From NCBI GenBank assembly GCA_008501765.1, contig QQUE01000002.1:494336-558335 (forward strand): 64,000 nucleotides of DNA, written 5' to 3'. This stretch comes from Calditrichota bacterium (GTDB taxonomy: Bacteria > Zhuqueibacterota > Zhuqueibacteria > Zhuqueibacterales > Geothermadaptataceae). Numbering within the stretch: the stretch's first letter is position 1; every line of letters begins with the position of its first letter. The notes beneath the pieces are model-generated. The model made no database searches. It was not told the DNA's origin and saw nothing but the letters and a program-made list of their open reading frames with translations. Of the stretch, positions 1 to 64,000 are shown one piece after another. The position numbers and the translations under genes were made by a program.

Positions 1-3000
1 CCGGCATTTCAACAGCAACAATTGTGGCTACGCACACCACAAATGGTACACGCAAAGAGGTTGTCACTGATATCGAAGGTAATTTTATTGTTGGCGTCAG
101 CTCGGGTAGTTGGGATATTTATGCGCGAAAAACCGGCTATACCGATTCAAATATTGCAACCGTCAACATCGCTGCAGGCAATGCAATCAACCTGGGTCAG
201 AATGCATTTGGACTTACGTTTAAATCGGGAACGCTGAGCGGCGTTGTGCGCAACACAAATTATTCGGGTGTTCTTGGCGCTGTCGTTCGAGCCTACAACA
301 ATACGGACACCAGCACCACAACGACTGCGGTCAATGGTTCGTACAGTTTTACGCTAACAGCAAAAACATGGACTATCGTTGCCGAAAAAACAGGGTACGT
401 CAGCCCGCAACCTGTCTCGCGCAGCGTTCCAAATGGTGGCGTTGCAACGGCAGATTTCTCGTTAATTCCGCGCGCCAATATTATCGTTGGCTACGTTACG
501 GACGGCAGCCGTGCTTTAAACAGCGCCACAGTCACAGCAACACCCGAAGCTGGTGCGCCCGTAAACGCAAAAACCAATAACCTTGGGCAATTTTCATTAA
601 GCTTGGGCTCCGGTACTTTTACACTCCACGCTACAAAAACCGGCTACAGCAGTGGAAGTGACACACAGGTTTCGGTCACCGTTGGAGAAACAGTTTCGGG
701 TGTTAATTTCGAGCTCTCACCGAATCCATCTTCAATTTCCGGAAAGGTAACATCAGACGGGACAAATAGCGTTGCCGGGGCAACGGTTACAAATGGAACC
801 GTCAGTGCAATCACCAGCAGCAGCGGCAATTTCAGTCTGTCACTGCCGGAAGGCGAGCACAGTATTTACGCTACAAAAAGCGGTTACGCAACATCGGCGA
901 CCCAAATACTTACGCTTTCTCCCGGGCAAAATCTTGCCAATCTTGATTTTCGAATTACACCCAACGCAGCAACTGTTACCGGAACAGTTACCGGTAGCGG
1001 GCTGGCTCTTTATCAGGCAACAGTACGTGCATCCGGGGAGACGGGCCAATTTCAGACTACAGCTGATGAACAAGGAAATTATTCGCTCAGCCTGCAACCC
1101 GGCAGCTATTCGATTTTAGCCACAAAACCGGGATATATTGTGCCTGCAGCAATAAATGTTACCGCCAATCCGGGGCAAAGTGTTGCCAACATTGATTTTT
1201 CCCTCATTTTAAATAAAGGAACAATTAAAGGAGTTGCACAATCGGCCTCAGGAGAGCTGCTGCGAAATGTCAAAATTATGGCAACTGAATCAGGCAAAAG
1301 TGAGAATTCCGCATCGACGACAACCACTATTTCAGGTGAATATACGCTTAAAATTACAGCTGGTATTTCCTGGGCAGTTTCCGCTACAAAAGTGGGTTAT
1401 GCCAGTGACGCTGCTGAAGCGGCAATTTTGGCGACCGGCAGCACCCGAATCGAAAACTTTACACTCACGGCCCTTCCCAGCTCGGTCGCCGGCACCGTGC
1501 GTGATGGCTCGGGCAATGGAATCGAAAATGTGATTGTTAAATCTGCTCTCGACAGTATAGCCACGAATCACCTTGGCAATTATATGCTGCATTTGGCCAG
1601 CGGCACCCATGCATTGAGCGCGGAAAAATCCGGGTACACAAAAAAATCTGCATCAATCGTGCTGACGCCCGGGCAAAACCTGACCGGTGTCAACTATACT
1701 TTAGATGGTTTGTTTGCTTCTTTTACCGGCACAATTTTTTCCGGCCAGGCTTTTCTTGAAGGGGCTGTGGTAAATCTGAGCTCACCACAAGAAAATGCCT
1801 CAGCCAGCTCAAACAGTCAGGGGAAATTTACCTTTTCCCAACTCATTCCCGGCACGTATTCACTTGCGATCTCACGTACAGGCTATCAAACTCTGGATTC
1901 TACGATCGTTCTTGCTGAAAATGAAAATAGCTCTGCAAATTTAAATCTAAAAATTATTACCGGTGAAATCAATGGAATCGTGCAAAGTAGTAGCCGGGTT
2001 TTGTCAGGCGCTACTGTGCAAGCAAGTGGAAACGGCAATAAATTTAGCGCCATTTCAAATCAGAATGGCGAATACACATTGACCGGCCTCCCCAAAACCG
2101 ATTATAAACTCACCGCAGCGCTGAGTGGGTACAGCAGCCCGCCGGCTGTTGAAAATATTTCGCCAGACAGTACTGGCGTTGACTTTTTACTCACCGCAAA
2201 TAAAGCACAGCTCACCGGGATTGTGAAAACCGATGAAGAGCCAATCGAAGCGGCTGATGTTGTTTTGCAAGGTGAAAATGGCAACACCGGCCAGGGGAAA
2301 ACCGGTGTCGATGGCAATTTTAGCATTGAAAATCTCGCTGCAGACACCTATTCGATAACCACATTGAAAGATGGTTTTGTGATGGCCGAAAGTGAAATGC
2401 AGGTTTCGCTTGATCCCGGTGCGCAGGACAGCCTTGTCGTTCTCATGGATGAAATTTCACTGGTGATTTTAGGGCAAGTCAAAGCGAAAGGCACGCCTCG
2501 CGGCAATACACCGTTGCAGTTGCGAAATGGGAGCTTTGTTGTCAACAAATCTTCCGATGGAAACGGGAGCTTCTCATTTGGCGGATTGCGGCCGAATTCA
2601 ACCTACACCGTAGCAACAAATATTTTCAAAGAGGGTATTACTGAAGCCGATTCCACAATCTTTTTAGCGCAGGACAATGTCTCCGGTATTGTACTTAATG
2701 TCAGCGTAGCCGCGGGTGAAATTTATGGTACTGTTGGAATTAACTCAGCATCAGTAACAGCCAAATTTTCAGACGGAACAACTTATAGCACCGTCAGCAA
2801 TTCCGAAGGAAAATACAGCGTCAAACAATTGCCCCAGGGGGCCTATACAGTTTCGGTCAGCAAATCCGGTTTTGAATCATCGCCGAATTCACGATCGGTA
2901 ATGGTGCCAGAAACCGGTGCGGTTGAAGCTAATTTTACCATGACTGCTTACGCAGGTGGGATCGCTGGTTCCGTAATAAACGGCGAAAACAAAAACATGC

Positions 3001-5594
3001 AAGGCGTGCAGATCACGGCCGTTGCCGAGGGAATTACACCATTTGCAACTTCGACAAATGAAAACGGGGGTTTTGAATTTTCACTTCTTCCCGCCGGAAA
3101 ATCCTACACAGTCACACCGAATCTATCCGGATTTAGTGCGAATCCGGCACAGAAAACGGTGCAGGTGCAGAACAACCAGGTGCAGTCGGTCGATTTTGTA
3201 CTGATCAAAAATGAAGCCCAAATTTCCGGAGAGGTAACTTCAAAAAGCAGTGGTGAAAAATTGGCGAATGTTCGGGTGGTTTTACAGGATACGAGCACGA
3301 GTCAAGGATGGAGCGGCACAACTAATGAACTGGGGAAATTTCTCTTTGAAAATTTATCACCAGCCTTTTATCGACTTGCCCTTTCAAAGGGAGGGTACAC
3401 CGCTGTTGAATCGGAAACATTAATAGATCTCACTGCCAGTGGCGCGAAAGAAATTTCTCTGCAAATGGAATCTCAATCCGCACGTTTACACGGGGTTGTT
3501 AACTACCGCGGGCAGGGAGCGGAGGGGACCAAAGTAATCGCCTCCGGATCATCGGAGTTTTCAACAGTTGTCAATAGTCAGGGAAGCTTCAATTTTCAGG
3601 AAATTCCAGCGGGTGTCTACAGTATTTATGCTGTAAAAACAGGATTTCCATCCATTTCTCTGCCTGATATTGCGGTCGCCAAAGGAAGTGATAATTTTCT
3701 ACCCCTGGATTTTCCCGGCGCTCGAATACAAGTCGCGATTTCTGATGGAAAGAACGTGGTTAACAATGTGCGCGTTTCGATAAGCACGCCCACGAGTCAG
3801 GCGGTGCTCATCACGGACGCCGGGGTGGAATTATTCCGCGGTGAAATTCTCGATAAATCCAGCGGAACGATCGTTTCGGTGAGCGATAATTCGGGCATGA
3901 TTACCACGGATTCATTGCGATTGGCAGGCACGTACCAACTGGTTGTCGAAAAGAATAAATATTTGATTCCCAAATCCGAGTTCCTTAATTATCGTGTTGG
4001 TATTGATGAATTGAAAAAAATTAACATCCCCCTCGTATTTCAACATACAGCTGTCTCTGAGGCCAATGCAAAAGATTCTGTTCTAATTAAATTAGATTTC
4101 ACCGGGTCGCTACCGAACAACTCGGTGAGTCAAGCCAATTTGTGGGTCAAACGCATTGGGGCGGATAGCTTTTCTGCCACGCCAATGTTTTACGTCGTTG
4201 ATCAGTTTCAGGCAATGATCGCACCCCACAGCCAGTCGGGCAGCGCCTCCTATTTCATCACCGCACACTATGCAATGGGAGATAGCAGCTGGATTTATGA
4301 AAGTCCGGTTAAAACGATCAATCTAACCGCCCGTGATGTGCTTTATACGCTCCATATTTCACCGGGCCGCGGCATCATTCAAAAGGGTGCACGAACAAAA
4401 TTGACCGGCAATCCCGTTGACGATACTGGAACAACTCTCGAAGCGCTGGTTCTCGCCAGCGGATCTTTTGTTTGGGAACTCGTTTCTGCTAACAGTACTG
4501 CCATTTTAGAGCAGGATTCAATAAATCCGTTGCAAGCTTATTTATGGCCACAAATCGAAGGTGAAATCAGGGTTCGGGCGACCTCAACACTTGACGGCAT
4601 CACTCGCAGCAAAGAATATAAATTTACCAGCCGGACCATGGAATTAGGCGATATCAGCATTCAGGCGCCGACAACGGCCTCAAACACAGAACCGATTCGC
4701 GTTAATTTTATCGCCACGAGCACCGATTCGGTTGCCATGCGGCTGGACAGTGAATGGCGCGTTTTTCCAGCCACGGCGGGAACGATTTCAGAAAGTGGGC
4801 TCTTCACGCCGTCGCCCCAATTTATGGGGGATGCCACCCTGACTCTAATCGATCTCACCAGTTCAAAAGAGCAAACCGCAGTTGTGAATTTGTACACTGC
4901 GATTGACAGCACCACCGAAGGCGTTTTTTCCGACGGCACCGGTTTTGAACTGAAAATCCGCAAAAATGCTGTCGCGCGAAAACGGCAAATTAGTCTCTAT
5001 AAACCCAACTTGCCGAATGTGAAAAAATTCACAAAATCCTATCAGGTAAAAAGTGAAGTTTACCAATTGCTGCCGGCCGGCCTAGAATTTCAGACTTTTC
5101 CAGAAGTCGTTCTGCCGGTGGAAGCAAACACAGCCAATGACGAGGCTCACATTGGCTGGTGGGAACAAACACAGCTCCAATGGCAGCCGCTGCACACGGA
5201 AATATCCGATAGTTCGCTCAGCGCCTTCGTGCAAAGTTCTGCCCAGTTTGCTATTTTGCAGGAGAATGAACCGCTCGGCATCCACGGGCTCAGTTTTCTG
5301 CCACGGGTGTTCTCGCCGAAGCGCGGTGTAATGCGTATTGGTTACGCACTTTCCGGCAAAAACGGGCAGGCATTTGTCACGATTCGAATTTACAATCTCA
5401 GTGGCGATCTGGTGCGAACGCTGCTCGAAAGAGAACGGCAGTATCCTGGCGTGCACACAGAAAGCACTACCGCCTGGGACGGCCGCACGGACAGCAATAA
5501 AATGGCACGAAACGGTCGTTATCTTATTGAAATTATTGCAGAAGATACGAAAAACACCAAGCGCAAACTGGATACCATTGTTTTGGTGAAATGA
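1..5594 (+). CDS. Giant repeat-built surface protein with ZU5-like and FlgD-like C-terminal domains (5' end missing)
   Basis: The frame is open to the left edge (first whole codon at base 3), so the gene starts outside the window; a GTG at 24 lies inside the first visible repeat and is not a credible start. About 15 tandem beta-sandwich repeats of roughly 80 residues fill the first two thirds. Each has the carboxypeptidase-regulatory-like pattern: G.V....G..GA.V.., then G.F.L.L..G.Y.L.A.K.GY. A region resembling a ZU5 domain follows (about residues 1620-1740, with PAGLEFQTFPEVVLPV). The last 90 residues are a FlgD-like Ig fold (RIYNLSGDLVRTL, AWDGR, NGRYLIEI), common at the C-terminus of exported proteins in FCB-type phyla. 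Its role is probably structural or adhesive at the cell surface. The N-terminal export signal is not visible. The next gene on the same strand encodes an outer-membrane barrel, possibly its partner. Confidence 0.85.
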   Translation, partial: GISTATIVATHTTNGTRKEVVTDIEGNFIVGVSSGSWDIYARKTGYTDSNIATVNIAAGNAINLGQNAFGLTFKSGTLSGVVRNTNYSGVLGAVVRAYNNTDTSTTTTAVNGSYSFTLTAKTWTIVAEKTGYVSPQPVSRSVPNGGVATADFSLIPRANIIVGYVTDGSRALNSATVTATPEAGAPVNAKTNNLGQFSLSLGSGTFTLHATKTGYSSGSDTQVSVTVGETVSGVNFELSPNPSSISGKVTSDGTNSVAGATVTNGTVSAITSSSGNFSLSLPEGEHSIYATKSGYATSATQILTLSPGQNLANLDFRITPNAATVTGTVTGSGLALYQATVRASGETGQFQTTADEQGNYSLSLQPGSYSILATKPGYIVPAAINVTANPGQSVANIDFSLILNKGTIKGVAQSASGELLRNVKIMATESGKSENSASTTTTISGEYTLKITAGISWAVSATKVGYASDAAEAAILATGSTRIENFTLTALPSSVAGTVRDGSGNGIENVIVKSALDSIATNHLGNYMLHLASGTHALSAEKSGYTKKSASIVLTPGQNLTGVNYTLDGLFASFTGTIFSGQAFLEGAVVNLSSPQENASASSNSQGKFTFSQLIPGTYSLAISRTGYQTLDSTIVLAENENSSANLNLKIITGEINGIVQSSSRVLSGATVQASGNGNKFSAISNQNGEYTLTGLPKTDYKLTAALSGYSSPPAVENISPDSTGVDFLLTANKAQLTGIVKTDEEPIEAADVVLQGENGNTGQGKTGVDGNFSIENLAADTYSITTLKDGFVMAESEMQVSLDPGAQDSLVVLMDEISLVILGQVKAKGTPRGNTPLQLRNGSFVVNKSSDGNGSFSFGGLRPNSTYTVATNIFKEGITEADSTIFLAQDNVSGIVLNVSVAAGEIYGTVGINSASVTAKFSDGTTYSTVSNSEGKYSVKQLPQGAYTVSVSKSGFESSPNSRSVMVPETGAVEANFTMTAYAGGIAGSVINGENKNMQGVQITAVAEGITPFATSTNENGGFEFSLLPAGKSYTVTPNLSGFSANPAQKTVQVQNNQVQSVDFVLIKNEAQISGEVTSKSSGEKLANVRVVLQDTSTSQGWSGTTNELGKFLFENLSPAFYRLALSKGGYTAVESETLIDLTASGAKEISLQMESQSARLHGVVNYRGQGAEGTKVIASGSSEFSTVVNSQGSFNFQEIPAGVYSIYAVKTGFPSISLPDIAVAKGSDNFLPLDFPGARIQVAISDGKNVVNNVRVSISTPTSQAVLITDAGVELFRGEILDKSSGTIVSVSDNSGMITTDSLRLAGTYQLVVEKNKYLIPKSEFLNYRVGIDELKKINIPLVFQHTAVSEANAKDSVLIKLDFTGSLPNNSVSQANLWVKRIGADSFSATPMFYVVDQFQAMIAPHSQSGSASYFITAHYAMGDSSWIYESPVKTINLTARDVLYTLHISPGRGIIQKGARTKLTGNPVDDTGTTLEALVLASGSFVWELVSANSTAILEQDSINPLQAYLWPQIEGEIRVRATSTLDGITRSKEYKFTSRTMELGDISIQAPTTASNTEPIRVNFIATSTDSVAMRLDSEWRVFPATAGTISESGLFTPSPQFMGDATLTLIDLTSSKEQTAVVNLYTAIDSTTEGVFSDGTGFELKIRKNAVARKRQISLYKPNLPNVKKFTKSYQVKSEVYQLLPAGLEFQTFPEVVLPVEANTANDEAHIGWWEQTQLQWQPLHTEISDSSLSAFVQSSAQFAILQENEPLGIHGLSFLPRVFSPKRGVMRIGYALSGKNGQAFVTIRIYNLSGDLVRTLLERERQYPGVHTESTTAWDGRTDSNKMARNGRYLIEIIAEDTKNTKRKLDTIVLVK

Positions 5595-5673
5595 TTAATG
5601 GTTGAAGGTTGAAAGTTGAATCAAAATACAAAATGGACTTTTCGATCTAAAAAAAGAGATGAGGAACAATAAA

Positions 5674-6651
5674 ATGAAACGCCAAATTTTATATTTAATA
5701 ACACTTATATCACTATATCCCGCATTTGGAATTGCCCAGGGTCTGTCGAATTTGACGGCTGCATTTGTGGACGTGGGAATCGGCGCACGAGCCATAGCTT
5801 TCGGCGGCGCTTACACAGCATTGGCCCGCAATGCTGAAGCCGCGTTTTGGAATCCGGCGGGCGTTTCATATTCTGAAAAAATTAATATCGAATTTTCACG
5901 CGTAAATCAATTTGGTGTCATTCCCTACAATGCATTTTCAGGCACGATGACTGTTGCCGGCACCCACGCAATTGGGGCCGGCATGCTTCACAGCGGCGAC
6001 GAATACCTGTCCGAAACCAGCGTGCTTCTGTCCTACGCCATCAATGGTGAAAACCTGCTGCCATCCGGGTTCGAAAAAATTCGGTTCGGCTTTAATCTGA
6101 AAATACAATTTGCTGATTTTGGCGGCACCACTCCCCAAAGTTCGGACTATCCGTTTTTTGATCAGGCGGAGTTCGATGCGGCGGTAATTTCCCATGTCCA
6201 GGGCTCTGCCAGCGGCGTCGGGATGGACCTTGGTCTGCTTTATGCTTTCAGCGACAAATTAGACCTGGCTTTGGTTTATAGAAATGCATTCAACAAAATT
6301 TCATGGGACAATGGGCAGGAAAATTACGACGAAGGCATACCCGATGCTCTTGCTTTTGGCATGGCCTACCGGCCGGCGAACGGGCTTATTTTTGCCTTTG
6401 ATTTCGATGAAACGCTGACCAACGACCGCAGCAGGCGCGTGCATTTTGGTTCGGAAAAACTTCTGCTGAACAAGCTCGCCCTTCGTGGTGGAATCGGCCA
6501 ATCAATCGCTGCCGCCGGCTGGCGGGATTATGCGATGGGTTTCGGATTATTTCACTATTTTACTGGTTTGGGAAGGGCACATTTTGATTATGCTTTTCAA
6601 ATCAATGACCTGGAAAATACCCACCGTTTTTCGCTGGGTGTAGAATTGTAA
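5674..6651 (+). CDS. PorV/PorQ (UPF0164) family outer-membrane beta-barrel protein
   Basis: The protein has about 325 residues. It begins with a signal peptide (MKRQILYLITLISLYPAFGI) and continues with the hallmark start of this family, GARAIAFGGAYTALARNAEAAFWNPAG. Alternating amphipathic strands run to the end (FSLGVEL), as in OmpP1/FadL/PorV-like barrels. I chose the ATG at 5674 because GAGG lies 9 bases upstream; an ATG 15 bases earlier overlaps that ribosome-binding site. In Bacteroidetes PorV is tied to type IX secretion. Here the upstream gene carries a FlgD-like rather than a T9SS C-terminal domain, so a role in displaying that protein is inference. The intergenic gap of 79 bases suggests cotranscription with the repeat protein. 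Confidence 0.8.
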   Translation: MKRQILYLITLISLYPAFGIAQGLSNLTAAFVDVGIGARAIAFGGAYTALARNAEAAFWNPAGVSYSEKINIEFSRVNQFGVIPYNAFSGTMTVAGTHAIGAGMLHSGDEYLSETSVLLSYAINGENLLPSGFEKIRFGFNLKIQFADFGGTTPQSSDYPFFDQAEFDAAVISHVQGSASGVGMDLGLLYAFSDKLDLALVYRNAFNKISWDNGQENYDEGIPDALAFGMAYRPANGLIFAFDFDETLTNDRSRRVHFGSEKLLLNKLALRGGIGQSIAAAGWRDYAMGFGLFHYFTGLGRAHFDYAFQINDLENTHRFSLGVEL

Positions 6652-6689
6652 CAGTTATATTGAATATTTTTTGCCCCAAATTCTCTAAG

Positions 6690-6737
6690 GCTCAAAGTTT
6701 AAAGGTATCTTTTGTGTTTCTCTTTGCGCCTTTGAGC
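6690..6737. repeat. Interrupted inverted repeat between convergent genes
   Basis: GCTCAAAG (6690-6697) and its exact complement CTTTGAGC (6730-6737) flank a 32-base, T-rich loop between the barrel gene and the convergent LOG gene. No clean T-run directly follows either arm, so it is only a weak terminator candidate. The C/T-rich middle could also be a remnant of a dispersed intergenic repeat. Confidence 0.35.
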
Positions 6738-6758
6738 TTTAGTAGCCCAAAAAAAACA

Positions 6759-7361
6759 TTAACTGTTTTTCAGATCAAGAGCCCATTTTGCTTTGTCAAT
6801 TTCCGCATAAGTATAGTTTGCAAACTTCTCAAGCAACCTGTCGGCTTTATCATCCACAATTATCATTTGCCGATGTGCCTCGAGCATAAATTTCTCGTGG
6901 ACTAATTTATCGAGAAAGGCAATCATTGCATCAAAATATCCCGCCACATTGAGAATGCCACACGGTTTTTGATGAATGCCTAATTGCGCCCAGGTCAATA
7001 CTTCGAACAGCTCCTCAATGGTACCAAGTCCGCCCGGCAATGCGATGAATCCGTCCGATAATTCAGACATTAGTGCCTTGCGCTCGTGCATCGAATTCAC
7101 AATTCGCAAGTCGGGTAAATCGGTGAATGCCACCTCTTTTTTCACCAGTGCCCGTGGAATAATTCCTGTTACCGATCCACCTCGATCCAGCACTGTTTTG
7201 GCAATTTCACCCATCAAGCCAACTTTTGCACCGCCGTAAATCAGTCCGATTTTTTGCTCAGCAAGTTTTTCCCCAAGAGCAATTGCTGCTGCTTTGTACT
7301 GAGTCCCTTTTCCGGGGCTTGAACCGCAAAACACACAAATTTTCTGCACAAATCTGCTCAC
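6759..7361 (-). CDS. LOG family protein (nucleoside 5'-monophosphate phosphoribohydrolase type)
   Basis: This is a 200-residue Rossmann-like protein. It carries CVFCGSSPG (residues 9-17), GLIYGGAKVGLMGEIA (about 39-54), MHERK (91-95) and the signature PGGLGTIEELFE (109-120). These motifs form the nucleotide site of LOG ('Lonely Guy') enzymes, which split AMP-type nucleotides into free base and ribose 5-phosphate. The Arg of MHERK and the Glu of GGLGTxEE are the known active-site residues. Length is typical for the family. Older annotations call such proteins 'lysine decarboxylase', which is not supported. The physiological substrate cannot be told from sequence. It lies downstream of the MATE gene on the same strand with a hairpin between them, so it may be a separate unit. 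Confidence 0.9.
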   Translation of the reverse strand: MSRFVQKICVFCGSSPGKGTQYKAAAIALGEKLAEQKIGLIYGGAKVGLMGEIAKTVLDRGGSVTGIIPRALVKKEVAFTDLPDLRIVNSMHERKALMSELSDGFIALPGGLGTIEELFEVLTWAQLGIHQKPCGILNVAGYFDAMIAFLDKLVHEKFMLEAHRQMIIVDDKADRLLEKFANYTYAEIDKAKWALDLKNS

Positions 7362-7386
7362 TGATAAATTTTATCACCTAAAATTA

Positions 7387-7415
7387 TCTACCCCGAGGTG
7401 ATACCCCGGGATAGA
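7387..7415 (-). terminator. Strong hairpin between the MATE and LOG genes
   Basis: TCTA-C-CCCG-A-GGT pairs with ACC-C-CGGG-A-TAGA: about 11 base pairs with two mismatches and a 3-base loop. On the minus strand it follows the MATE stop codon and precedes the LOG start. Only a weak T stretch (ATAATTTT) follows in that direction, so it may be a partial terminator or an mRNA-stability hairpin. Confidence 0.4.
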
Positions 7416-7443
7416 TTTGTGCCTGCTTTAAATAACTCGCTTA

Positions 7444-8871
7444 TCACACTTGTTTCAGCTTCCAACGCCCCAATTTAAATATATAATACGAGACAACTGT
7501 TAAAATTATTTCTGCCACAGTGATGCTGATAAATACACCCTGAGCATTCAGCTCCAGCCATTGTGCCAGAGCATAAGCAAACGGAATTTGAAATAACCAA
7601 TAGCAAAAAAAGTTGATGGCCGTCGGTGTATAGGTGTCGCCAGCGCCATTAAATGCCTGCACAAACACCATACCATAGGCATAAAATGCATACCCATAAC
7701 TAATGTAACGCAAGGCATCGACGGCATAGGCAATCACGGCTGCATCAGTGGTAAAAAACTGAATAATTGGCCGTGGAAATATAATGAAAACGAGACTTAC
7801 GGCGACCAGAAAAACACAGTTAAACAATCCCGTTCTCCACACAGCCTGTTCAGCGCGGCCGGGATTTTTAGCGCCAAGGTTTTGTCCAACGAGCGTAGCT
7901 GCAGCATTGGCAATTCCCCACGCAGGCAGGATCGTGAATATAATGACACGCAACGCAATCGTGTAACCAGCGAGGGCACTGCTGCCAAAATCGGCTACGA
8001 GGCGCATGAGAATGATCCAGCTTGAAGTCGCGATGAGAAGCTGCAAAATACCACCGACAGAAACACGAATCATGTTCCAGATGATATCAAAATGAATTCG
8101 CCAATCCTGCGCACGGATATGAATTCGGCTATTGCCGCGCCAGAAAATATAAAACTGATAGAGCACACCAACGCCGCGGCCAATTGTCGTGGCCACAGCC
8201 GCCCCGGTCACACCAAGCTCAGGAAACGGGCCAATGCCAAAAATCAGGCAGGGATCGAGAACTATGTTGCAGCCATTGGCTATCCAAAGCGCACGCATGG
8301 CGATGGCGGCGTCACCCGCGCCACGAAATATGCCGTTATTCAGAAATAGCAGAACGATTACGACATTTCCACCAAGCAGCCAGGCAGTAAATCCGGCGCC
8401 CGTTTCAATCACCTCCGGCGAAGCCCCCATCCACATCAGGATTTTCTCCGGCATAAATATTCCGACCAAAAATCCGGGAATCGACGCTACAATACCCAAC
8501 CAGATCGCCTGAGCTGCGTTGCGGCCAGCGCCAGCCGGATCTTTTTCACCGATTCGCCGGGCAACGACAGCCGTCACAGCCATTGCTAATCCATGGGAAA
8601 CGGCATAAATTAAACTGATCGACGCATCCGTCAATCCGACGGCGGCGACAGCATCGGTTCCAATGCGGGCAACCCAAAACACATCCACAAGTACAAATAT
8701 GGATTCCATCGCCATCTCCAATACCATCGGCACAGAAAGCAAGATGATCGCCTGATTTAAATGGGCGTTCGTATAGTCGATTTCCGAACCTTTTAAAGCA
8801 TCGATTATATTACGCCAATAGAATTGAAACCGGTCTAAAAAAACATGTTTTTTGTTTTTACTATCTGACAT
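7444..8871 (-). CDS. MATE family multidrug/cation efflux transporter
   Basis: The protein has 475 residues and about 12 hydrophobic segments. MATE-typical stretches include AIILLSVPMVLEMAMESIF near residue 43, FWVARIGTDAVAAVGL near 70 and a repeat of this pattern in the second half (NLGAKNPGRAEQAVWRTG). The family exports drugs, metabolites or siderophore-like compounds in exchange for Na+ or H+ across the inner membrane. The N-terminal 35 residues are cytosolic. A perfect 7-1-7 Fur-box-like palindrome lies about 200 bases upstream in the 317-base gap, hinting at iron control; this would fit export of an iron-linked compound but is inference. Substrate is unknown. Confidence 0.9.
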   Translation of the reverse strand: MSDSKNKKHVFLDRFQFYWRNIIDALKGSEIDYTNAHLNQAIILLSVPMVLEMAMESIFVLVDVFWVARIGTDAVAAVGLTDASISLIYAVSHGLAMAVTAVVARRIGEKDPAGAGRNAAQAIWLGIVASIPGFLVGIFMPEKILMWMGASPEVIETGAGFTAWLLGGNVVIVLLFLNNGIFRGAGDAAIAMRALWIANGCNIVLDPCLIFGIGPFPELGVTGAAVATTIGRGVGVLYQFYIFWRGNSRIHIRAQDWRIHFDIIWNMIRVSVGGILQLLIATSSWIILMRLVADFGSSALAGYTIALRVIIFTILPAWGIANAAATLVGQNLGAKNPGRAEQAVWRTGLFNCVFLVAVSLVFIIFPRPIIQFFTTDAAVIAYAVDALRYISYGYAFYAYGMVFVQAFNGAGDTYTPTAINFFCYWLFQIPFAYALAQWLELNAQGVFISITVAEIILTVVSYYIFKLGRWKLKQV

Positions 8872-9188
8872 GATTTATCCCGAAATAAAAAAATAACTGA
8901 AAATCCTGCACCTGAGATGATGTGGGAAATCCAAAATATCTGACTTGAAATTATAATTGATTATTAAAATGAGGCGGAAAATTTGGGCGGGAGAGGACGA
9001 TACACGGCTAGAAAATAAAGCAAGTAACTATCGTCGAATCAGCCCATAAATCCGGCTGTCAGCGGGGTAATAGTGAGAATGATTCTCATTTGACTTTCCT
9101 CCAAAATTCTGGGTTCTTTCGTGGAAAAGAGTGGGTCTGTATAAAATAAAAGCTCCACGTAAAGATGCAATACATTTCTCCTCCATCC
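8872..9188. other. 317-base gene-free gap upstream of the MATE gene
   Basis: I see no open reading frame or RNA gene here. It holds a Fur-like palindrome (9074-9088) and a spaced inverted repeat CGTGGA/TCCACG (9120-9125 and 9154-9159). It lies upstream of the minus-strand MATE gene and downstream of the TAXI gene, so it should contain the MATE promoter. Confidence 0.5.
9074..9088. promoter_or_regulatory. Fur-box-like operator (7-1-7 palindrome)
   Basis: TGAGAAT-G-ATTCTCA is an exact 7-1-7 palindrome. It matches the layout of the Fur consensus TGATAATnATTATCA except for one symmetric substitution in each half. It lies about 200 bases before the MATE start codon, the only start facing this gap. 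Binding by Fur itself is inferred; no fur gene is in the window. Confidence 0.6.
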
Positions 9189-10499
9189 TCACAGTTCAGA
9201 TTGACGACGACGAATTTCATCAATTGTGTCATTCAAAAGTTGGATAAAAATACGAAAACTCTCGTTCGCCATGAGTTTTTCTTTGATTAGCTGACGAAAG
9301 GCTTCTTCACGCAAGCTTTTCAAGTCATCGATCGCAATGGTGCATTTTTGGTGCGTGTCAAAATGGGGGATTTGTTTTTCTGTTCGCAGCACGCGTTCAT
9401 AATATTTATCAATCCTGTTTTTTCGCCGCTGCCGGCGCCAGGTAAAAAGTGTTGAGCCAGCACCGATCAATGCGATCAGTACTGAAAATATGAGTGTAAT
9501 CGTTTCAGCCCAGCGCTCGATGAATGTCGGCTTATTTCGCTCGAGGTACTGCTTTGCACCCGGGTGCAACGGGAATCGCAAATTCGAGGCTAAAAATTGC
9601 TCTGAAAACTGGCTTATCAATTCATTGTCATGGCTGCTCGCCATATGCTGTTTATACTCGATAATCGTTTTAATAATTTTATAAACCACATCATCATCGA
9701 TACCCGAATGCGTTAATAAAACCGCATCGACAGCAACCGTCAGAACCGGTTTCGGTGGTAATTTTTCATAGGTGTGGCGCGGTAAAACATATGGGCGGGC
9801 CAACGGATAATTCAGGCAAAATCCATCCATAGCTGAACCAGAACCGGCGAGCTCCGGATCACCAAAACTAAAAATGACACCGCCATTTTTCAATAAATTT
9901 TTGATGCGGTTGTTATTAAAACCAGTCAACAGACAGACAACATCGATGCTATCACTCAGGATGTTTTTTTCAAAACTGCGGAACCTCGCGGTGTACATCG
10001 AATTATCGATGCCAAATTCATTAAAAAATGCCCTGGCGAATTTTGTGGTTCCACTCGTCTCGGGGCCTAATCCAATTTTTCTGCCAACAATCAAATCGGC
10101 CAAAGAAGTTGGTTGCAGGCTTTTATTATGAATTATCATGAATACTTGCGGGTAAAGCGGTAAAATGCTACGGATTCCATTTTCAATCAATGATTCACCG
10201 GCTTCATTTTCAGACTTCAATGCCACGTCATTTTGGGTGATAATAAAATCGGCTTGCCGCTCATTGAGCAATTGCAAATTTCTCACAGCATTGAGCTCAG
10301 AATTTGCGCTGTCGCGGGACATGATTTTTAAATGAATCCCGTTCTCTTTTTCAACAGCTTCAGCAATCACCTCTCCGATATTGTAGTAGGACGTTGTTTT
10401 CGGCCCGGTTGCAAATTGATAGGTTTGCTCATTTTGTGAACAGGAATGAAAAATGAAAACTGCAAAAACCAGCCTAAAAGCTACGAATGATAATTTCAT
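9189..10499 (-). CDS. TAXI-type TRAP solute-binding lipoprotein with C-terminal membrane anchor
   Basis: The N-terminus is a lipoprotein signal ending FIFHSC (Cys 20 from the ATG chosen here). The body matches TAXI (TRAP-associated extracytoplasmic immunogenic) solute receptors: FATGPKTTSYYNIGEVIAE, QADFIITQNDVA, GRKIGLGPETSGTTKFARAF. Those receptors bind small carboxylates and feed TRAP permeases. Near the C-terminus, after the receptor domain, there is an extra transmembrane segment (ITLIFSVLIALIGAGSTLFTW) followed by about 80 charged residues (RRQRRKNRIDKYYERV...) predicted cytoplasmic. No TRAP permease is nearby. It may therefore act as a membrane-anchored sensor or an orphan receptor rather than a transport component. 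Start: the ATG at 10499 has GGTG upstream; a GTG at 10508 is the alternative. Confidence 0.8.
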   Translation of the reverse strand: MKLSFVAFRLVFAVFIFHSCSQNEQTYQFATGPKTTSYYNIGEVIAEAVEKENGIHLKIMSRDSANSELNAVRNLQLLNERQADFIITQNDVALKSENEAGESLIENGIRSILPLYPQVFMIIHNKSLQPTSLADLIVGRKIGLGPETSGTTKFARAFFNEFGIDNSMYTARFRSFEKNILSDSIDVVCLLTGFNNNRIKNLLKNGGVIFSFGDPELAGSGSAMDGFCLNYPLARPYVLPRHTYEKLPPKPVLTVAVDAVLLTHSGIDDDVVYKIIKTIIEYKQHMASSHDNELISQFSEQFLASNLRFPLHPGAKQYLERNKPTFIERWAETITLIFSVLIALIGAGSTLFTWRRQRRKNRIDKYYERVLRTEKQIPHFDTHQKCTIAIDDLKSLREEAFRQLIKEKLMANESFRIFIQLLNDTIDEIRRRQSEL

Positions 10500-10604
10500 T
10501 TTTTTCACCGGATCAATTCAATAAAAATTCGATTGGCCTGATTATTCATAAAATATCGGAAAAATTCATTTTTGAGGATTTGGTTTTCATAATCAGATTT
10601 TTGG

Positions 10605-10623
10605 AAAAGCCTGGCTTTTTTTC
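10605..10623. terminator. Short hairpin with T-tract between two minus-strand genes
   Basis: AAAAGC-CTG-GCTTTT forms a 6-bp stem with a 3-base loop and A/T tracts on both sides, so it could end transcripts either way. It lies after the acyltransferase gene (minus strand) and before the TAXI gene. The stem is short, so confidence is low. Confidence 0.35.
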
Positions 10624-10723
10624 AAAATTTGCCTCACACGAAGCCTGCAAGCTTGATCCTTCAACTATTTAAATCTTTGTCTCTAAGGACACGGAGTGAG
10701 ATGCAATCGGATTGGTATGAAAA

Positions 10724-11497
10724 TCACTTTTCATCTACGTATACAGGCTGAAACTGGTCATAAATTTTTTCCCAGGCCGATTGGGCGATGGCTTTGCGGT
10801 CGTTGCTTTGAATAGTTTCGGGGCCAAATCGAATTGTTGCCTGAACACGGGAGAGCTTCAATAAATTAAATAAATGAGAAACAAAATGCATATCCCCCCA
10901 ATAGCAGACTGACCGATGCGCTGGCGGGTCACCCACACCTGTCTCATAATGCAGCGATGAATAAGAAATAGGGAATCGATTTTTAGCCGCATATTCCAGT
11001 AAGGACGGTTTAAACCGAAGCACGTCTTTCCCACCAGTGCTGGTGCCTTCCGGAAAAATAATCAAGCCTTTATTTTCCTGCATCGCAAGATCAATTTGGT
11101 TGTTAATGCGCGGAATATCCATTTTCCGTGTCCGGTCGATAAACAATGTATTGATAGAACGGGCAATCAAACCAAACAGCGGCCATTGCGCTAAATCATG
11201 ACGCGAGACAAAGACACAGTGCAATACTGTAAAGTAAGTAATTATATCAATATAACCCAGGTGGTTGGAAACGAGAAAAAAAGGCGTTTCCGGTGGTTTC
11301 CCTTTTACAGTTACCCGAATACCCAAAATCAGCACCAGCGCCCGGCACCACCATTGAACGATAAAATTCCGCCAGGAAATCTTAAGCTTTTTCTTGAACG
11401 AAAATAAAAACAAGCCCAAAAGCAACGCCAGGTAGAATGCTGGAAACACAAAAATTAATATCGACAGACGAAGAGCGAGACGAATCCATTCCATCAC
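10724..11497 (-). CDS. 1-acyl-glycerol-3-phosphate acyltransferase-like (PlsC family) membrane protein
   Basis: The protein has 257 residues. An N-terminal membrane segment (residues 5-33) is followed by the acyltransferase blocks: NHLGYID with the catalytic HX4D pair (His79, Asp84), the FIDRTRK block (119-125) and FPEGTS (148-153, glycerol-phosphate binding). The family acylates lysophosphatidate or related lysolipids at the inner membrane, feeding phospholipid synthesis. Length is typical. It stands alone on its strand, flanked by 215- and 273-base gaps. Whether it is the main PlsC or a remodelling paralog cannot be decided; two other acyltransferases of different families lie in this window. 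Confidence 0.85.
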   Translation of the reverse strand: MMEWIRLALRLSILIFVFPAFYLALLLGLFLFSFKKKLKISWRNFIVQWWCRALVLILGIRVTVKGKPPETPFFLVSNHLGYIDIITYFTVLHCVFVSRHDLAQWPLFGLIARSINTLFIDRTRKMDIPRINNQIDLAMQENKGLIIFPEGTSTGGKDVLRFKPSLLEYAAKNRFPISYSSLHYETGVGDPPAHRSVCYWGDMHFVSHLFNLLKLSRVQATIRFGPETIQSNDRKAIAQSAWEKIYDQFQPVYVDEK

Positions 11498-11770
11498 TAC
11501 TACCCATGAATAATATTCACATTTCCAAAGTTATTATACTAAAATATATAATTATCAGCAATTTAAAATATTATTGAAACTTTTTAGGTAAAAGTTTCAA
11601 ATTCAGTCGCAATCCGGCTTTTTCAAATTGGAGAAAAAACAAGGCTGAACAACCGAGGTAAATTCGTTTTAAATATAGAAAAAAATTATTACAATAGTAC
11701 GCACCGGATTTATTTTCTCACTGAAATAGAATCCAGTGCCCAATCGCACAAAGTCTATTTTGAGGATGCA

Positions 11771-12775
11771 ATGCAGCGATTTTTTATTCTCTTTTTAATA
11801 ACAATGGTATGTTTCGTTATCCTTTCCTGCTCACGGTCCACTCATAAATCGCCGGGGGCGGGAAAGCCGGTTATTTGCCAGCAATGCAACGAAACCATTG
11901 CCGGAAAATATATCGTGGCGTTGAATCATAATTGGCATCAAAACCACTTCAGATGTTCTTCTTGTGGAAAAAAATTGGCCGGCGCCGGCTACTTTGAAAA
12001 AAACGATAAGCCCTTTTGCCAGGATTGCTATCATGAGAAATACAGCCCGAAATGCGCTGTATGTAAACAAGCGCTCACTTCCAAATACACACGTGACGCC
12101 TGGGGCTATAATTTTCATTCGTACCATTTAAAATCGCTACATTCCTGTTTTAGTTGCGCCCGATTAATCTGCAAAAATATCACACACGGCGGCAGGAAAT
12201 ATAAAGATGGTCGCTACATGTGCAATATTTGTACAAAATCAGCGATCAACTCCCCGGCAAAAGCGCAAAAATATTTTCTGCGGATTAAAAAATTCATGGC
12301 GCTCCGGGGTTTAAAACTACCGAAAAACAATTTTCCACTTTACCTCGTTGATTTGTCGGTTTTACGAAAAAGCAATCCCAATGATATCGAAGTTGCCGGC
12401 CGCACGGAAAAAGCATCCTACGAGGTGAACGGCGTCGAAAAATCACGGCGAATTGAAAAAATGCAAGTTCTGGACGGACTGCCAGCTGAACATTTTACTT
12501 CGATTCTCGCCCATGAATTTGGACATGCCTGGTTATTTCTCAACAATTACCCCCATCTCGATCTGCAAGTGGAAGAAGGACTGTGTGAACTATTCGAATA
12601 TTTGTGGTTGCGATCACAAAACTCGGAAATTTCTCGCTTTCGCATTAAAAAAATGAAAGAGGGGCAGGACAGAATTTATGGAGCTGGATTTCGCAAAGCG
12701 CTGGCTGGTTACAAAAAATACGGTTTGACAAAACTGCTGAACGAGGTGAAACGGCAAAAAAGATTTCCCCGATAA
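11771..12775 (+). CDS. Lipoprotein with two LIM-type zinc fingers and a DA1-family metallopeptidase domain
   Basis: The protein has 334 residues. A lipoprotein signal peptide ends in VILSC (Cys 20). Two LIM-like zinc modules follow. The first has C36, C39, H56, H59, C62, C65, C83, C86, with His in a position usually Cys. The second has C95, C98, H116, H119, C126, C129, C151, C154 and looser spacing. The C-terminal half contains ILAHEFGHAWL (zinc site HEFGH 248-252) and then VEEGLCELFEYLWL, where the Glu should be the third zinc ligand. LIM followed by HExxHAWL...VEEG matches the DA1 peptidase family known from plants, where DA1 cleaves ubiquitin-pathway regulators. Here it is exported and lipid-anchored, so its substrates must be envelope or extracellular proteins. 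The start is set by TGAGGA 5 bases upstream. It is monocistronic. Confidence 0.85.
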   Translation: MQRFFILFLITMVCFVILSCSRSTHKSPGAGKPVICQQCNETIAGKYIVALNHNWHQNHFRCSSCGKKLAGAGYFEKNDKPFCQDCYHEKYSPKCAVCKQALTSKYTRDAWGYNFHSYHLKSLHSCFSCARLICKNITHGGRKYKDGRYMCNICTKSAINSPAKAQKYFLRIKKFMALRGLKLPKNNFPLYLVDLSVLRKSNPNDIEVAGRTEKASYEVNGVEKSRRIEKMQVLDGLPAEHFTSILAHEFGHAWLFLNNYPHLDLQVEEGLCELFEYLWLRSQNSEISRFRIKKMKEGQDRIYGAGFRKALAGYKKYGLTKLLNEVKRQKRFPR

Positions 12776-12890
12776 TCCACTTTTAATCACCAGGAATTAA
12801 ACAGGTGACTCTCCTCTGATAAAAATCGAAATTTACTCTTTTTTAATATTGCCTAGTCGAAAATAATTAAGTATTATTGTTCTCACATTA

Positions 12891-12896
12891 TATAAT
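12891..12896 (+). promoter_or_regulatory. Possible -10 element for the DUF4920/PepSY pair
   Basis: TATAAT lies 31 bases before the ATG at 12927 within a very A/T-rich stretch. No good -35 box is seen at 16-18 bases upstream, so this rests on the -10 match and position alone. Confidence 0.3.
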
Positions 12897-12926
12897 TTAA
12901 TGGTTTCAATTTTCAAAGGAGCTGTG

Positions 12927-13397
12927 ATGAAAAAGAAATTGATTGGTGCTGCATTAATTTTCTTATTGTGTGGTGCGACGAGCTGGGCCAGCGAAGGGGA
13001 TAAATTTGGCAAAAATATCTCGCTTACGGATACGACAAAAATTTCAAAAATTCTCAAGAACCCGGAAAAATTTATCGGCAAAAAAGTGTTGGTTGAGGGC
13101 ATCATTCTCGATGTTTGTGCCAAGCGTGGGTGCTGGATCAATCTTGCCAGCGATGTTGAATTTCAAAAAATTCGCATTAAAGTGAAAGATGGCGAAATTG
13201 TATTTCCGATGACAGCCAAAGGTAAAAATGCTGTCGTGGAAGGCGAATTGCAAAAATTCGAACTCACTAAAGAACAAGTCATCAATATGAAAAAGCATCA
13301 AGCTGAGGAAAACGGCGAAGATTTCGACGAATCGACTGTTACCGGCGGAGAAACTTATTATCAGATTAAAGGACTGGGAGCTGTTATTTCGAAATGA
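12927..13397 (+). CDS. DUF4920 family exported protein
   Basis: The mature domain follows a clear signal peptide (MKKKLIGAALIFLLCGATSWA). It contains the OB-fold-like features of DUF4920: KNPEKFIGKKVLVEGIILDV, then the cysteine motif CAKRGCWINL, then RIKVKDGEIVFP and a GKNAVVEGEL strand. The conserved Cys-x4-CW suggests metal or redox binding in the periplasm, but no biochemical function is established. I chose the ATG at 12927 because AAAGGAG sits 6 bases upstream; an upstream in-frame ATG at 12900 lacks one. The stop codon overlaps the start of the PepSY-type gene (ATGA), so the two are translationally coupled and probably act together. Confidence 0.85.
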   Translation: MKKKLIGAALIFLLCGATSWASEGDKFGKNISLTDTTKISKILKNPEKFIGKKVLVEGIILDVCAKRGCWINLASDVEFQKIRIKVKDGEIVFPMTAKGKNAVVEGELQKFELTKEQVINMKKHQAEENGEDFDESTVTGGETYYQIKGLGAVISK

Positions 13398-13951
13398 AAT
13401 GGAGAAAATGGAACCGAATTATCCACCGGGATTTGGGTTATATCGCCTTCGGTCTCACCCTGGTTTATGCAATTTCAGGATTTGCGGTCAATCATGTGCA
13501 CGATTGGAATTCCAATTATTCTGTTGAAAAAATGACATTAAATGTTGATCCAATCGCTGATATTTCAACCGATGTCACACCAGCCCAAATCGAAAATGTA
13601 CTCAAGTCCATCGGGGAAACAGAACCAGCTCACAAAACTTTTCCGGTGTCGCCGGATCAATTGCAAATATTTCTTGAGAAACAACGTTCGGTAATGCTCA
13701 ATGTCAAAACAGGGGAAATCGTTTATGAAAAAGTCAGCCCACGACGTGGACTCATCGAAATGAATGCGTTGCATTTAAATTCGTTTCGGGGCAGCTGGAC
13801 GCTGGTTGCTGATATTTTCGCCGTGGCGCTCATCGTGCTGGCAATTTCAGGCATTATTATGATCAAAGGAGAAAAAGGACTTTCAGGACGTGGGAAATGG
13901 CTCACTGCAGCAGGCGTCATTCTTCCCCTCATTTATATCTGGATTAATTGA
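13394..13951 (+). CDS. PepSY-associated transmembrane protein
   Basis: The protein has 185 residues. It opens MKWRKWNRIIHRDLGYIAFG, where the His followed by a transmembrane helix (about residues 17-35) is the usual start of PepSY-TM proteins. A soluble PepSY-like segment follows (about 55-125, ending in LNVKTGEIVYEKVSPRRG). HLNSFRGSW and two closing membrane helices (about 137-155 and 165-183) end it. Such short PepSY-TM proteins often sit beside metal or iron uptake and reductase genes. The 4-base overlap with the DUF4920 gene indicates one operon. Precise function is unknown. Confidence 0.8.
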   Translation: MKWRKWNRIIHRDLGYIAFGLTLVYAISGFAVNHVHDWNSNYSVEKMTLNVDPIADISTDVTPAQIENVLKSIGETEPAHKTFPVSPDQLQIFLEKQRSVMLNVKTGEIVYEKVSPRRGLIEMNALHLNSFRGSWTLVADIFAVALIVLAISGIIMIKGEKGLSGRGKWLTAAGVILPLIYIWIN

Positions 13952-13990
13952 AGTCAGATAAATATCAATTCCCCCGAATTATAAACACCA

Positions 13991-14027
13991 AAGCCTCGGT
14001 GGTCATATCCCATCTGAGGCTTTTTTA
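13991..14027 (+). terminator. Rho-independent terminator after the DUF4920/PepSY operon
   Basis: AAGCCTC (13991-13997) pairs with GAGGCTT (14016-14022), followed by a run of T. The loop is 18 bases. The structure overlaps the last codons of the convergent kinase gene (stop at 14003-14005), so the two transcription units end inside one another. Confidence 0.65.
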
Positions 14028-14659
14028 TTTCCTGCACGGCTGGCTATTTCTTTGACCAAGCCATCAAGCCATTGCTTGTTCTCGTACATATGAAAATCGT
14101 CGGTATCAATTATCAAAGTTTCACAATTTTGTGAAAAACTTCGGACCCATTTTTCATATAACGTGTTCAGTTGCATGAGATATTCAGCATCGATATCCTG
14201 CTCAAATTCACGACCGCGTTTTCGAATCCGGCTGATCAAAGTCCAGGTTGAAGCACGCAAATAAATGAGCAAATCAGGTTTCGGTAGAAAAGCGGAAATA
14301 CGCTTGTATAAATCATGATAAACGCGATAATCTGTTTCACTCATCATCTGACGCTCATAGAGATTGCGGGCAAATATTTCCGCGTCCTCAAAGATTGAGC
14401 GGTCTTGTACGCACGGTATCTTGATGTGATTAATTTGCTCCAAATCTTTTAATCGTTCTTTCAGAAAAAAGACTTGCGATTGAAATGCCCAGCGCTGCAT
14501 ATCATTATAAAAACTTTTTAAATAGGGATTATCAGCAAAATTTTCATAAAACGCGTGCCAGTGAAGCTGAGAACAGAGATACCGGGTAAAGGTGGTTTTT
14601 CCGACACCGATATTGCCGGCGATAACGCTAAAAAATTTACGGGGACTCTTTTCACTCAT
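14003..14659 (-). CDS. Deoxynucleoside kinase (dAK/dGK/dCK type)
   Basis: The protein has 218 residues from the ATG at 14659; a TTG nine codons upstream is a weaker alternative. It has a P-loop GNIGVGKT (residues 15-22), the nucleoside-binding stretch FYENFADNPYL (37-47), WAFQSQVFFL (57-66) and the DRS signature (86-88). Next comes the arginine-rich lid region (SRIRKRGREFEQDID). These are features of the deoxyadenosine/deoxyguanosine/deoxycytidine kinase family, which salvages deoxynucleosides by 5' phosphorylation using ATP. The natural base preference cannot be read from sequence alone. It is a single-gene unit converging on the PepSY operon. Confidence 0.88.
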   Translation of the reverse strand: MSEKSPRKFFSVIAGNIGVGKTTFTRYLCSQLHWHAFYENFADNPYLKSFYNDMQRWAFQSQVFFLKERLKDLEQINHIKIPCVQDRSIFEDAEIFARNLYERQMMSETDYRVYHDLYKRISAFLPKPDLLIYLRASTWTLISRIRKRGREFEQDIDAEYLMQLNTLYEKWVRSFSQNCETLIIDTDDFHMYENKQWLDGLVKEIASRAGNKKASDGI

Positions 14660-14827
14660 GTAGTATTTTATGAGAAAAAAAGGCAACCCGCAAGCGATAT
14701 TATCGATAAATAAAAATTATGGAAACGTTTTCCACTTTTGTGCTGTCAAATTAAGTGGGAATTCAATTTTTTTTCATTCTGTTAAATTTTAAAAATTTAA
14801 GAACCCAGTGCACCTGAGGAGAGAGTG

Positions 14828-17467
14828 GTGAAGCTAAATTTACAGCGAGTTCTATTCATTAGTTTTCTTGTTACCTGCCCCATCCTGGCCAATGACAACA
14901 GTGCCACCAAACGCGTCTACACAACCGCCCGCATCAATCCGCAACCCCCCGTTATCGATGGCAAACTCACGGATCCAATCTGGCAAAAAGTCGATTGGGG
15001 CACAGATTTTATTCAATACACACCGGATGACGGCAGTAAACCTACCTTTAAAACGGCATTCAAAGTGCTGTATGACGATAAAAATCTCTACGTTGCTATC
15101 CGTGCGTTTGACCAGGACCCGGAAAAAGTTGAAGCCCGGGTTACCCGTCGCGACGAATTTGCAGGAGACTGGGTCGAATTAGCTCTCGATACCTACCACG
15201 ATCAACGAACGGCTTTTTCGTTTAATGTAAATGCTGCCGGGGTCAAAGGCGATGAGGCCATTACCAAAGACGGACAAAATGTTGATGCAAACTGGAATCC
15301 AATTTGGTTTACCGAGGTAAAAATCGATGCAAAAGGCTGGACAGCTGAAATGCGTATTCCCTTTAGCCAACTGCGTTTTGGTGAAAAAGATGAGCATGTT
15401 TGGGGCATGCAATTACAGAGGCGTATATTTCGTAAAGATGAAAGATCAACATGGCAACATATTCCCCGAACCGCTGCCGGTTACGTCAGCCTATACGGTG
15501 AATTGCGGGGCATTAAAGGCATTAAAGCGTCACGTCGCGTCGAACTCCTCCCCTACACCGTCGGTCAACTCGATCAAACAGAAAAAGTTGTCAGCGATCC
15601 TTTTAGCACAGGTCGAAGCTGGAAACTGGGTGGTGGAATCGATGGCAAAATGGGCGTTACCAGCGATCTTACCCTCGATTTTACAATAAATCCTGATTTT
15701 GGTCAAGTCGAAGCCGATCCGTCCGAGCTCAATCTCACGGCTTTTGAAACCTTTTTCGAGGAAAAACGGCCCTTTTTTATTGAAGGACAGGATATTCTCC
15801 GGTTCACCTTAACCGCCGGCGACGGCAGCTTTTCCAGCGACCAGCTATTTTATACCCGCCGGATTGGCCGTTCACCGCAATATTATTACGAAGAAGCGGA
15901 AGGTGAATTTGTCGACCGCCCACAAAATTCATCGATTCTTGCCGCAGCCAAAATAACCGGAAAAACCAAGAGCGGAATTTCTCTCGGCATTTTCAACGCG
16001 TTGACCCAGGAAGAAAACGTAGAAATTGATCTCAACGGCAATCGCCGGAAAGTTGCTGTGGAGCCGCAGACCAATTATTTTGTCGGCCGCTTGCAAAAAG
16101 ATTTCAAGCAGGGAAATACGATAATCGGTGCAATGGTCACCTCGACGAATCGAAACTTATCCGTATCTCACTTGAAAATTCTCCCCAAAGCAGCTTACAC
16201 GGGAGGCTTTGACCTGATGCACCAATGGAAAGATAAAACCTATTATCTCAATTTTAAGACGGCATTTAGCTCCGTTCGTGGGGACAAAGAAGCTATTCTC
16301 GACCTGCAGACCAATTCGCGGCACTATTATCAACGCCCGGATGCTGATTACATTGAAGTCGATTCTTCCCGCACAGCACTCAGTGGATATTCTGCCACCC
16401 TCGATTTTGGAAAAAGTGGCAATGGCAACTGGATGTACGCTATCGGCAATACTGTGCGCTCACCGGGCCTTGATTTAAACGATATCGGCTTCCTCCGTAC
16501 CGGAGACACATCGATGCAATATGTCTGGGTTGGCTATCGCATTAATAATCCAGTTGCATTTTTTCGCAATCTCGGACTCAATTTAAACCAGTGGACAACC
16601 TGGAATTTTGGCGGTGACCGCCTTTCATCCGGCGGTAACATCAACGGGTGGGGGCAATTCACCAATTATTGGCGCTTTAATTATGGTATAGCCAGAAATG
16701 GCGAACGGCTTTCAGCCAGCAATCTTCGTGGTGGCCCCTCGTTTCGCACCGAAGGAGAATGGCGTACTTGGTCCCATCTGCTGACGGATTCCCGAAAAAA
16801 ACTCCAGCTCGGTGGTGGCTTAAACGGAACTCGCTCCGATGATGGATTCACCAAAAGGTGGAGTACGCACCTCGATATTATTTACAAACCAATAAATACT
16901 CTCTCGATTTCAATGCAACCATTTTACACGATCAGCGACAATGATTTTCAATACCGGGGAACTGAAGAAATCACTGATGGAGCTGAATATATTTTAGCGC
17001 GTCTCCAAAGAAAAACATCCTATTTAGTCCTTAGATTGGATTACAGCATTACACCAAATCTTTCAATTCAATATTATGGTCAGCCCTATATTTCCTCAGG
17101 AAAATATTCGAACTATAAAAAAGTTGTGTCATCCCGGGCCAAAAAATTGGAAGATCGCTATGTTGAATATACAGATGCACAAAGTGTTCATAATTCGAGT
17201 ACTCACGAATTTGATATCGATCTGGATGATGATGGCAGCGCTGATACTGCTTACGGTAGTGGCTTCAATTTTCGTGAGTTTAAATCAAATCTGGTTCTGC
17301 GCTGGGAATACAATCCGGGCTCGACGATTTTTGTCGTGTGGTCACAATCACGTTTTGGTGATGATTCGCACGGTCGCTTTTCATACCGGGATGATTTATC
17401 CGATCTCTTTTCAGCCACTTCGGAAAATATATTTCTTGTAAAATACAACCGGTGGTTTTCATTATAA
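14828..17467 (+). CDS. CBM9-like / DUF5916 outer-membrane protein
   Basis: The protein has about 880 residues. After a signal peptide (VLFISFLVTCPILA) comes a carbohydrate-binding-module-9-like domain (about 30-215: PPVIDGKLTDPIWQKVDW, LYDDKNLYVAIRAFDQDP, GWTAEMRIPFSQLRF). The long DUF5916 region has the characteristic EVDPSELNLTAFETFFEEKRPFF-type block (here QVEADPSELNL... and FFIEGQDI). It ends in alternating strands typical of an outer-membrane barrel and an aromatic C-terminus (FLVKYNRWFSL). The family is common in Bacteroidetes-related marine bacteria; its substrate is unknown, with glycan binding or import proposed from the CBM9-like part. GAGGAGAG just upstream favours the GTG at 14828 over the GTG at 14825. 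A strong terminator follows. Confidence 0.85.
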   Translation: MKLNLQRVLFISFLVTCPILANDNSATKRVYTTARINPQPPVIDGKLTDPIWQKVDWGTDFIQYTPDDGSKPTFKTAFKVLYDDKNLYVAIRAFDQDPEKVEARVTRRDEFAGDWVELALDTYHDQRTAFSFNVNAAGVKGDEAITKDGQNVDANWNPIWFTEVKIDAKGWTAEMRIPFSQLRFGEKDEHVWGMQLQRRIFRKDERSTWQHIPRTAAGYVSLYGELRGIKGIKASRRVELLPYTVGQLDQTEKVVSDPFSTGRSWKLGGGIDGKMGVTSDLTLDFTINPDFGQVEADPSELNLTAFETFFEEKRPFFIEGQDILRFTLTAGDGSFSSDQLFYTRRIGRSPQYYYEEAEGEFVDRPQNSSILAAAKITGKTKSGISLGIFNALTQEENVEIDLNGNRRKVAVEPQTNYFVGRLQKDFKQGNTIIGAMVTSTNRNLSVSHLKILPKAAYTGGFDLMHQWKDKTYYLNFKTAFSSVRGDKEAILDLQTNSRHYYQRPDADYIEVDSSRTALSGYSATLDFGKSGNGNWMYAIGNTVRSPGLDLNDIGFLRTGDTSMQYVWVGYRINNPVAFFRNLGLNLNQWTTWNFGGDRLSSGGNINGWGQFTNYWRFNYGIARNGERLSASNLRGGPSFRTEGEWRTWSHLLTDSRKKLQLGGGLNGTRSDDGFTKRWSTHLDIIYKPINTLSISMQPFYTISDNDFQYRGTEEITDGAEYILARLQRKTSYLVLRLDYSITPNLSIQYYGQPYISSGKYSNYKKVVSSRAKKLEDRYVEYTDAQSVHNSSTHEFDIDLDDDGSADTAYGSGFNFREFKSNLVLRWEYNPGSTIFVVWSQSRFGDDSHGRFSYRDDLSDLFSATSENIFLVKYNRWFSL

Positions 17468-17488
17468 TCTACACGCCCCCAAAGGATT

Positions 17489-17526
17489 AAAAGCGGATTC
17501 GTGAAGATGCGGATCCGCTTTTTTTT
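17489..17526 (+). terminator. Strong rho-independent terminator after the DUF5916 gene
   Basis: AAAAGCGGAT (17489-17498) and ATCCGCTTTT (17513-17522) form a perfect 10-bp stem with a 14-base loop, followed directly by eight T residues. It lies 21 bases after the stop codon. Confidence 0.9.
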
Positions 17527-17691
17527 ATCTCTACAATGAATGAAAAAGCGATCACTTGAAATTTTAAAAGAAAAAGACTATTTTATCCGCGCTAACGCGG
17601 CATATTTTTTTAATCCTGTGAATAAAAATAAAGCAATAATTGTTTTCTGTTATCTGCCCGGTAAGTAACACAATTTTATATTGAGGATTTT

Positions 17692-20613
17692 ATGGCAACT
17701 ACAAACGGATTTGAACTCGTTGAGCGCAGTAAGATCGCTGAAATTGACAGCGAGGTTTCCTATTTTCACCATTCTAAAAGCGGCGCCCGGTTTTTGTCTG
17801 TCAGCAATAAGGATGAAAATAAAGTTTTTGGGATCAATTTCCGCACACCACCCAAATCTTCCAACGGCATCGCCCACATAATGGAGCATTCGGTCCTCTG
17901 TGGTTCGCGGAAATATCCCGTAAAAGAGCCGTTCGTTGAGCTGATTAAAGGCTCTCTCAATACATTCCTCAATGCTTTCACTTACCCGGATAAAACCTGT
18001 TATCCGATTGCCAGCACCAATTTGCATGACTTCTATAATCTCGTCGATGTTTATCTGGATGCGGTGTTTTATCCACGACTGAACGAAGATGTTTTAAGAC
18101 AGGAAGGGTGGCACTACGAGCTGCAAAACCCGGAGGAGCCGCTTGTTTATAAAGGAGTGGTTTTCAATGAAATGAAGGGTGCGTACAGCTCGCCAACGCG
18201 AATAATCGCCGAGAAAAGTCAGCATTCACTCTTTCCGGACACCGCCTATGGGGTCGAATCCGGCGGCCACCCGGAGGCTATTCCCGAATTGACTTTTGAC
18301 GAGTTCATCGATTTTCATAAAACCTACTACCACCCGTCAAATGCATTCATCTATTTTTATGGTGATGATAATCCGGAAAAACGTTTTTCGGTGTTAAACG
18401 AATATCTCAACGATTTTACTTCCAGAACCGTCGATTCATCAATTGCGTTGCAGAAAAGATTCAAACAGACCGTTAAAACGAAGCATAAATATTTTGCCGG
18501 AAAAGACCTTGGCGATGCGCAAAAAGGTGTTGTTAGCGTCAACTTTCTCATTAGCGATTCCCTCGAAACATTCGACCGTTTGAAATACATTCTTCTCGAT
18601 CATATTCTCATCGGCACACCCGCTTCGCCGTTGCGAAAAGCGCTCATCGATTCTGGGCTCGGCTCCGATCTTTCCGGGCACGGGCTCGACGGCGATTTGA
18701 GGCAGATGAACTATTCCATCGGGCTACGCGACATTAAACCGAACGATGGGGACAAAGTGGAAGCCCTCATTCTTGATACTTTGAAAAATCTGGCACAAAA
18801 TGGCATCGAAAAAAACACCATCGACGCTTCTTTAAATACCATCGAATTCAGTCTGCGGGAAAACAATACCGGATCGTATCCGCGCGGACTGTCGATGATG
18901 ATCGATGCGCTAACTATCTGGCTGCACGATGCGAATCCCATCGACGCGCTGGCTTATGAGAAGCCGCTGGCAAAATTAAAATCCTCGTTATCTGAAAATC
19001 CAAGATTTTTCGAATCAATAATCGAAACAGCGTTTATTAATAATTCCCATCGCACAACTCTGATTTTTGAGCCGGATGAATCCCTGGAGGCCAAAAGGCA
19101 GGATGACGAACACCGCAAGCTAAGCGAGATTAAAAACAATCTTACCAGGAATGAAATCGATGTTATAATTAAAGAAACAGCGCTTCTGCAAGAAAAACAA
19201 AACCGGCCGGATAATCCTGAAGATCTGGCAAAAATTCCACGCCTCGGATTGCAGGATCTGGAGCCAAAACATACTCCGTTGCCAATTGAAGTTTTAAAAG
19301 TGCCGGAAACGGAAATTGTTTATCACGATTTGTTTACCAACGGAATTTTGTATCTCGAGCTTGGATTTAATTTGAATAAAGTGCCCGAGAAAATGCTGCC
19401 ATATGTTCTTATTTTTGGTCGTGCGTTGTTAGAAACCGGTACGGAAAAATTTGATCAGATCGAACTCACACAACGCATTGGCAAATATACGGGTGGCCTG
19501 TGGCGCAGCACACTAAACAGCACAATTGAGGATGGACATTCTACCACGTCGTGGCTATTCATCAAAGGGAAAGCCATGGTAAATCAAGTTGACGAAATGC
19601 TCGCTCTTTTGCATGAAATTCTGACCACGGCCCGGCTCGACAATCGCGACAGAATCAAACAAATTGTGCTCGATGCAAAATCAGCTTTCGAAAACAGCCT
19701 CGCAGTAAGCGGCCACAGCCTCGCTCAGTCCCAGCTTGCCGCCGCATTCTCAAAAGCTGGCTGGATCAGCGAAAAGATGAATAGTCTTTCTTATTTATTT
19801 TTCCTGCGCAATTTAGAGAAGCGCATCGAACAGGATTGGCAATCGATGCAGGCTGATTTTGAAATGCTGCGAAGCACACTCATCTCCCGCAAAAACCTGA
19901 TATGCAATTGTACGGTCGATTCGAAAAACTGGCTGCAAATCGAGCCCCGGATAAGCACATTTATTTCCACCTTACCTGCCCGAAAAAGTGAAAAACAGGA
20001 TTGGAGTTTCACAAAAAATGGAATTCACACCGGGCTCTCAGTTCCGACCCAAGTCAATTTTGTCGGTAAAGGAATGAATATTTATGAGCACGGGTATGAA
20101 TTTCACGGCTCAATTTTCGTAATAAGTAAATATTTACGCACGACCTGGCTCTGGGATCGTGTCCGCGTGCACGGTGGGGCTTACGGCGCTTTTTGTCATT
20201 TTAATCGTCGCACCGGTTTGCTGGCTTTTCTCTCTTATCGCGATCCAAATCTAAAAGAGACGCTAAAGATTTTTGATGATACGGCCTCATTTCTTCAGGA
20301 AACGAAAATTAACAAAGATGAGTTGACAAAAAGTATAATTGGAACGATTGGGGATATCGATTCATATATGCTGGCAGATGCCAAGGGAGGCGCCTCACTT
20401 TTCCGGTATCTTACAGGCACAACTGATGAAAAATTGCAAAACATCCGTGATGAAATTCTTGGTACGGATGCGAACGCTTTTATCCAATTCGGTGAAGCGC
20501 TGGAATCGTTTAAAGAAAATGGCCTGGTTGCGATTACCAGCTCAGAGAATGTGTTACAGAAGTTCAATTCTGAAGAAATGAACAACAAACTGTCCATCAT
20601 AAAAGTAATGTAA
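17692..20613 (+). CDS. M16C family zinc metallopeptidase (presequence-protease-like)
   Basis: The protein has 973 residues, the length of the M16C subfamily (PreP/CYM1). The inverted zinc motif is HIMEH (His62, Glu65, His66) inside GIAHIMEHSVLCGSRKYPVKEPF, followed by LIKGSLNTFLNAFTYPDKTCYP, the subfamily signature. A second, inactive M16-like half and the M16C-associated linker region (about residues 440-700) complete the clamshell. Such enzymes degrade peptides of tens of residues within an internal chamber. No signal peptide is seen (MATTNGFELVERS), so it is probably cytoplasmic. TTGAGGA precedes the ATG. It is followed 35 bases later by an FxsA-like gene, so cotranscription is possible. 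Confidence 0.92.
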   Translation: MATTNGFELVERSKIAEIDSEVSYFHHSKSGARFLSVSNKDENKVFGINFRTPPKSSNGIAHIMEHSVLCGSRKYPVKEPFVELIKGSLNTFLNAFTYPDKTCYPIASTNLHDFYNLVDVYLDAVFYPRLNEDVLRQEGWHYELQNPEEPLVYKGVVFNEMKGAYSSPTRIIAEKSQHSLFPDTAYGVESGGHPEAIPELTFDEFIDFHKTYYHPSNAFIYFYGDDNPEKRFSVLNEYLNDFTSRTVDSSIALQKRFKQTVKTKHKYFAGKDLGDAQKGVVSVNFLISDSLETFDRLKYILLDHILIGTPASPLRKALIDSGLGSDLSGHGLDGDLRQMNYSIGLRDIKPNDGDKVEALILDTLKNLAQNGIEKNTIDASLNTIEFSLRENNTGSYPRGLSMMIDALTIWLHDANPIDALAYEKPLAKLKSSLSENPRFFESIIETAFINNSHRTTLIFEPDESLEAKRQDDEHRKLSEIKNNLTRNEIDVIIKETALLQEKQNRPDNPEDLAKIPRLGLQDLEPKHTPLPIEVLKVPETEIVYHDLFTNGILYLELGFNLNKVPEKMLPYVLIFGRALLETGTEKFDQIELTQRIGKYTGGLWRSTLNSTIEDGHSTTSWLFIKGKAMVNQVDEMLALLHEILTTARLDNRDRIKQIVLDAKSAFENSLAVSGHSLAQSQLAAAFSKAGWISEKMNSLSYLFFLRNLEKRIEQDWQSMQADFEMLRSTLISRKNLICNCTVDSKNWLQIEPRISTFISTLPARKSEKQDWSFTKNGIHTGLSVPTQVNFVGKGMNIYEHGYEFHGSIFVISKYLRTTWLWDRVRVHGGAYGAFCHFNRRTGLLAFLSYRDPNLKETLKIFDDTASFLQETKINKDELTKSIIGTIGDIDSYMLADAKGGASLFRYLTGTTDEKLQNIRDEILGTDANAFIQFGEALESFKENGLVAITSSENVLQKFNSEEMNNKLSIIKVM

Positions 20614-20648
20614 GTTTTACATAGAAATATTTAATTCCGGAGAAAAAA

Positions 20649-21071
20649 ATGCTATTGAAACTCATGGTACTTTTTATAGCCATGCCGCTGATCGAAATTT
20701 CAATTCTTATTAAACTCGGCGAAGTTTTTGGCTTCTGGCCAACACTCTGGCTCGTCGTGCTGACCGGAATTTTGGGGGCTTTTTTAGCCCGAAAACAGGG
20801 CATCAATACCTACAATAAAATTCAACAGGAACTCGCTGAAGGAAGAATGCCGGCATCGCAAATGCTTGATGGGTTATTGATTTTGATCGGTGGTATTGTC
20901 CTCCTGACGCCGGGATTGATAACCGATTTAATCGGCTTTTCCCTGTTGTTTCCATTTGTCCGCAAAATTATCAAAGAATATTTACGAACGTATTTTGGCC
21001 AGATTACCGACGCAGAACAGCAGGGGGATTTTTATGACGAAATCGATTCCCGTTCATCCGGGATTCACTAA
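20649..21071 (+). CDS. fxsA: FxsA family inner-membrane protein
   Basis: The protein has 140 residues. It opens with two membrane helices (LKLMVLFIAMPLIEISILIK and FWPTLWLVVLTGILGAFLAR), followed by RKQGINTYNKIQQELAEGRMPA, the conserved FxsA block. A third hydrophobic region (LLILIGGIVLLTPGLITDLIG) carries the family-typical LTPGxxTD. E. coli FxsA was named for suppressing F-plasmid exclusion of phage T7, but its general role is unknown. GGAGAAA precedes the ATG. It converges on the DUF819 gene with only 22 bases between stops and no visible terminator. Confidence 0.88.
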   Translation: MLLKLMVLFIAMPLIEISILIKLGEVFGFWPTLWLVVLTGILGAFLARKQGINTYNKIQQELAEGRMPASQMLDGLLILIGGIVLLTPGLITDLIGFSLLFPFVRKIIKEYLRTYFGQITDAEQQGDFYDEIDSRSSGIH

Positions 21072-21093
21072 AGCTAAACAGAATTAACGCAGC

Positions 21094-22338
21094 TTAAGCA
21101 GGGGCCACTATCGACATTAAAATGCCGCAAATCCAGGCGCAATACGTGCCAAGCGCATAACCCAAGACAGCCAGCAAAACCCCGATTGGGGCCAGGGATG
21201 GGTGGAAAGCTGAAGCCACAATTGGCGCCGATGCGGCGCCGCCGATATTGGCCTGACTCCCGACCGCAATGAAAAAAAATGGCGCTTTTATCAGTTTTCC
21301 AACAACCAGTAAAACGATAACGTGCGTCAACATCCAAATTCCGGCCACCAAAAACAACCCGGGTCTTTCAACTATAGCTAAAACATTCATTTTCAAACCG
21401 ATGGAAGCAACGAGCACATAGAGCAGGAAACTGCCGATTCGGGACGCACCAACCCCCTCAAGCAGCCTTAAACGAGTAAATGAAAGAATTAATCCTCCCG
21501 TCGTTGCAATGACGACAATCCAGAAAAAATTTGAAGTTAAACTGTACATTTTTAAATGCGGTGCATGCAGCGATATCCAGGGCGCGATTAAATCGGCAAA
21601 ATAATGGGCGACTGCGGTAACTCCGAATCCAACGGCGATCACATTTGTTAGATCCGACAAGGTCGGGATCCGGGCAATACTTGCACGATAGGCCTCCACT
21701 TTTTTCTGAACTTCTTCGATGGCTGACGTATCGCTTTTAAGCCACTTGTCCAACTGCTTCGAAACACCGGCGCCATAAAGTAAAAATGCCATCCAGAAAT
21801 TTGCGACCAGCACATCGACAGTAATCATAGCTGAAAAAATATTATCACCCACTTCAAAAACTTCTTTCATCGCTGTCTGATTGGCGCCACCACCAATCCA
21901 GCTGCCTGCAATTGTTGTCAATCCGCGCCAAATGGCATCCGGCCCCTGTCCGCCGACTATTTCGGGTGCAAAAGTAGAAATTATGAGGATCGCCAGCGGT
22001 CCGCCAATAATGATGCCCACCGTTGCTGAAAAAAACATGATCAAGGCTTTCGGCCCCAATCCAATAACTTTTTTTAAGTCGATACTCAAAGTGAGAAGAA
22101 CCAAACTTGCGGGAAGCAAATAGCGCGATGAAACAAAATACAACTTTGTTTTCTCAGGATCTACGAGATTAAAAGTATGGAGAAGCGATGGAATAAAATA
22201 GCACAATAAAAGTGCCGGGATGTAAGTGTAAAATTTTTTCCAAAATGGGTTTGAACTTCCGGAAGTTTGAAAAATAAACGCTAAAATCAGGAGCAGGATT
22301 CCGAGAATCACGGCATCATTTGTAAAAAAAGGAGACAT
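21094..22338 (-). CDS. DUF819 family membrane transporter-like protein
   Basis: The protein has 414 residues and about 11-12 membrane helices. Conserved DUF819 blocks include SSRYLLPASLVLLTLSIDLKKV, the GSWIGGGANQTAMKEVF loop and SQANIGGAASAPIVASAF near the C-terminus. The two glycine/asparagine-rich loops resemble the re-entrant substrate sites of sodium-coupled anion carriers, and the family has been linked to that superfamily. No substrate is known. It lies 88 bases downstream of the DUF493 gene on the same strand and may be cotranscribed with it. Confidence 0.85.
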   Translation of the reverse strand: MSPFFTNDAVILGILLLILAFIFQTSGSSNPFWKKFYTYIPALLLCYFIPSLLHTFNLVDPEKTKLYFVSSRYLLPASLVLLTLSIDLKKVIGLGPKALIMFFSATVGIIIGGPLAILIISTFAPEIVGGQGPDAIWRGLTTIAGSWIGGGANQTAMKEVFEVGDNIFSAMITVDVLVANFWMAFLLYGAGVSKQLDKWLKSDTSAIEEVQKKVEAYRASIARIPTLSDLTNVIAVGFGVTAVAHYFADLIAPWISLHAPHLKMYSLTSNFFWIVVIATTGGLILSFTRLRLLEGVGASRIGSFLLYVLVASIGLKMNVLAIVERPGLFLVAGIWMLTHVIVLLVVGKLIKAPFFFIAVGSQANIGGAASAPIVASAFHPSLAPIGVLLAVLGYALGTYCAWICGILMSIVAPA

Positions 22339-22426
22339 ATTTTATCTCATCGCTTTTGAGTGAGTTTATCGTATTTAATTATGTGTAGTTAAAATTGGAT
22401 TAGGGCGGGTAAATTTGAATTGTATA

Positions 22427-22696
22427 TTAGAGAATCATCTTAACTTCTTTTATTTTTTTTAAACGATCAAAGAGTTCGAGCCTGTGTTCATTGCTTTCAA
22501 CTGTAACGGCTAAATTATAACTAACAAACTTGCCTTTTGAGCTTTTGTTCGAAACCGAAAGCATAAATTTTTCTGTGTTGATAACATTTTCAACCGAATC
22601 ACGCAGGACGTCTGCGTTATTGCCAATTATTTTATATTGCCAGACGCAAGGATATGAAATTTCCAGGGAATCGTCAAATTCTTTTATACGGCGCAT
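22427..22696 (-). CDS. DUF493 (YbeD-like) small protein
   Basis: The protein has 89 residues. It has the ferredoxin-like YbeD pattern: YPCVWQYKIIGNNADVLRDSV, a KGKFVSYNLAVTVESNEHRLELFDRLKKI core and a VKMIL end. E. coli YbeD lies by the lipoate genes; a small-ligand or regulatory role is suspected but unproven. I chose the ATG at 22696 because the 89-residue length matches the family. A longer frame reaching 22765 would run through a DnaA-box-like element at 22722-22730. Confidence 0.75.
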   Translation of the reverse strand: MRRIKEFDDSLEISYPCVWQYKIIGNNADVLRDSVENVINTEKFMLSVSNKSSKGKFVSYNLAVTVESNEHRLELFDRLKKIKEVKMIL

Positions 22697-23272
22697 CGAT
22701 ACTTTACCTGCCTGATTTACATGTGGATAAGTTGTGAGATGAAAAATATTATGTGCTAAAAACAAAAGTTGCTATCTTTTAAAATAAATTTTTTGAACCT
22801 GTCTCATGCTGTTTTGAATAATTTTGAGCTCAAACTATTTTTAATCATGTAAAAATACCAAAATCAAATTCGAGGCTGATTAAATTATGAAACACTATTG
22901 TAACTCTAAAGACTGTACGAAAACAAACCACTTGTGTGGATAACTTGTGATTTCAGTTTTTTCCAGAAAGCCGTGTCCACAGGATCAATATTGATTGAAG
23001 TTCAATTGGAAAATTTCAACTTAACACGCAGCTGACATCACAAAGCCAGCGTATATCAATGTTGATAACTTGTGCAAAGAATAAATATCAAGTGGCAATA
23101 TAACTTTTTTTTTCTAACCTACAATCAATTGTTCCCACTATCGATACAACACATATTCGCTACAGATTAATTCAAGTTTGATTTTAGCCTGAAATCTAAA
23201 TAATATGAAAATTACCTGGGAACCAGTTAAAAATCCGCAAACCATTTCTTCATTTCGTTGTCATAAAAAGTG
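22697..23272. other. Gene-free gap with three DnaA-box-like elements (22722-23068)
   Basis: This 576-base gap lies between the divergent DUF493 and sigma-factor genes. It holds TGTGGATAA at 22722-22730 and 22935-22943 (both exact complements of TTATCCACA) and TGTTGATAA at 23060-23068 (one mismatch). All three have the same orientation and continue as [G/C]TTGTG, giving a shared 15-mer TGTkGATAAsTTGTG. A perfect 12-bp palindrome TTTGAGCTCAAA lies at 22823-22834. No gene for DnaA, DnaN, GyrB or RpmH is in the window. The gap must also carry two promoters. An RNA gene was looked for and not seen. Confidence 0.6.
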
Positions 23273-23869
23273 ATGGCAGAAAGCAGAATGGAAAATTTTG
23301 AAATACAACTCGTTAAAAGCGCGCAGAGCGGCAATCGCCAGGCGTTCGAGAAACTTGTTGCGTTGCACGATCGCCGCGTTTACCAACTTGCGTACAGTGT
23401 CGTGGGAAACGTCCACGATGCACAGGATATTTATCAGGAGGTATTTTTACGCGCCTGGTCCAAATTATCCAGTTTTTCTTTCGAAGGCCCTTTTGCCGCC
23501 TGGCTTAATCGCATCGTCATCAATCTCTCGATAAATCGCTTGCGCCAAAAACAGCGCTGGAAATGGTTCGATATTTCTTCAAAAGATAACAGCAATGACG
23601 CATGGGATGATGGGTTGAGCTCAAACGCCGCACCCGATCCCGAGAGACTGGCTGTCTCAAGTGAAATTAACAGCCAGCTGAACAGCGCCCTTGAAGATTT
23701 GCCCGCCAAACAGCGGACGATTTTTGTGATGAGACACTGTCACGGATTAAAAATTAAGGAAATATCGGCAGCGCTTTCCTGCGCAGAAGGGACTGTAAAA
23801 AATCAATTGTTCCGCGCCACACAAAAACTCAAGGTGCATTTTAAAAAACTTTATAATGAAAATATTTAA
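23273..23869 (+). CDS. ECF-type RNA polymerase sigma factor
   Basis: The protein has about 198 residues. Region 2 is clear: LVALHDRRVYQLAYSVVGNVHDAQDIYQEVFLRAW, then the FAAWLNRIVINLSINRLRQKQRW block. Region 4 follows (about 140-195): LEDLPAKQRTIFVMRHCHGLKIKEISAALSCAEGTVKNQLFRATQKL, a helix-turn-helix that contacts the -35 box. The starts at 23270 (GTG), 23273 (ATG) and 23288 (ATG) are all poorly marked by ribosome-binding sites; I chose 23273. The next gene, 26 bases on, is a membrane anti-sigma factor, the usual partner. The operon continues into two DUF4097 proteins, presumably envelope-response effectors. Confidence 0.93.
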   Translation: MAESRMENFEIQLVKSAQSGNRQAFEKLVALHDRRVYQLAYSVVGNVHDAQDIYQEVFLRAWSKLSSFSFEGPFAAWLNRIVINLSINRLRQKQRWKWFDISSKDNSNDAWDDGLSSNAAPDPERLAVSSEINSQLNSALEDLPAKQRTIFVMRHCHGLKIKEISAALSCAEGTVKNQLFRATQKLKVHFKKLYNENI

Positions 23870-23895
23870 TAAATTAGTAAAGCACAGGCAGAAAA

Positions 23896-24891
23896 ATGAC
23901 CCCCTGCAAAAAATATAGTGAAAATATCCCGCTTTATTTTTACAACGAATTAAGCGAGGTAAATAGAGCTGAGTTGGACGCCCATATAAAAATTTGTCCG
24001 AAATGCCAGGTCGAATTTCAGGAAACCCAACGCGTACTCGGCCGATTCCCGCAACAACCCGCATTGGAACCGGACGATGAAACTCTTTCTCTTTTACGAA
24101 ATATAGTTTCACTGAAAATAAAAGAGAAATCAGAGAAGAGAGAATGGCTGAAAAATGGGCTTTTTACTTTTGTTTCACCACGCCCGGTTTTCCAGTTGGG
24201 ATTTGCCGCTCTGCTTCTCGCACTCGGTTTTTTTGTTGGAAAATCCACTGAGAATGTGCTCACTGTTAAACCAAGCCAGGATTTTTTCGCGCTGCTTTCA
24301 GCGCAGCAGGATATCGCCATCGACAATACCCTTGTTGAACCATCCATGTTAGGAATTGACAAGATCAATTACAATGCATCGACCGGCAAAGTAGAAATAA
24401 CTTACAACACAATTAACGATATCCGGTTGCAGGGTGCGATGACCGATCAAAATGTACACGCCTTGCTGCAGCACGCCATGCTTGACGCTGAAGATTACTC
24501 CGTTCGCTTGAATGCCATCAAAACTGTGAATGCTTTCGCCCAGGCTGAACCCAATTCGCTCGATGCCAGCTATATGGAGGTTTTGAGTCAACTTTTGACA
24601 CAGGAAAGCAATCTCGGTCTTCGACTGCAGGTTTTAAAAATATTTAAAGTGCTGCCCTGGAGCGAAGATTTAAAAAATGTGCTGCAACATGTACTTTTAT
24701 TTGATCAGGACAATGCTTTGCGCATTGCTGCGTTCCGAACAATCACCGAACGCGAAAACCCACCTCACGAACTTGGTGAATTACTGACAGCCGCGAAAAA
24801 TGATTCATCAACATTTATAAAATATCGAGCAGAAAAATTGCTTGAAGAGCTGAAAAATACCGATAGCACTCCGCTTCGAAGAGAGGACTAA
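23896..24891 (+). CDS. Membrane anti-sigma factor with zinc finger and helical-repeat C-terminus
   Basis: The protein has 331 residues. The N-terminal zinc-binding anti-sigma motif is HIKICPKC (His30, Cys34, Cys37; an upstream Cys4 may be the fourth ligand). One membrane helix lies at about 98-115 (PVFQLGFAALLLALGFFVG). The C-terminal 200 residues, predicted outside the membrane, form repeated helical pairs (LLQHAMLDAEDYSVRLNAIKTVNAF, LLTQESNLGLRLQVLKIFKVL, VLLFDQDNALRIAAFRTIT) that resemble HEAT-type repeats. The zinc domain should hold the preceding sigma factor inactive. The repeat domain may be where the signal is read; this is inference. One base separates its stop from the next gene, so they are cotranscribed. 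Confidence 0.85.
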   Translation: MTPCKKYSENIPLYFYNELSEVNRAELDAHIKICPKCQVEFQETQRVLGRFPQQPALEPDDETLSLLRNIVSLKIKEKSEKREWLKNGLFTFVSPRPVFQLGFAALLLALGFFVGKSTENVLTVKPSQDFFALLSAQQDIAIDNTLVEPSMLGIDKINYNASTGKVEITYNTINDIRLQGAMTDQNVHALLQHAMLDAEDYSVRLNAIKTVNAFAQAEPNSLDASYMEVLSQLLTQESNLGLRLQVLKIFKVLPWSEDLKNVLQHVLLFDQDNALRIAAFRTITERENPPHELGELLTAAKNDSSTFIKYRAEKLLEELKNTDSTPLRRED

Positions 24892-24892
24892 A

Positions 24893-26146
24893 ATGCAGAT
24901 AAAAAAACGCTACACTGCCATATTCTCGGGCATGATATTATTCATTTCCCTGGCTTCCGGGCAGGAAATCACGCAGCAGGACGGTTCTTTTCGCGCCAAG
25001 ATAAGAAACCAATTCGATGTAAAATTCGACGGCCAACTGAATATCCGGGTCTCCAATGGTCGCTTTAACATTAGCGGATGGGAAAAACAGGAAGTTCGTA
25101 TTGAAGAAACCTTGCGCATGGATGTTTACACGCAGGAAGAAGCCAGGCGAATTCTGGAGCGCAGCAAAGCCAATTATGAACAGGATGGTCCGAACATCAT
25201 CGTGCAGCGCCGCGGTGGTGGACATGGCGTGTTTCGATCTTTTACAATTAAAGTACCCAACAGATACAACATCAAATTAAAAACGAGTAGCGGTGAAATT
25301 GAAGTTTCGGATGTGGAGGGTAAATCAGATATTAACACAACCGGCGGCGATATTCGCATTTCACGATGCAACGGAATTATCGACGCGCGGACTTCCGGGG
25401 GCGACGTCGAGCTCACTTCCATCAGAGCATCCGTCGAAATAAACACAGCGGGTGGCAATATAGAATTAAACGGTATCGACGGTGAAATTGAAGCGGCAAC
25501 TTCCGGTGGTTATATTGAACTTAACAATACGACGCAGCAAGCCCGAATCCGCACATCCGGTGGCGATTTATTAATTAAAAATGCCAAAGGTGAAATTAAT
25601 GGCCGGACATCAGGTGGTTCGATCCGGGCTGAGAACTGCGAGAAAGACCTTAAAATTCGCACGTCCGGGGGAAATATCTCGCTGACCAACACAGCGGGTC
25701 AGGTTCAGGGCTATACCAGCGGTGGGGATATCGATGGGAAAAAATTGTTTGGTGAATGCGATCTCTCGACCTCCGGAGGCGAAATCGAATTAAAAGATGT
25801 ACGGGCACCGGTTTTGGCCAAAACAATGGGTGGCAACATCGACGTTGAAATGACTTTACGCGATTTTTCCAAACCGCATTTTATTGATTTAAATACAGCA
25901 AGTGGGGATATAATACTAAGTATTCCAGAAAAATTGCCGGCCACCATTCGGGCAGAAATCCGCCTGGATCGCAATCGGCGCACCTGGAAACGGCACGATA
26001 TTTTCAGTGATTTCCCGTTGACAAAATCGACAACAAAAGTAAACCAGCGGGCTGCACTGGTCAGTGAAGGCGAAATAAACGGTGGTGGTGATACAATATT
26101 TTTGAGTACATCCAACGGCGATATTTCGATTAAAAAAGCCAAGTAA
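24893..26146 (+). CDS. Exported DUF4097 beta-helix-like protein
   Basis: The protein has 417 residues with a signal peptide (MQIKKRYTAIFSGMILFISLASG). The mature part is a run of short strand repeats built on the motif [TS]SGG[DNSE]I, about one per 18-20 residues (for example INTTGGDIRISRC, ARTSGGDVELTS, GRTSGGSIRAEN). This is the DUF4097 fold, a right-handed beta-solenoid-like domain. In other bacteria DUF4097 proteins sit in stress or membrane-response operons, and here it follows a sigma/anti-sigma pair with one base of spacing. GAGAGGAC precedes the ATG. Molecular function is unknown. Confidence 0.85.
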   Translation: MQIKKRYTAIFSGMILFISLASGQEITQQDGSFRAKIRNQFDVKFDGQLNIRVSNGRFNISGWEKQEVRIEETLRMDVYTQEEARRILERSKANYEQDGPNIIVQRRGGGHGVFRSFTIKVPNRYNIKLKTSSGEIEVSDVEGKSDINTTGGDIRISRCNGIIDARTSGGDVELTSIRASVEINTAGGNIELNGIDGEIEAATSGGYIELNNTTQQARIRTSGGDLLIKNAKGEINGRTSGGSIRAENCEKDLKIRTSGGNISLTNTAGQVQGYTSGGDIDGKKLFGECDLSTSGGEIELKDVRAPVLAKTMGGNIDVEMTLRDFSKPHFIDLNTASGDIILSIPEKLPATIRAEIRLDRNRRTWKRHDIFSDFPLTKSTTKVNQRAALVSEGEINGGGDTIFLSTSNGDISIKKAK

Positions 26147-26212
26147 CTTTTTCGGATATTTGGGGTAATAAAGATGAATCCAGACAATTACCAATAAAAA
26201 AATGAGGGAAAA

Positions 26213-27208
26213 ATGGAACGATTAATTTCAAAAAAAATTGTGCTTCGCTTTGGATTCTTCCTTTTGCTGGCCCTGTTTGTTTCGTCAGTGAATGCGGGTT
26301 CCAAAGACACTATTGAGAAAAAGTTTAATGTGCAACCGGGCGGTAAACTCCTTCTCGAATCAGACAAAGGGTCTGTCGAGATTAGCACGACAGACCGGGA
26401 TGTTGTTGAAGTTACGGTGTACAAAGATTCGCGTTGGGGAGATGACGATGATCTCAAAGATTTTGAAGTTCGTTTTAATCAGCGCGGCAATGATGTTGAA
26501 ATAATTGGTGAATTTCTCAGAAAAAGCTCAGGATTTTTCGGAAACAGGCATAACAAAATTCGCATCCGGTATGTGATTGTCGTTCCCCGGGAATACAATA
26601 TTGAGGCAAAAACATCCGGTGGCAGCATCGAAGTGGAAGATATAAAAGGCGATGTATTCTGCAAAACATCGGGTGGCAGCCTGAATTTTGGCGATATCAA
26701 AGGCGAAGTAACCGGCAGAACGTCGGGCGGCAGCATTACGCTCGATGGCTGTGAGGGCAATGCCGAAATCAAAACATCCGGCGGCAGCATTTCAATCGGC
26801 GATGTTAACGGCGAAGTTACGGCAAAAACATCAGGCGGCTCTATTTCAATCGATCGGGCAAAAGGTTCCGTTTATGCCCGAACATCGGGTGGAAGCATTC
26901 GAGTCGATGAAGTTTTCGGATCGATCGACGCCTCAACCTCCGGTGGCAGTGTGCGGGCTAAAATCGCTGAACAACCAAAGGATGATTGCCGGTTATCCAC
27001 ATCCGGAGGCAGTGTCATCGTTTATCTCGCATCTGATATTAAAGTGGACCTCGACGCCCACACCAGCGGTGGACGGGTTCGCACAGAATTCCCGGTAACT
27101 GTTCGCGGGACGATTAAACGCAATTCTCTGGACGCAAAAATTAATGGTGGTGGACCAGAGATGTATCTCCGTACTTCAGGTGGCAACGTCGAAATTAAAG
27201 AATTATAA
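26213..27208 (+). CDS. Second exported DUF4097 protein
   Basis: The protein has 331 residues. A signal peptide (RFGFFLLLALFVSSVNAG) is followed by a beta-sandwich lead-in (FNVQPGGKLLLESDKGSVEI) and then regular [TS]SGGS[IVL] repeats about 20 residues long (AKTSGGSIEVEDIKGDV, GRTSGGSITLDGCEGN, AKTSGGSISIDRAKGSV). The repeats are more uniform than in the preceding paralog. It is the last gene of the sigma-factor operon and is followed by a terminator. The two DUF4097 proteins share the same motif but differ clearly in sequence, so this looks like an old tandem duplication. Role in the envelope stress output is inferred from context. Confidence 0.87.
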   Translation: MERLISKKIVLRFGFFLLLALFVSSVNAGSKDTIEKKFNVQPGGKLLLESDKGSVEISTTDRDVVEVTVYKDSRWGDDDDLKDFEVRFNQRGNDVEIIGEFLRKSSGFFGNRHNKIRIRYVIVVPREYNIEAKTSGGSIEVEDIKGDVFCKTSGGSLNFGDIKGEVTGRTSGGSITLDGCEGNAEIKTSGGSISIGDVNGEVTAKTSGGSISIDRAKGSVYARTSGGSIRVDEVFGSIDASTSGGSVRAKIAEQPKDDCRLSTSGGSVIVYLASDIKVDLDAHTSGGRVRTEFPVTVRGTIKRNSLDAKINGGGPEMYLRTSGGNVEIKEL

Positions 27209-27228
27209 TGCGAACTATTTTTCCAATT

Positions 27229-27266
27229 AAGCCCGGCCGTTTTGAACTGTCGGGCTTTTATATTTT
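27229..27266 (+). terminator. Terminator closing the sigma-factor operon
   Basis: AAGCCCG (27229-27235) pairs with CGGGCTT (27251-27257), extendable by a G-T and a C-G pair, followed by TTATATTTTT. It lies 20 bases after the last stop. Confidence 0.8.
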
Positions 27267-27496
27267 TAAGGGTATTTTCGACCGGATAAATCGGTTGCGT
27301 CTCGCCGTGTGAAACAGTATATTTACCGCTAAAATTCACGATTCAGCAACTTGAGTTTTTAATAAGCGCTCACTAATTTTACTGCACAGAATAGCCCCCA
27401 ATAAATCTGTTTTACTTAATGTTGAATTGGCGCAATTTCTTAAAAGCGAACCGGGATTATTCCCCACAAATACAATTCTAATTTCGGAGCACTCAA

Positions 27497-28483
27497 ATGA
27501 AAAAAATAAAGGTAGGTGTTTTGGGCACAGGGCATCTCGGCCGCTTGCATACGATATTATTCAAACAGGTTGAAAATGCTGAGCTTGCCGGTATTTATGA
27601 CGTCGATCAAAATCGGGCTTTTGAAGTCGCAGAAGAGGCCGGCTGCCATGTTTTCCCCGACTACGAATCGATGATAAATGAAGTTGATGCCATCAATATC
27701 GTTGTTCCGACTACATACCATTTTGAGGCCGCACACGCTGCATTGCAGGCCGGAAAACACCTGTTTATTGAAAAACCGATTACCACGACCATCGAACAGG
27801 CCCAGGCTCTAATTGAATTAGCTGACAAAAAAGACCTGCTCATTCAAGTTGGACATATTGAACGTTTCAACCAGGCTATGCGCGCCTTGAACACCATCGA
27901 AGTCGCACCAAAATTTATCGAGTCGCACCGGCTTTCGACTTTTAATCCACGCGGAACTGATGTCGCCGTCGTGCTCGACCTAATGATTCACGATATCGAT
28001 ATAATTTTAAGTTTGGTGGACAGCCCGGTCAAAAAAATCGATGCCAACGGTGTCGCCGTTATTTCCACAGAAGTGGACATCGCCAATGCGCGAATCACCT
28101 TCGAGAATGGTTGCGTGGCTAATGTGACCGCCAGCCGGATCAGCCAGAAACAAATGCGCAAAATGCGTGTTTTTGAAAGAGATAATTATATTTCAATCGA
28201 CTTCTTGCAGGGTATTACCGAGAGGTTTCAACTTGTCGCCGACAGCCAGCTATCGGCCGAAAATTCAGCTATGATAATGGGCACCCTCGAAGGCGAAAAA
28301 ACTCGGCACATTCAATATGAACGATTGACAGCGCCGGAAGGTAATGCGTTGCAAATGGAGCTGCAAACATTTGTTAATTCGATTCAAGATAATTCCACCC
28401 CTCACGTAACCGCACTCGACGGCAGCCGGGCACTTAAAATAGCCAGCCAGATCACAGATATAATATCTAAAAATCAAATTTAA
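27497..28483 (+). CDS. Gfo/Idh/MocA family NAD(P)-dependent oxidoreductase
   Basis: The protein has 328 residues. An N-terminal Rossmann fold (GVLGTGHLGRLHT, residues 7-19) precedes the family catalytic motif EKP (92-94) in FIEKPITT. GHIERFNQA and a C-terminal alpha/beta substrate domain follow, with IHDIDIILSL providing the typical Asp/His pair. Such enzymes oxidise or reduce sugar nucleotides or cyclitols. It precedes lpxB, the DUF374 acyltransferase and lpxK with no gaps, so it probably serves lipid A synthesis, possibly a sugar-nucleotide oxidation that lets lipid A carry amide-linked chains (GnnA-like); that assignment is inference. GGAG precedes the ATG. Confidence 0.85.
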   Translation: MKKIKVGVLGTGHLGRLHTILFKQVENAELAGIYDVDQNRAFEVAEEAGCHVFPDYESMINEVDAINIVVPTTYHFEAAHAALQAGKHLFIEKPITTTIEQAQALIELADKKDLLIQVGHIERFNQAMRALNTIEVAPKFIESHRLSTFNPRGTDVAVVLDLMIHDIDIILSLVDSPVKKIDANGVAVISTEVDIANARITFENGCVANVTASRISQKQMRKMRVFERDNYISIDFLQGITERFQLVADSQLSAENSAMIMGTLEGEKTRHIQYERLTAPEGNALQMELQTFVNSIQDNSTPHVTALDGSRALKIASQITDIISKNQI

Positions 28484-28486
28484 AAA

Positions 28487-29641
28487 GTGAAAAAAGAAAA
28501 ACGCAACCCCATTCTTTTTATCGCCGGAGAAGTCTCCGGCGATTTACATGGCTCACGCGTACTTCAGGCCCTCAAAAAAAACTACGCTGAACCAGAAATT
28601 TTTGGGATCGGCGGTCAATTAATGGCCGCCGAAGGAATGGAACAGCTCTACAACACCAAGCAAATGGCAATCCTCGGATTCACTGAAGTTATCCGGCACT
28701 TGCCGTTTTTACACCGTGTTTTCCGCCGCCTGGAGAAAGAAATCCAGCTCAGAAAACCGGCCTGCGCGGTGCTCATCGATTATCCGGGATTTAACCTGCG
28801 ATTGGCTAAAATATTAAAAAAATACGACATCCCGATTCTCTGGTACATTGCCCCGCAAGTTTGGGCGTGGCATAAAAGCCGTATCAAACAAATGGCCCAC
28901 CTCATCGATCACCTTGCAGTCGTTTTTCCCTTCGAAGTTTCGTTATTTCAGGATGCCGGATTGCCCACAACTTTTGTCGGCCACCCGCTTCTCGAAGGGC
29001 TCCGGCCTGAGTTTTCCAAAGCGGATTTTCTGCAAAAACTTAAATTTGAACCTGAAAATAAAATTCTGGGGCTTCTTCCCGGCAGCAGAAAACAGGAAGT
29101 TGAACGCTTACTACCGGATATGCTCGAGACCTCCCAACTTGTTGCCAACCGATTGCCGGGGACTCAATTTGTCATCGCGCAATCACCCAATTTGCCGGAT
29201 TCATTTTACCGGGAGCAAATCGACAAATTTGATGCATTGCCAATAAATCTGATCCAACATGCAACTTATTCAATAATGAAATTCAGCACAGCTTGTGTGG
29301 TGGCTTCCGGTACGGCGACGCTGGAAACCGGGTGTTTTGCCACACCCATGGCTATCGTTTACCGTGTTTCGCCTCTGACCTACGCCATCGGGAAACGCCT
29401 GATCCAACTTAAAAATATCGGTTTGGTCAACATTGTTGCGGGGGAGGAAGTTGTGCCCGAGTTTGTTCAACGTGAATTCAAACCACAAATTGTTGCCAAC
29501 TATATAAAAAACCTACTGAGTGATGCTCAAAGCAGGCAGGAGATTTCAGAAATACTTTCCACAGTTCGCGCCAAGTTAGGTGATGTCGGAGCTTCAGGAA
29601 AAGTCGCCAATTTAATTGCGGAGCTGGCATGGCGGCAATAA
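28487..29641 (+). CDS. lpxB: Lipid-A-disaccharide synthase LpxB
   Basis: The protein has 384 residues. It shows the LpxB signature GEVSGDLHG (residues 14-22), then IFGIGGQLMAAEGMEQLY, AVLIDYPGFNLRLAK, WYIAPQVWAWHKSRIK, FVGHPLLEG and the C-terminal ASGTATLETGCFATPMAIVYRVSPLTY. It joins UDP-2,3-diacylglucosamine with lipid X to make the lipid A disaccharide at the inner-membrane face. Start is a GTG three bases after the previous stop with no strong ribosome-binding site, which suggests coupling to upstream translation. The 3' end overlaps the next gene by 13 bases. Confidence 0.96.
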   Translation: MKKEKRNPILFIAGEVSGDLHGSRVLQALKKNYAEPEIFGIGGQLMAAEGMEQLYNTKQMAILGFTEVIRHLPFLHRVFRRLEKEIQLRKPACAVLIDYPGFNLRLAKILKKYDIPILWYIAPQVWAWHKSRIKQMAHLIDHLAVVFPFEVSLFQDAGLPTTFVGHPLLEGLRPEFSKADFLQKLKFEPENKILGLLPGSRKQEVERLLPDMLETSQLVANRLPGTQFVIAQSPNLPDSFYREQIDKFDALPINLIQHATYSIMKFSTACVVASGTATLETGCFATPMAIVYRVSPLTYAIGKRLIQLKNIGLVNIVAGEEVVPEFVQREFKPQIVANYIKNLLSDAQSRQEISEILSTVRAKLGDVGASGKVANLIAELAWRQ

Positions 29642-30288
29642 AAAATCGCATTATTTTTCTCATAACACAAACGCTGGGCAGCTTTTTTATCCGCATGCTG
29701 GGGAAAACTGCGCGCATTACGGTTCAGGGACGTGAACATTATGAATGGCTGATGCATGAAAATAAACGGTTTATTTTTTGTATTTGGCACGGCCGAATTC
29801 TAATTCCAATTTATTTGCACCAAAATGAACAAATTGTGGCGATGGTCAGCCAGCACCGTGATGGGGAAATCATTGCGAGAATATTAACACAACTGGGCTT
29901 TAAAACTGTTCGTGGCTCGAGCACCCGCGGCGGGCAGCGGGCAGCGATCGACATGATTCGGGCGCTGCGTTCCGGTTCACCTGGAGCTATAATGCCCGAT
30001 GGACCAACCGGGCCTCGGCATATATTTAAACCCGGAACGATAACAATCGCGCAGAAAGCCGGAGCCTATATTTTACCTTTCACTTTCAGCGCGCAAAAAG
30101 CAATCACTTTCAAATCGTGGGACCGATTCACTATCTGGTGGCCGTTCAGCCGCTGCCTGGCGCTTTATGGGGAACCGGTTCCTGTGCCCGCCAAAACCTC
30201 AGCAGATGAGTTTGAACAATACAAAAATAAAATTGAGAAAAAAATGATTGAACTGGAAGAGTTTGCCGATGCCTTTTTTCGAGAATAA
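29629..30288 (+). CDS. DUF374 lysophospholipid acyltransferase-like protein
   Basis: The protein has 219 residues with an N-terminal membrane segment. FCIWHGRILIPIYLH and VSQHRDGEIIARIL match DUF374, followed by RGSSTRGGQRAA and MPDGPTGPRHIFKPGT, the LPLAT-like acceptor-binding blocks. DUF374 proteins are distant relatives of the LpxL/LpxM lipid A acyltransferases and often lie beside lpxK or waaA. A role in adding an acyl or other group to lipid A or Kdo-lipid is likely but unproven. Reading frames overlap lpxB by 13 bases and lpxK by 20 bases. Confidence 0.85.
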   Translation: MAAIKNRIIFLITQTLGSFFIRMLGKTARITVQGREHYEWLMHENKRFIFCIWHGRILIPIYLHQNEQIVAMVSQHRDGEIIARILTQLGFKTVRGSSTRGGQRAAIDMIRALRSGSPGAIMPDGPTGPRHIFKPGTITIAQKAGAYILPFTFSAQKAITFKSWDRFTIWWPFSRCLALYGEPVPVPAKTSADEFEQYKNKIEKKMIELEEFADAFFRE

Positions 30289-31330
30289 AATTTGGCGTAT
30301 AGCCTTCTGGCCGCTCTCCTTTGTGATGCTTGTCATCTCATATATTCGAAATAAACTGTATGACTATCATGTTTTTCGCTCTTATAAGATTGATGCGCAC
30401 GTTATTAGCGTAGGAAATATAAGCGTCGGAGGAACAGGTAAAACACCGGTTATTTTAGCACTGGCCGAATCTTTAAAATCAAAAAATACAAGTGTGGCCA
30501 TATTATCCCGCGGTTACGGCCGGCAATCATCTGGAATTCTGATAGTATCACATGGTGAGGGCCCTCTTTGTGATGTGCACCAAGCTGGCGATGAGCCTTT
30601 TTTCCTGGCGACACAATTGCCGGATATTCCGGTCGTTGTAGCTGAGAACCGGGTTGCAGGCGGCAAACTTTTATGTGAAAAATATAATCCAACGATTGTT
30701 TTACTCGATGACGGTTTTCAACACCGACGATTGCAGCGTGATCTGGATATTGTATTAATTGATTTAAACCGCCTCAATCGGAACAAAAGCCTGCTGCCTG
30801 CGGGGCCCTACCGTGAAGGAATATTTAGCTTGAAAAGAGCCCAGAACATATTGTACTTAAACCAAAATCATGACACGAAAATTTTATTGAAAAAACTTCG
30901 CAAAAAGACGAAAGGTCGTTTTTTCAGAGCCGATATTACCTCCAGGCAGCTTTGGCACCCGGAAACCGGGGCACTCGTAGACATTTCATTTCTCACACAC
31001 AAGAAGATAATGGTAATTTGTGGGATTGGGCAACCGGCCCGACTGCGAGTAACTCTTGATTTTCACGAAGCGGACATAACCGCATTTTTGGATTTTAAAG
31101 ACCACCATTACTACACAGATCATGAAATGACTGCTTTGATAAATAAATTTAACAATTCAGGTGCCGAGCTATTAATTACAACAGCAAAAGACTGGGTAAA
31201 ATTGAAAGATAACTCAAAATTCAGGCAGCTTCCTGTTTATATCCCCGAACACAAAGCCAGTTTTGCACCGGATTTCATCGAGGGGATTTTGGAACATTGC
31301 TCGCTAAGAAAATCACCGGATAACGGTTAA
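30269..31330 (+). CDS. lpxK: Tetraacyldisaccharide 4'-kinase LpxK
   Basis: The protein has 353 residues. A membrane segment at about 10-28 anchors it. The P-loop is GNISVGGTGKTP (49-60), followed by AILSRGYGR (77-85), the LLDDGFQHRRLQRDLDIVLID block and LPAGPYREG. These are standard LpxK motifs; the enzyme phosphorylates the 4' position of the lipid A disaccharide with ATP. The start at 30269 has GGAAGAG 7 bases upstream; the TTG at 30248 is less likely. It is the last gene of the lipid A operon. Confidence 0.95.
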   Translation: MPFFENKIWRIAFWPLSFVMLVISYIRNKLYDYHVFRSYKIDAHVISVGNISVGGTGKTPVILALAESLKSKNTSVAILSRGYGRQSSGILIVSHGEGPLCDVHQAGDEPFFLATQLPDIPVVVAENRVAGGKLLCEKYNPTIVLLDDGFQHRRLQRDLDIVLIDLNRLNRNKSLLPAGPYREGIFSLKRAQNILYLNQNHDTKILLKKLRKKTKGRFFRADITSRQLWHPETGALVDISFLTHKKIMVICGIGQPARLRVTLDFHEADITAFLDFKDHHYYTDHEMTALINKFNNSGAELLITTAKDWVKLKDNSKFRQLPVYIPEHKASFAPDFIEGILEHCSLRKSPDNG

Positions 31331-31531
31331 AAACAAGGAGTTAAAATTCAGGAAAACAAATACTTCTTGCAAGACGAGAGGTAATTTTGTATAATATTCG
31401 AGGTTTTTTTTAAATATTTTCAATCCATAATCTGCATTGAAACATTTATATTCTACTTATTTTACAGTTTAACAAATCTAACAGCCCTAAAAAAATGACT
31501 TTCGGACTCTTTTTAAAGTGGAGCCTTCCTG

Positions 31532-32911
31532 GTGAGTAACAATCTGAAGTACTCCATCCTCGTTGTGGACGACGACAAAAACATCGCTAAAATGATCGAG
31601 ATTAATTTACGGAAAACGAAATTGTACGATATCAAAACGGCAAGCAGTGGCGAGGCCTGCCTGAAGATGATTCGAGAAGAAATACCCGACCTCGTTCTGC
31701 TTGATATTCAAATGCCGGGGATAGATGGTATTGAGACACTTAAGCGCATTCGTGATCTCGATCCAAGAATACCTGCCGTCATGATGTCAGCCCATGGTTC
31801 CATTGAAAAAGCTGTACAGTCGATGAAGCTTGGTGCACACGACTTTATTTCAAAACCCTTTGCCAGCGATCGTCTGTTGGTTACAGTTAAAAATGCAATA
31901 ATGACCAGTTCTTTACAAAAAGAAGTCGACAACCTCAGAAGTGAATTGCGTAGCCGGTTCAATTTTGCCAACATTGTCGGGCATAGCGGTAAAATGCAGG
32001 AAGTATTTCGCTCCCTCGAAAAGATAATTGAAAGCAATATTACTGTATTGATACATGGCGAAAGTGGCACGGGAAAGGAGCTCATCGCTCGTGCTATTCA
32101 TTTTCAAAGTAAAAAACGCTCAAGCAAACCATTTATTGCGGTAAATTGTTCAGCTCTCCCGGATTCACTGCTTGAAAGTGAATTGTTTGGCCATGAAAAA
32201 GGCGCTTTTACCGGGGCATCAGGTAAACGTATGGGTAAATTCGAGGCGGCAAATGGTGGCACAATATTCCTCGATGAGATCGGTTTAATGTCGCAAATGA
32301 CGCAATCAAAACTACTTCGTGTACTGCAGGAACGGGAATTTGAACGTGTTGGAGGCAATGAACTGGTAAAAGTGGATGTGCGTGTTATCTCAGCCACGAA
32401 TGTGGATTTGGAAGATGCCGTTAAAAAAGGATCCTTTCGGGAGGATTTGTACTATCGAATATCTGTATTTCCAATAACATTGCCAGCCTTGCGTGAACGC
32501 AAAGAAGACATTCCGCTTCTGGCAGCCCACTTTCTTGAGAAATATACACAGCAGGAAGAAAAAGCCATCGACGGCATAGCTCCGGATGCTCTGGAATTGT
32601 TGATATCTTACAGTTGGCCTGGCAATGTTCGTGAATTGGAAAATGCCATGGAGCGTGCCGTTTTAATGGCGAGCACCAACGAGATTTCCCCCAAAGACCT
32701 CCCCAATTCGATTCGCTCCATCGGAGAAAAACGCATCATTGAAAAAGATTCAACCCTGTCGAGTTGGATTGAAAAACTTGAAGAAGAGGCTCTCAAACAG
32801 GCTTTGCTGGAATGCGAGGGCAATATATCACAGACAGCGAAAAAACTTGGCATCGGCCGAGCGACGATTTATCGAAAAGCAAAAAAATATGGCCTACCGA
32901 TGATGAAATAG
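31532..32911 (+). CDS. Sigma-54-dependent response regulator (NtrC family)
   Basis: The protein has 459 residues. The receiver domain is complete: acidic cluster VVDDD (11-15), phospho-acceptor Asp58 in LVLLDIQMPG, Ser86 in VMMSAHG and Lys108 in SKPF. The AAA+ domain has Walker A GESGTGKE (176-183), the sigma-54 contact loop GAFTGA (224-229) and Walker B GTIFLDEI (243-250). A Fis-type helix-turn-helix ends the protein (GNISQTAKKLGIGRATIYRKAKKYG). It should activate sigma-54 promoters when phosphorylated. No histidine kinase is adjacent. Start is a GTG preceded by GGAG. It is the first gene of the signalling block, but a terminator separates it from the next. Confidence 0.95.
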   Translation: MSNNLKYSILVVDDDKNIAKMIEINLRKTKLYDIKTASSGEACLKMIREEIPDLVLLDIQMPGIDGIETLKRIRDLDPRIPAVMMSAHGSIEKAVQSMKLGAHDFISKPFASDRLLVTVKNAIMTSSLQKEVDNLRSELRSRFNFANIVGHSGKMQEVFRSLEKIIESNITVLIHGESGTGKELIARAIHFQSKKRSSKPFIAVNCSALPDSLLESELFGHEKGAFTGASGKRMGKFEAANGGTIFLDEIGLMSQMTQSKLLRVLQEREFERVGGNELVKVDVRVISATNVDLEDAVKKGSFREDLYYRISVFPITLPALRERKEDIPLLAAHFLEKYTQQEEKAIDGIAPDALELLISYSWPGNVRELENAMERAVLMASTNEISPKDLPNSIRSIGEKRIIEKDSTLSSWIEKLEEEALKQALLECEGNISQTAKKLGIGRATIYRKAKKYGLPMMK

Positions 32912-32935
32912 ATTTCAATTTTGTACGAAAACCTG

Positions 32936-32968
32936 AAAGCCGGATATGTTATATTCCGGCTTTTTTTG
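32936..32968 (+). terminator. Terminator after the sigma-54 regulator
   Basis: AAGCCGGA (32937-32944) and TCCGGCTT (32955-32962) form an 8-bp stem with a 10-base loop followed by seven T residues. It lies 26 bases after the stop codon. Confidence 0.85.
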
Positions 32969-33187
32969 TCATAAAATGCCCTGTTCTGCAACACACCAAT
33001 CTCACTTTGAAACACTCTGTCCCACCAGCCAACTTTTTAATTATTAGCCACTAGTCCCCCTAATTTCCTTCGTCATGCCTTGCTTCCCACCTAATATTAT
33101 TCCAATTTGAAACATGGTATAGCGTTTGCACTAAAGTTCACAATAATTAATCCACGGGGTAACAACAATAACCAGAGAACAGCACGA

Positions 33188-34300
33188 ATGAAAAAGACAA
33201 ACCTTGGTATTCTTATACCAAAAATCTGCGACAGTACGTACTCACAATCCGATCTTTATCAATTTGTAAATTTAGTGCAAAAAATTTCCTTAAGTTATTT
33301 AAAGTACCAGGAAGTAATTGGCAAACATATTCGTTGGGAGCGACGCGAGAGAAATTCAGAACTGGAAGATATGGCCATCGATTGCGTGGCAGGTCTATTT
33401 ATGCGAAATGACGAAAACGAATTTGTCCAGCTCAAGCGGTATTTCGAACCTCATTTAATGGAAACACCCGCACCAAATGATGAAGAACTCCTCATTTTAC
33501 TCCGCCGTTTGGCAATCAAAAAGACGAAACAAGAGCTTTCCCGCATTTTTAAAGAACGCGATCCGGAAGGTGCCAAAATTATTAGAAACATTCGGGTAGC
33601 CGTTAAAAACTCCGATGATTTTGGCACCTTCCGTGAAATGGGCCGTGAATACATTTATTTTCAACCCGAGGTGCTTGAACCTATAAGTGAGTATAATTGC
33701 ACGACAGTCTATGCCAATTCACCTGATGAAACGCCAGACAACGAATATTTGAGAAAAGATCAACCGACAATTCCTGAAAAGACGTTGCGCGATCTGTATT
33801 TGGAAGATTATACACCAAAAGATCATGTATCAACAAGCATCCGAAAAATGCTCCGTGTTACAGCAGAAGAAGAAAAATTTCAAAACTGCCTGCCAACCGA
33901 TGCCATTGCACGTCTCATTCGTTATACCAATTTCGAAGTTGTACGATCAAAACTTGTTGCTCAAATCGAAGTTGATTCACCCCTTGACTACGTTCGCATG
34001 AAAGAAATCGAAGAAGCCAAACGCAATGTATTAGTCAAAATCAAATCGAAAATACAAGTTCAATATGTTCGTTCTTTTAAAATTAGCGAGGAAAAAGGCG
34101 AAATATATTACCGGACATTGGCCGATGTACTCGACGATATCACACACAATAAAAAGATTGAAAGCTATTACCGTCACCTGCGAAAATATGTGCCTGAATT
34201 AACGCAAAAACAATATCGCAGCGATGAGCGAACAATTTTTGAATATTTGGGTAAACTAACCAAAAAGTGGTTTCGGGAGTATCTCAAAGATTTACTTTGA
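33188..34300 (+). CDS. Unrecognised 370-residue cytoplasmic protein, possibly sigma-factor-like
   Basis: I do not recognise this family. It has no signal peptide or membrane helix and is highly charged and helical. The stretch SELEDMAIDCVAGLFMRND (about residues 59-77) faintly resembles the ELEDLxQDVFxxLW pattern of sigma-70 region 2. The C-terminus (TQKQYRSDERTIFEYLGKLTKKWFREYL) could be a DNA-binding helical bundle. The next small gene has an HxxxCxxC zinc motif like those of anti-sigma factors, giving a sigma/anti-sigma-like pair, which is the main reason to consider this reading. I chose the ATG at 33188; an in-frame ATG at 33107 would add a 27-residue, low-complexity tail. Confident that it is coding, not of its role. 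Confidence 0.6.
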   Translation: MKKTNLGILIPKICDSTYSQSDLYQFVNLVQKISLSYLKYQEVIGKHIRWERRERNSELEDMAIDCVAGLFMRNDENEFVQLKRYFEPHLMETPAPNDEELLILLRRLAIKKTKQELSRIFKERDPEGAKIIRNIRVAVKNSDDFGTFREMGREYIYFQPEVLEPISEYNCTTVYANSPDETPDNEYLRKDQPTIPEKTLRDLYLEDYTPKDHVSTSIRKMLRVTAEEEKFQNCLPTDAIARLIRYTNFEVVRSKLVAQIEVDSPLDYVRMKEIEEAKRNVLVKIKSKIQVQYVRSFKISEEKGEIYYRTLADVLDDITHNKKIESYYRHLRKYVPELTQKQYRSDERTIFEYLGKLTKKWFREYLKDLL

Positions 34301-34310
34301 TTTTACAGTT

Positions 34311-34363
34311 AAGATTATGTATGTTTGTTGCAGGATGCAGTGTAAAAGGACATACATAATCTT
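34311..34363. repeat. Perfect 14-bp inverted repeat in a 74-base intergenic gap
   Basis: AAGATTATGTATGT (34311-34324) and its exact complement ACATACATAATCTT (34350-34363) flank a 25-base loop. It starts 11 bases after one stop codon and ends 11 bases before the next start codon. No T-run follows, so it is not a standard terminator. An mRNA hairpin limiting translation of the downstream zinc-finger gene, or an operator, are the likely readings. Confidence 0.7.
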
Positions 34364-34374
34364 TGTGTGATTGA

Positions 34375-34638
34375 ATGGATTCTTCTTACCAAGTCAAGCG
34401 CTTTCAAATAAACTGCCCGGCTTCCGAAGTCATTGAAAAAATTCTCCTGCAAGCATATAAAAATCCTGTGCTTATGCAGGTATTTGAAGAGCACTTTGTC
34501 TCTTGCTCCAGATGCCAAAAATTCGTGAAAAATATTCGTACATATTACGAAATATTGGAAGCTGAACTGGAAAAACCAATTTCTGCAAAAGTTGCCAGAT
34601 TCGCGGATTCACTTGGCACCGGATGTAAAAAATCATAA
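34375..34638 (+). CDS. Small zinc-finger protein, anti-sigma-like
   Basis: The protein has 87 residues, is soluble and has no membrane helix. The motif HFVSCSRCQKF (His45, Cys49, Cys52) is the HxxxCxxC core of zinc-binding anti-sigma domains, here within a helical region (VIEKILLQAYKNPVLMQVFEE before, NIRTYYEILEAEL after). Another cysteine lies in INCPASEV near the start. Such soluble zinc anti-sigma domains bind sigma factors directly. It follows the unrecognised 370-residue gene, which is the natural candidate partner. The start codon lies 11 bases after the strong hairpin, and no clear ribosome-binding site is seen, so translation may depend on that structure. Confidence 0.65.
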   Translation: MDSSYQVKRFQINCPASEVIEKILLQAYKNPVLMQVFEEHFVSCSRCQKFVKNIRTYYEILEAELEKPISAKVARFADSLGTGCKKS

Positions 34639-34791
34639 GATCAAATTCCTCAAAAATCAAAAATTCATCACATCCTGCTGATACCTTTCAACCACCGTTA
34701 TCCTTTTTCTCTTGACTGAGGCTGATAATTTTATTTAATTTGGACTCTTAAGCTCAAAATTTACTACTTACTGTTCGATAATAGCAGACAA

Positions 34792-37284
34792 ATGATGGAA
34801 GATCTGAAAATTTTAGTTGTAGATGCCGACCCGAAAAATCTACAAATATTAAAAGAAACTTTTGAAGCCTCCGGCTTCCTTATCGACACAGCCGTAGACG
34901 GTGACAAAGCTTGGGAAATTTTGAACTCATCCCAGCCAGATCTTATTCTTTCTGAGGTAAACCTGCCCGATTACGATGGTTTTCAATTCCTCCAAAAAAT
35001 TAAACAGAACTCAGCCACTGCCCACATTCCGGTAGTTTTTCTCACAAATCGGCGTGATTTACAAGACCGTGTTCGATCCTTGCGCGGCGGTGTAAAAGAC
35101 TACCTTATAAAACCCGTTCATGTAAAAGAAGTTATAGCTCGTATTCGGATGATTTTACGGAGACTGGAGCGGGTTAAAAATGAGGAAATGGATTCCTCAA
35201 ATAAAGTTGTCGGCCGACTGGAAGAATCGAGCGTAATTGAATTAATCGAAAATTTCGGTATGGAAAGACGCAGTGGCGTTTTGAGTATTTACAATGAAAA
35301 CAACAAGAACGGTGAAATTCACTTTCGGGGCGGGGGCATTGTCTATGCATCCCTGGGAATGATCAAAGCTGAAAAAGCAATTTATCAGATGTTGCCCTGG
35401 AAATGCGGTCACTACATTATAACTTTCCGGGAAGTAAATACCGCCGACTCTATTTCTGTGAGCAATCTTGGATTGCTTCTACAGGGATTTAGGCGGCTCG
35501 AAGAACGCGAAAACCTGATCAAAAAACTACCTTCGCTCGAAACAACGTTTGTTCTTTCCAAATCATTTCAACAAATAATTAGTCAGAAAGAGCTGGCGAG
35601 CGACGTAGCTAAATTCCTGAACCTCATTAATGGAAAACGGGATATTCAGCAAATAATTGATGAAAGTGTTTACGATGATATTAAAACCCTGGAGCGACTC
35701 GTAAAATTATCGAACCAGGGATTCATTGTGCCGGGTACTGGAAAAGAGAACGAAACGCCACAAATAAAAGTTGGCGGCTCCATCGGAAAAGAGACTATCG
35801 AAGAACTGCCGTTACCTGAGCCACCGGTGGAATCGGTGCAGGAGCACCTTGGAACTGAAGAATTCTCGACGACCATGGGAAATGGACTGCCACCAATCCC
35901 GGATGACCACAAATCGCCTGCGGTAAGTTTCATGGATGAGGACCCGGAAGAGGCTCTCGATCGACCAGAAGATGAACAATTTAGTTCAGATGAACTCCAG
36001 ACAAAACCGGATGATGTATCTTCTGCAAAGACAGAAGATTTGGCATCACCACATTTGTCTTCTCAGGACTTTCCTGCATTTGATGATTTCAGTGAAGATA
36101 TTGATAGCGATCGTATTATTTCGGAAACTGAACCGTCTTCACCAGAACCGGATGAATCGGACGAGTCTGAGGAATATGTCGCCCCGCCGATGCCGATGGA
36201 TATGAAGGACTTCGCACCAGATACAGATATATTTGAAATAATTCAGGAACTGAAAAAAGACCGCGAACTTGACGTCACGGAAGCAAAACTAACTGAAACT
36301 CACAACTTAAATAAATCAACACCGCATCTAAATGGGGGCAACAAATCCACTGCGGTGGAACCATCCGAATTGGAATCCGATCCCGAGGAAAAAGAACAGC
36401 CAGAGGCACAAAAAACGCGAGATCTCTCATTTTCTTTTCCAAAACGTAATTATGGTTTTATTTCAAAAGCCGGAAAAGAATCTGCATCTTCTCCAGCGAT
36501 TTTATTTAACGAAGATCCTACTGGAACTTCAACGAACCAAAATTCTGAAACGGATTCACGGTCTGAGCAAGCCGATACATTGGACGGAAATGTTACCGAA
36601 CAATCAGACGAACTGTTAGATGCAACCATTCCGCCCAACCTACCGGCAGCTCCGCAAGCGGAGAATGGTTCACCCCTTTCAATTTTTCCCGAGGATGATA
36701 ACAAAGAAGCCAACTCCTTCACAGACTTTAAAAATATAAATCAAATTTTCCTCGATTACCTCCAATTTGCGAAAAAACAGCCGGGAACCTTTGTTATCAT
36801 CGGGTCAACACAAACAGATGCCAACAACCTGGTAAACAAAATATGCAACATAGAACAATCACAGGCTCAGAATTCCAATCAGATTTCAATTGGAACCCTC
36901 AAGTTGGACGGTGGCAGCCCATTTAAATTACTGGCTATTTCGATGGAACAGCAATTTACAAAGTTGCTAAATGGAATTCAAAGCAATTTGACTGGTTTCC
37001 TACTGCTTTTCCAGGCTGGAGACAAAAAACAAATCGAATATTTAAACTACTTTTATTCTGCGCTAAATAAAAAATACAAACTCCCTGTCGGGATTGCACT
37101 TCTTAAATCCCAGGGTAAAAAATCATTAGCCCCGGCAACAATCCGTGACTTGATCAACGGGGACGAATCTGATTTTATCGCTAATCTCAACCAGGGGCAG
37201 ATCAACGATGTATCCACATTTCTATCTGACCTGCATCGCCACTATACTGCTATTAAAGACCGAGAAGAACATGAAACGGATTGA
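34792..37284 (+). CDS. Receiver-PATAN(DUF4388) protein with degenerate GTPase-like C-terminus
   Basis: The protein has 830 residues. Residues 1-125 form a receiver domain in which the phospho-acceptor Asp is Glu55 (DLILSEVNLP), while Asp11/Asp13, Thr85 and Lys107 remain. Residues about 140-230 match DUF4388/PATAN (GRLEESSVIELIENF, RSGVLSIY, GEIHFRGGGIVYASLG, LPWKCGHYIITF). A winged-helix-like LINGKRDIQQIIDESVYDD follows near 280-300. Residues about 330-640 are acidic, low-complexity and probably disordered. The last 180 residues resemble a small GTPase (TFVIIGSTQTDANNLVNKI, ISIGTLKL, GFLLLFQAG) but lack the P-loop GK[ST]. The same fold seems repeated in the 157-residue gene at 38542. The protein cannot be phosphorylated in the usual way and may be a scaffold. 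Confidence 0.85.
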   Translation: MMEDLKILVVDADPKNLQILKETFEASGFLIDTAVDGDKAWEILNSSQPDLILSEVNLPDYDGFQFLQKIKQNSATAHIPVVFLTNRRDLQDRVRSLRGGVKDYLIKPVHVKEVIARIRMILRRLERVKNEEMDSSNKVVGRLEESSVIELIENFGMERRSGVLSIYNENNKNGEIHFRGGGIVYASLGMIKAEKAIYQMLPWKCGHYIITFREVNTADSISVSNLGLLLQGFRRLEERENLIKKLPSLETTFVLSKSFQQIISQKELASDVAKFLNLINGKRDIQQIIDESVYDDIKTLERLVKLSNQGFIVPGTGKENETPQIKVGGSIGKETIEELPLPEPPVESVQEHLGTEEFSTTMGNGLPPIPDDHKSPAVSFMDEDPEEALDRPEDEQFSSDELQTKPDDVSSAKTEDLASPHLSSQDFPAFDDFSEDIDSDRIISETEPSSPEPDESDESEEYVAPPMPMDMKDFAPDTDIFEIIQELKKDRELDVTEAKLTETHNLNKSTPHLNGGNKSTAVEPSELESDPEEKEQPEAQKTRDLSFSFPKRNYGFISKAGKESASSPAILFNEDPTGTSTNQNSETDSRSEQADTLDGNVTEQSDELLDATIPPNLPAAPQAENGSPLSIFPEDDNKEANSFTDFKNINQIFLDYLQFAKKQPGTFVIIGSTQTDANNLVNKICNIEQSQAQNSNQISIGTLKLDGGSPFKLLAISMEQQFTKLLNGIQSNLTGFLLLFQAGDKKQIEYLNYFYSALNKKYKLPVGIALLKSQGKKSLAPATIRDLINGDESDFIANLNQGQINDVSTFLSDLHRHYTAIKDREEHETD

Positions 37285-37311
37285 CACCCTACCGATTTTA
37301 GAAGTGGCCTG

Positions 37312-38526
37312 ATGCGAAAAAAAATTTTAATTGCTGATAATTTCGAACATGAATTCACCGAGTTGCGACAATCTTTAATTGCCGCAGGCTATGAAGTACG
37401 CATTGCGTCCAACGCTGGTGAAATAATGCCGCTTGTTCAGCAAATCAGCCCGCATTTGATCATCATTGAAACACGCCTCCCCGATCTCGATCTCAAATTG
37501 TTTATTCAACAAATAAAGAAAAACGCCAATTATTCCCTTATACCAGTCGTTTTAGCGGGTAATCCCCGGACAATCGAAGAAAAAGAGAAAATTTTTAATT
37601 TTGAAATTGATGAATTTCTCTATAAACCCTATGAGCCGGAGGAAACGCTTGTCCGGCTTGAGACGCTTCTCAAAGAAGCAGAACTGGCCAAAGAAAAGGT
37701 GCCGGTTACAACCGGAGGATTTAACGGCTCTCTCACCGAAATGACGCTTGTCGACTTGTTGCAAACGTTGGATGTTGGTAAAAAAACCGGAATAATCAAG
37801 CTGGGAACAGATAATGTTGAGGGATTTACTTATGTGACGGACGGCGAAGTCATCAATGCTGTTTTGGGTGATCTCGAAGCCAAACCTGCTTTGCTGCGTA
37901 TGTTTACCTGGAAGACCGGCTTTTTTGCCGTCAAAATGCAGCCGCACCACACCGAAAAAAAAATATTCATGACAACACAGGAATTAATATCGGAAGGAAT
38001 TACCCGCCAATACCGCTGGAAAAAACTTTCAAATGACCTGCCGTCCTTGCAAACTATTGTGCAAAAAGTAGTTCCAATCATTGAAAATTTAAATAAAGAT
38101 GAATTAAAATTAGCGGAAATGATCGATGAGAAAAAGCGCTTCATCGATATTATCGAAAAAAGTCCGTTTGATGATTTGAAAGCGTTACGAATTTTAAAAA
38201 AACTCTATGAAAATGATGTCATCAAAGGTATTGAAAACTCTTTTACAAAAACAAACGAAGAGAGCGTTGTATCAGAATTTATTGATCAAAATGTCGAGCA
38301 AAGCCCGCCTCAACGGGTTGAGAACACTTTTACCAAGGCACTAAAACATGCTGCATCGCACATGCCTCCCCATTTTGATCGCAGAAAAACGGAACGGCGC
38401 CGCGACGGCCGCGTCGAAACGGACAGGCGGCACGGATACCGATCACATCCGGGAAATATCTGCCTCAATAAAAGTGAACTAATCATGCTGCGAAATAAAT
38501 TAATCGCAGAATTGCAGCACAAATAA
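37312..38526 (+). CDS. Second receiver-PATAN(DUF4388) protein with Glu in place of phospho-acceptor
   Basis: The protein has 404 residues. The receiver again has Glu at the acceptor site (LIIIETRLP, Glu53). It is further degraded: the second acidic residue is Asn10 and the usual Thr/Ser is Ala82, while Lys105 is kept. The PATAN domain follows (GFNGSLTEMTLVDLLQTL, KTGIIKLG, GEVINAVLGDLEAKPALLRMFTWKTGFF), then a winged-helix-like segment (LAEMIDEKKRFIDIIEKSPFDDLKALRILKKL). The last 70 residues are basic (DRRKTERRRDGRVETDRRHG) and may bind nucleic acid or membrane. It begins 27 bases after the previous gene with the same domain order, indicating duplication. The cluster may transduce by protein contact rather than phosphorylation; this is inference. 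Confidence 0.87.
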   Translation: MRKKILIADNFEHEFTELRQSLIAAGYEVRIASNAGEIMPLVQQISPHLIIIETRLPDLDLKLFIQQIKKNANYSLIPVVLAGNPRTIEEKEKIFNFEIDEFLYKPYEPEETLVRLETLLKEAELAKEKVPVTTGGFNGSLTEMTLVDLLQTLDVGKKTGIIKLGTDNVEGFTYVTDGEVINAVLGDLEAKPALLRMFTWKTGFFAVKMQPHHTEKKIFMTTQELISEGITRQYRWKKLSNDLPSLQTIVQKVVPIIENLNKDELKLAEMIDEKKRFIDIIEKSPFDDLKALRILKKLYENDVIKGIENSFTKTNEESVVSEFIDQNVEQSPPQRVENTFTKALKHAASHMPPHFDRRKTERRRDGRVETDRRHGYRSHPGNICLNKSELIMLRNKLIAELQHK

Positions 38527-38541
38527 GAATCGGAAATTGAA

Positions 38542-39015
38542 ATGCGCATTGGTGAAATAGCCGTTGTCGGAGCAGATAACGAAGATAGAATTCAATTTTT
38601 GAAGTCAATTTGTGAACCATTGGAAACTATAAATGACAACATAAGCTTTGGACGCTATAAAATTAACGAACAACTTCTCATCCATTTTTATGGAATATTT
38701 CCAGAGAAGGATCAGTTATCTTTAGACCTGATTTCACGAAAAATATTGGGCTATATCGTTCTTTTTCGTTGGGGAAATGTAAATTCATTTCGGCAGGCAC
38801 AAAAATTTGCTGATCTTTTTACCACACGCTATGGGGCCAATGTTGTGATCGCCGGACAGGTTGAAAATAACTTGCCACAAATGCCGAAAGAATTTGAAGC
38901 CGGTATTCCAATTGATAAACAAGGTGTTTTTGCATTTTGTAACATTAACGACGATAAAAGTGTGCGCAAAGTTATACTGGCTCTGGTTGATCAAATTATC
39001 GATCAAGCTGAATAA
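38542..39015 (+). CDS. Degenerate small-GTPase-like (MglA-related) protein
   Basis: The protein has 157 residues. It follows the beta/alpha order of the small GTPases usually found with PATAN proteins: EIAVVGADNEDRIQFLKSI (G1 position, but without GxxxxGK[ST]), ISFGRYKINEQLLIHFYGIFPEKD (position of the switch-II GTPGQ element, lost), GYIVLFRWGN (the strand normally ending VDxR) and ANVVIAGQVEN (normally NKxD). Every nucleotide-binding signature is eroded, so it probably does not bind GTP. Its sequence parallels the C-terminal domain of the 830-residue protein upstream. It lies 15 bases after the second receiver-PATAN gene, so the three form one operon. Confidence 0.7.
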   Translation: MRIGEIAVVGADNEDRIQFLKSICEPLETINDNISFGRYKINEQLLIHFYGIFPEKDQLSLDLISRKILGYIVLFRWGNVNSFRQAQKFADLFTTRYGANVVIAGQVENNLPQMPKEFEAGIPIDKQGVFAFCNINDDKSVRKVILALVDQIIDQAE

Positions 39016-39072
39016 GTTTAACCCACCAATCCGATAATCCAATTTTTATTTTTTTATAACGGAGCATAAAGT

Positions 39073-40443
39073 ATGCAATCCCAAATTTTGCCCTCAATTC
39101 TCGAGGCTATTGGTTCTACACCTTTAATTCAACTTACAAAAGTGACCGGCGATATAAAAGCACGTGTTTTGGCTAAACTCGAACTGTTCAATCCCGGTGG
39201 CTCGGTAAAAGACCGTATCGCGCAAAACATGATCGAAGCTGCAGAAAAAGACGGGTCACTAAAAAAGGGCGGAACAATCGTTGAAGCAACCTCCGGAAAC
39301 ACTGGCGCTGGCCTGGCTATTTTCGCGGCGGTGAAGGGGTACAAAGCGATTTTTACCATGTCCGATAAAATGAGCAACGAAAAAATACGCCTGCTCAAAG
39401 CTTACGGCGCCGAAGTCATCGTCTGTCCAACAGCGGTTCCAGCGGATTCCCCGGAGAGTTATTATTCCGTTGCCAAAAAAATCGTGCAGGAAACCCCGAA
39501 TTCCATTTTGGCAAACCAGTATTTCAATCCCAAAAATCCGGAAGCGCACTATTTATCGACAGGCCCGGAGCTCTGGCAGCAAACGGGCGGTAAAATCGAC
39601 TATTTTGTTGCCGGAATAGGCACGGGTGGAACCATTAGTGGCACAGCCAAATACCTGAAAGAAAAAAATCCGGACATCAAAATAATTGGCGCCGATCCCG
39701 AAGGTTCAATCTTAAAAGAATATTTTTACACAAAAAAAATAATAAAAGACCACCCGTATAAAGTTGAAGGTGTTGGGGAAGACATCCTTCCGGGGACTCT
39801 GGATTTTAGTATTATCGACGAAGTTATCAGCAAAAATGATAAACAATGCTTTCAGGCGGCCCGAAAACTTGCACGCCTGGAAGGCGTGTTGGCTGGCGGA
39901 TCCGCGGGGCTGGCTCTTGCCGTCGCTCTCGATGTCGCAGCGCGCATCCCCAAAGATAAAACTGTTGTGGTACTTTTACCTGATGCAGGCGAACGCTATT
40001 TATCAAAATTTTACAATGACGAATGGATGCGCGAGAACCGGTTTTTAGATATTGTGGAGTCCACAATCGACGAAATTTTGCAGGTAAAATCCGACACGCT
40101 ATCCACCGTAATTAGCGTATCTAAGAAAACCAGTATTCGAGATGCCCTTAAAATCATGAACCAGAATAATATCTCACAACTTCCGGTAGTTGAAGATGGC
40201 AAGGCTATTGGGAGTATCGAAGAAGGGTTTCTCATGGCCTCATTAATTGAAAATCAGGAGCGCATCGAGGGGCTGGTGGAAGAAGTGATGGATAAACCAT
40301 TTCCCTTACTTTCAGCGCATGATAAAATCAATCAGGCAAAAACGCTTTTCGCGCAAAAACATCCAGCCATTTTGATCGAAAAAAATGGTGAATTACGTGG
40401 TATAATTACAAAATCAGACATCATTTCATTTATTGCGACTTAA
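39073..40443 (+). CDS. Cystathionine beta-synthase with two C-terminal CBS domains
   Basis: The protein has 456 residues. The PLP enzyme domain (1-315) has the Schiff-base lysine Lys46 in NPGGSVKDRIA, the substrate loop EATSGNTGAGLA and the phosphate-binding loop GIGTGGTISGTA. The C-terminus carries two CBS modules (about 330-456: IRDALKIMNQNNISQLPVVEDG, INQAKTLFAQKHPAILIEKNGELRGIITKSD), the regulatory pair of true CBS enzymes. It should join serine and homocysteine to cystathionine. Some close relatives prefer O-acetylserine, so cysteine synthase activity is an alternative. GGAG precedes the ATG. The next gene is a Cys/Met-metabolism enzyme, which supports the transsulfuration pathway. Confidence 0.92.
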   Translation: MQSQILPSILEAIGSTPLIQLTKVTGDIKARVLAKLELFNPGGSVKDRIAQNMIEAAEKDGSLKKGGTIVEATSGNTGAGLAIFAAVKGYKAIFTMSDKMSNEKIRLLKAYGAEVIVCPTAVPADSPESYYSVAKKIVQETPNSILANQYFNPKNPEAHYLSTGPELWQQTGGKIDYFVAGIGTGGTISGTAKYLKEKNPDIKIIGADPEGSILKEYFYTKKIIKDHPYKVEGVGEDILPGTLDFSIIDEVISKNDKQCFQAARKLARLEGVLAGGSAGLALAVALDVAARIPKDKTVVVLLPDAGERYLSKFYNDEWMRENRFLDIVESTIDEILQVKSDTLSTVISVSKKTSIRDALKIMNQNNISQLPVVEDGKAIGSIEEGFLMASLIENQERIEGLVEEVMDKPFPLLSAHDKINQAKTLFAQKHPAILIEKNGELRGIITKSDIISFIAT

Positions 40444-40529
40444 CCAGAGACCATATTCATTTAACTATCTTTTTGATATTCAATTAGCGATGTACGCAAT
40501 AAAATTATAATTGCAGGAGCCAATTTACG

Positions 40530-41687
40530 ATGAAATTCGCAACAGCAGCCATTCATGCAGGACAGGAAAAAGATGCAAAAACCGGCGCCGTAATTCCACC
40601 AATATTTCAAAACTCAACCTACGCCCAATCCGGCCCGGGAGAACACACCGGCTATGAATACGGCCGGACGCAAAACCCGACGCGGGAGGCCATGGAAAAA
40701 AACATCGCCGAGCTGGAAAGCGGTACTCACGGTTTTGCATTCAGTAGCGGGCTCGCGGCGATCTCCACAGTATCACAGCTTTTCAAGGCAGGGGATCACA
40801 TAATTTCCACTGAAAATGTTTATGGGGGCACTTATCGATTTTTTACGCAAATCATGGAAAAATTTGGCCTGAAATTCAGTTGGATTGATACCAGCGATTT
40901 GCAAGCAATCGCCGACGCGATTACCCCGGCTACGAAAATGATTTTCGTTGAAACACCAACAAACCCCATGCTGGTTTTGTCGGATTTGACCGCGATCGCC
41001 AGGATGTGCCGCGAAAACAATCTTCTTCTTGCCGTGGACAACACTTTTCTTAGTCCCTATTTCCAACGCCCACTTGAATTCGGAGCTGATATCGTTTTGC
41101 ACAGCACGACGAAATACCTCAACGGACACAGTGATGTGATCGGCGGAATTATCGTTGTAAAATCAGATACGTTAGCAGAAAAAATCGGCTTTCTGCAAAA
41201 TGCTGTCGGAGCCGTGCCCGGACCATTTGATGCCTGGCTGGTCTTGCGATCCCTCAAAACACTGCCTTTGCGGATGAAAGCCCACGCAAAAAATGCTTAT
41301 AAAATTGCTGAATTTCTGCAGGAACATCCCGCTTTTCATACGGTTTCATACCCGGATTTACCTTCGCACCCGCAGCATGCCCTTGCCATGAAACAACACT
41401 TGACGCCAGAAGGTCATTTCGGTTCATCCGGGATGGTGACCTGCATCGTTGACAGTTTTGAAAAGGCACAAAATATACTGCGGAAATTGCGCGTTTTCAC
41501 TCTCGCCGAAAGCTTGGGTGGCGTTGAAAGTCTCGTTTGCCATCCCGCTTCGATGACCCATGCCAGCGTTCCGGTAGAAATGCGAGCGAAAATTGGTTTA
41601 AGCGATGGATTGATCCGTTTTTCGGTTGGTGTTGAAGATATTGATGACTTGATGCAAGATATTGATCAGGCCTTGAAAGGTGTCTGA
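40530..41687 (+). CDS. Cystathionine gamma-synthase/gamma-lyase family PLP enzyme
   Basis: The protein has 385 residues. Family blocks are PIFQNSTYAQ, YEYGRTQNPTREAME, FSSGLAAIST, the ETPTNPML Asp-side loop, AVDNTFLSPYFQRP and the Schiff-base lysine Lys195 in HSTTKYLNGHSDVIGG. The C-terminal SLGGVESLVCHPASMTHASVP is typical of the gamma-synthase/gamma-lyase branch. Synthase (methionine from cysteine) and lyase (cysteine from cystathionine) cannot be separated safely by eye. Pairing with the cystathionine beta-synthase makes the lyase role, i.e. reverse transsulfuration, more likely. The stop overlaps the next start by one base (TGATG). Confidence 0.93.
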   Translation: MKFATAAIHAGQEKDAKTGAVIPPIFQNSTYAQSGPGEHTGYEYGRTQNPTREAMEKNIAELESGTHGFAFSSGLAAISTVSQLFKAGDHIISTENVYGGTYRFFTQIMEKFGLKFSWIDTSDLQAIADAITPATKMIFVETPTNPMLVLSDLTAIARMCRENNLLLAVDNTFLSPYFQRPLEFGADIVLHSTTKYLNGHSDVIGGIIVVKSDTLAEKIGFLQNAVGAVPGPFDAWLVLRSLKTLPLRMKAHAKNAYKIAEFLQEHPAFHTVSYPDLPSHPQHALAMKQHLTPEGHFGSSGMVTCIVDSFEKAQNILRKLRVFTLAESLGGVESLVCHPASMTHASVPVEMRAKIGLSDGLIRFSVGVEDIDDLMQDIDQALKGV

Positions 41688-42625
41688 TGAATTCATTCCT
41701 GCGCTATTTGTGGCTCGTTCTCGTGCTTGTGCTTGCAACCACTACTGCCCTGGCGCAGTCGCAGAGTCCGTGGAAAAGCCTGGATGGCGAATCTTTCAGT
41801 ATCCTCTATCAGCGAAAAGATTCCCTAAATGCGCAAAATATTTTCAATATCCTATCTGAAGATTTTTTTTCGATTAATTATGAAATTAAAGCCAACGTTG
41901 CGACACCGATCCAGGTTTTTATTGCACCTACCAAATCCGGCTTTCAGCATTTGACAAATTCTTCCATCCCGCACTGGGGTGAGGCTGTAGCAATTCCATC
42001 GCAACAAAAAATTATTGTCAAATCACCGCGATGGCACCGCCCCAGTCAGCAATTGCGTATAATTCTCAATCATGAATTAGTCCACGTTCTCGCAGGAATC
42101 GCCACTGGGCAGACGAGACTACCGCGTTGGTTCAACGAAGGATTGGCGATCTACGTTTCAGGTGATTTACGCTATATCGACGGCAAAGAATTACCCCACG
42201 CTGTCGCAAATGATCAGGTGCTAAAATTAAAGGAAATCGATTCAGTCTTATCATTTCATCAACTTCGCGCCAACCTCGCTTATCAGCAATCCTTTGCGAC
42301 CATCCAATACATCGTTGAAGCTTATAGCCATACTTCTCTGCCAAAACTCCTGAATTATATTGCAGAATTCAAGGATTTTAACCGCGGCTTTCATAAAACT
42401 TTCGGCTTCACCATCACTCAATTTGAGCTGGAATTCAGACAATATTTGGAAAAGAAATACCAGTATTCCTTTTTACTGGATTTTGAATCCTGGCTGTGGG
42501 CGCTAATGCTGTTGTTGTTTTTTCTCGCTGTTGGCATAAAAAAATACAGAAACCACAAAAAACTGCAACAATGGGAAAACGAACAGCCCAATTATGACCT
42601 TGAAGATTATTCAGATAATTGGTAA
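41687..42625 (+). CDS. MA-clan (gluzincin) metallopeptidase, membrane anchored
   Basis: The protein has 312 residues. A signal peptide (LWLVLVLVLATTTALAQ) precedes a peptidase domain with HELVH (129-133) and WFNEGLAIYVSGD, in which Glu151 is the expected third zinc ligand 18 residues after the HExxH. This is the 'peptidase MA family' found in many Gram-negative genomes. A membrane helix near the C-terminus (WLWALMLLLFFLAVGI) ends with a short charged tail (KKYRNHKKLQQWENEQPNY), which would anchor the enzyme in the inner membrane facing the periplasm. Substrates are unknown. It is coupled to the preceding PLP enzyme by a one-base overlap, but a functional link is not evident. Confidence 0.88.
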   Translation: MNSFLRYLWLVLVLVLATTTALAQSQSPWKSLDGESFSILYQRKDSLNAQNIFNILSEDFFSINYEIKANVATPIQVFIAPTKSGFQHLTNSSIPHWGEAVAIPSQQKIIVKSPRWHRPSQQLRIILNHELVHVLAGIATGQTRLPRWFNEGLAIYVSGDLRYIDGKELPHAVANDQVLKLKEIDSVLSFHQLRANLAYQQSFATIQYIVEAYSHTSLPKLLNYIAEFKDFNRGFHKTFGFTITQFELEFRQYLEKKYQYSFLLDFESWLWALMLLLFFLAVGIKKYRNHKKLQQWENEQPNYDLEDYSDNW

Positions 42626-42673
42626 AAAATTGATTGCTTCAACCGTTGATTTATAGTATTTTTTCTGCCAATT

Positions 42674-43606
42674 ATGAAAAAAATAAAGCATATCCTGGAA
42701 TTTCTTGGCACCCGGTTACTCTACTCATTTGCTGGTTTGCTCAGCTTAAAATTTGCTCGCACTCTCGGGCAAAATCTTGGACGATTTGGCTTTGCAGTTA
42801 TAAAAATCCGGCGACACCATACGCTTGCAAATCTCGCCAATGCATTCCCACAATTGAGTAAATCCGAAATTGAAAAACTGGGCGTACAAGCCTATCAAAA
42901 TTTTGGTATGAGCATGTTCGAATATGTACATGCCACGTCATCAAAACATGACCAGCTTATAAAACATATTCAAATAGAAAATTCTCACTTACTCGATGCG
43001 GCTTTAAAAGCAGGGAAAGGCGCCATCCTGTTAACCGCCCATTTTGGTGGTTGGGAGAGCGCTGCGGCCTGGTTGTCACTGAATGGCTACCCGGTCACAT
43101 TTATGTATAAAAAACCGAAAAATCCATACATTGATAAATTGATCTTGCAAACACGGGAGTCTTTTGGCATGAATATGGTCGAAAGAAATCTTGGCGTTCG
43201 CACTTACTTAAAAACTATCAAATCTGGCAAATTTGCCTGTTTGCTCGCCGACCAGGATGGAGGGCGGAAGGGAATTTTTGTCGATTTTATGGGTCGGCCG
43301 GCTTCCACACCCGTTGGGCCGGCTGTGTTTGCCTACAAAACTGGCGCCCCGCTTATTTTCTTTGTCCTCTACCGTGACAAACAGAATCAATTGCACTTGT
43401 GTTTCGAAAAGATTGACTACGACATTGCAGGCATGGCGAAAGAAAAGGCGATCGAATATCTCGTAAAAACCTACACCTCCCATCTTGAAAAATGGATCAA
43501 AAAATATCCAAATCAGTGGTTCTGGATGCACCGCCGCTGGATGACCAAAGAGAAAAATCCGGTTAATAAGACAACTGGAAGCACGAACAAATCACACCCC
43601 AATTGA
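42674..43606 (+). CDS. LpxL/HtrB-type lysophospholipid (lipid A) acyltransferase
   Basis: The protein has 310 residues. The catalytic motif HX4E is HFGGWE (His123-Glu128), within ILLTAHFGGWESAAAWL. ACLLADQDGGRKGIFVDFMGRPA is the acceptor-binding block of LpxL-family enzymes, and ANLANAFPQLSKSEIEKLG and NQWFWMHRRWM are family-typical. It should add a secondary acyl chain to Kdo-lipid A at the inner membrane. It is separated from the lipid A operon (27.5-31.3 kb) by the signalling and amino-acid genes. Start is the ATG 48 bases after the peptidase stop. Confidence 0.92.
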   Translation: MKKIKHILEFLGTRLLYSFAGLLSLKFARTLGQNLGRFGFAVIKIRRHHTLANLANAFPQLSKSEIEKLGVQAYQNFGMSMFEYVHATSSKHDQLIKHIQIENSHLLDAALKAGKGAILLTAHFGGWESAAAWLSLNGYPVTFMYKKPKNPYIDKLILQTRESFGMNMVERNLGVRTYLKTIKSGKFACLLADQDGGRKGIFVDFMGRPASTPVGPAVFAYKTGAPLIFFVLYRDKQNQLHLCFEKIDYDIAGMAKEKAIEYLVKTYTSHLEKWIKKYPNQWFWMHRRWMTKEKNPVNKTTGSTNKSHPN

Positions 43607-44310
43607 TTTCTTTTCGACATCATATTTACTGCGCACAAGTTATCAACACTTCGCATGTATGATTGCGGAAAATTCAGGCATATTTGTAACATTATTTTGC
43701 TTTAGAATGCATCGCTGATTGATCACAGCTAATCTGAATTAAATTCTATTGTAATAAATCCACAATTTATCCACATCTTTTCAACTTTTCTAAAATTTCA
43801 AATTACAGGGGTTATAAAATCATTTATTGTATAAATGAACCACGCTCACTTGTCATCAAGTCCAGATTCATGAAAACCCATCTCGGGGAAAAAGCAGGAT
43901 AAACGTCTTATAATTAATAATTTAATCATCTCATTTTATTTAACAGACTGCGCCGTTGCCGGTATATTTATACTCATACGTGCCCGGCTAATTCGTCTGC
44001 AAATGCAAGACAATATCCCTTGTATATGAGAAAACTCTTGAATTATCCACATCGAGATTAAACCACGAAAGCATTCATGTACAAAGATAAAAATCAACGC
44101 TCTGTGTAATTTTCATAGAACTGCTGCTAAACATTAAAAATTCAATAAATTAACATATTTCTAATTTGCGCTTAATATTTCTCATTTTGCCTTTTTACTA
44201 TTTTCTAATAAAATTAATGTTTGGTAAAATAATTTTACCTATATTGGCGGACATTTTTTCGAAGCAAATGTGGCGTATCAGGCAGGATAATTTGGGATTT
44301 TTATAAAGTT
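43607..44310. other. 704-base gene-free gap with three DnaA-box-like elements (43640-44051)
   Basis: This is the longest gene-free stretch in the window. It contains TTATCAACA at 43640-43648 (one mismatch) and exact TTATCCACA at 43767-43775 and 44043-44051, all in the same orientation and opposite to the elements in the 22.7-23.3 kb gap. The first two are preceded by CACAAg/t. The word GCACAAGTTATCAACA (43633-43648) is the exact complement of 23060-23075. A very A/T-rich tract (about 44120-44240) follows, and a perfect 17-bp palindrome lies at 44223-44239. No tRNA, rRNA or ORF is seen. Confidence 0.6.
44223..44239. promoter_or_regulatory. Perfect 8-1-8 palindrome upstream of the polymer locus
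   Basis: GGTAAAAT-A-ATTTTACC is an exact inverted repeat about 70 bases before the ATG of the first CDP-glycerol-type transferase gene. Its size, symmetry and position fit a repressor operator overlapping a promoter. No cognate regulator is adjacent. Confidence 0.5.
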
Positions 44311-45378
44311 ATGCACAATAAGAAATCGCTCGAGATATTTTTTTTTGCATTGCATATTTATCAATTTTCGAATGCCCTGCCTTTGTATAAAAAAATCGGT
44401 GGAAAATATATTTGTCGTGACCTGAAACGGTTTTTCCAATTAAAAACACACCTGAGGAATCTAAATGCGACGCCGGAAACCAAAACTTTTTTAAATACGC
44501 CGGCCAGCATTATTAAAAGTAAAAAAAACCTGGCGAACCTGAATGGCATCATAATTTCGCTGTCAAATACAGTTTTGAATTATGATGCCCAAAAATGCAA
44601 ATCGATATTCATCGGTCACGGAACTGGAGACAAGCCCTATGGCGGCTCCGTAAAATCATTAGAAACCTATGATTATCATTTTATTTCCGGCAAAAAACAT
44701 TTGGAAAAATTGCACGATTCGAACGTCGATATACATCAGGACAAATTAATCAAAATTGGTAACCTGCGATTTGATGACTACGTTAATGGCCTGTTTGATC
44801 GCGAAGTAGAATCGGACAGACTGGGAATAGTTGATCGCAGCAGACAAAATATTTTATATGCTCCAACGTGGAGTTGGGGTGATGGAACGCTGCAAAAATA
44901 TGTCTATAAATTTTCGCGGGAGCTGACAAAAAAATATAACTTAATTGTCCGGCCGCACTATCAGGATAGCAACCAGATCAACAAAATAGAAAAATGGGCT
45001 AAAAAAAATAAAATTGCGCATGTCTATTTTTCAAACCCGGCCGCGCTTTTGAAAAGCGACACCATGGCGGACTTTGCGATTTCGGATATTTTAATAAGCG
45101 ACACATCGTCAATTTTATACGAATATCTGATTACGGGTAATCCAATAATTGTGGCGGTGAATGAATATAAAAACTTGCACAACATGCCGGATGAACTGGA
45201 TATCATGCAGCATGTTCCACTTTTTAGTGGTAAAGAAAGCATTGTAGACTTGGTTGACAACACCATGGACGATGAAACCTACAGAGAGAAGCTAAAAAAA
45301 TTATTGGAATCCTGTTTTTATTTTAATGATGGTCGCTCTGTTGACCGAGCCATCAATTTTATCGAATCCAATTTTTAG
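44311..45378 (+). CDS. CDP-glycerol:polyolphosphate transferase family protein (copy 1)
   Basis: The protein has 355 residues. It matches the catalytic GT-B-like domain of teichoic-acid polymerases such as TagB and TagF: the base-side motif FIGHGTGDK (replacing the WHGTPLK of TagF), LYAPTWSWGDGT, IVRPHYQD and the ISDTSSILYEYL block that binds the pyrophosphate. It lacks the N-terminal membrane-binding region of TagF, so its length is that of the bare catalytic unit. It should transfer a polyol phosphate from a CDP-linked donor. Two close paralogs lie at 46199 and 47259 with the nucleotidyltransferase between copies 1 and 2. The donor polyol is unknown. Confidence 0.8.
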   Translation: MHNKKSLEIFFFALHIYQFSNALPLYKKIGGKYICRDLKRFFQLKTHLRNLNATPETKTFLNTPASIIKSKKNLANLNGIIISLSNTVLNYDAQKCKSIFIGHGTGDKPYGGSVKSLETYDYHFISGKKHLEKLHDSNVDIHQDKLIKIGNLRFDDYVNGLFDREVESDRLGIVDRSRQNILYAPTWSWGDGTLQKYVYKFSRELTKKYNLIVRPHYQDSNQINKIEKWAKKNKIAHVYFSNPAALLKSDTMADFAISDILISDTSSILYEYLITGNPIIVAVNEYKNLHNMPDELDIMQHVPLFSGKESIVDLVDNTMDDETYREKLKKLLESCFYFNDGRSVDRAINFIESNF

Positions 45379-45431
45379 GCTAAGCAGAAAAATTTAAAAC
45401 AAACAACGAATATTATTGGAGTTATATAAAT

Positions 45432-46160
45432 ATGAAAGCAGTAATCGTTGCTGCCGGAATGAGCAGTCGCTTGTCGGATACAACCAGTGACACACCCAAA
45501 ACCCTGCTCCCCTATGGCGGTAAAACTATCTTATATAATATTTTAAGCAACATCTCATCAGCTGGGATTGATGAGTTCATCATTGTTACTGGTTACAAAT
45601 CCGAGCTCATCGTCGATTATCTCAAAGAAAACGGTGCTTTTGGTTTCGATATAACCGTGGTCTACAACCCGGATTACCGCAAAGCGAACGGAATTTCCGT
45701 TTTGGCGGCAGAGGAAGCACTTGCAGGTGATGACTTTATTCTTTCCATGTCCGACCACCTTGTTTCGGTGGGTGGAATAAAAAAAATAATTCAGAGCGAT
45801 TCAGAGAAAAATCTTTTGCTGGTGGATGAAAAAATCGATGCTGTTTTTGATATTGACGATGCCACAAAAGTCGAAGTAAACGAAAATAAAATCACCAATA
45901 TCAGCAAAGAAATTGAGCGATACAATGCCATCGATTGTGGTATTTTTCGCCTCAACAGCCGATATTTTGCTGCCATGCGGGAGCGACTGCAGAAGGGTGA
46001 AGAATCCATCAGCGCTGCGATAAATGGTCTCATTAGTAAAAATGACATGGAAGCCGTTTATATGGAAAACAGCGACTATTGGATAGATATTGATACGCGG
46101 GATGCCTACGAATACGCCAGCAATAATCTGGAAATAGCGGCTACGAATATCGCCAACTAA
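45432..46160 (+). CDS. Sugar/polyol-phosphate nucleotidyltransferase
   Basis: The protein has 242 residues. The N-terminal nucleotide loop is AVIVAAGMSSRLSDTTSDTPKTLLPYGG, followed by TGYKSELIVDYL, ILSMSDHLVS (Asp that binds the metal) and DIDTRDAYEYA at the C-terminus. It resembles CTP:inositol-1-phosphate cytidylyltransferases and other NTP-transfer enzymes that make CDP- or NDP-polyols. It sits between the first and second CDP-glycerol-type transferases, so it may make a second activated polyol for the polymer besides the TagD product. CDP-inositol is one candidate; this is inference. TTGGAG precedes the ATG. Confidence 0.8.
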   Translation: MKAVIVAAGMSSRLSDTTSDTPKTLLPYGGKTILYNILSNISSAGIDEFIIVTGYKSELIVDYLKENGAFGFDITVVYNPDYRKANGISVLAAEEALAGDDFILSMSDHLVSVGGIKKIIQSDSEKNLLLVDEKIDAVFDIDDATKVEVNENKITNISKEIERYNAIDCGIFRLNSRYFAAMRERLQKGEESISAAINGLISKNDMEAVYMENSDYWIDIDTRDAYEYASNNLEIAATNIAN

Positions 46161-46198
46161 AACCATAAAATCTTTAAACCCCTTTTAACAAATATCCA

Positions 46199-47248
46199 AT
46201 GCAGCAACTTTATTATTTTGCCAATCAGGTTTACCAATTTTCCAACATTTTGCCGCTTTATAAACAGCTCGGTGGAATTTGCATTACCCATGATTTGAAG
46301 CGCTTTTTACAGATGAGAATGTACATGCGCAATCTCAACGCCACCCCGGAAAGCTGGACATTTTTAAACACACCTCCAGGTATAATTAGAAACAGAAATA
46401 ACCTGCAGGACCTTGAGGGTGTGCTCATTTCCCTTTCGAATATTGTCTTGAACACGGACAAAAATAAATGCAAATCCATTTTTATCGGCCACGGCACAGG
46501 CGACAAACCCTACGGTGGCGCCGCAACCCGACTCGAATCATTTGACTTTCATTTCGTTTCGGGTGACAAACACCTTGAAAAACTACGCGATTCCGATGTC
46601 GATATTCCGGAAGAGAAATTGATAAAAATAGGCAACTTGCGATTTGACGCCTACGTGAATGGCAATTATAACCAGGAAAAAGAGGCCGACCGTCTCGGAA
46701 TCGTAGATCGCTCCAGAAAAAATGTGTTATATGCCCCGACCTGGCGGGTTGGCGGCGGTACTTTTAAGAAGTATATTCACCAATTTTGCCGCGAGATAAC
46801 AGAAAAACACAACCTCATCGTGCGTCCCCACCACCACGACAGACGCTACATTCCGCATATCAAATTGTGGGCAAAGAGAAACGGTATTCGGCATGTCTAC
46901 TTCTCCAACCCCGCGGCTGTCGTTAAAAGCGATACTATGGCAGATTTTTGTATTTCAGACATAATGGTGAGCGACACTTCATCAATTCTTTATGAATATT
47001 TGATTGCTAAAAAACCGATCATTGTCATTCAAAATGCCTATAAAAAATTACATAAAATGCCGCCTGATTTGGACATTTTACAGCATGTTCCCCTTTATTC
47101 TGATGGCAAAAACATCGTTGCCATGATTGATGAGGAATTAGCGAATGGCAATATTGCGCATCTCGAAAAGCTACTAAAATCCTGCTTTTATTTTAACGAC
47201 GGCAAGTCTACCGAACGAGCCATGGAATTTGTAAACTCAATTTTGTAA
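46199..47248 (+). CDS. CDP-glycerol:polyolphosphate transferase family protein (copy 2)
   Basis: The protein has 349 residues. It is collinear with copy 1 and shares the same signatures: YFANQVYQFSN, LNTPPGIIRNRNNL, IFIGHGTGDKPYGGA, LYAPTWRVGGGTFKKY, IVRPHHHD, VSDTSSILYEYL and the C-terminal CFYFNDGKSTERAMEF. Start is the ATG 38 bases after the nucleotidyltransferase stop. The histidine-rich IVRPHHHDRRYI segment corresponds to the position of the catalytic histidine in TagF. Divergence from copy 1 is considerable, so each copy may add a different unit or act at a different step of the chain. Confidence 0.8.
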   Translation: MQQLYYFANQVYQFSNILPLYKQLGGICITHDLKRFLQMRMYMRNLNATPESWTFLNTPPGIIRNRNNLQDLEGVLISLSNIVLNTDKNKCKSIFIGHGTGDKPYGGAATRLESFDFHFVSGDKHLEKLRDSDVDIPEEKLIKIGNLRFDAYVNGNYNQEKEADRLGIVDRSRKNVLYAPTWRVGGGTFKKYIHQFCREITEKHNLIVRPHHHDRRYIPHIKLWAKRNGIRHVYFSNPAAVVKSDTMADFCISDIMVSDTSSILYEYLIAKKPIIVIQNAYKKLHKMPPDLDILQHVPLYSDGKNIVAMIDEELANGNIAHLEKLLKSCFYFNDGKSTERAMEFVNSIL

Positions 47249-47258
47249 ATTAGAACCA

Positions 47259-48338
47259 ATGAAACCAACGGACACCAACACTACACCGCCTATCTACTAT
47301 TATGCTAATCAAGTATACCAGCTCTCGTATGCCCTCCCGCTTTATAAAAAAGCATCCGGAGTATTCGTTGCGCGCGATGTCAAAAGGTTTTATCATCTTA
47401 AAAAACATTTTAAAAATTTTAACCATTCTTCGGATAAAAAGACATTTTTAAACACGCCCCCAATACATTTTATGGGGCGGAAGAAGCTGCGCGACATCGA
47501 AGGCGTTATAATTTTTATGTCAAATGCTCCTGCGATCGTCGAACAAAACCTTGCTGCAAAAACGATTTTTGTCGGACATGGAACAGGTGACAAGCCTTAT
47601 CTGGTTGCCAAATCAAAACTTGAAAACTTCGATTATCATTTTGTCTCCGGCCCCAAATATGAAGCAATTTTGAAAGATTCCGGAATTAATATTCCTGCTG
47701 ATAAACTCATTAAAACAGGAAACTTACGATTTGACGATTATCTCAACGGGCACCTAAAACAGGACCATGAACTCGATCGACTCGGGGTTGTCGACAAAGA
47801 AAGAAAAACTGTACTCTATGCGCCAACATGGAAATGGGGCGATGGAACGCTGCTGAAATACGGTCACCGTTTCGCCCGGGAAATCACGCAAAAATTCAAC
47901 CTAATAATCCGGCCGCACCATCAGGACACAAAGCACATACGAAAAATAAAAAACTGGGCGAAAGCGAATAAAATAAATCACTTGTACTTTTCTAATCCAT
48001 CCAATCTTGTGACCAGCGATACGATGCAGGATTTTGCAGCATCGGATATTATGATTAGCGATACCTCCTCAGTTTTATATGAATATCTGGTGACGAAACA
48101 ACCAATTATCGTTATCAAAAATAATTATAAAAAGTTGCACAACATGCCGGTAGAAATGGATATCATGCAACATGTTCCGATATTTTCAGAAGGGGACAAT
48201 ATCGTGAAAATGCTCGACGGTGCTTTGGAAGATGCGGCTTATCACACTAAACTTGAAAACTTGTTATCAGCCTGTTTTTTCTTCAACGACGGAAAATCTG
48301 TCGAGCGGGCGCTTAATTTCATAAAATCAATTCGTTAG
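47259..48338 (+). CDS. CDP-glycerol:polyolphosphate transferase family protein (copy 3)
   Basis: The protein has 359 residues. It has the same block order as copies 1 and 2: YYANQVYQLSYALPLYKK, FVGHGTGDKPYL, LYAPTWKWGDGTLLKYG, IIRPHHQDTKHI, ISDTSSVLYEYLVTK and FFFNDGKSVERALNFI. It starts 10 bases after copy 2. The N-terminus is slightly longer (MKPTDTNTTPP). Together the copies make a triplicated transferase set in one transcription unit, which is unusual in a bacterium that also has LPS genes. Confidence 0.8.
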   Translation: MKPTDTNTTPPIYYYANQVYQLSYALPLYKKASGVFVARDVKRFYHLKKHFKNFNHSSDKKTFLNTPPIHFMGRKKLRDIEGVIIFMSNAPAIVEQNLAAKTIFVGHGTGDKPYLVAKSKLENFDYHFVSGPKYEAILKDSGINIPADKLIKTGNLRFDDYLNGHLKQDHELDRLGVVDKERKTVLYAPTWKWGDGTLLKYGHRFAREITQKFNLIIRPHHQDTKHIRKIKNWAKANKINHLYFSNPSNLVTSDTMQDFAASDIMISDTSSVLYEYLVTKQPIIVIKNNYKKLHNMPVEMDIMQHVPIFSEGDNIVKMLDGALEDAAYHTKLENLLSACFFFNDGKSVERALNFIKSIR

Positions 48339-48374
48339 AATATTTTGCCAGAAAGTGGACAACAAAACTTAAAC

Positions 48375-48785
48375 ATGAAAAAAATAATAACGTACGGAAC
48401 ATTCGATCTCTTTCACTACGGTCATTTGAGAATTTTACAGCGGGCAAAATCCCTCGGCGATTATCTCATCGTTGCTGTTTCAACCGACGAATTTAATGCG
48501 CTCAAAGGAAAAAAATGTACCTATCCTTACTCCCATCGCGCACAGATTGTTGAGGCGATAAAATATGTCGATGAGGTAATTCCTGAAGAGAATTGGGAGC
48601 AAAAAGAACGTGATATCGTCGAAAATAAAGTTGATATATTCGTTATGGGAAATGATTGGAAAGGCAAATTCGATCATTTAAAAACACAGTGCCAGGTAAA
48701 ATATTTATCGCGCACAGAAGATATTTCAACCACAGAAGTCAAGCATCACGTAAAAAACGAAAGCTCAATCGAAATAAAAAAATGA
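48375..48785 (+). CDS. Glycerol-3-phosphate cytidylyltransferase-like (TagD family)
   Basis: The protein has 136 residues, the family length. It opens MKKIITYGTFDLFHYGHLRI, whose HxGH (14-17) is the cytidylyltransferase signature. FVMGNDWKGKFDHL and the C-terminal RTEDISTTEVK match the RTxGISTT motif. It should make CDP-glycerol from glycerol 3-phosphate and CTP, though CDP-ribitol-like donors or CDP-ethanolamine are alternatives for close relatives. The ATG at 48375 is preferred over the upstream TTG. The stop overlaps the next start (ATGA), coupling it to the fourth transferase, the likely user of its product. Confidence 0.88.
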   Translation: MKKIITYGTFDLFHYGHLRILQRAKSLGDYLIVAVSTDEFNALKGKKCTYPYSHRAQIVEAIKYVDEVIPEENWEQKERDIVENKVDIFVMGNDWKGKFDHLKTQCQVKYLSRTEDISTTEVKHHVKNESSIEIKK

Positions 48786-49867
48786 TCAAAGTCCTGTTCG
48801 ATTTAAAAAAAGAATATTATTTTAACTCGCTTTATCCGCTATACCGGGAATTGGCACGCGATCCAAACTATGATTTGTGGATAAATATTGGCAAGGATCA
48901 GAAACGATTTCTCGGCATATTTTTGATTTCAGAAAAGAATCGAATTGCCTCACGGCTCGAGAGCGAAGGCTACAAACTCACCGATGAAACTGCCGGCTTT
49001 GATCTCGTCGTTTGCGGTGATGCACTAAAAAATCCCGAAAAATACGGCGATGTGAAACGCGTGCATCTCGATCATGGCGTCGGCATCAAAACACTGCGAA
49101 TACGTAATATCGTTAAACAGGAACAATTTCACTACCACGTTTTCCTCGAGGGCCAATACTGGTTCGATTATATCAAAAGCCTGAACTGGCAGGATAAAGC
49201 CGATTTTCATATAACTGGAATCCCCAAACTGGATCCTTTTTTTTGGGACGGACATTACGATAAACCGGCTTTGGTAAAAAAAATGGGGCTGCACCCGCAG
49301 AAAAAGACCGTGCTCTTTGCCCCATCCTATCGCCCGAGTTGCATAACTTACATCAAGGAAAAAGTCGTTGAACTCATTCCCCAATACAATCTGATAATCA
49401 AGCTGCATCCCTACAGTTGGGGTGGTAAATATGCTTCCCATTCGCAACACCGCTTTTATGAAAAGCTCGCGGCAAACCACGAAGAATTATTTCTCATCCC
49501 CAAAGATGATTATGATATTTACCCCTATCTCAACCTGGCAGATACGATTATTAGCGATACTTCCAGCGTCATCAATGAATTTCTTGCTCTCGGCAAACAT
49601 GGTATTATTTACGTCTTACCGCACGAAAAACTCACCCACAGCGATGGCATGCCCATCCTGTCCATCGATCCGAAAGAATGGCTCGTTGGGGCATTTCCGC
49701 ACATGAAATCACCAGACGATCTTTTCGAGGCTGTTGAAAACGCACTAAATCCAACACCCGAAATGCAGAAAAAACTGCAAGAGTATAAAAGTTATTTTTT
49801 TACCGGATTGGATGGCAAGGCAGGGCAACGCGTTAAATTGGAAATCGACAAGATGTTTGCAGATTAG
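48782..49867 (+). CDS. CDP-glycerol:polyolphosphate transferase family protein (divergent copy 4)
   Basis: The protein has 361 residues from the ATG at 48782, which overlaps the TagD stop. It shares the family fold but not the triplet's detailed motifs. It has HLDHGVGIKTL at the nucleotide site, VLFAPSYRPSCI, LIIKLHPYSWGGKY and TIISDTSSVINEFLALGKHGI. Direct coupling to the TagD-like gene suggests it acts on glycerol phosphate, perhaps priming the polymer on a lipid or sugar, while the three related copies extend it. The stop codon overlaps the convergent heptosyltransferase stop by four bases. Confidence 0.8.
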   Translation: MIKVLFDLKKEYYFNSLYPLYRELARDPNYDLWINIGKDQKRFLGIFLISEKNRIASRLESEGYKLTDETAGFDLVVCGDALKNPEKYGDVKRVHLDHGVGIKTLRIRNIVKQEQFHYHVFLEGQYWFDYIKSLNWQDKADFHITGIPKLDPFFWDGHYDKPALVKKMGLHPQKKTVLFAPSYRPSCITYIKEKVVELIPQYNLIIKLHPYSWGGKYASHSQHRFYEKLAANHEELFLIPKDDYDIYPYLNLADTIISDTSSVINEFLALGKHGIIYVLPHEKLTHSDGMPILSIDPKEWLVGAFPHMKSPDDLFEAVENALNPTPEMQKKLQEYKSYFFTGLDGKAGQRVKLEIDKMFAD

Positions 49868-50898
49868 TCTGTCGATTTTTCTTTTGGATAATACTTTCGA
49901 ATAGCCTGCAAAACCATCGCAGGCTGCAATTCCAGCATACATTTAAAATGTTTTTCGGGGCAAACAGGGCCGCCATTGTGCCGGCACGGGCGACAGGGCA
50001 ATTCCAGCTCCAGCATGGTATCATTTTCTCGCAAAGGGTAAAATCCATATCTGCGCACAGTTGGCCCAAATATCGCAATAACGTCAGTTTGCACCGCATT
50101 GGCAATGTGCAGCGGCGCGCTGTCGTTGACCAGCATGAGATCAAGTTTTTTGATGACTGCGGCTGAGCCGGTGATACTATGCTGACCGCCAATGTTTGTC
50201 ACATTTTTATTGACGCATTTTTTTTCGATTTCCGCACACAATTCCACTTCTCCCGGCCCGCCAATGAGGAAAATTTGTATCGATTCAGACTGCAATTTAT
50301 CGATCAATTCAACAAAATATTCCTTTGGCCATCTTTTGGTGAACCACACGGATCCCGGCGCGATGCCAAGATTAAATGCCTTTTTATTCCCAATTGATTC
50401 GAATAGTGCAACCGCTTTCTTTTCCTCATCTTCCGACCAGAAAATTTCTGTTTGCCGGTCATATTTTTCATCGGAAAAGGCTTTCATCAAACTGAGATAA
50501 TATTCTGTGCGGTGCATCAAGCCGCCGTGAATGATTGGATCTGTGAGCAACTTCTGCCTTTTAAATCCAATACGTCGTGGAATGCCTGCAAAAAACATCA
50601 AATTAGCGGACGTCATATAACTTTGTACTGAGATTGCGCATTCGTATTTTTCCCGTCGAATTTGAATGAGCAACTTGAGAAAACCCAAAATTTTGTTGAC
50701 GAACGGCTTTTTCACAAAAGGGAAGACGGCGTCAATGTTGGGATTTCGAGAGAACAAATCCATCGCGCCTGAATTGGCGATCAGGTCAATCTGCGCCTGC
50801 GGGAATCGCTTTCTCACTTCGCGAATCAGCGGGGAGGTCAAAATGGCATCGCCGAAAAATGCCGTTTGAATGATGAGTATTTTTTTATAGGGTTTCAA
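49864..50898 (-). CDS. Lipopolysaccharide heptosyltransferase family protein (GT9)
   Basis: The protein has 344 residues. N-terminal ILIIQTAFFGDAILTSPLI is the GT9 start, followed by GIPRRIGFKRQKLLTD, LGIAPGSVWFTKRWP (donor-phosphate site), DLMLVNDSAPLHIANAVQ and FGPTVRRYGFYP. It transfers ADP-heptose or a related sugar to the LPS inner core. A Cys-rich stretch near the end (CRPCRHNGGPVC) could bind zinc. It belongs to the same strand as the glycosyltransferase operon to the right but is separated from it by the restriction-like module. Confidence 0.9.
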   Translation of the reverse strand: MKPYKKILIIQTAFFGDAILTSPLIREVRKRFPQAQIDLIANSGAMDLFSRNPNIDAVFPFVKKPFVNKILGFLKLLIQIRREKYECAISVQSYMTSANLMFFAGIPRRIGFKRQKLLTDPIIHGGLMHRTEYYLSLMKAFSDEKYDRQTEIFWSEDEEKKAVALFESIGNKKAFNLGIAPGSVWFTKRWPKEYFVELIDKLQSESIQIFLIGGPGEVELCAEIEKKCVNKNVTNIGGQHSITGSAAVIKKLDLMLVNDSAPLHIANAVQTDVIAIFGPTVRRYGFYPLRENDTMLELELPCRPCRHNGGPVCPEKHFKCMLELQPAMVLQAIRKYYPKEKSTD

Positions 50899-50933
50899 TT
50901 TTTTTTAATTGTTGATAAAAGTAAATCGCCAGT

Positions 50934-51046
50934 TAACGGCTGAGCATAAGAGGATTTAACCATGTAAAAACTTAAAACCCTGAATCATGCTCCGGCGGTT
51001 AAATTCCTGCTTAATGCTTTGGTTAGCTGCGCCGGATTAACCGTTA
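50934..51046. repeat. Nested inverted repeats at the edge of the helicase/methylase module
   Basis: Three nested or overlapping inverted pairs lie within 113 bases of the 185-base gap: TAACGG (50934-50939) with CCGTTA (51041-51046); ATTTAACC (50954-50961) with GGTTAAAT (50997-51004); and TCCGGCG (50991-50997) with CGCCGGA (51030-51036). The gap lies directly 3' of the methylase gene. It resembles a folded recombination site in layout and length but does not match one I can name. Confidence 0.5.
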
Positions 51047-51083
51047 TTTTTGAAGCTAAACCAAAAAACCACGATTTAGAATT

Positions 51084-54000
51084 TTAAGTATTTTGTTTCT
51101 CCTGTTTATCCAGACCCTTAATAATGCGTACTTCTTCTATCTCATCCATGCCTTTTATATTTTGCGCAACCGGGTGGTTGGGATTGCTTAGCTCTTTATA
51201 GGTTTTTGTGATAACCTGCATTTTCTGCTCATCGCTCATATCATCGGCAATTGGTTTAAGATTGGTAAGATGTTTCAGAATATCCAAATTTGCTTTTTTA
51301 ATTTCACCTTCAAAATAAATTTCCAAAATTGATGCATCAAGTAATAACTCATAAAAAGTTGTAAATAAAATGCTGCTTTCATTTTGTTTTGCTATTATAA
51401 CCCTATCGACAAGATTAGTTATTATCTGTTGTTTAATATTATCTACTATTTTTATTGGGATTTTTGATAGTGGAGTATTAAAGTATTCTCTTGTTTTGCC
51501 TTTTGGTTTACCAATGAAAGAATAATACCAATCCATTAAAATTGAATTAAGGACTGCTAAAACATATTTGGTTTTATAATTGCTGTTGTTTATAACAATT
51601 GCACGTATATCACCACCATCATTAAAACGTTGTTGATCGTCATATGCAAAACGATTCTTTTCTGCTCTGTAAGGAACAATTATTTTCTCATTAGAATCAA
51701 AGATACTTTTTTTTCTTGGCCTTTCAAGCCGAGACCAGTGATATAAACCCTGTTTTACTTCATTTCTTTCTGCCAGTTTACTCTTATTACTTTTAAGGTA
51801 AGCATAAATCTTGGGGAAGGAATTAATTTTAGTTTCGTTGTCAATATATATTAAAAAAGTTGCCGTATCATGAATTGTATACTTTCCAATATCTCCATTC
51901 TTTATATTTTTTTTTAACAAAGGCATTTCAAAACCTTCTAGCATTGCATAATCTTGAGATATTGTGAAAATTCGGTTATTACCAGAGGTTGAGCCCTTTT
52001 CAATAAAAGAAATATTACCCAACATCTCAGAAGCTATTTTTAATTTGTTTATAATCTTATTTTCTATGCTTGTTGCAATTAGCCAAGTTTCATTTAAATC
52101 ATTACGATTAATATTAACACATTTATTTTCTTCTTTATCTATATGCAAGTAATTGTTAGTAGCATTTGCTTCAAGAAAAAAAGCGTTTTCTGAAAGAGGT
52201 AATTTGTCTAATATGGATATACAGGTATGGATGTTTGCTGTGCTAAATACCAAGTTTTCTTTAAAATTTACAATTTTATTTAAATGTTTGCCCATAAAGA
52301 TTCTTAGCTTTTTGGCATACTCGTTACCAAGAAAATAATTAGAAGTTATAAGCACAGAACATCCTTTTGATTTTAACAGTTGTACCCCAAGAAATATAAA
52401 ATAATAAACAATATCATTATAACCTGTATGAATGGCTTTATAACTTTTGGCTAAATGCGATTTAAAAGAGCTATCTATAGTGTTAATGCCAAAATAAGGT
52501 GGATTCCCAATAACAACATCAAAGCCTTTTTCTATACCTAACATCCATTCAGCGTCAAAATAGCCCGCAGAATTATTTTGGTCATAAGGATCCCAGTCAG
52601 CTACCTGCTTTGCCGATTTGTTATCCCAGCCGTCTTTTGTTAACATTGTGGCAATTTCATTACGCAGTTTTTTATCTTTTCCACGGTAGCGTAATTTTTC
52701 CCTGCGTGTACGGGCACTAAAATGTTTCTGGCGGATTTTCTGTAAGTCTTTTTCAAGCTCCACCAGTTTTAAATCACGTATTAAAAGTTGTTGCGGCTTA
52801 TGCAATCCAATCAAAGTATTGGCTGCTACAAACTTTGTCTCCAGGTTGGGCAGTGGCCTAATATTTCTGTTTTTCTTTTCTCTCATATCTTTCTGGTCAA
52901 TCACCAGGGAAATAAAGAAACGCAGCTTGGCAATCTGCACGGCAATGGGTTGTATGTCCACGCCATAAATGCAGTTTTCAATCAGGTACAGTTTGCGGCC
53001 ATAATCCAGCTCGTTGTTTTCAAAAGCGTCTTCAATCTCGCTGATTTGTTTTTCCAGCCCGGCGATTATTTCTTCGCGCCGTTCACTATCCGGCACTCCT
53101 TCAACTTCTTTTATGGCCTTTTGCACCTTGGCAATTTGTTCTTCTTTCCAGCGGGCATTGTCCGGGTCCAGCTTGCCTAAAACATGCACAAGCTTGTGCA
53201 ATATACCCATGGGAAAAGCGCCGGAGCCCACAGCCGGGTCAAGAATTTTTAAACCGTTTATGGCTTTTATCAGCACACCCACTTCATGCGCTTCAAACAG
53301 GTGGCCGTTGGCATTGTAAGAAATAAGATCGCGTAGTTTGTTTTCAAAAGCGTCTTTTTGGGCATCCGTTAATTCAACTTTTTCCGGGGCAAGGCTCATC
53401 TGTGGCGCGGCTTCCCGGCCAAAAGCATCTTTTTGAACCGGCTGGGTTTTTGTGTTTAATTGCGGCCTGTTTTCAATATCATCAATCAGTTTTTGTTTTA
53501 GGCTGGCAATCAAGGACTCATCCACCATATAGTTCACAATTTCGCGTGGTGTATAAAATGAGCCGGTTTGCTTGCGGGCTGTTGTGTGCGTTTCCGGGTT
53601 GTAGCTGGCAAGCAGGTTTTCAAAAACTTTGCCTAATAATTCAGGGTCAAGAGCCACTTCCTGATCCAGCGGCGTATTTTCTTCGATGGTAAATTTATAG
53701 CGATTTAATGTGTGGATAATGCCACGTACATGCTCACGTTTGCGCTTTTTGTCACCATAATCATCAGACAAATCTACAACACGGTCTGATCCAAAAAACA
53801 ATTCATCCGGCACTTTAAGCATTTCTTCATTTTTGGGATTGTCTGAAAAGCAGTCAATGCGAATTATCTGGCGTTTATTTTGTTTGTCAGTTATTTCATA
53901 ATCAAGATTTTCAAAAAGTCCGCCGTTTAAAAAGGGAATATTTTCAAATAATTGCAGAGCATCGGATGGTTTATGAAAAAAGCGTTCATATCTGTAAGCA

Positions 54001-55019
54001 GGTACGAGATGCTGCTGACTGTGGTATCCGCCGCTCCGCTCCACAAATTTTCTGCTGTCGGGTTTATCTTTGTTCATCTCCAGGTTTAAGGTGGCAAAGA
54101 AAAGATTTTGTAAAATAGCCTTGTAATAGGTGCTGCCTGTTTGATCTTTTCTGTTTAGAACCTGATCAAGACTTTTCTCATCAAAAAGCATATCCGCCAT
54201 CAGGTGTTTTTCTTTCAGGAACCAGACAAAGATCAGACGGGTAATTAAACGGATTAAATTTATGGAATTACGTTTTTTATCATCCTTTTCCAAATCATCA
54301 GGATATTGAACCTGTGTATGCGCCCAAAAATACCAATTGGATAATTCTTTAAAAAACTGCTTGTTCAGTTCGGAGCTATCCAGCGTTTTTTGCCAGGCAT
54401 TATGCAGTTCCAGGAAATTAGTAAACTTATATTTAGACCGCAGTTGCTCCAGGCTTAAATCAAATAAAATTTCAATGTGCGCCCGGTGTGGCCTTTTTAT
54501 GGATATGTCCTTTATCAGGGTAACTTTGGCTAAAACATCTTTTTGCTGTTCACGTTTGTTCGGCCTGCGGTGAATAATGGATAACGTAATGTTGCTTCCG
54601 GTTTTGAATAATACCATAACCGGCATAGGAAAGATTTTATTTATCTCACGCGTTATTTTGGCAAGCTTACCGCGGGAATAAAACTCTTCCTTGAGTTCCA
54701 ACGCAAGGAAAAGATATGATTGATATTCTTCCGGTTTATATTTATTAACCGTAAACATATCATCAGAATTGGAAAGCTCATCGGCTGTAAGCTGGAATAA
54801 AAAGTAAATTGATTGCCAATGATTAAACAGCGCTTTATCCTGGTCCAATTTATTGTGCGGATCAAATTGCCTTAAAAAAGTTTTATTCGCCGTGTCTGGA
54901 AGATCGAAATGTTTTTTGCTGCTGTAACTCAGGGTTTTTAATAAATGCGTTGACGATTCTTTGAAGTTATTGTTTTTATATCCCTGAATCGATTTTTCAA
55001 TTTGCTGCTTTAGTTCCAT
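51084..55019 (-). CDS. Eco57I/TaqI-type N6-adenine DNA methyltransferase with specificity region
   Basis: The protein has about 1311 residues. GSFYTPREIVNYMV (488-501) is the entry signature of Eco57I-type enzymes. Motif I is ILDPAVGSGAFP (594-605), motif II YGVDIQPIAVQIA and motif IV NPPY (841-844). The last 400 residues include a TaqI-C-like target-recognition region (IVPYRAEKNRFAY, YVLAVLNSILMDWYY, PLSKIPI). The N-terminal 480 residues have no nuclease motif I can identify. It methylates adenine in a specific DNA sequence. The preceding gene, 8 bases upstream after shared termination, encodes a PLD-helicase, so the pair looks like a two-gene restriction or defence system. The C-terminal coding part is visibly more A/T-rich (for example 16 G/C in 51841-51900) than the catalytic core (31 in 53041-53100). 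The ATG at 55019 is chosen; a TTG lies at 55025. Confidence 0.88.
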   Translation of the reverse strand: MELKQQIEKSIQGYKNNNFKESSTHLLKTLSYSSKKHFDLPDTANKTFLRQFDPHNKLDQDKALFNHWQSIYFLFQLTADELSNSDDMFTVNKYKPEEYQSYLFLALELKEEFYSRGKLAKITREINKIFPMPVMVLFKTGSNITLSIIHRRPNKREQQKDVLAKVTLIKDISIKRPHRAHIEILFDLSLEQLRSKYKFTNFLELHNAWQKTLDSSELNKQFFKELSNWYFWAHTQVQYPDDLEKDDKKRNSINLIRLITRLIFVWFLKEKHLMADMLFDEKSLDQVLNRKDQTGSTYYKAILQNLFFATLNLEMNKDKPDSRKFVERSGGYHSQQHLVPAYRYERFFHKPSDALQLFENIPFLNGGLFENLDYEITDKQNKRQIIRIDCFSDNPKNEEMLKVPDELFFGSDRVVDLSDDYGDKKRKREHVRGIIHTLNRYKFTIEENTPLDQEVALDPELLGKVFENLLASYNPETHTTARKQTGSFYTPREIVNYMVDESLIASLKQKLIDDIENRPQLNTKTQPVQKDAFGREAAPQMSLAPEKVELTDAQKDAFENKLRDLISYNANGHLFEAHEVGVLIKAINGLKILDPAVGSGAFPMGILHKLVHVLGKLDPDNARWKEEQIAKVQKAIKEVEGVPDSERREEIIAGLEKQISEIEDAFENNELDYGRKLYLIENCIYGVDIQPIAVQIAKLRFFISLVIDQKDMREKKNRNIRPLPNLETKFVAANTLIGLHKPQQLLIRDLKLVELEKDLQKIRQKHFSARTRREKLRYRGKDKKLRNEIATMLTKDGWDNKSAKQVADWDPYDQNNSAGYFDAEWMLGIEKGFDVVIGNPPYFGINTIDSSFKSHLAKSYKAIHTGYNDIVYYFIFLGVQLLKSKGCSVLITSNYFLGNEYAKKLRIFMGKHLNKIVNFKENLVFSTANIHTCISILDKLPLSENAFFLEANATNNYLHIDKEENKCVNINRNDLNETWLIATSIENKIINKLKIASEMLGNISFIEKGSTSGNNRIFTISQDYAMLEGFEMPLLKKNIKNGDIGKYTIHDTATFLIYIDNETKINSFPKIYAYLKSNKSKLAERNEVKQGLYHWSRLERPRKKSIFDSNEKIIVPYRAEKNRFAYDDQQRFNDGGDIRAIVINNSNYKTKYVLAVLNSILMDWYYSFIGKPKGKTREYFNTPLSKIPIKIVDNIKQQIITNLVDRVIIAKQNESSILFTTFYELLLDASILEIYFEGEIKKANLDILKHLTNLKPIADDMSDEQKMQVITKTYKELSNPNHPVAQNIKGMDEIEEVRIIKGLDKQEKQNT

Positions 55020-55033
55020 CTTCAATTTTCCAT

Positions 55034-58000
55034 CTACTTAATTATAAGCCAGGTTATTAAATCAAAATCACTTGTTTGGCTGATCTGCTTTTGCTCATCT
55101 ATTATCTGGCCACCACGCCCGGATAAAAGATTTTGAACTGTTCGGCGTTTAAAAGTTGAGACAATCGCTTTTACGGCTCTATCAAGAGAATTCTTGTATA
55201 GCTTCATATCCGTACCATCATTTGTTTCTTTATTAAAAATGGCACACAGCTTTTGGTACGGTTCAGTTTTCTCAGAACACAACAAACGGAATACTTCTAA
55301 TATTTGCTTGGGATGTGTAAAGTTAAAACGAACATCACCTTCTTCATATAAATAAACAAGGTAATAGGGCTGTAACGGATTAACCTGTTCGTTCCCTGAA
55401 GTATCGCCTTTTTGTTTAAGGCAAAATATAATTCCCGGCCGTATTGTTTTTTGGATGACATGGTCGAAAAGATTAACATTTTTTTCTTTTGAATATTTGC
55501 TTGTGGGTGAAGGCACGATGGCATAAAGCCCTAAAGGCGCGTCTTCAAGGACTTTACGGTTTTTCTCAATATAGCGGCTTAGCTCCATGCGGAAATCGTC
55601 AAGAGTAAACTCACTTAATGTAACCGTCTCACTAAAATCTTCAAGGTCTAAAACTTCATCTTTGAACCGTAGCAATTGCTTTTCACGGTACGTAATCTCG
55701 TCTTCAACCAATCCTTTCATGGACTCATTTAGCAAGGCATCATCTCCGGTTGCTGTGATGTCAACCAACGCCATACGCGCTTCAACCCTGTTTTTGAGAT
55801 TAATGTATTTTTCCAAATCCTTCGTTGGCCAAAAATTGACAAGCTGGATGCTTTTATTACGGCTGCCAATTCTGTCTATCCGTCCAAATCTTTGAATGAT
55901 CCGTACCGGGTTCCAGTGAATATCGTAATTAACAAGTAGGTCACAATCCTGTAAGTTTTGTCCTTCCGAAATACAATCCGTTGCAATTAAGATATCTATT
56001 TCACCTTCTTGCGGCATACTGTCTATATCAGCACGCTGCTTCGAAATAGGTGAAAAGTTTGTAAGTATATGATTGAATTCTTTGTTGCCGAAAGTTGCCT
56101 TATTCTCAGAGTTGCCACCGGACACCATGGCGATTTCAGTTTTTAAATCTTCTTTTGACCAGTCTTTAAGCTGGTTGTATAAGTAAAGCGCTGTGTCAGC
56201 AAAAGCTGTAAAAACAACTATTTTACGATTGATTTTTCCATCGTTGTTTTTAGTAGGTTGATTAACCTTAGTTTCTATCACGTCTTTTAGCTGAATCAGT
56301 TTTGCATCATCCACTGGCTCCACGCTTTGTGCGGCATTGTGTAAAACGATTAACTGATCCTTATCATTTTTTAATTCTTTTACCCAGTTATCAAGGTTTA
56401 AATGGGCCAGGTTAAATGTTAATTTTTTTCCCACTTGTAAAGCATCAGCCAATTCTTCATCTTCAAGATTTTCCGGTTCAAGTTCTTCATAATCAATATC
56501 TTCATTTTCCAATTGCATCTTTTCGAATTTTTCAATTTTATTCAGTAACCGTTCAATCTTTTTGATCGTCCGGTCCATAGTGATTTCGAAAGATTCAACG
56601 GAGCTTTCAAGACGTTTCAGGAAGTTTATTTTCATCATATTGATTAAAAAACTTTCACGATCGATTTGAGTGAAAACTTGTACCCCGCGTGTTTTAGTTT
56701 TTTCAATATAAATTTGTTTGTACTCAGGTTTTATAAACTTACTTGGATTGAAAAGAGATAATTGATAATTGGAAATTTCGCTGTTTAGTTTATCATACGA
56801 CAAAAAGCGTTTTTTTAAATCAATTTCCGGGTATAAAGAAATTGGTTTTTTACGTTCAGGAAATTGTCCAATGTTTTCTAATTCATCTTTATAATAATTT
56901 TGAACATGCTTGCGCGATCTGGCGATAGTCAACTCATCAAGGATAGTAAAAAACGATGAACTTAATTGGTCGAGTAATTCACCAGTATTTCGTTCGCTGC
57001 CTTTTGTAGTATCTGCCCAATGCGTAAAACTTCTTTGAGCACCTTGCAAGGTATCTTTAATACTGGCAATGCCAATTGTTTCTGTAAATGCGTGATCGTT
57101 GCTTTCGGTGATAAAATAAATTTGGTTACGCAAATCGGAAAGTGTATTGTTAACGGGTGTAGCGGAAAGCAAAAGAACTTTGGTTTTAACACCGCTTGAA
57201 ATTATGTCTTCCATCAATCTTTCATAACGGCTCTTTTTTATTATTTGTCCTTCATCATCTCTTTTACCTTTTGTGTTATTCCTGAAATTATGTGACTCAT
57301 CAATTACGATTAAATCATAATTGCCCCAGTTTAATTGTTCGAGATTAATGTCTCCCGAATATCCAGCATCCCTGCTTAAATCTGTATGACAAAGAACTGA
57401 GAAGCTAAAACGGTCTTTTAAAAATGGGTTTAGTTTGCTGTTGTTTTGTGCCTGGTAAACATTCCAGTTTTCTTTTAGTTTTTTTGGACATAGAACCAAT
57501 ACCCGGTAATTCAATAATTCAAAATGTTTTATGATAGCTAAAGCTTCAAATGTTTTTCCTAAGCCGACACTATCAGCAATTATACAACCATTATGTTTTA
57601 GAATTTTATTTATTGCTGCGCGTACACCGTCCTTTTGAAATTCAAAAAGCTTTTTCCATACTTCGGTTTCAACTAAAACTGTTTTTTGATATAAAAGACC
57701 TGTATCTGCCTGTTCTCCAAGGAATTTTTCAAAGATGTGAAAAAGGGTTTTGTAGTAAACAAATTCTGGTTCGTTCTCTCGATAAAGTAGCTTCAAATAA
57801 TCCAGTACTTTTGCCTTAACATCTTCAACCAATTCTGCATCATTCCAGATTTCCTGAAACCAGGTAAAAAGGTCGCTTCTGTCTCTGCGGCTATCAACTT
57901 CAAGGTTAAGCTCAATATTGGAGAGTTCGCCAAAACCCAAACCCCGCACAGTGAAATTAGAGCTGCCTAAGATTGCTTCTTCAATTCCATCATTGTTTAT

Positions 58001-58387
58001 ATGATATAATTTACCATGAAGAAGATTGGACTTTTTTATTGAACGGATATTTACTTTTTTAGCAATCCAGTTTGCACACTCTCTGGCAATTCGTTTTTGT
58101 TCTAATTTTTTTGAAAGATTAATTTCTTCATTATTTATATGAAAGCTTTTAGAATCTGTTTTTTCTGGATCGATTGCACTCACAAATTTTGGTTCACCGA
58201 ACAGGAAATCCATAGAATCAATTTCATCGAGTTTTTCTTTAAGGTGTGCATAAGCATAAATAGTAAAGAAGGCAGAAACCACAGATAATTTAGAACCGGA
58301 TTTAATTTTTTCGTTTAGAAAATCTCCGACTTTTCCACGGTTATGATTGTCACGTATTCCAGTTAAAATGTTGTTTCCTTTATCCAT
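55034..58387 (-). CDS. SNF2-type helicase with N-terminal PLD nuclease-like domain
   Basis: The protein has 1117 residues. The N-terminal PLD-like domain has HGKLYHIN (His124, Lys126) and GSSNFT (141-146), the HKD nuclease core, though the usual Asp five residues after the Lys is Asn131. The helicase core has Walker A DSVGLGKTF (272-280), DESH (363-366), SATP (408-411) and motif VI QRFGRIDRIGS (832-842), with a coiled, acidic insertion at about 600-660. The order PLD then SNF2/HepA-like ATPase then C-terminal domain is seen in defence-associated helicases. It should translocate on DNA and could cut unmodified DNA via the PLD domain. It is the first gene of the pair, separated from the methylase by a few bases. 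It is not identical in layout to DISARM or BREX as I know them. Confidence 0.88.
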   Translation of the reverse strand: MDKGNNILTGIRDNHNRGKVGDFLNEKIKSGSKLSVVSAFFTIYAYAHLKEKLDEIDSMDFLFGEPKFVSAIDPEKTDSKSFHINNEEINLSKKLEQKRIARECANWIAKKVNIRSIKKSNLLHGKLYHINNDGIEEAILGSSNFTVRGLGFGELSNIELNLEVDSRRDRSDLFTWFQEIWNDAELVEDVKAKVLDYLKLLYRENEPEFVYYKTLFHIFEKFLGEQADTGLLYQKTVLVETEVWKKLFEFQKDGVRAAINKILKHNGCIIADSVGLGKTFEALAIIKHFELLNYRVLVLCPKKLKENWNVYQAQNNSKLNPFLKDRFSFSVLCHTDLSRDAGYSGDINLEQLNWGNYDLIVIDESHNFRNNTKGKRDDEGQIIKKSRYERLMEDIISSGVKTKVLLLSATPVNNTLSDLRNQIYFITESNDHAFTETIGIASIKDTLQGAQRSFTHWADTTKGSERNTGELLDQLSSSFFTILDELTIARSRKHVQNYYKDELENIGQFPERKKPISLYPEIDLKKRFLSYDKLNSEISNYQLSLFNPSKFIKPEYKQIYIEKTKTRGVQVFTQIDRESFLINMMKINFLKRLESSVESFEITMDRTIKKIERLLNKIEKFEKMQLENEDIDYEELEPENLEDEELADALQVGKKLTFNLAHLNLDNWVKELKNDKDQLIVLHNAAQSVEPVDDAKLIQLKDVIETKVNQPTKNNDGKINRKIVVFTAFADTALYLYNQLKDWSKEDLKTEIAMVSGGNSENKATFGNKEFNHILTNFSPISKQRADIDSMPQEGEIDILIATDCISEGQNLQDCDLLVNYDIHWNPVRIIQRFGRIDRIGSRNKSIQLVNFWPTKDLEKYINLKNRVEARMALVDITATGDDALLNESMKGLVEDEITYREKQLLRFKDEVLDLEDFSETVTLSEFTLDDFRMELSRYIEKNRKVLEDAPLGLYAIVPSPTSKYSKEKNVNLFDHVIQKTIRPGIIFCLKQKGDTSGNEQVNPLQPYYLVYLYEEGDVRFNFTHPKQILEVFRLLCSEKTEPYQKLCAIFNKETNDGTDMKLYKNSLDRAVKAIVSTFKRRTVQNLLSGRGGQIIDEQKQISQTSDFDLITWLIIK

Positions 58388-58508
58388 GAAATCTTTTCCC
58401 TACATAACTTATTTTCAAAATGATATTTAAATATATGAATGGAATGGTTTAATTAAAATATTTAAGGAAAGATAAAAACACTGATATATAATGTAGTCAT
58501 ATTTTAGT

Positions 58509-59624
58509 TCAGAAAATGTAAGCAGCTAACAATTGACTATAAAGTTCGACTGTCTTTTTAAATGTATTTTCAATTTTAAATTTTTCAACACTTCGCGGCG
58601 CCTGCCGGGAGAATTCTTTTAATAATTTGGGAGACGCGAGCAGTTTCAAAATAGCGGTAGCCAAGGCTTCCGGATTTTGCTTTTCAACCAGCAATCCGTT
58701 GACGCCATCCTGCACCGATTCGGGGATGCCACCCGCCCGCGTGCCAACGACGGGCAATCCAACGGCCAACGCATCGAGCACGGAGGTGCCAAGCCCTTCT
58801 TTTCGTGATGCAGCAATAAAAAAGTCGAATGCGCGCAAAAAGGGACCGACGTCGCTTTGGTATCCGGTAAAAATAAATCGATCACCCAAGCCTAGTTTGG
58901 CAGCGAGTGCGCGCACATTATTTTCGTCCTTGCCGGCACCCACAGCCATAAATGTCACCCGGTCATTTTTCTCGATGACGTGTTTCGCCGCTTTGAGCAA
59001 ATTCGGATAATCTTTGTGTCCGACTATCGCAGCGACGGTACCGACAATCAAATGATTTGCGGGGATTTTCCATTTTTCACGAAGATTGTTATCCGGCAGG
59101 TCGGTGTCGAACCTGTTTAAATTAATGCCGCTGTGAATTGTCACGAGTTTTTCAGCCGGAATTCCATCAGCACGCAACACGCGGTTAATTGTTTCCGAAA
59201 TACAAATAATTTTATCCACGAAACTATTTTTGTATTTCCAGATACTTATCTTTGATTTTTTAACACTGAAATCAACACGGCGCGCTGCGACAATTTTTAC
59301 CCGCCGGTGAAACAATCTGCTCCAAATGGCAATTGACATAGCGTGCGCTGAATGGGCGTGCAGAATTTGAAATCCACGTTTTTTGCAAATGCGCGAAATT
59401 TTCCAGCCGGCTATAAAATCCAATTCATTTCGCATGCGAATGGCCGAGAAAGGGATATCATTTTCCCGGCATTTTTTCTCTAAAGCGGAACCCGGTTGAC
59501 CAACCAGCGCTGTATCGTAACCGTTTTTTATCATTTCGCAAATCAGATAAAAAACCTGCTGCTGGCCACCGCGCCATTCTTTTACAGAATCGATATGAAG
59601 AACTTTTATCGGCTTAATTTCCAT
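58509..59624 (-). CDS. Glycosyltransferase family 4
   Basis: The protein has 371 residues with a GT-B fold. The N-terminal half has VLHIDSVKEWRGGQQQV and LHAHSAHAMSIAIW. The C-terminal half has VGTVAAIVGHKDYPNLLKA (nucleotide-sugar site), FIFTGYQSDVGPFLRAFDFF and the E-x7-E motif SRKEGLGTSVLDALAVGLPVV. It should use a nucleotide sugar to extend an LPS or surface glycan at the inner membrane. It overlaps the next upstream gene by 19 bases, and is the last gene of the glycan operon before the helicase module. Confidence 0.92.
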   Translation of the reverse strand: MEIKPIKVLHIDSVKEWRGGQQQVFYLICEMIKNGYDTALVGQPGSALEKKCRENDIPFSAIRMRNELDFIAGWKISRICKKRGFQILHAHSAHAMSIAIWSRLFHRRVKIVAARRVDFSVKKSKISIWKYKNSFVDKIICISETINRVLRADGIPAEKLVTIHSGINLNRFDTDLPDNNLREKWKIPANHLIVGTVAAIVGHKDYPNLLKAAKHVIEKNDRVTFMAVGAGKDENNVRALAAKLGLGDRFIFTGYQSDVGPFLRAFDFFIAASRKEGLGTSVLDALAVGLPVVGTRAGGIPESVQDGVNGLLVEKQNPEALATAILKLLASPKLLKEFSRQAPRSVEKFKIENTFKKTVELYSQLLAAYIF

Positions 59625-60352
59625 AGTTTCAAATATTTTAAATAAACACCAAAGGCAGAAATCAGTGCCAAATTCAAACCTGCAAATCCATCCAGAATTC
59701 CTGCCTGTAAAATATACATTTTAAGAAATTTCAGTTTTCCACGGATAATTGCCGAAATCACCGACGCTCGCTTGCCATTTTCAAAAAGCTGCTGTGCCCC
59801 GAGCGTCGTGTAGCGGTCAATTTTTTGCAAATGCGATTCGATAGTCGGATAAGTGTAGTGCAAAAGACATTCTTCGATATATGATTTCGGGCCATTTATC
59901 CGCACCGATTCATGTACTTCTTTTTCATTAAAGTTACCCGATTTGCGATTAAAAAAACGCAAAGGGTAATCCCTGTTCCATCCCGAAAAACGAATCAGAT
60001 GGCCTAAATAAAAGGATCGGCGTCTAATGTAATACCCCGCTGCGGGTTCATTTTCCTGTAAAAGCCGAACTAATTTATCCTTTAACTCGGGTGTCATTTC
60101 TTCATCGGCGTCGATGGAAAAAATCCAGTCATGCTGCGCCTGAGTAACGGCAAATGCCTTCGTTTTTCCAAACCCCATCCACGCCTGTCGGCTAATTTTA
60201 CAGCCAAAACTCTGGCAGATTTCTATTGTTCTGTCTTCTGATTCCGAATCCACAACCAGGATTTCATCCATCCATTTTACTGATTCCAAACAACGGGCGA
60301 TGTTGTGTTCTTCATTTTTTGTGACGATAACGCACGATATTTTATTCTTCAT
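59606..60352 (-). CDS. Glycosyltransferase family 2 (LPS core type)
   Basis: The protein has 248 residues. It begins ISCVIVTKNEEHNIARCLESV, followed by EILVVDSESEDRT and the metal-binding DAD (81-83) in FSIDADEEMTPEL. RDYPLRFFNRKSG and a C-terminal membrane-associating stretch follow, as in WaaE/KdtX-type LPS core glucosyltransferases. It likely adds a beta-linked hexose to the core heptose. Donor sugar is not certain. The 11-base overlap with the GT4 upstream and the 19-base overlap with the one downstream place it firmly in the operon. Confidence 0.9.
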   Translation of the reverse strand: MKNKISCVIVTKNEEHNIARCLESVKWMDEILVVDSESEDRTIEICQSFGCKISRQAWMGFGKTKAFAVTQAQHDWIFSIDADEEMTPELKDKLVRLLQENEPAAGYYIRRRSFYLGHLIRFSGWNRDYPLRFFNRKSGNFNEKEVHESVRINGPKSYIEECLLHYTYPTIESHLQKIDRYTTLGAQQLFENGKRASVISAIIRGKLKFLKMYILQAGILDGFAGLNLALISAFGVYLKYLKLWKLSR

Positions 60353-61490
60353 CAGCCACTTTTTTAAAATTTTTCAGGAGTACTTTTGCTCTTTCGCTCC
60401 ACAACAATGTACCGGCTTTTGCCATTACTGCCTCATTCATTGCCGCATGTTTGTTTTGATTCCCGAATATCAAATCAATTTTTTCAGCCAAACTCGTTGG
60501 ATTCCCGGGTTCAAAAATGAGGCCCGTCTTATTGGCATCAATCAATTCCCGCATTGTCGGGAAATCGGGAGCAATCACCGGAATACCGGCTGCGAAAAAA
60601 TCGAATATTTTTAATGGTGAGGTCAAATAACGATTGAAAAACGTATCGCGTAACGGGACAATGCCCACCCTCATTTTTTGCATTTCCTGCTCAAGCTCCT
60701 CCCGTTTAAGCCAGCCCGTAATCTCGATGCGTTCCCGAAATTCCGGTTTTATTTTTGCGAGAAAATCATCTATTTCCAACTGATTTTTGCCGCCAATGAT
60801 TAATACATGTGGCCGGGAAGCACTGCGCGAGGCTGCTTCGATTAAAATATCAACGCCTTTGTGCCAATCCAGCGAGCCGATGTATCCGACACAATTTGCG
60901 TCGGCAGCTACTTTCTTTCGAACAGACAAAACACCTGTCCTGGCAAGAATTATCCGGCTTTTCGGGAAACAGCGCTGATAAAGCTCAATCTGTGAATTTT
61001 GCAGACAAATAACTCCACTGATTCGAGGAATATACTTTCTCTCCAAATGCATCTGCTTTTTGCGCGGTTTTTTTAAATCAGTGCGCACGCTCGGATCGGC
61101 AAAAAAATCATGACTTTCAAACCATGTTTGAATCTGAAACTTCTTTTTTAATTTCGCAAGCCAGGGTAAAAATGTTGGATTCCGGCTAATCACAACATCG
61201 ATTTCCCCTGCTTCAATCAGTCGCAGCAGGTTTTTATAAACCCAATGAAAATAGAGTCGATTGGTGTTTAAAGTTCCTTTTGGGGCACCTTGGTGAATGA
61301 ATAAATTTGCGGGAATTTGCAGATTAAAATATTTTTGAAACACCTCCACCCCGGTTAAATCCGAGTTACATCGAATATAAAAATGGCAACTCTGCCCCTC
61401 CAGCGCCAACGCATGAGCCGTCAACGAAGCAAAGGTCAAACTTGGTGAATTTGAGGGCCACAACCCGGTATGTACGTAGGCAATTTTCAT
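60342..61490 (-). CDS. Glycosyltransferase family 4 (second)
   Basis: The protein has 382 residues with a GT-B fold. The N-terminus IAYVHTGLWPSNSPSLTFASLTAHAL is characteristic of sugar transferases acting on surface glycans. CVGYIGSLDWHKGVDILIEAA forms the donor site, and FDFFAAGIPVIAPDFPTMRELI the E-x7-E-like acceptor side. The predicted sugar is unknown. It overlaps the methyltransferase gene by four bases (ATGA). Confidence 0.9.
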   Translation of the reverse strand: MKIAYVHTGLWPSNSPSLTFASLTAHALALEGQSCHFYIRCNSDLTGVEVFQKYFNLQIPANLFIHQGAPKGTLNTNRLYFHWVYKNLLRLIEAGEIDVVISRNPTFLPWLAKLKKKFQIQTWFESHDFFADPSVRTDLKKPRKKQMHLERKYIPRISGVICLQNSQIELYQRCFPKSRIILARTGVLSVRKKVAADANCVGYIGSLDWHKGVDILIEAASRSASRPHVLIIGGKNQLEIDDFLAKIKPEFRERIEITGWLKREELEQEMQKMRVGIVPLRDTFFNRYLTSPLKIFDFFAAGIPVIAPDFPTMRELIDANKTGLIFEPGNPTSLAEKIDLIFGNQNKHAAMNEAVMAKAGTLLWSERAKVLLKNFKKVADEE

Positions 61491-62206
61491 GATTTTTTTT
61501 GACAGAGGACGGCCAAATAGGCTGCTTTCCGGGGAAACAATCGATTCATTGTGCGATCAATAAACAGGGTAATCCAATTAACCGGCAAACGCAAGCGGGT
61601 AAAATGTTTCACCGACCGTTTGTTGACAATCAAGCGAACCTTTAAAACCTCATAACCTTGATCGGCAATGCTTTTTGCCAGTTTTTTCTGCGTGAAGCTA
61701 TGTAAATGGCCACTCGTGTGATACCGTTTTTTTGTCACGGGATCGACAACGGTTTTCGCCTCCAGGTTCTCATTGAAGGGCACACAAAAAAGGGCCATCC
61801 CGCCGGGTCGCAAAAACGAATGCATTTTTTTCAGCGCGGTTTCGTAATTTTCCAGATGCTCAAGCACTTCCTGCGAAATGAGGGCATCAAATCCCGATTC
61901 GCTGATATCAAACAAATTTGCATTTACTTGCTTGATTTGATATTTTTTCGCGGTATCCGCGAATAAACTCAGCCTTTTTGCAGACAGATCAACGGCTGTT
62001 ATTTTCTTTCCATCCCGGGAAAGTAAAAAATCAAAATAGCCTGTGCCGCAACCAATATCGATGAGCGTTTTGAATTCACCGGATTTAAGCAGCAATTCTC
62101 GCAGCTGATGATGCCGAAGCAATTCGTTCCGGAATAGTCGTTTGCTGCGGTCAGCTTGCCAAATATTATATATAAAATCATCGCCATCCTGAATATAATC
62201 ATTCAT
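61487..62206 (-). CDS. Class I SAM-dependent methyltransferase
   Basis: The protein has 239 residues. The SAM-binding motif is TLIDIGCGTGYFDFLLSRDGKKITAVDLSAK (about 43-73), followed by ALISQEVLEHLENYETALKKM and FLRPGGMALFCVPF. This is the UbiG/ubiE-like fold common in polysaccharide loci, where such enzymes methylate a sugar or the chain end. Its position among glycosyltransferases with four-base overlaps on both sides supports a role in capping or decorating the glycan. The exact acceptor is unknown. Confidence 0.87.
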   Translation of the reverse strand: MNDYIQDGDDFIYNIWQADRSKRLFRNELLRHHQLRELLLKSGEFKTLIDIGCGTGYFDFLLSRDGKKITAVDLSAKRLSLFADTAKKYQIKQVNANLFDISESGFDALISQEVLEHLENYETALKKMHSFLRPGGMALFCVPFNENLEAKTVVDPVTKKRYHTSGHLHSFTQKKLAKSIADQGYEVLKVRLIVNKRSVKHFTRLRLPVNWITLFIDRTMNRLFPRKAAYLAVLCQKKS

Positions 62207-63438
62207 TTCGAATTCCCCATACTGCGCTCCATGATGTGGAATAATTTCTTTGCCTGTGCTTCACGGCTGAACTGATTTACAAATGAATCATCCGCAGGTT
62301 TCACCCGTTTATTCGATTTGCATTCTTCGTATAACTCCACAAATTTCTCCCGTATTTCCTCAATTATTGATTCCCGCGCCAGATAAGATTTGCCATAATC
62401 ATCCATAACCTGCCACAATTCTCCCGGCTGAGATAGAATGGCCAGAATGTATTTATTTAATTTAAAATACTCGAACACTTTCGCCGGGAAAAATTCGGTA
62501 TTATTCATGCCAGTTGCAAACAGGAGAAGTGCATCAGCCGCAGCGAGTCGCTTCAGCATTTCCGGATGGGGTTGATAGCGAATAAAATTCACAATCCCGT
62601 CTAACCGGGGAAAATCATTCAACCACTTCCGGTTTTCCACACTGCCAATTATCTCAACACAAAATTTTTCAGTATCGATATTCCCTTGATTTATTGCCAA
62701 GTTTAAGGCAGAAAAAAACGGCACCGGATTGTGCAATTCATTCAATCGTCCGGCGTATGCAAAGGTTATTTTGTTCTTTTTTACCGTACCATTCTCTGCA
62801 TCGAGATGGAGAAAATCCTCCTGATCAAAACCATTGCGGATTAAGGAAACATTGTTGGTCCCGGCCAATTCTTCAAAATTATTTTGGCCTTTTTCTGTGA
62901 CAGCTATGATGTGAGAACAAGATTTAAGTACTCGTTTTTCTAACAGTTTATGTTGTAGTTGACTGGCGTATTTATAAAAAGATGGATTATTCGACCATTC
63001 GTCACGAAAATCAACAACCCAGGGGATGCCGGTTTTTTTTGCAATTTTTTCGGCAACAATGTGGCTCGAATGCGGTGGTGAAGTGGAAAAGATCAAGTCG
63101 ATATTTTCTCGCTCTACAAGTCGGATTCCCTTTTTTACGGCGGTTAAGCGCCATAGCGCTGCTGTATCGGGAGGAAAATATGAACGCAACACCTTCTTTA
63201 AATCCCCCCGAAATAACACGCCGATATCACGAGTTTTACTAACTTTAATATTTTCCAAATTTTCAAGAAGACTCGGATCGGTTATTTTGGCTCTTTTTGT
63301 CGCTGTTAATACAAATACTTCCAGGCCGTTACGGCGCAAATATTTGCAAAATTTTGCTACACGTTGAACTGCGGGACCGCCTTCCGGTGGAAAATTATAA
63401 CTGATAACCAGTATTTTTTTCAGTTTCCGTTTCTCCAC
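62203..63438 (-). CDS. Glycosyltransferase family 4 (third)
   Basis: The protein has 411 residues. It starts ILVISYNFPPEGGPAVQRVAKFCKYL, typical of GT4 enzymes of the WcaI/WbuB type. LIFSTSPPHSSHIVAEKIAKKTGIPWVVDFRDEW is a conserved block of that group, followed by ITFAYAGRLNELHNPVPFF and LLLFATGMNNTEFFPAKVFEYF at the donor side. It probably acts early in assembly of the glycan chain. It overlaps the methyltransferase gene by four bases. Confidence 0.9.
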   Translation of the reverse strand: MEKRKLKKILVISYNFPPEGGPAVQRVAKFCKYLRRNGLEVFVLTATKRAKITDPSLLENLENIKVSKTRDIGVLFRGDLKKVLRSYFPPDTAALWRLTAVKKGIRLVERENIDLIFSTSPPHSSHIVAEKIAKKTGIPWVVDFRDEWSNNPSFYKYASQLQHKLLEKRVLKSCSHIIAVTEKGQNNFEELAGTNNVSLIRNGFDQEDFLHLDAENGTVKKNKITFAYAGRLNELHNPVPFFSALNLAINQGNIDTEKFCVEIIGSVENRKWLNDFPRLDGIVNFIRYQPHPEMLKRLAAADALLLFATGMNNTEFFPAKVFEYFKLNKYILAILSQPGELWQVMDDYGKSYLARESIIEEIREKFVELYEECKSNKRVKPADDSFVNQFSREAQAKKLFHIMERSMGNSK

Positions 63439-63446
63439 GTTCGAAG

Positions 63447-64000
63447 CTATACCCTGCGTACCAAATTATAGTTTTTGAAGCCGCCGATTTCTTTGCCCCC
63501 GGCCACGTGCTGCTCAAGGAATGAGATAAATTTATCCCGAAATGTCTCGTGTTTGTGTTTTTGCCGCAATGGATTAATCTTGCCGCTGTGTTGCAAACTC
63601 TCCTGCCAATTAAGTTTATCTATCCACTCGGCCATCACAGCTGGATGGGTGTCCTCAAATCGAGCTACTCGGTCCAGGGGGCCGTAATCGAACTCTTTTG
63701 GAATTGCTTTATCCATTTCAAGCGCTCTCTCAACACCTTTGTGGTTCGTGTTGATATGCCGAATTTTCGTTTTCATCAACTTTGGTGGGCGCACCCAGCC
63801 GTAGTGAAAAATACGCGCATCAATGGTCGCTACATTGAGCTTGAAGGTGCCTTCTTTTTGTCGATAACTGAGACCATCAAAATCAGGGATGCGGCGGAAA
63901 GATTGTGCTGATTGCCAGGAATGAATTTCAGGATCATTGCGAATGATACGAATTTCTTTTTTATACCACCCGTGCGATTTGTGAAAATGATCGTAATCAC
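63447..64000 (-). CDS. Glycosyltransferase family 2, C-terminal part (gene runs off the right edge)
   Basis: The reverse frame is open from the stop at 63447 to the window end, so the start lies outside. A GTG at 63794 would give only 115 residues, but coding continues upstream of it. The decoded extension includes YKKEIRIIRNDPEIHSWQSA and DARIFHYGWVRPPKLMKTK, a layout found near the end of many family 2 glycosyltransferases of surface glycans. The catalytic N-terminus is not in the window. It precedes the GT4 gene by 8 bases, so the operon continues to the right. Confidence 0.65.
   Translation of the reverse strand, partial: DYDHFHKSHGWYKKEIRIIRNDPEIHSWQSAQSFRRIPDFDGLSYRQKEGTFKLNVATIDARIFHYGWVRPPKLMKTKIRHINTNHKGVERALEMDKAIPKEFDYGPLDRVARFEDTHPAVMAEWIDKLNWQESLQHSGKINPLRQKHKHETFRDKFISFLEQHVAGGKEIGGFKNYNLVRRV

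Follow-up and report, generated by a model that had tools for sequence, protein, structure and literature searches.

We analysed a stretch of 64,000 nucleotides from a Calditrichota bacterium (hereafter the window), in which three co-directional genes, designated A, B and C, follow one another with intergenic gaps of 27 and 15 bases. The features of this operon are as follows.

34792..37284, plus strand: gene A (receiver, PATAN/DUF4388, variable linker and pseudo-GTPase tail), 830 amino acids; open reading frame and Pfam.
34810..35148, plus strand: A receiver domain, residues 7-119; Pfam PF00072, E 6.9e-25.
34954..34956, plus strand: codon of A Glu55, in place of the phospho-acceptor Asp; Glu in 46/47 class sequences, Asp at 6/6 sister-class loci.
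35212..35508, plus strand: A PATAN/DUF4388 domain, residues 141-239; Pfam PF14332, E 4.4e-13.
36784..37281, plus strand: A pseudo-GTPase tail, approximately residues 665-830; homology to C, AF2 pLDDT 90.3, Foldseek matches to Arf, Arl, Rab and Ras.
37312..38526, plus strand: gene B (degenerate receiver and PATAN), 404 amino acids; open reading frame and Pfam.
37324..37656, plus strand: B receiver domain, residues 5-115; Pfam PF00072, E 5.5e-10.
37468..37470, plus strand: codon of B Glu53, at the acceptor position; Glu in 38/53 class sequences.
37726..38022, plus strand: B PATAN/DUF4388 domain, residues 139-237; Pfam PF14332, E 3e-16.
38542..39015, plus strand: gene C (stand-alone pseudo-GTPase), 157 amino acids; AF2 pLDDT 84.7, pTM 0.83, Foldseek top 50 all Ras superfamily.

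DUF4388 (PF14332) scored 49.8 bits in A and 60 bits in B against a curated cut-off of 25, and PF00072 was above its cut-off in both proteins. C gave no match in a Pfam scan, and neither C nor the A tail had a convincing match when scanned against Pfam and NCBIfam. Promoter and terminator scans of the region were uninformative, a sigma-54 promoter search yielding matches at chance level only.

An earlier note on this DNA had read Glu at the acceptor site of both receivers, and alignment confirmed Glu at the acceptor column for A55 and B53 alike. When homologous operons were surveyed for Asp versus Glu, the A column held Glu in 46 sequences and Ala in one (n = 47) within the window's class, where Glu55 ranked as the ninth most conserved of 125 receiver positions, while all six sister-class loci (L153-L158) had Asp. 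In B the class showed Glu in 38 of 53 sequences, with Asp, Gly, Ala, Thr, Tyr or Asn in the remainder. Because the residue is conserved across the class in A and in B, the acceptor Glu cannot be put down to chance. For comparison, 58 further receiver stretches were sampled from this genome, of which 54 had Asp and two had Glu, and the neighbouring NtrC-type regulator had Asp in 25 of 25 homologs. One of the two non-operon Glu receivers belongs to a third receiver-PATAN protein of the window's genome (L228/L071). A Glu acceptor was also seen in two further receiver-PATAN proteins outside the operon, at L071 (G000:C8:186238-186969) and L230 (G045); the receiver-PATAN proteins in L229, L231 and L072 had Asp.

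Both A and B match the receiver profile and lack the acceptor Asp and the acidic metal-binding pair, so that they are pseudo-receivers, recognized as receivers by computation with the phosphotransfer residues missing. The two sites nevertheless differ in what surrounds them. Among Glu-bearing A receivers, the conserved Thr/Ser was kept in 44 of 46 and the Lys in 46 of 46 (Thr85 and Lys107 in the window), and of the 47 class sequences a single one had Asp at the second acidic position, which is Ala in the window; the acidic residue was kept at 5 of the 6 sister-class loci. Since A retains the Thr/Ser and Lys to which a phosphomimetic Glu would bond, its receiver fits a locked phosphomimetic. 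In the window, B has Asn at the second acidic position and Ala at the Thr position with Lys105 retained, and Thr/Ser was kept in 10 of 38 Glu-bearing B sequences; in the sister classes (n = 5) the B acceptor was already Glu, Ala or Gly and the acidic pair was absent. By alignment, B is therefore a generally degenerate receiver that was degenerate before the classes split, and the Glu residues of A and B are not equivalent. The remark of the earlier note that Asp-to-Glu replacement often mimics phosphorylation would accordingly fit A, in which Thr/Ser and Lys are kept, better than B, in which Thr is mostly lost.

PMC12632262 names Glu as the commonest replacement in receivers without Asp, with the second acidic position often lost, and puts forward as a hypothesis that such a Glu acts as a partial phosphomimetic via the conserved Thr and Lys; as a counterpoint, it reports that exchanging this Glu was without effect in some pseudo-receivers studied. 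The same paper calls the on/off control of bacterial pseudo-receivers a mystery and discusses non-phosphate mechanisms, direct and indirect, which would be compatible with a module that is still switched, by a small ligand or partner protein at the receiver or PATAN domain, and is regulated rather than constitutive. The variable degeneracy of B likewise fits an interaction surface better than a mimic. Against this, the Glu, Thr and Lys retained by A are precisely those that a mimic would need, and neither a ligand pocket nor a sensor partner was identified in this analysis; we regard a switch of this kind as unlikely, though it deserves serious attention.

Comparison of the C and A-tail profiles (hhalign, 99%, E 4.1e-18) indicates that the two are homologous. 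The AF2 model of C (pLDDT 84.7, pTM 0.83) gave a Foldseek top 50 made up entirely of Ras-superfamily proteins, with E down to 1.6e-8, and the model of the A tail (pLDDT 90.3) had Arf, Arl, Rab and Ras as top matches; these predicted structures support a small-GTPase (Ras/Arf) fold for both parts, rather than the unrelated fold that the earlier note had allowed for. Sequence-only matches to solved structures were weak and mostly to small GTPases (Rab3B, E 2.4e-4; Sar1, E 0.007). Among the GTPases of the phylum, the intact GTPGQ type aligned full length with the C and A-tail profiles (E 2.3e-14 and 1.4e-12), and Group-1-like MglA aligned poorly (E 0.63 and 2.6e-4).

The P-loop GxxxxGK[ST] is absent from the window's A tail and C, and no intact P-loop was found in any A tail or C of the window's class. 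Its strict form occurred in 0 of 60 C sequences; the C proteins of L154 and L175 carry GxxxxGK in the corresponding position, but the next residue is Glu or Gly rather than Ser/Thr. In the alignments of C and of the tail, the positions corresponding to G3 (TVPGQ or GTPGQ) and G4 ([NT]KxD) showed neither motif. Profile comparison, AF2, Foldseek and motif alignments thus agree with the original reading of the third gene and the A tail as small GTPases without nucleotide motifs. Both keep the fold, have lost the catalytic and binding motifs and are conserved under selection, which makes them pseudoGTPases, with loss of nucleotide binding predicted. In the sister classes, five of six A tails have GxxxxGK, the sixth reading GSARSGRS, and NKxD and the DxxG-type motif are already missing; the ancestral domain may therefore not have been a full, working GTP switch.

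The operon contains no roadblock (MglB) gene, and the only roadblock match of the genome lies far away at C8:1279376. In other bacteria, certain MglA genes of Groups 1 and 5 do have PATAN genes nearby (PMC4316618), so that the association of PATAN proteins with MglA-like GTPases mentioned in the earlier note is documented as gene proximity. Elsewhere, the window's genome codes for an intact, P-loop-bearing MglA of Group-1-like type next to roadblock-type proteins (L257), and roadblock proteins occur in 75 of 82 genomes, as would suit A-B-C being a platform for the intact MglA/MglB pair that steers polarity as RomR and FrzS do in Myxococcus. MglA/MglB is, however, present also in classes without A-B-C, some genomes with C (G015, G068 and G040) have no roadblock match, and the A-B-C and MglA/MglB loci are unlinked. 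We consider such a platform rather improbable.

A tree of A, computed by a quick method without the two trait columns, separated the class rows from the sister rows by one branch, with SH-aLRT 99, and required only two acceptor changes, one Asp/Glu and one Glu/Ala. Ancestrally, the receiver superfamily has the Asp acceptor and the GTPase superfamily has the P-loop, which sets the direction of change from Asp to Glu and from P-loop to its loss. The tree thus needs a single Asp/Glu change, placed where the window's class begins. Relative to G001, Ka was 0.095 for C, 0.077 for the A receiver, 0.077 for the A PATAN region and 0.361 for the A tail, compared with 0.104 for cysK, which is adjacent, and 0.633 for the A linker; Ks was saturated or >1.5 throughout, so Ka/Ks can be given only roughly, though it lies well under 1. 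These substitution rates indicate purifying selection, with the tail of A clearly less constrained in sequence than C.

The earlier note had held that homologs with Asp and intact P-loops would show local decay only. Such homologs do exist in the sister classes, but decay does not follow, because the loss is one ancient, class-wide change under purifying selection. That the operon is dying in one lineage could draw on the lack of C in the assemblies of G003 (same family) and G037 (same class), yet it is refuted by class-wide conservation, intact reading frames, Ka far below Ks and the rank of Glu55 among the most conserved receiver positions, and we give it almost no credence. The loss of both switch chemistries is class-wide, selected and fixed, with more intact relatives in the sister classes, which makes the observation stronger than the earlier note had put it.

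The C profile matched 61 of the 82 genomes of the phylum (KSB1), all of them represented by assemblies and many or most by MAGs; C itself was found in 60, G044 being the one genome matched solely through its A tail. With the A receiver-PATAN alignment as query, at least 22 strong relatives were found among the matches listed, mostly labelled as KSB1, Calditrichaeota or Caldithrix MAGs; among the matches listed after those 22, other phyla were matched by the receiver part alone. Wherever contigs extend far enough the order is A-B-C, with two exceptions: C was not found at L157, and at L153 a single frame joins A to B through a tandem repeat, which may be an artefact of assembly. At the latter locus (2838-5177) the A tail, which has an intact P-loop, ends after a duplicated SEFVRTLCGL and runs into the B receiver, by fusion or assembly error. 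In the window's class the operon is often preceded by an NtrC-type gene and by a member of a conserved family of unknown type, and in the sister classes it lies between a SpoIID gene (Pfam) and a run of genes that we take, from our own reading of the sequences, to be trigger factor-ClpP-ClpX-Lon. The occurrence of A-B-C in two differing genomic settings indicates that the three genes stay together.

This distribution also bears on the target. PATAN proteins PixE, PixG and TaxP2 interact with PilB1 (PMC7690835, PMC10519157), and the pseudo-receiver FrzS acts with MglA in pilus control (PMC11580455), so A-B-C could be imagined to regulate the type IV pilus motor, like the cyanobacterial PATAN response regulators that bind PilB. 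Nine C-bearing genomes, however, lack any match to PilB or PilT and another five have weak ones only, several of them being at least 95% complete, and strong PilT matches occur in 20 of the 22 genomes without C. On this phyletic pattern the pilus motor was rejected as an obligatory target, and we judge its regulation by A-B-C to be improbable.

In the window the operon lies between lpxB-lpxK and an LpxL-like acyltransferase. A link to lipid A was not taken as its function, because the operon is retained in family f7, where LpxK has no match, and the sister-class operons adjoin SpoIID and trigger factor-ClpP-ClpX-Lon instead. The LpxK match is absent from 8 of 8 f7 genomes (G019, G024, G028, G031, G034, G037, G059 and G060) and present in most of the class; lipid A synthesis has possibly been lost in that family.

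The earlier note had suggested scaffold or contact-based signalling, which we infer from the anatomy of the operon. The reading we prefer is that the switches of A-B-C were lost and the module lives on as a scaffold that is constitutive; it seems to us about evenly balanced between right and wrong. The data show the domain content, the homology, the loss of motifs and its timing, the selection and the integrity of the operon; the complex, its locked-active state, its mode of control and its target we infer. In the ancestor, A would have combined the only genuine receiver of the module with an MglA-like domain that had a P-loop, and the B receiver and the GTPase-like protein C would already have been degenerate. 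In the class ancestor, the A acceptor would have become Glu, with loss of the metal-binding second acidic residue and of the P-loop lysine of the tail. A, B and C would now most likely form a constitutive complex in which Glu55, together with Thr85 and Lys107, keeps the A receiver in an active-like state, both pseudo-GTPase domains offer fixed surfaces for docking and the target is bound through the PATAN domains, with output set by expression or partner binding and not by phosphate or GTP. More tentatively, and with somewhat less conviction than doubt, we propose that the phosphorylation switch and the last trace of a nucleotide switch were lost on the same lineage and that the product, a heteromeric scaffold built from two pseudo-receivers together with two pseudo-GTPases, was fixed class-wide; it would be the bacterial equivalent of the pseudoGTPase scaffolds of eukaryotes.

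Several known systems resemble parts of this module. PATAN-receiver regulators (PatA, PixG, PixE and LsiR) have the receiver and PATAN architecture common to A and B, but here both receivers have Glu, A has a GTPase-like tail, a stand-alone pseudo-GTPase gene is attached and an obligatory pilus-motor role is unsupported. Eukaryotic pseudoGTPases, which include p190RhoGAP domains, degenerate septins and the dynein light intermediate chain, keep a Ras-like fold after loss of the nucleotide motifs as C and the A tail do, whereas the present proteins are bacterial. Like A and B, pseudo-receivers such as FrzS (PMC11580455) and those reviewed in PMC12632262 have the receiver fold without the acceptor Asp; in contrast to these, the A form is lineage-wide, has Asp-bearing orthologs in sister classes and conserves Thr and Lys. 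The GTPGQ-type MglA proteins (Groups 2-5, PMC4316618) share the fold of C and the A tail, which, unlike them, have lost the P-loop, G3 and NKxD and belong to an operon without a roadblock partner. The survey in PMC4316618 left out short sequences without catalytic regions. Searches of the open-licence literature gave no earlier description of a bacterial pseudoGTPase, the results being eukaryotic or unrelated; the present family documents conserved pseudo-GTPases in bacteria. Orthologs of A have Asp together with a P-loop in the sister classes, whereas those of the window's class have Glu and lack the P-loop; as Thr and Lys are constant, the phosphomimetic idea can be tested on natural relatives. 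Because the class keeps broken switches under strong selection and the sister forms are less broken, the idea of a dead switch as a fixed scaffold is also directly testable.

Some further observations concern the neighbouring genes. The unknown family upstream of the operon (window 33107-34300), for which no convincing Pfam match was found even when it was searched as an alignment, has 16 aligned class members with 44-89% identity to the window copy and many invariant residues (e.g. TKQELSRIF), and its usual place is between the NtrC-type gene and A-B-C. A small protein at 34375-34638 carries a His-x3-Cys-x2-Cys pattern (HFVSCSRC) resembling that of an anti-sigma zinc finger and is approximately 215-230 amino acids long in several relatives. 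In the window's genome the MglB-MglA genes (L257) immediately precede those for trigger factor and ClpP, and in the sister classes (L154-L158) A-B-C lies upstream of these same trigger factor/ClpP genes.
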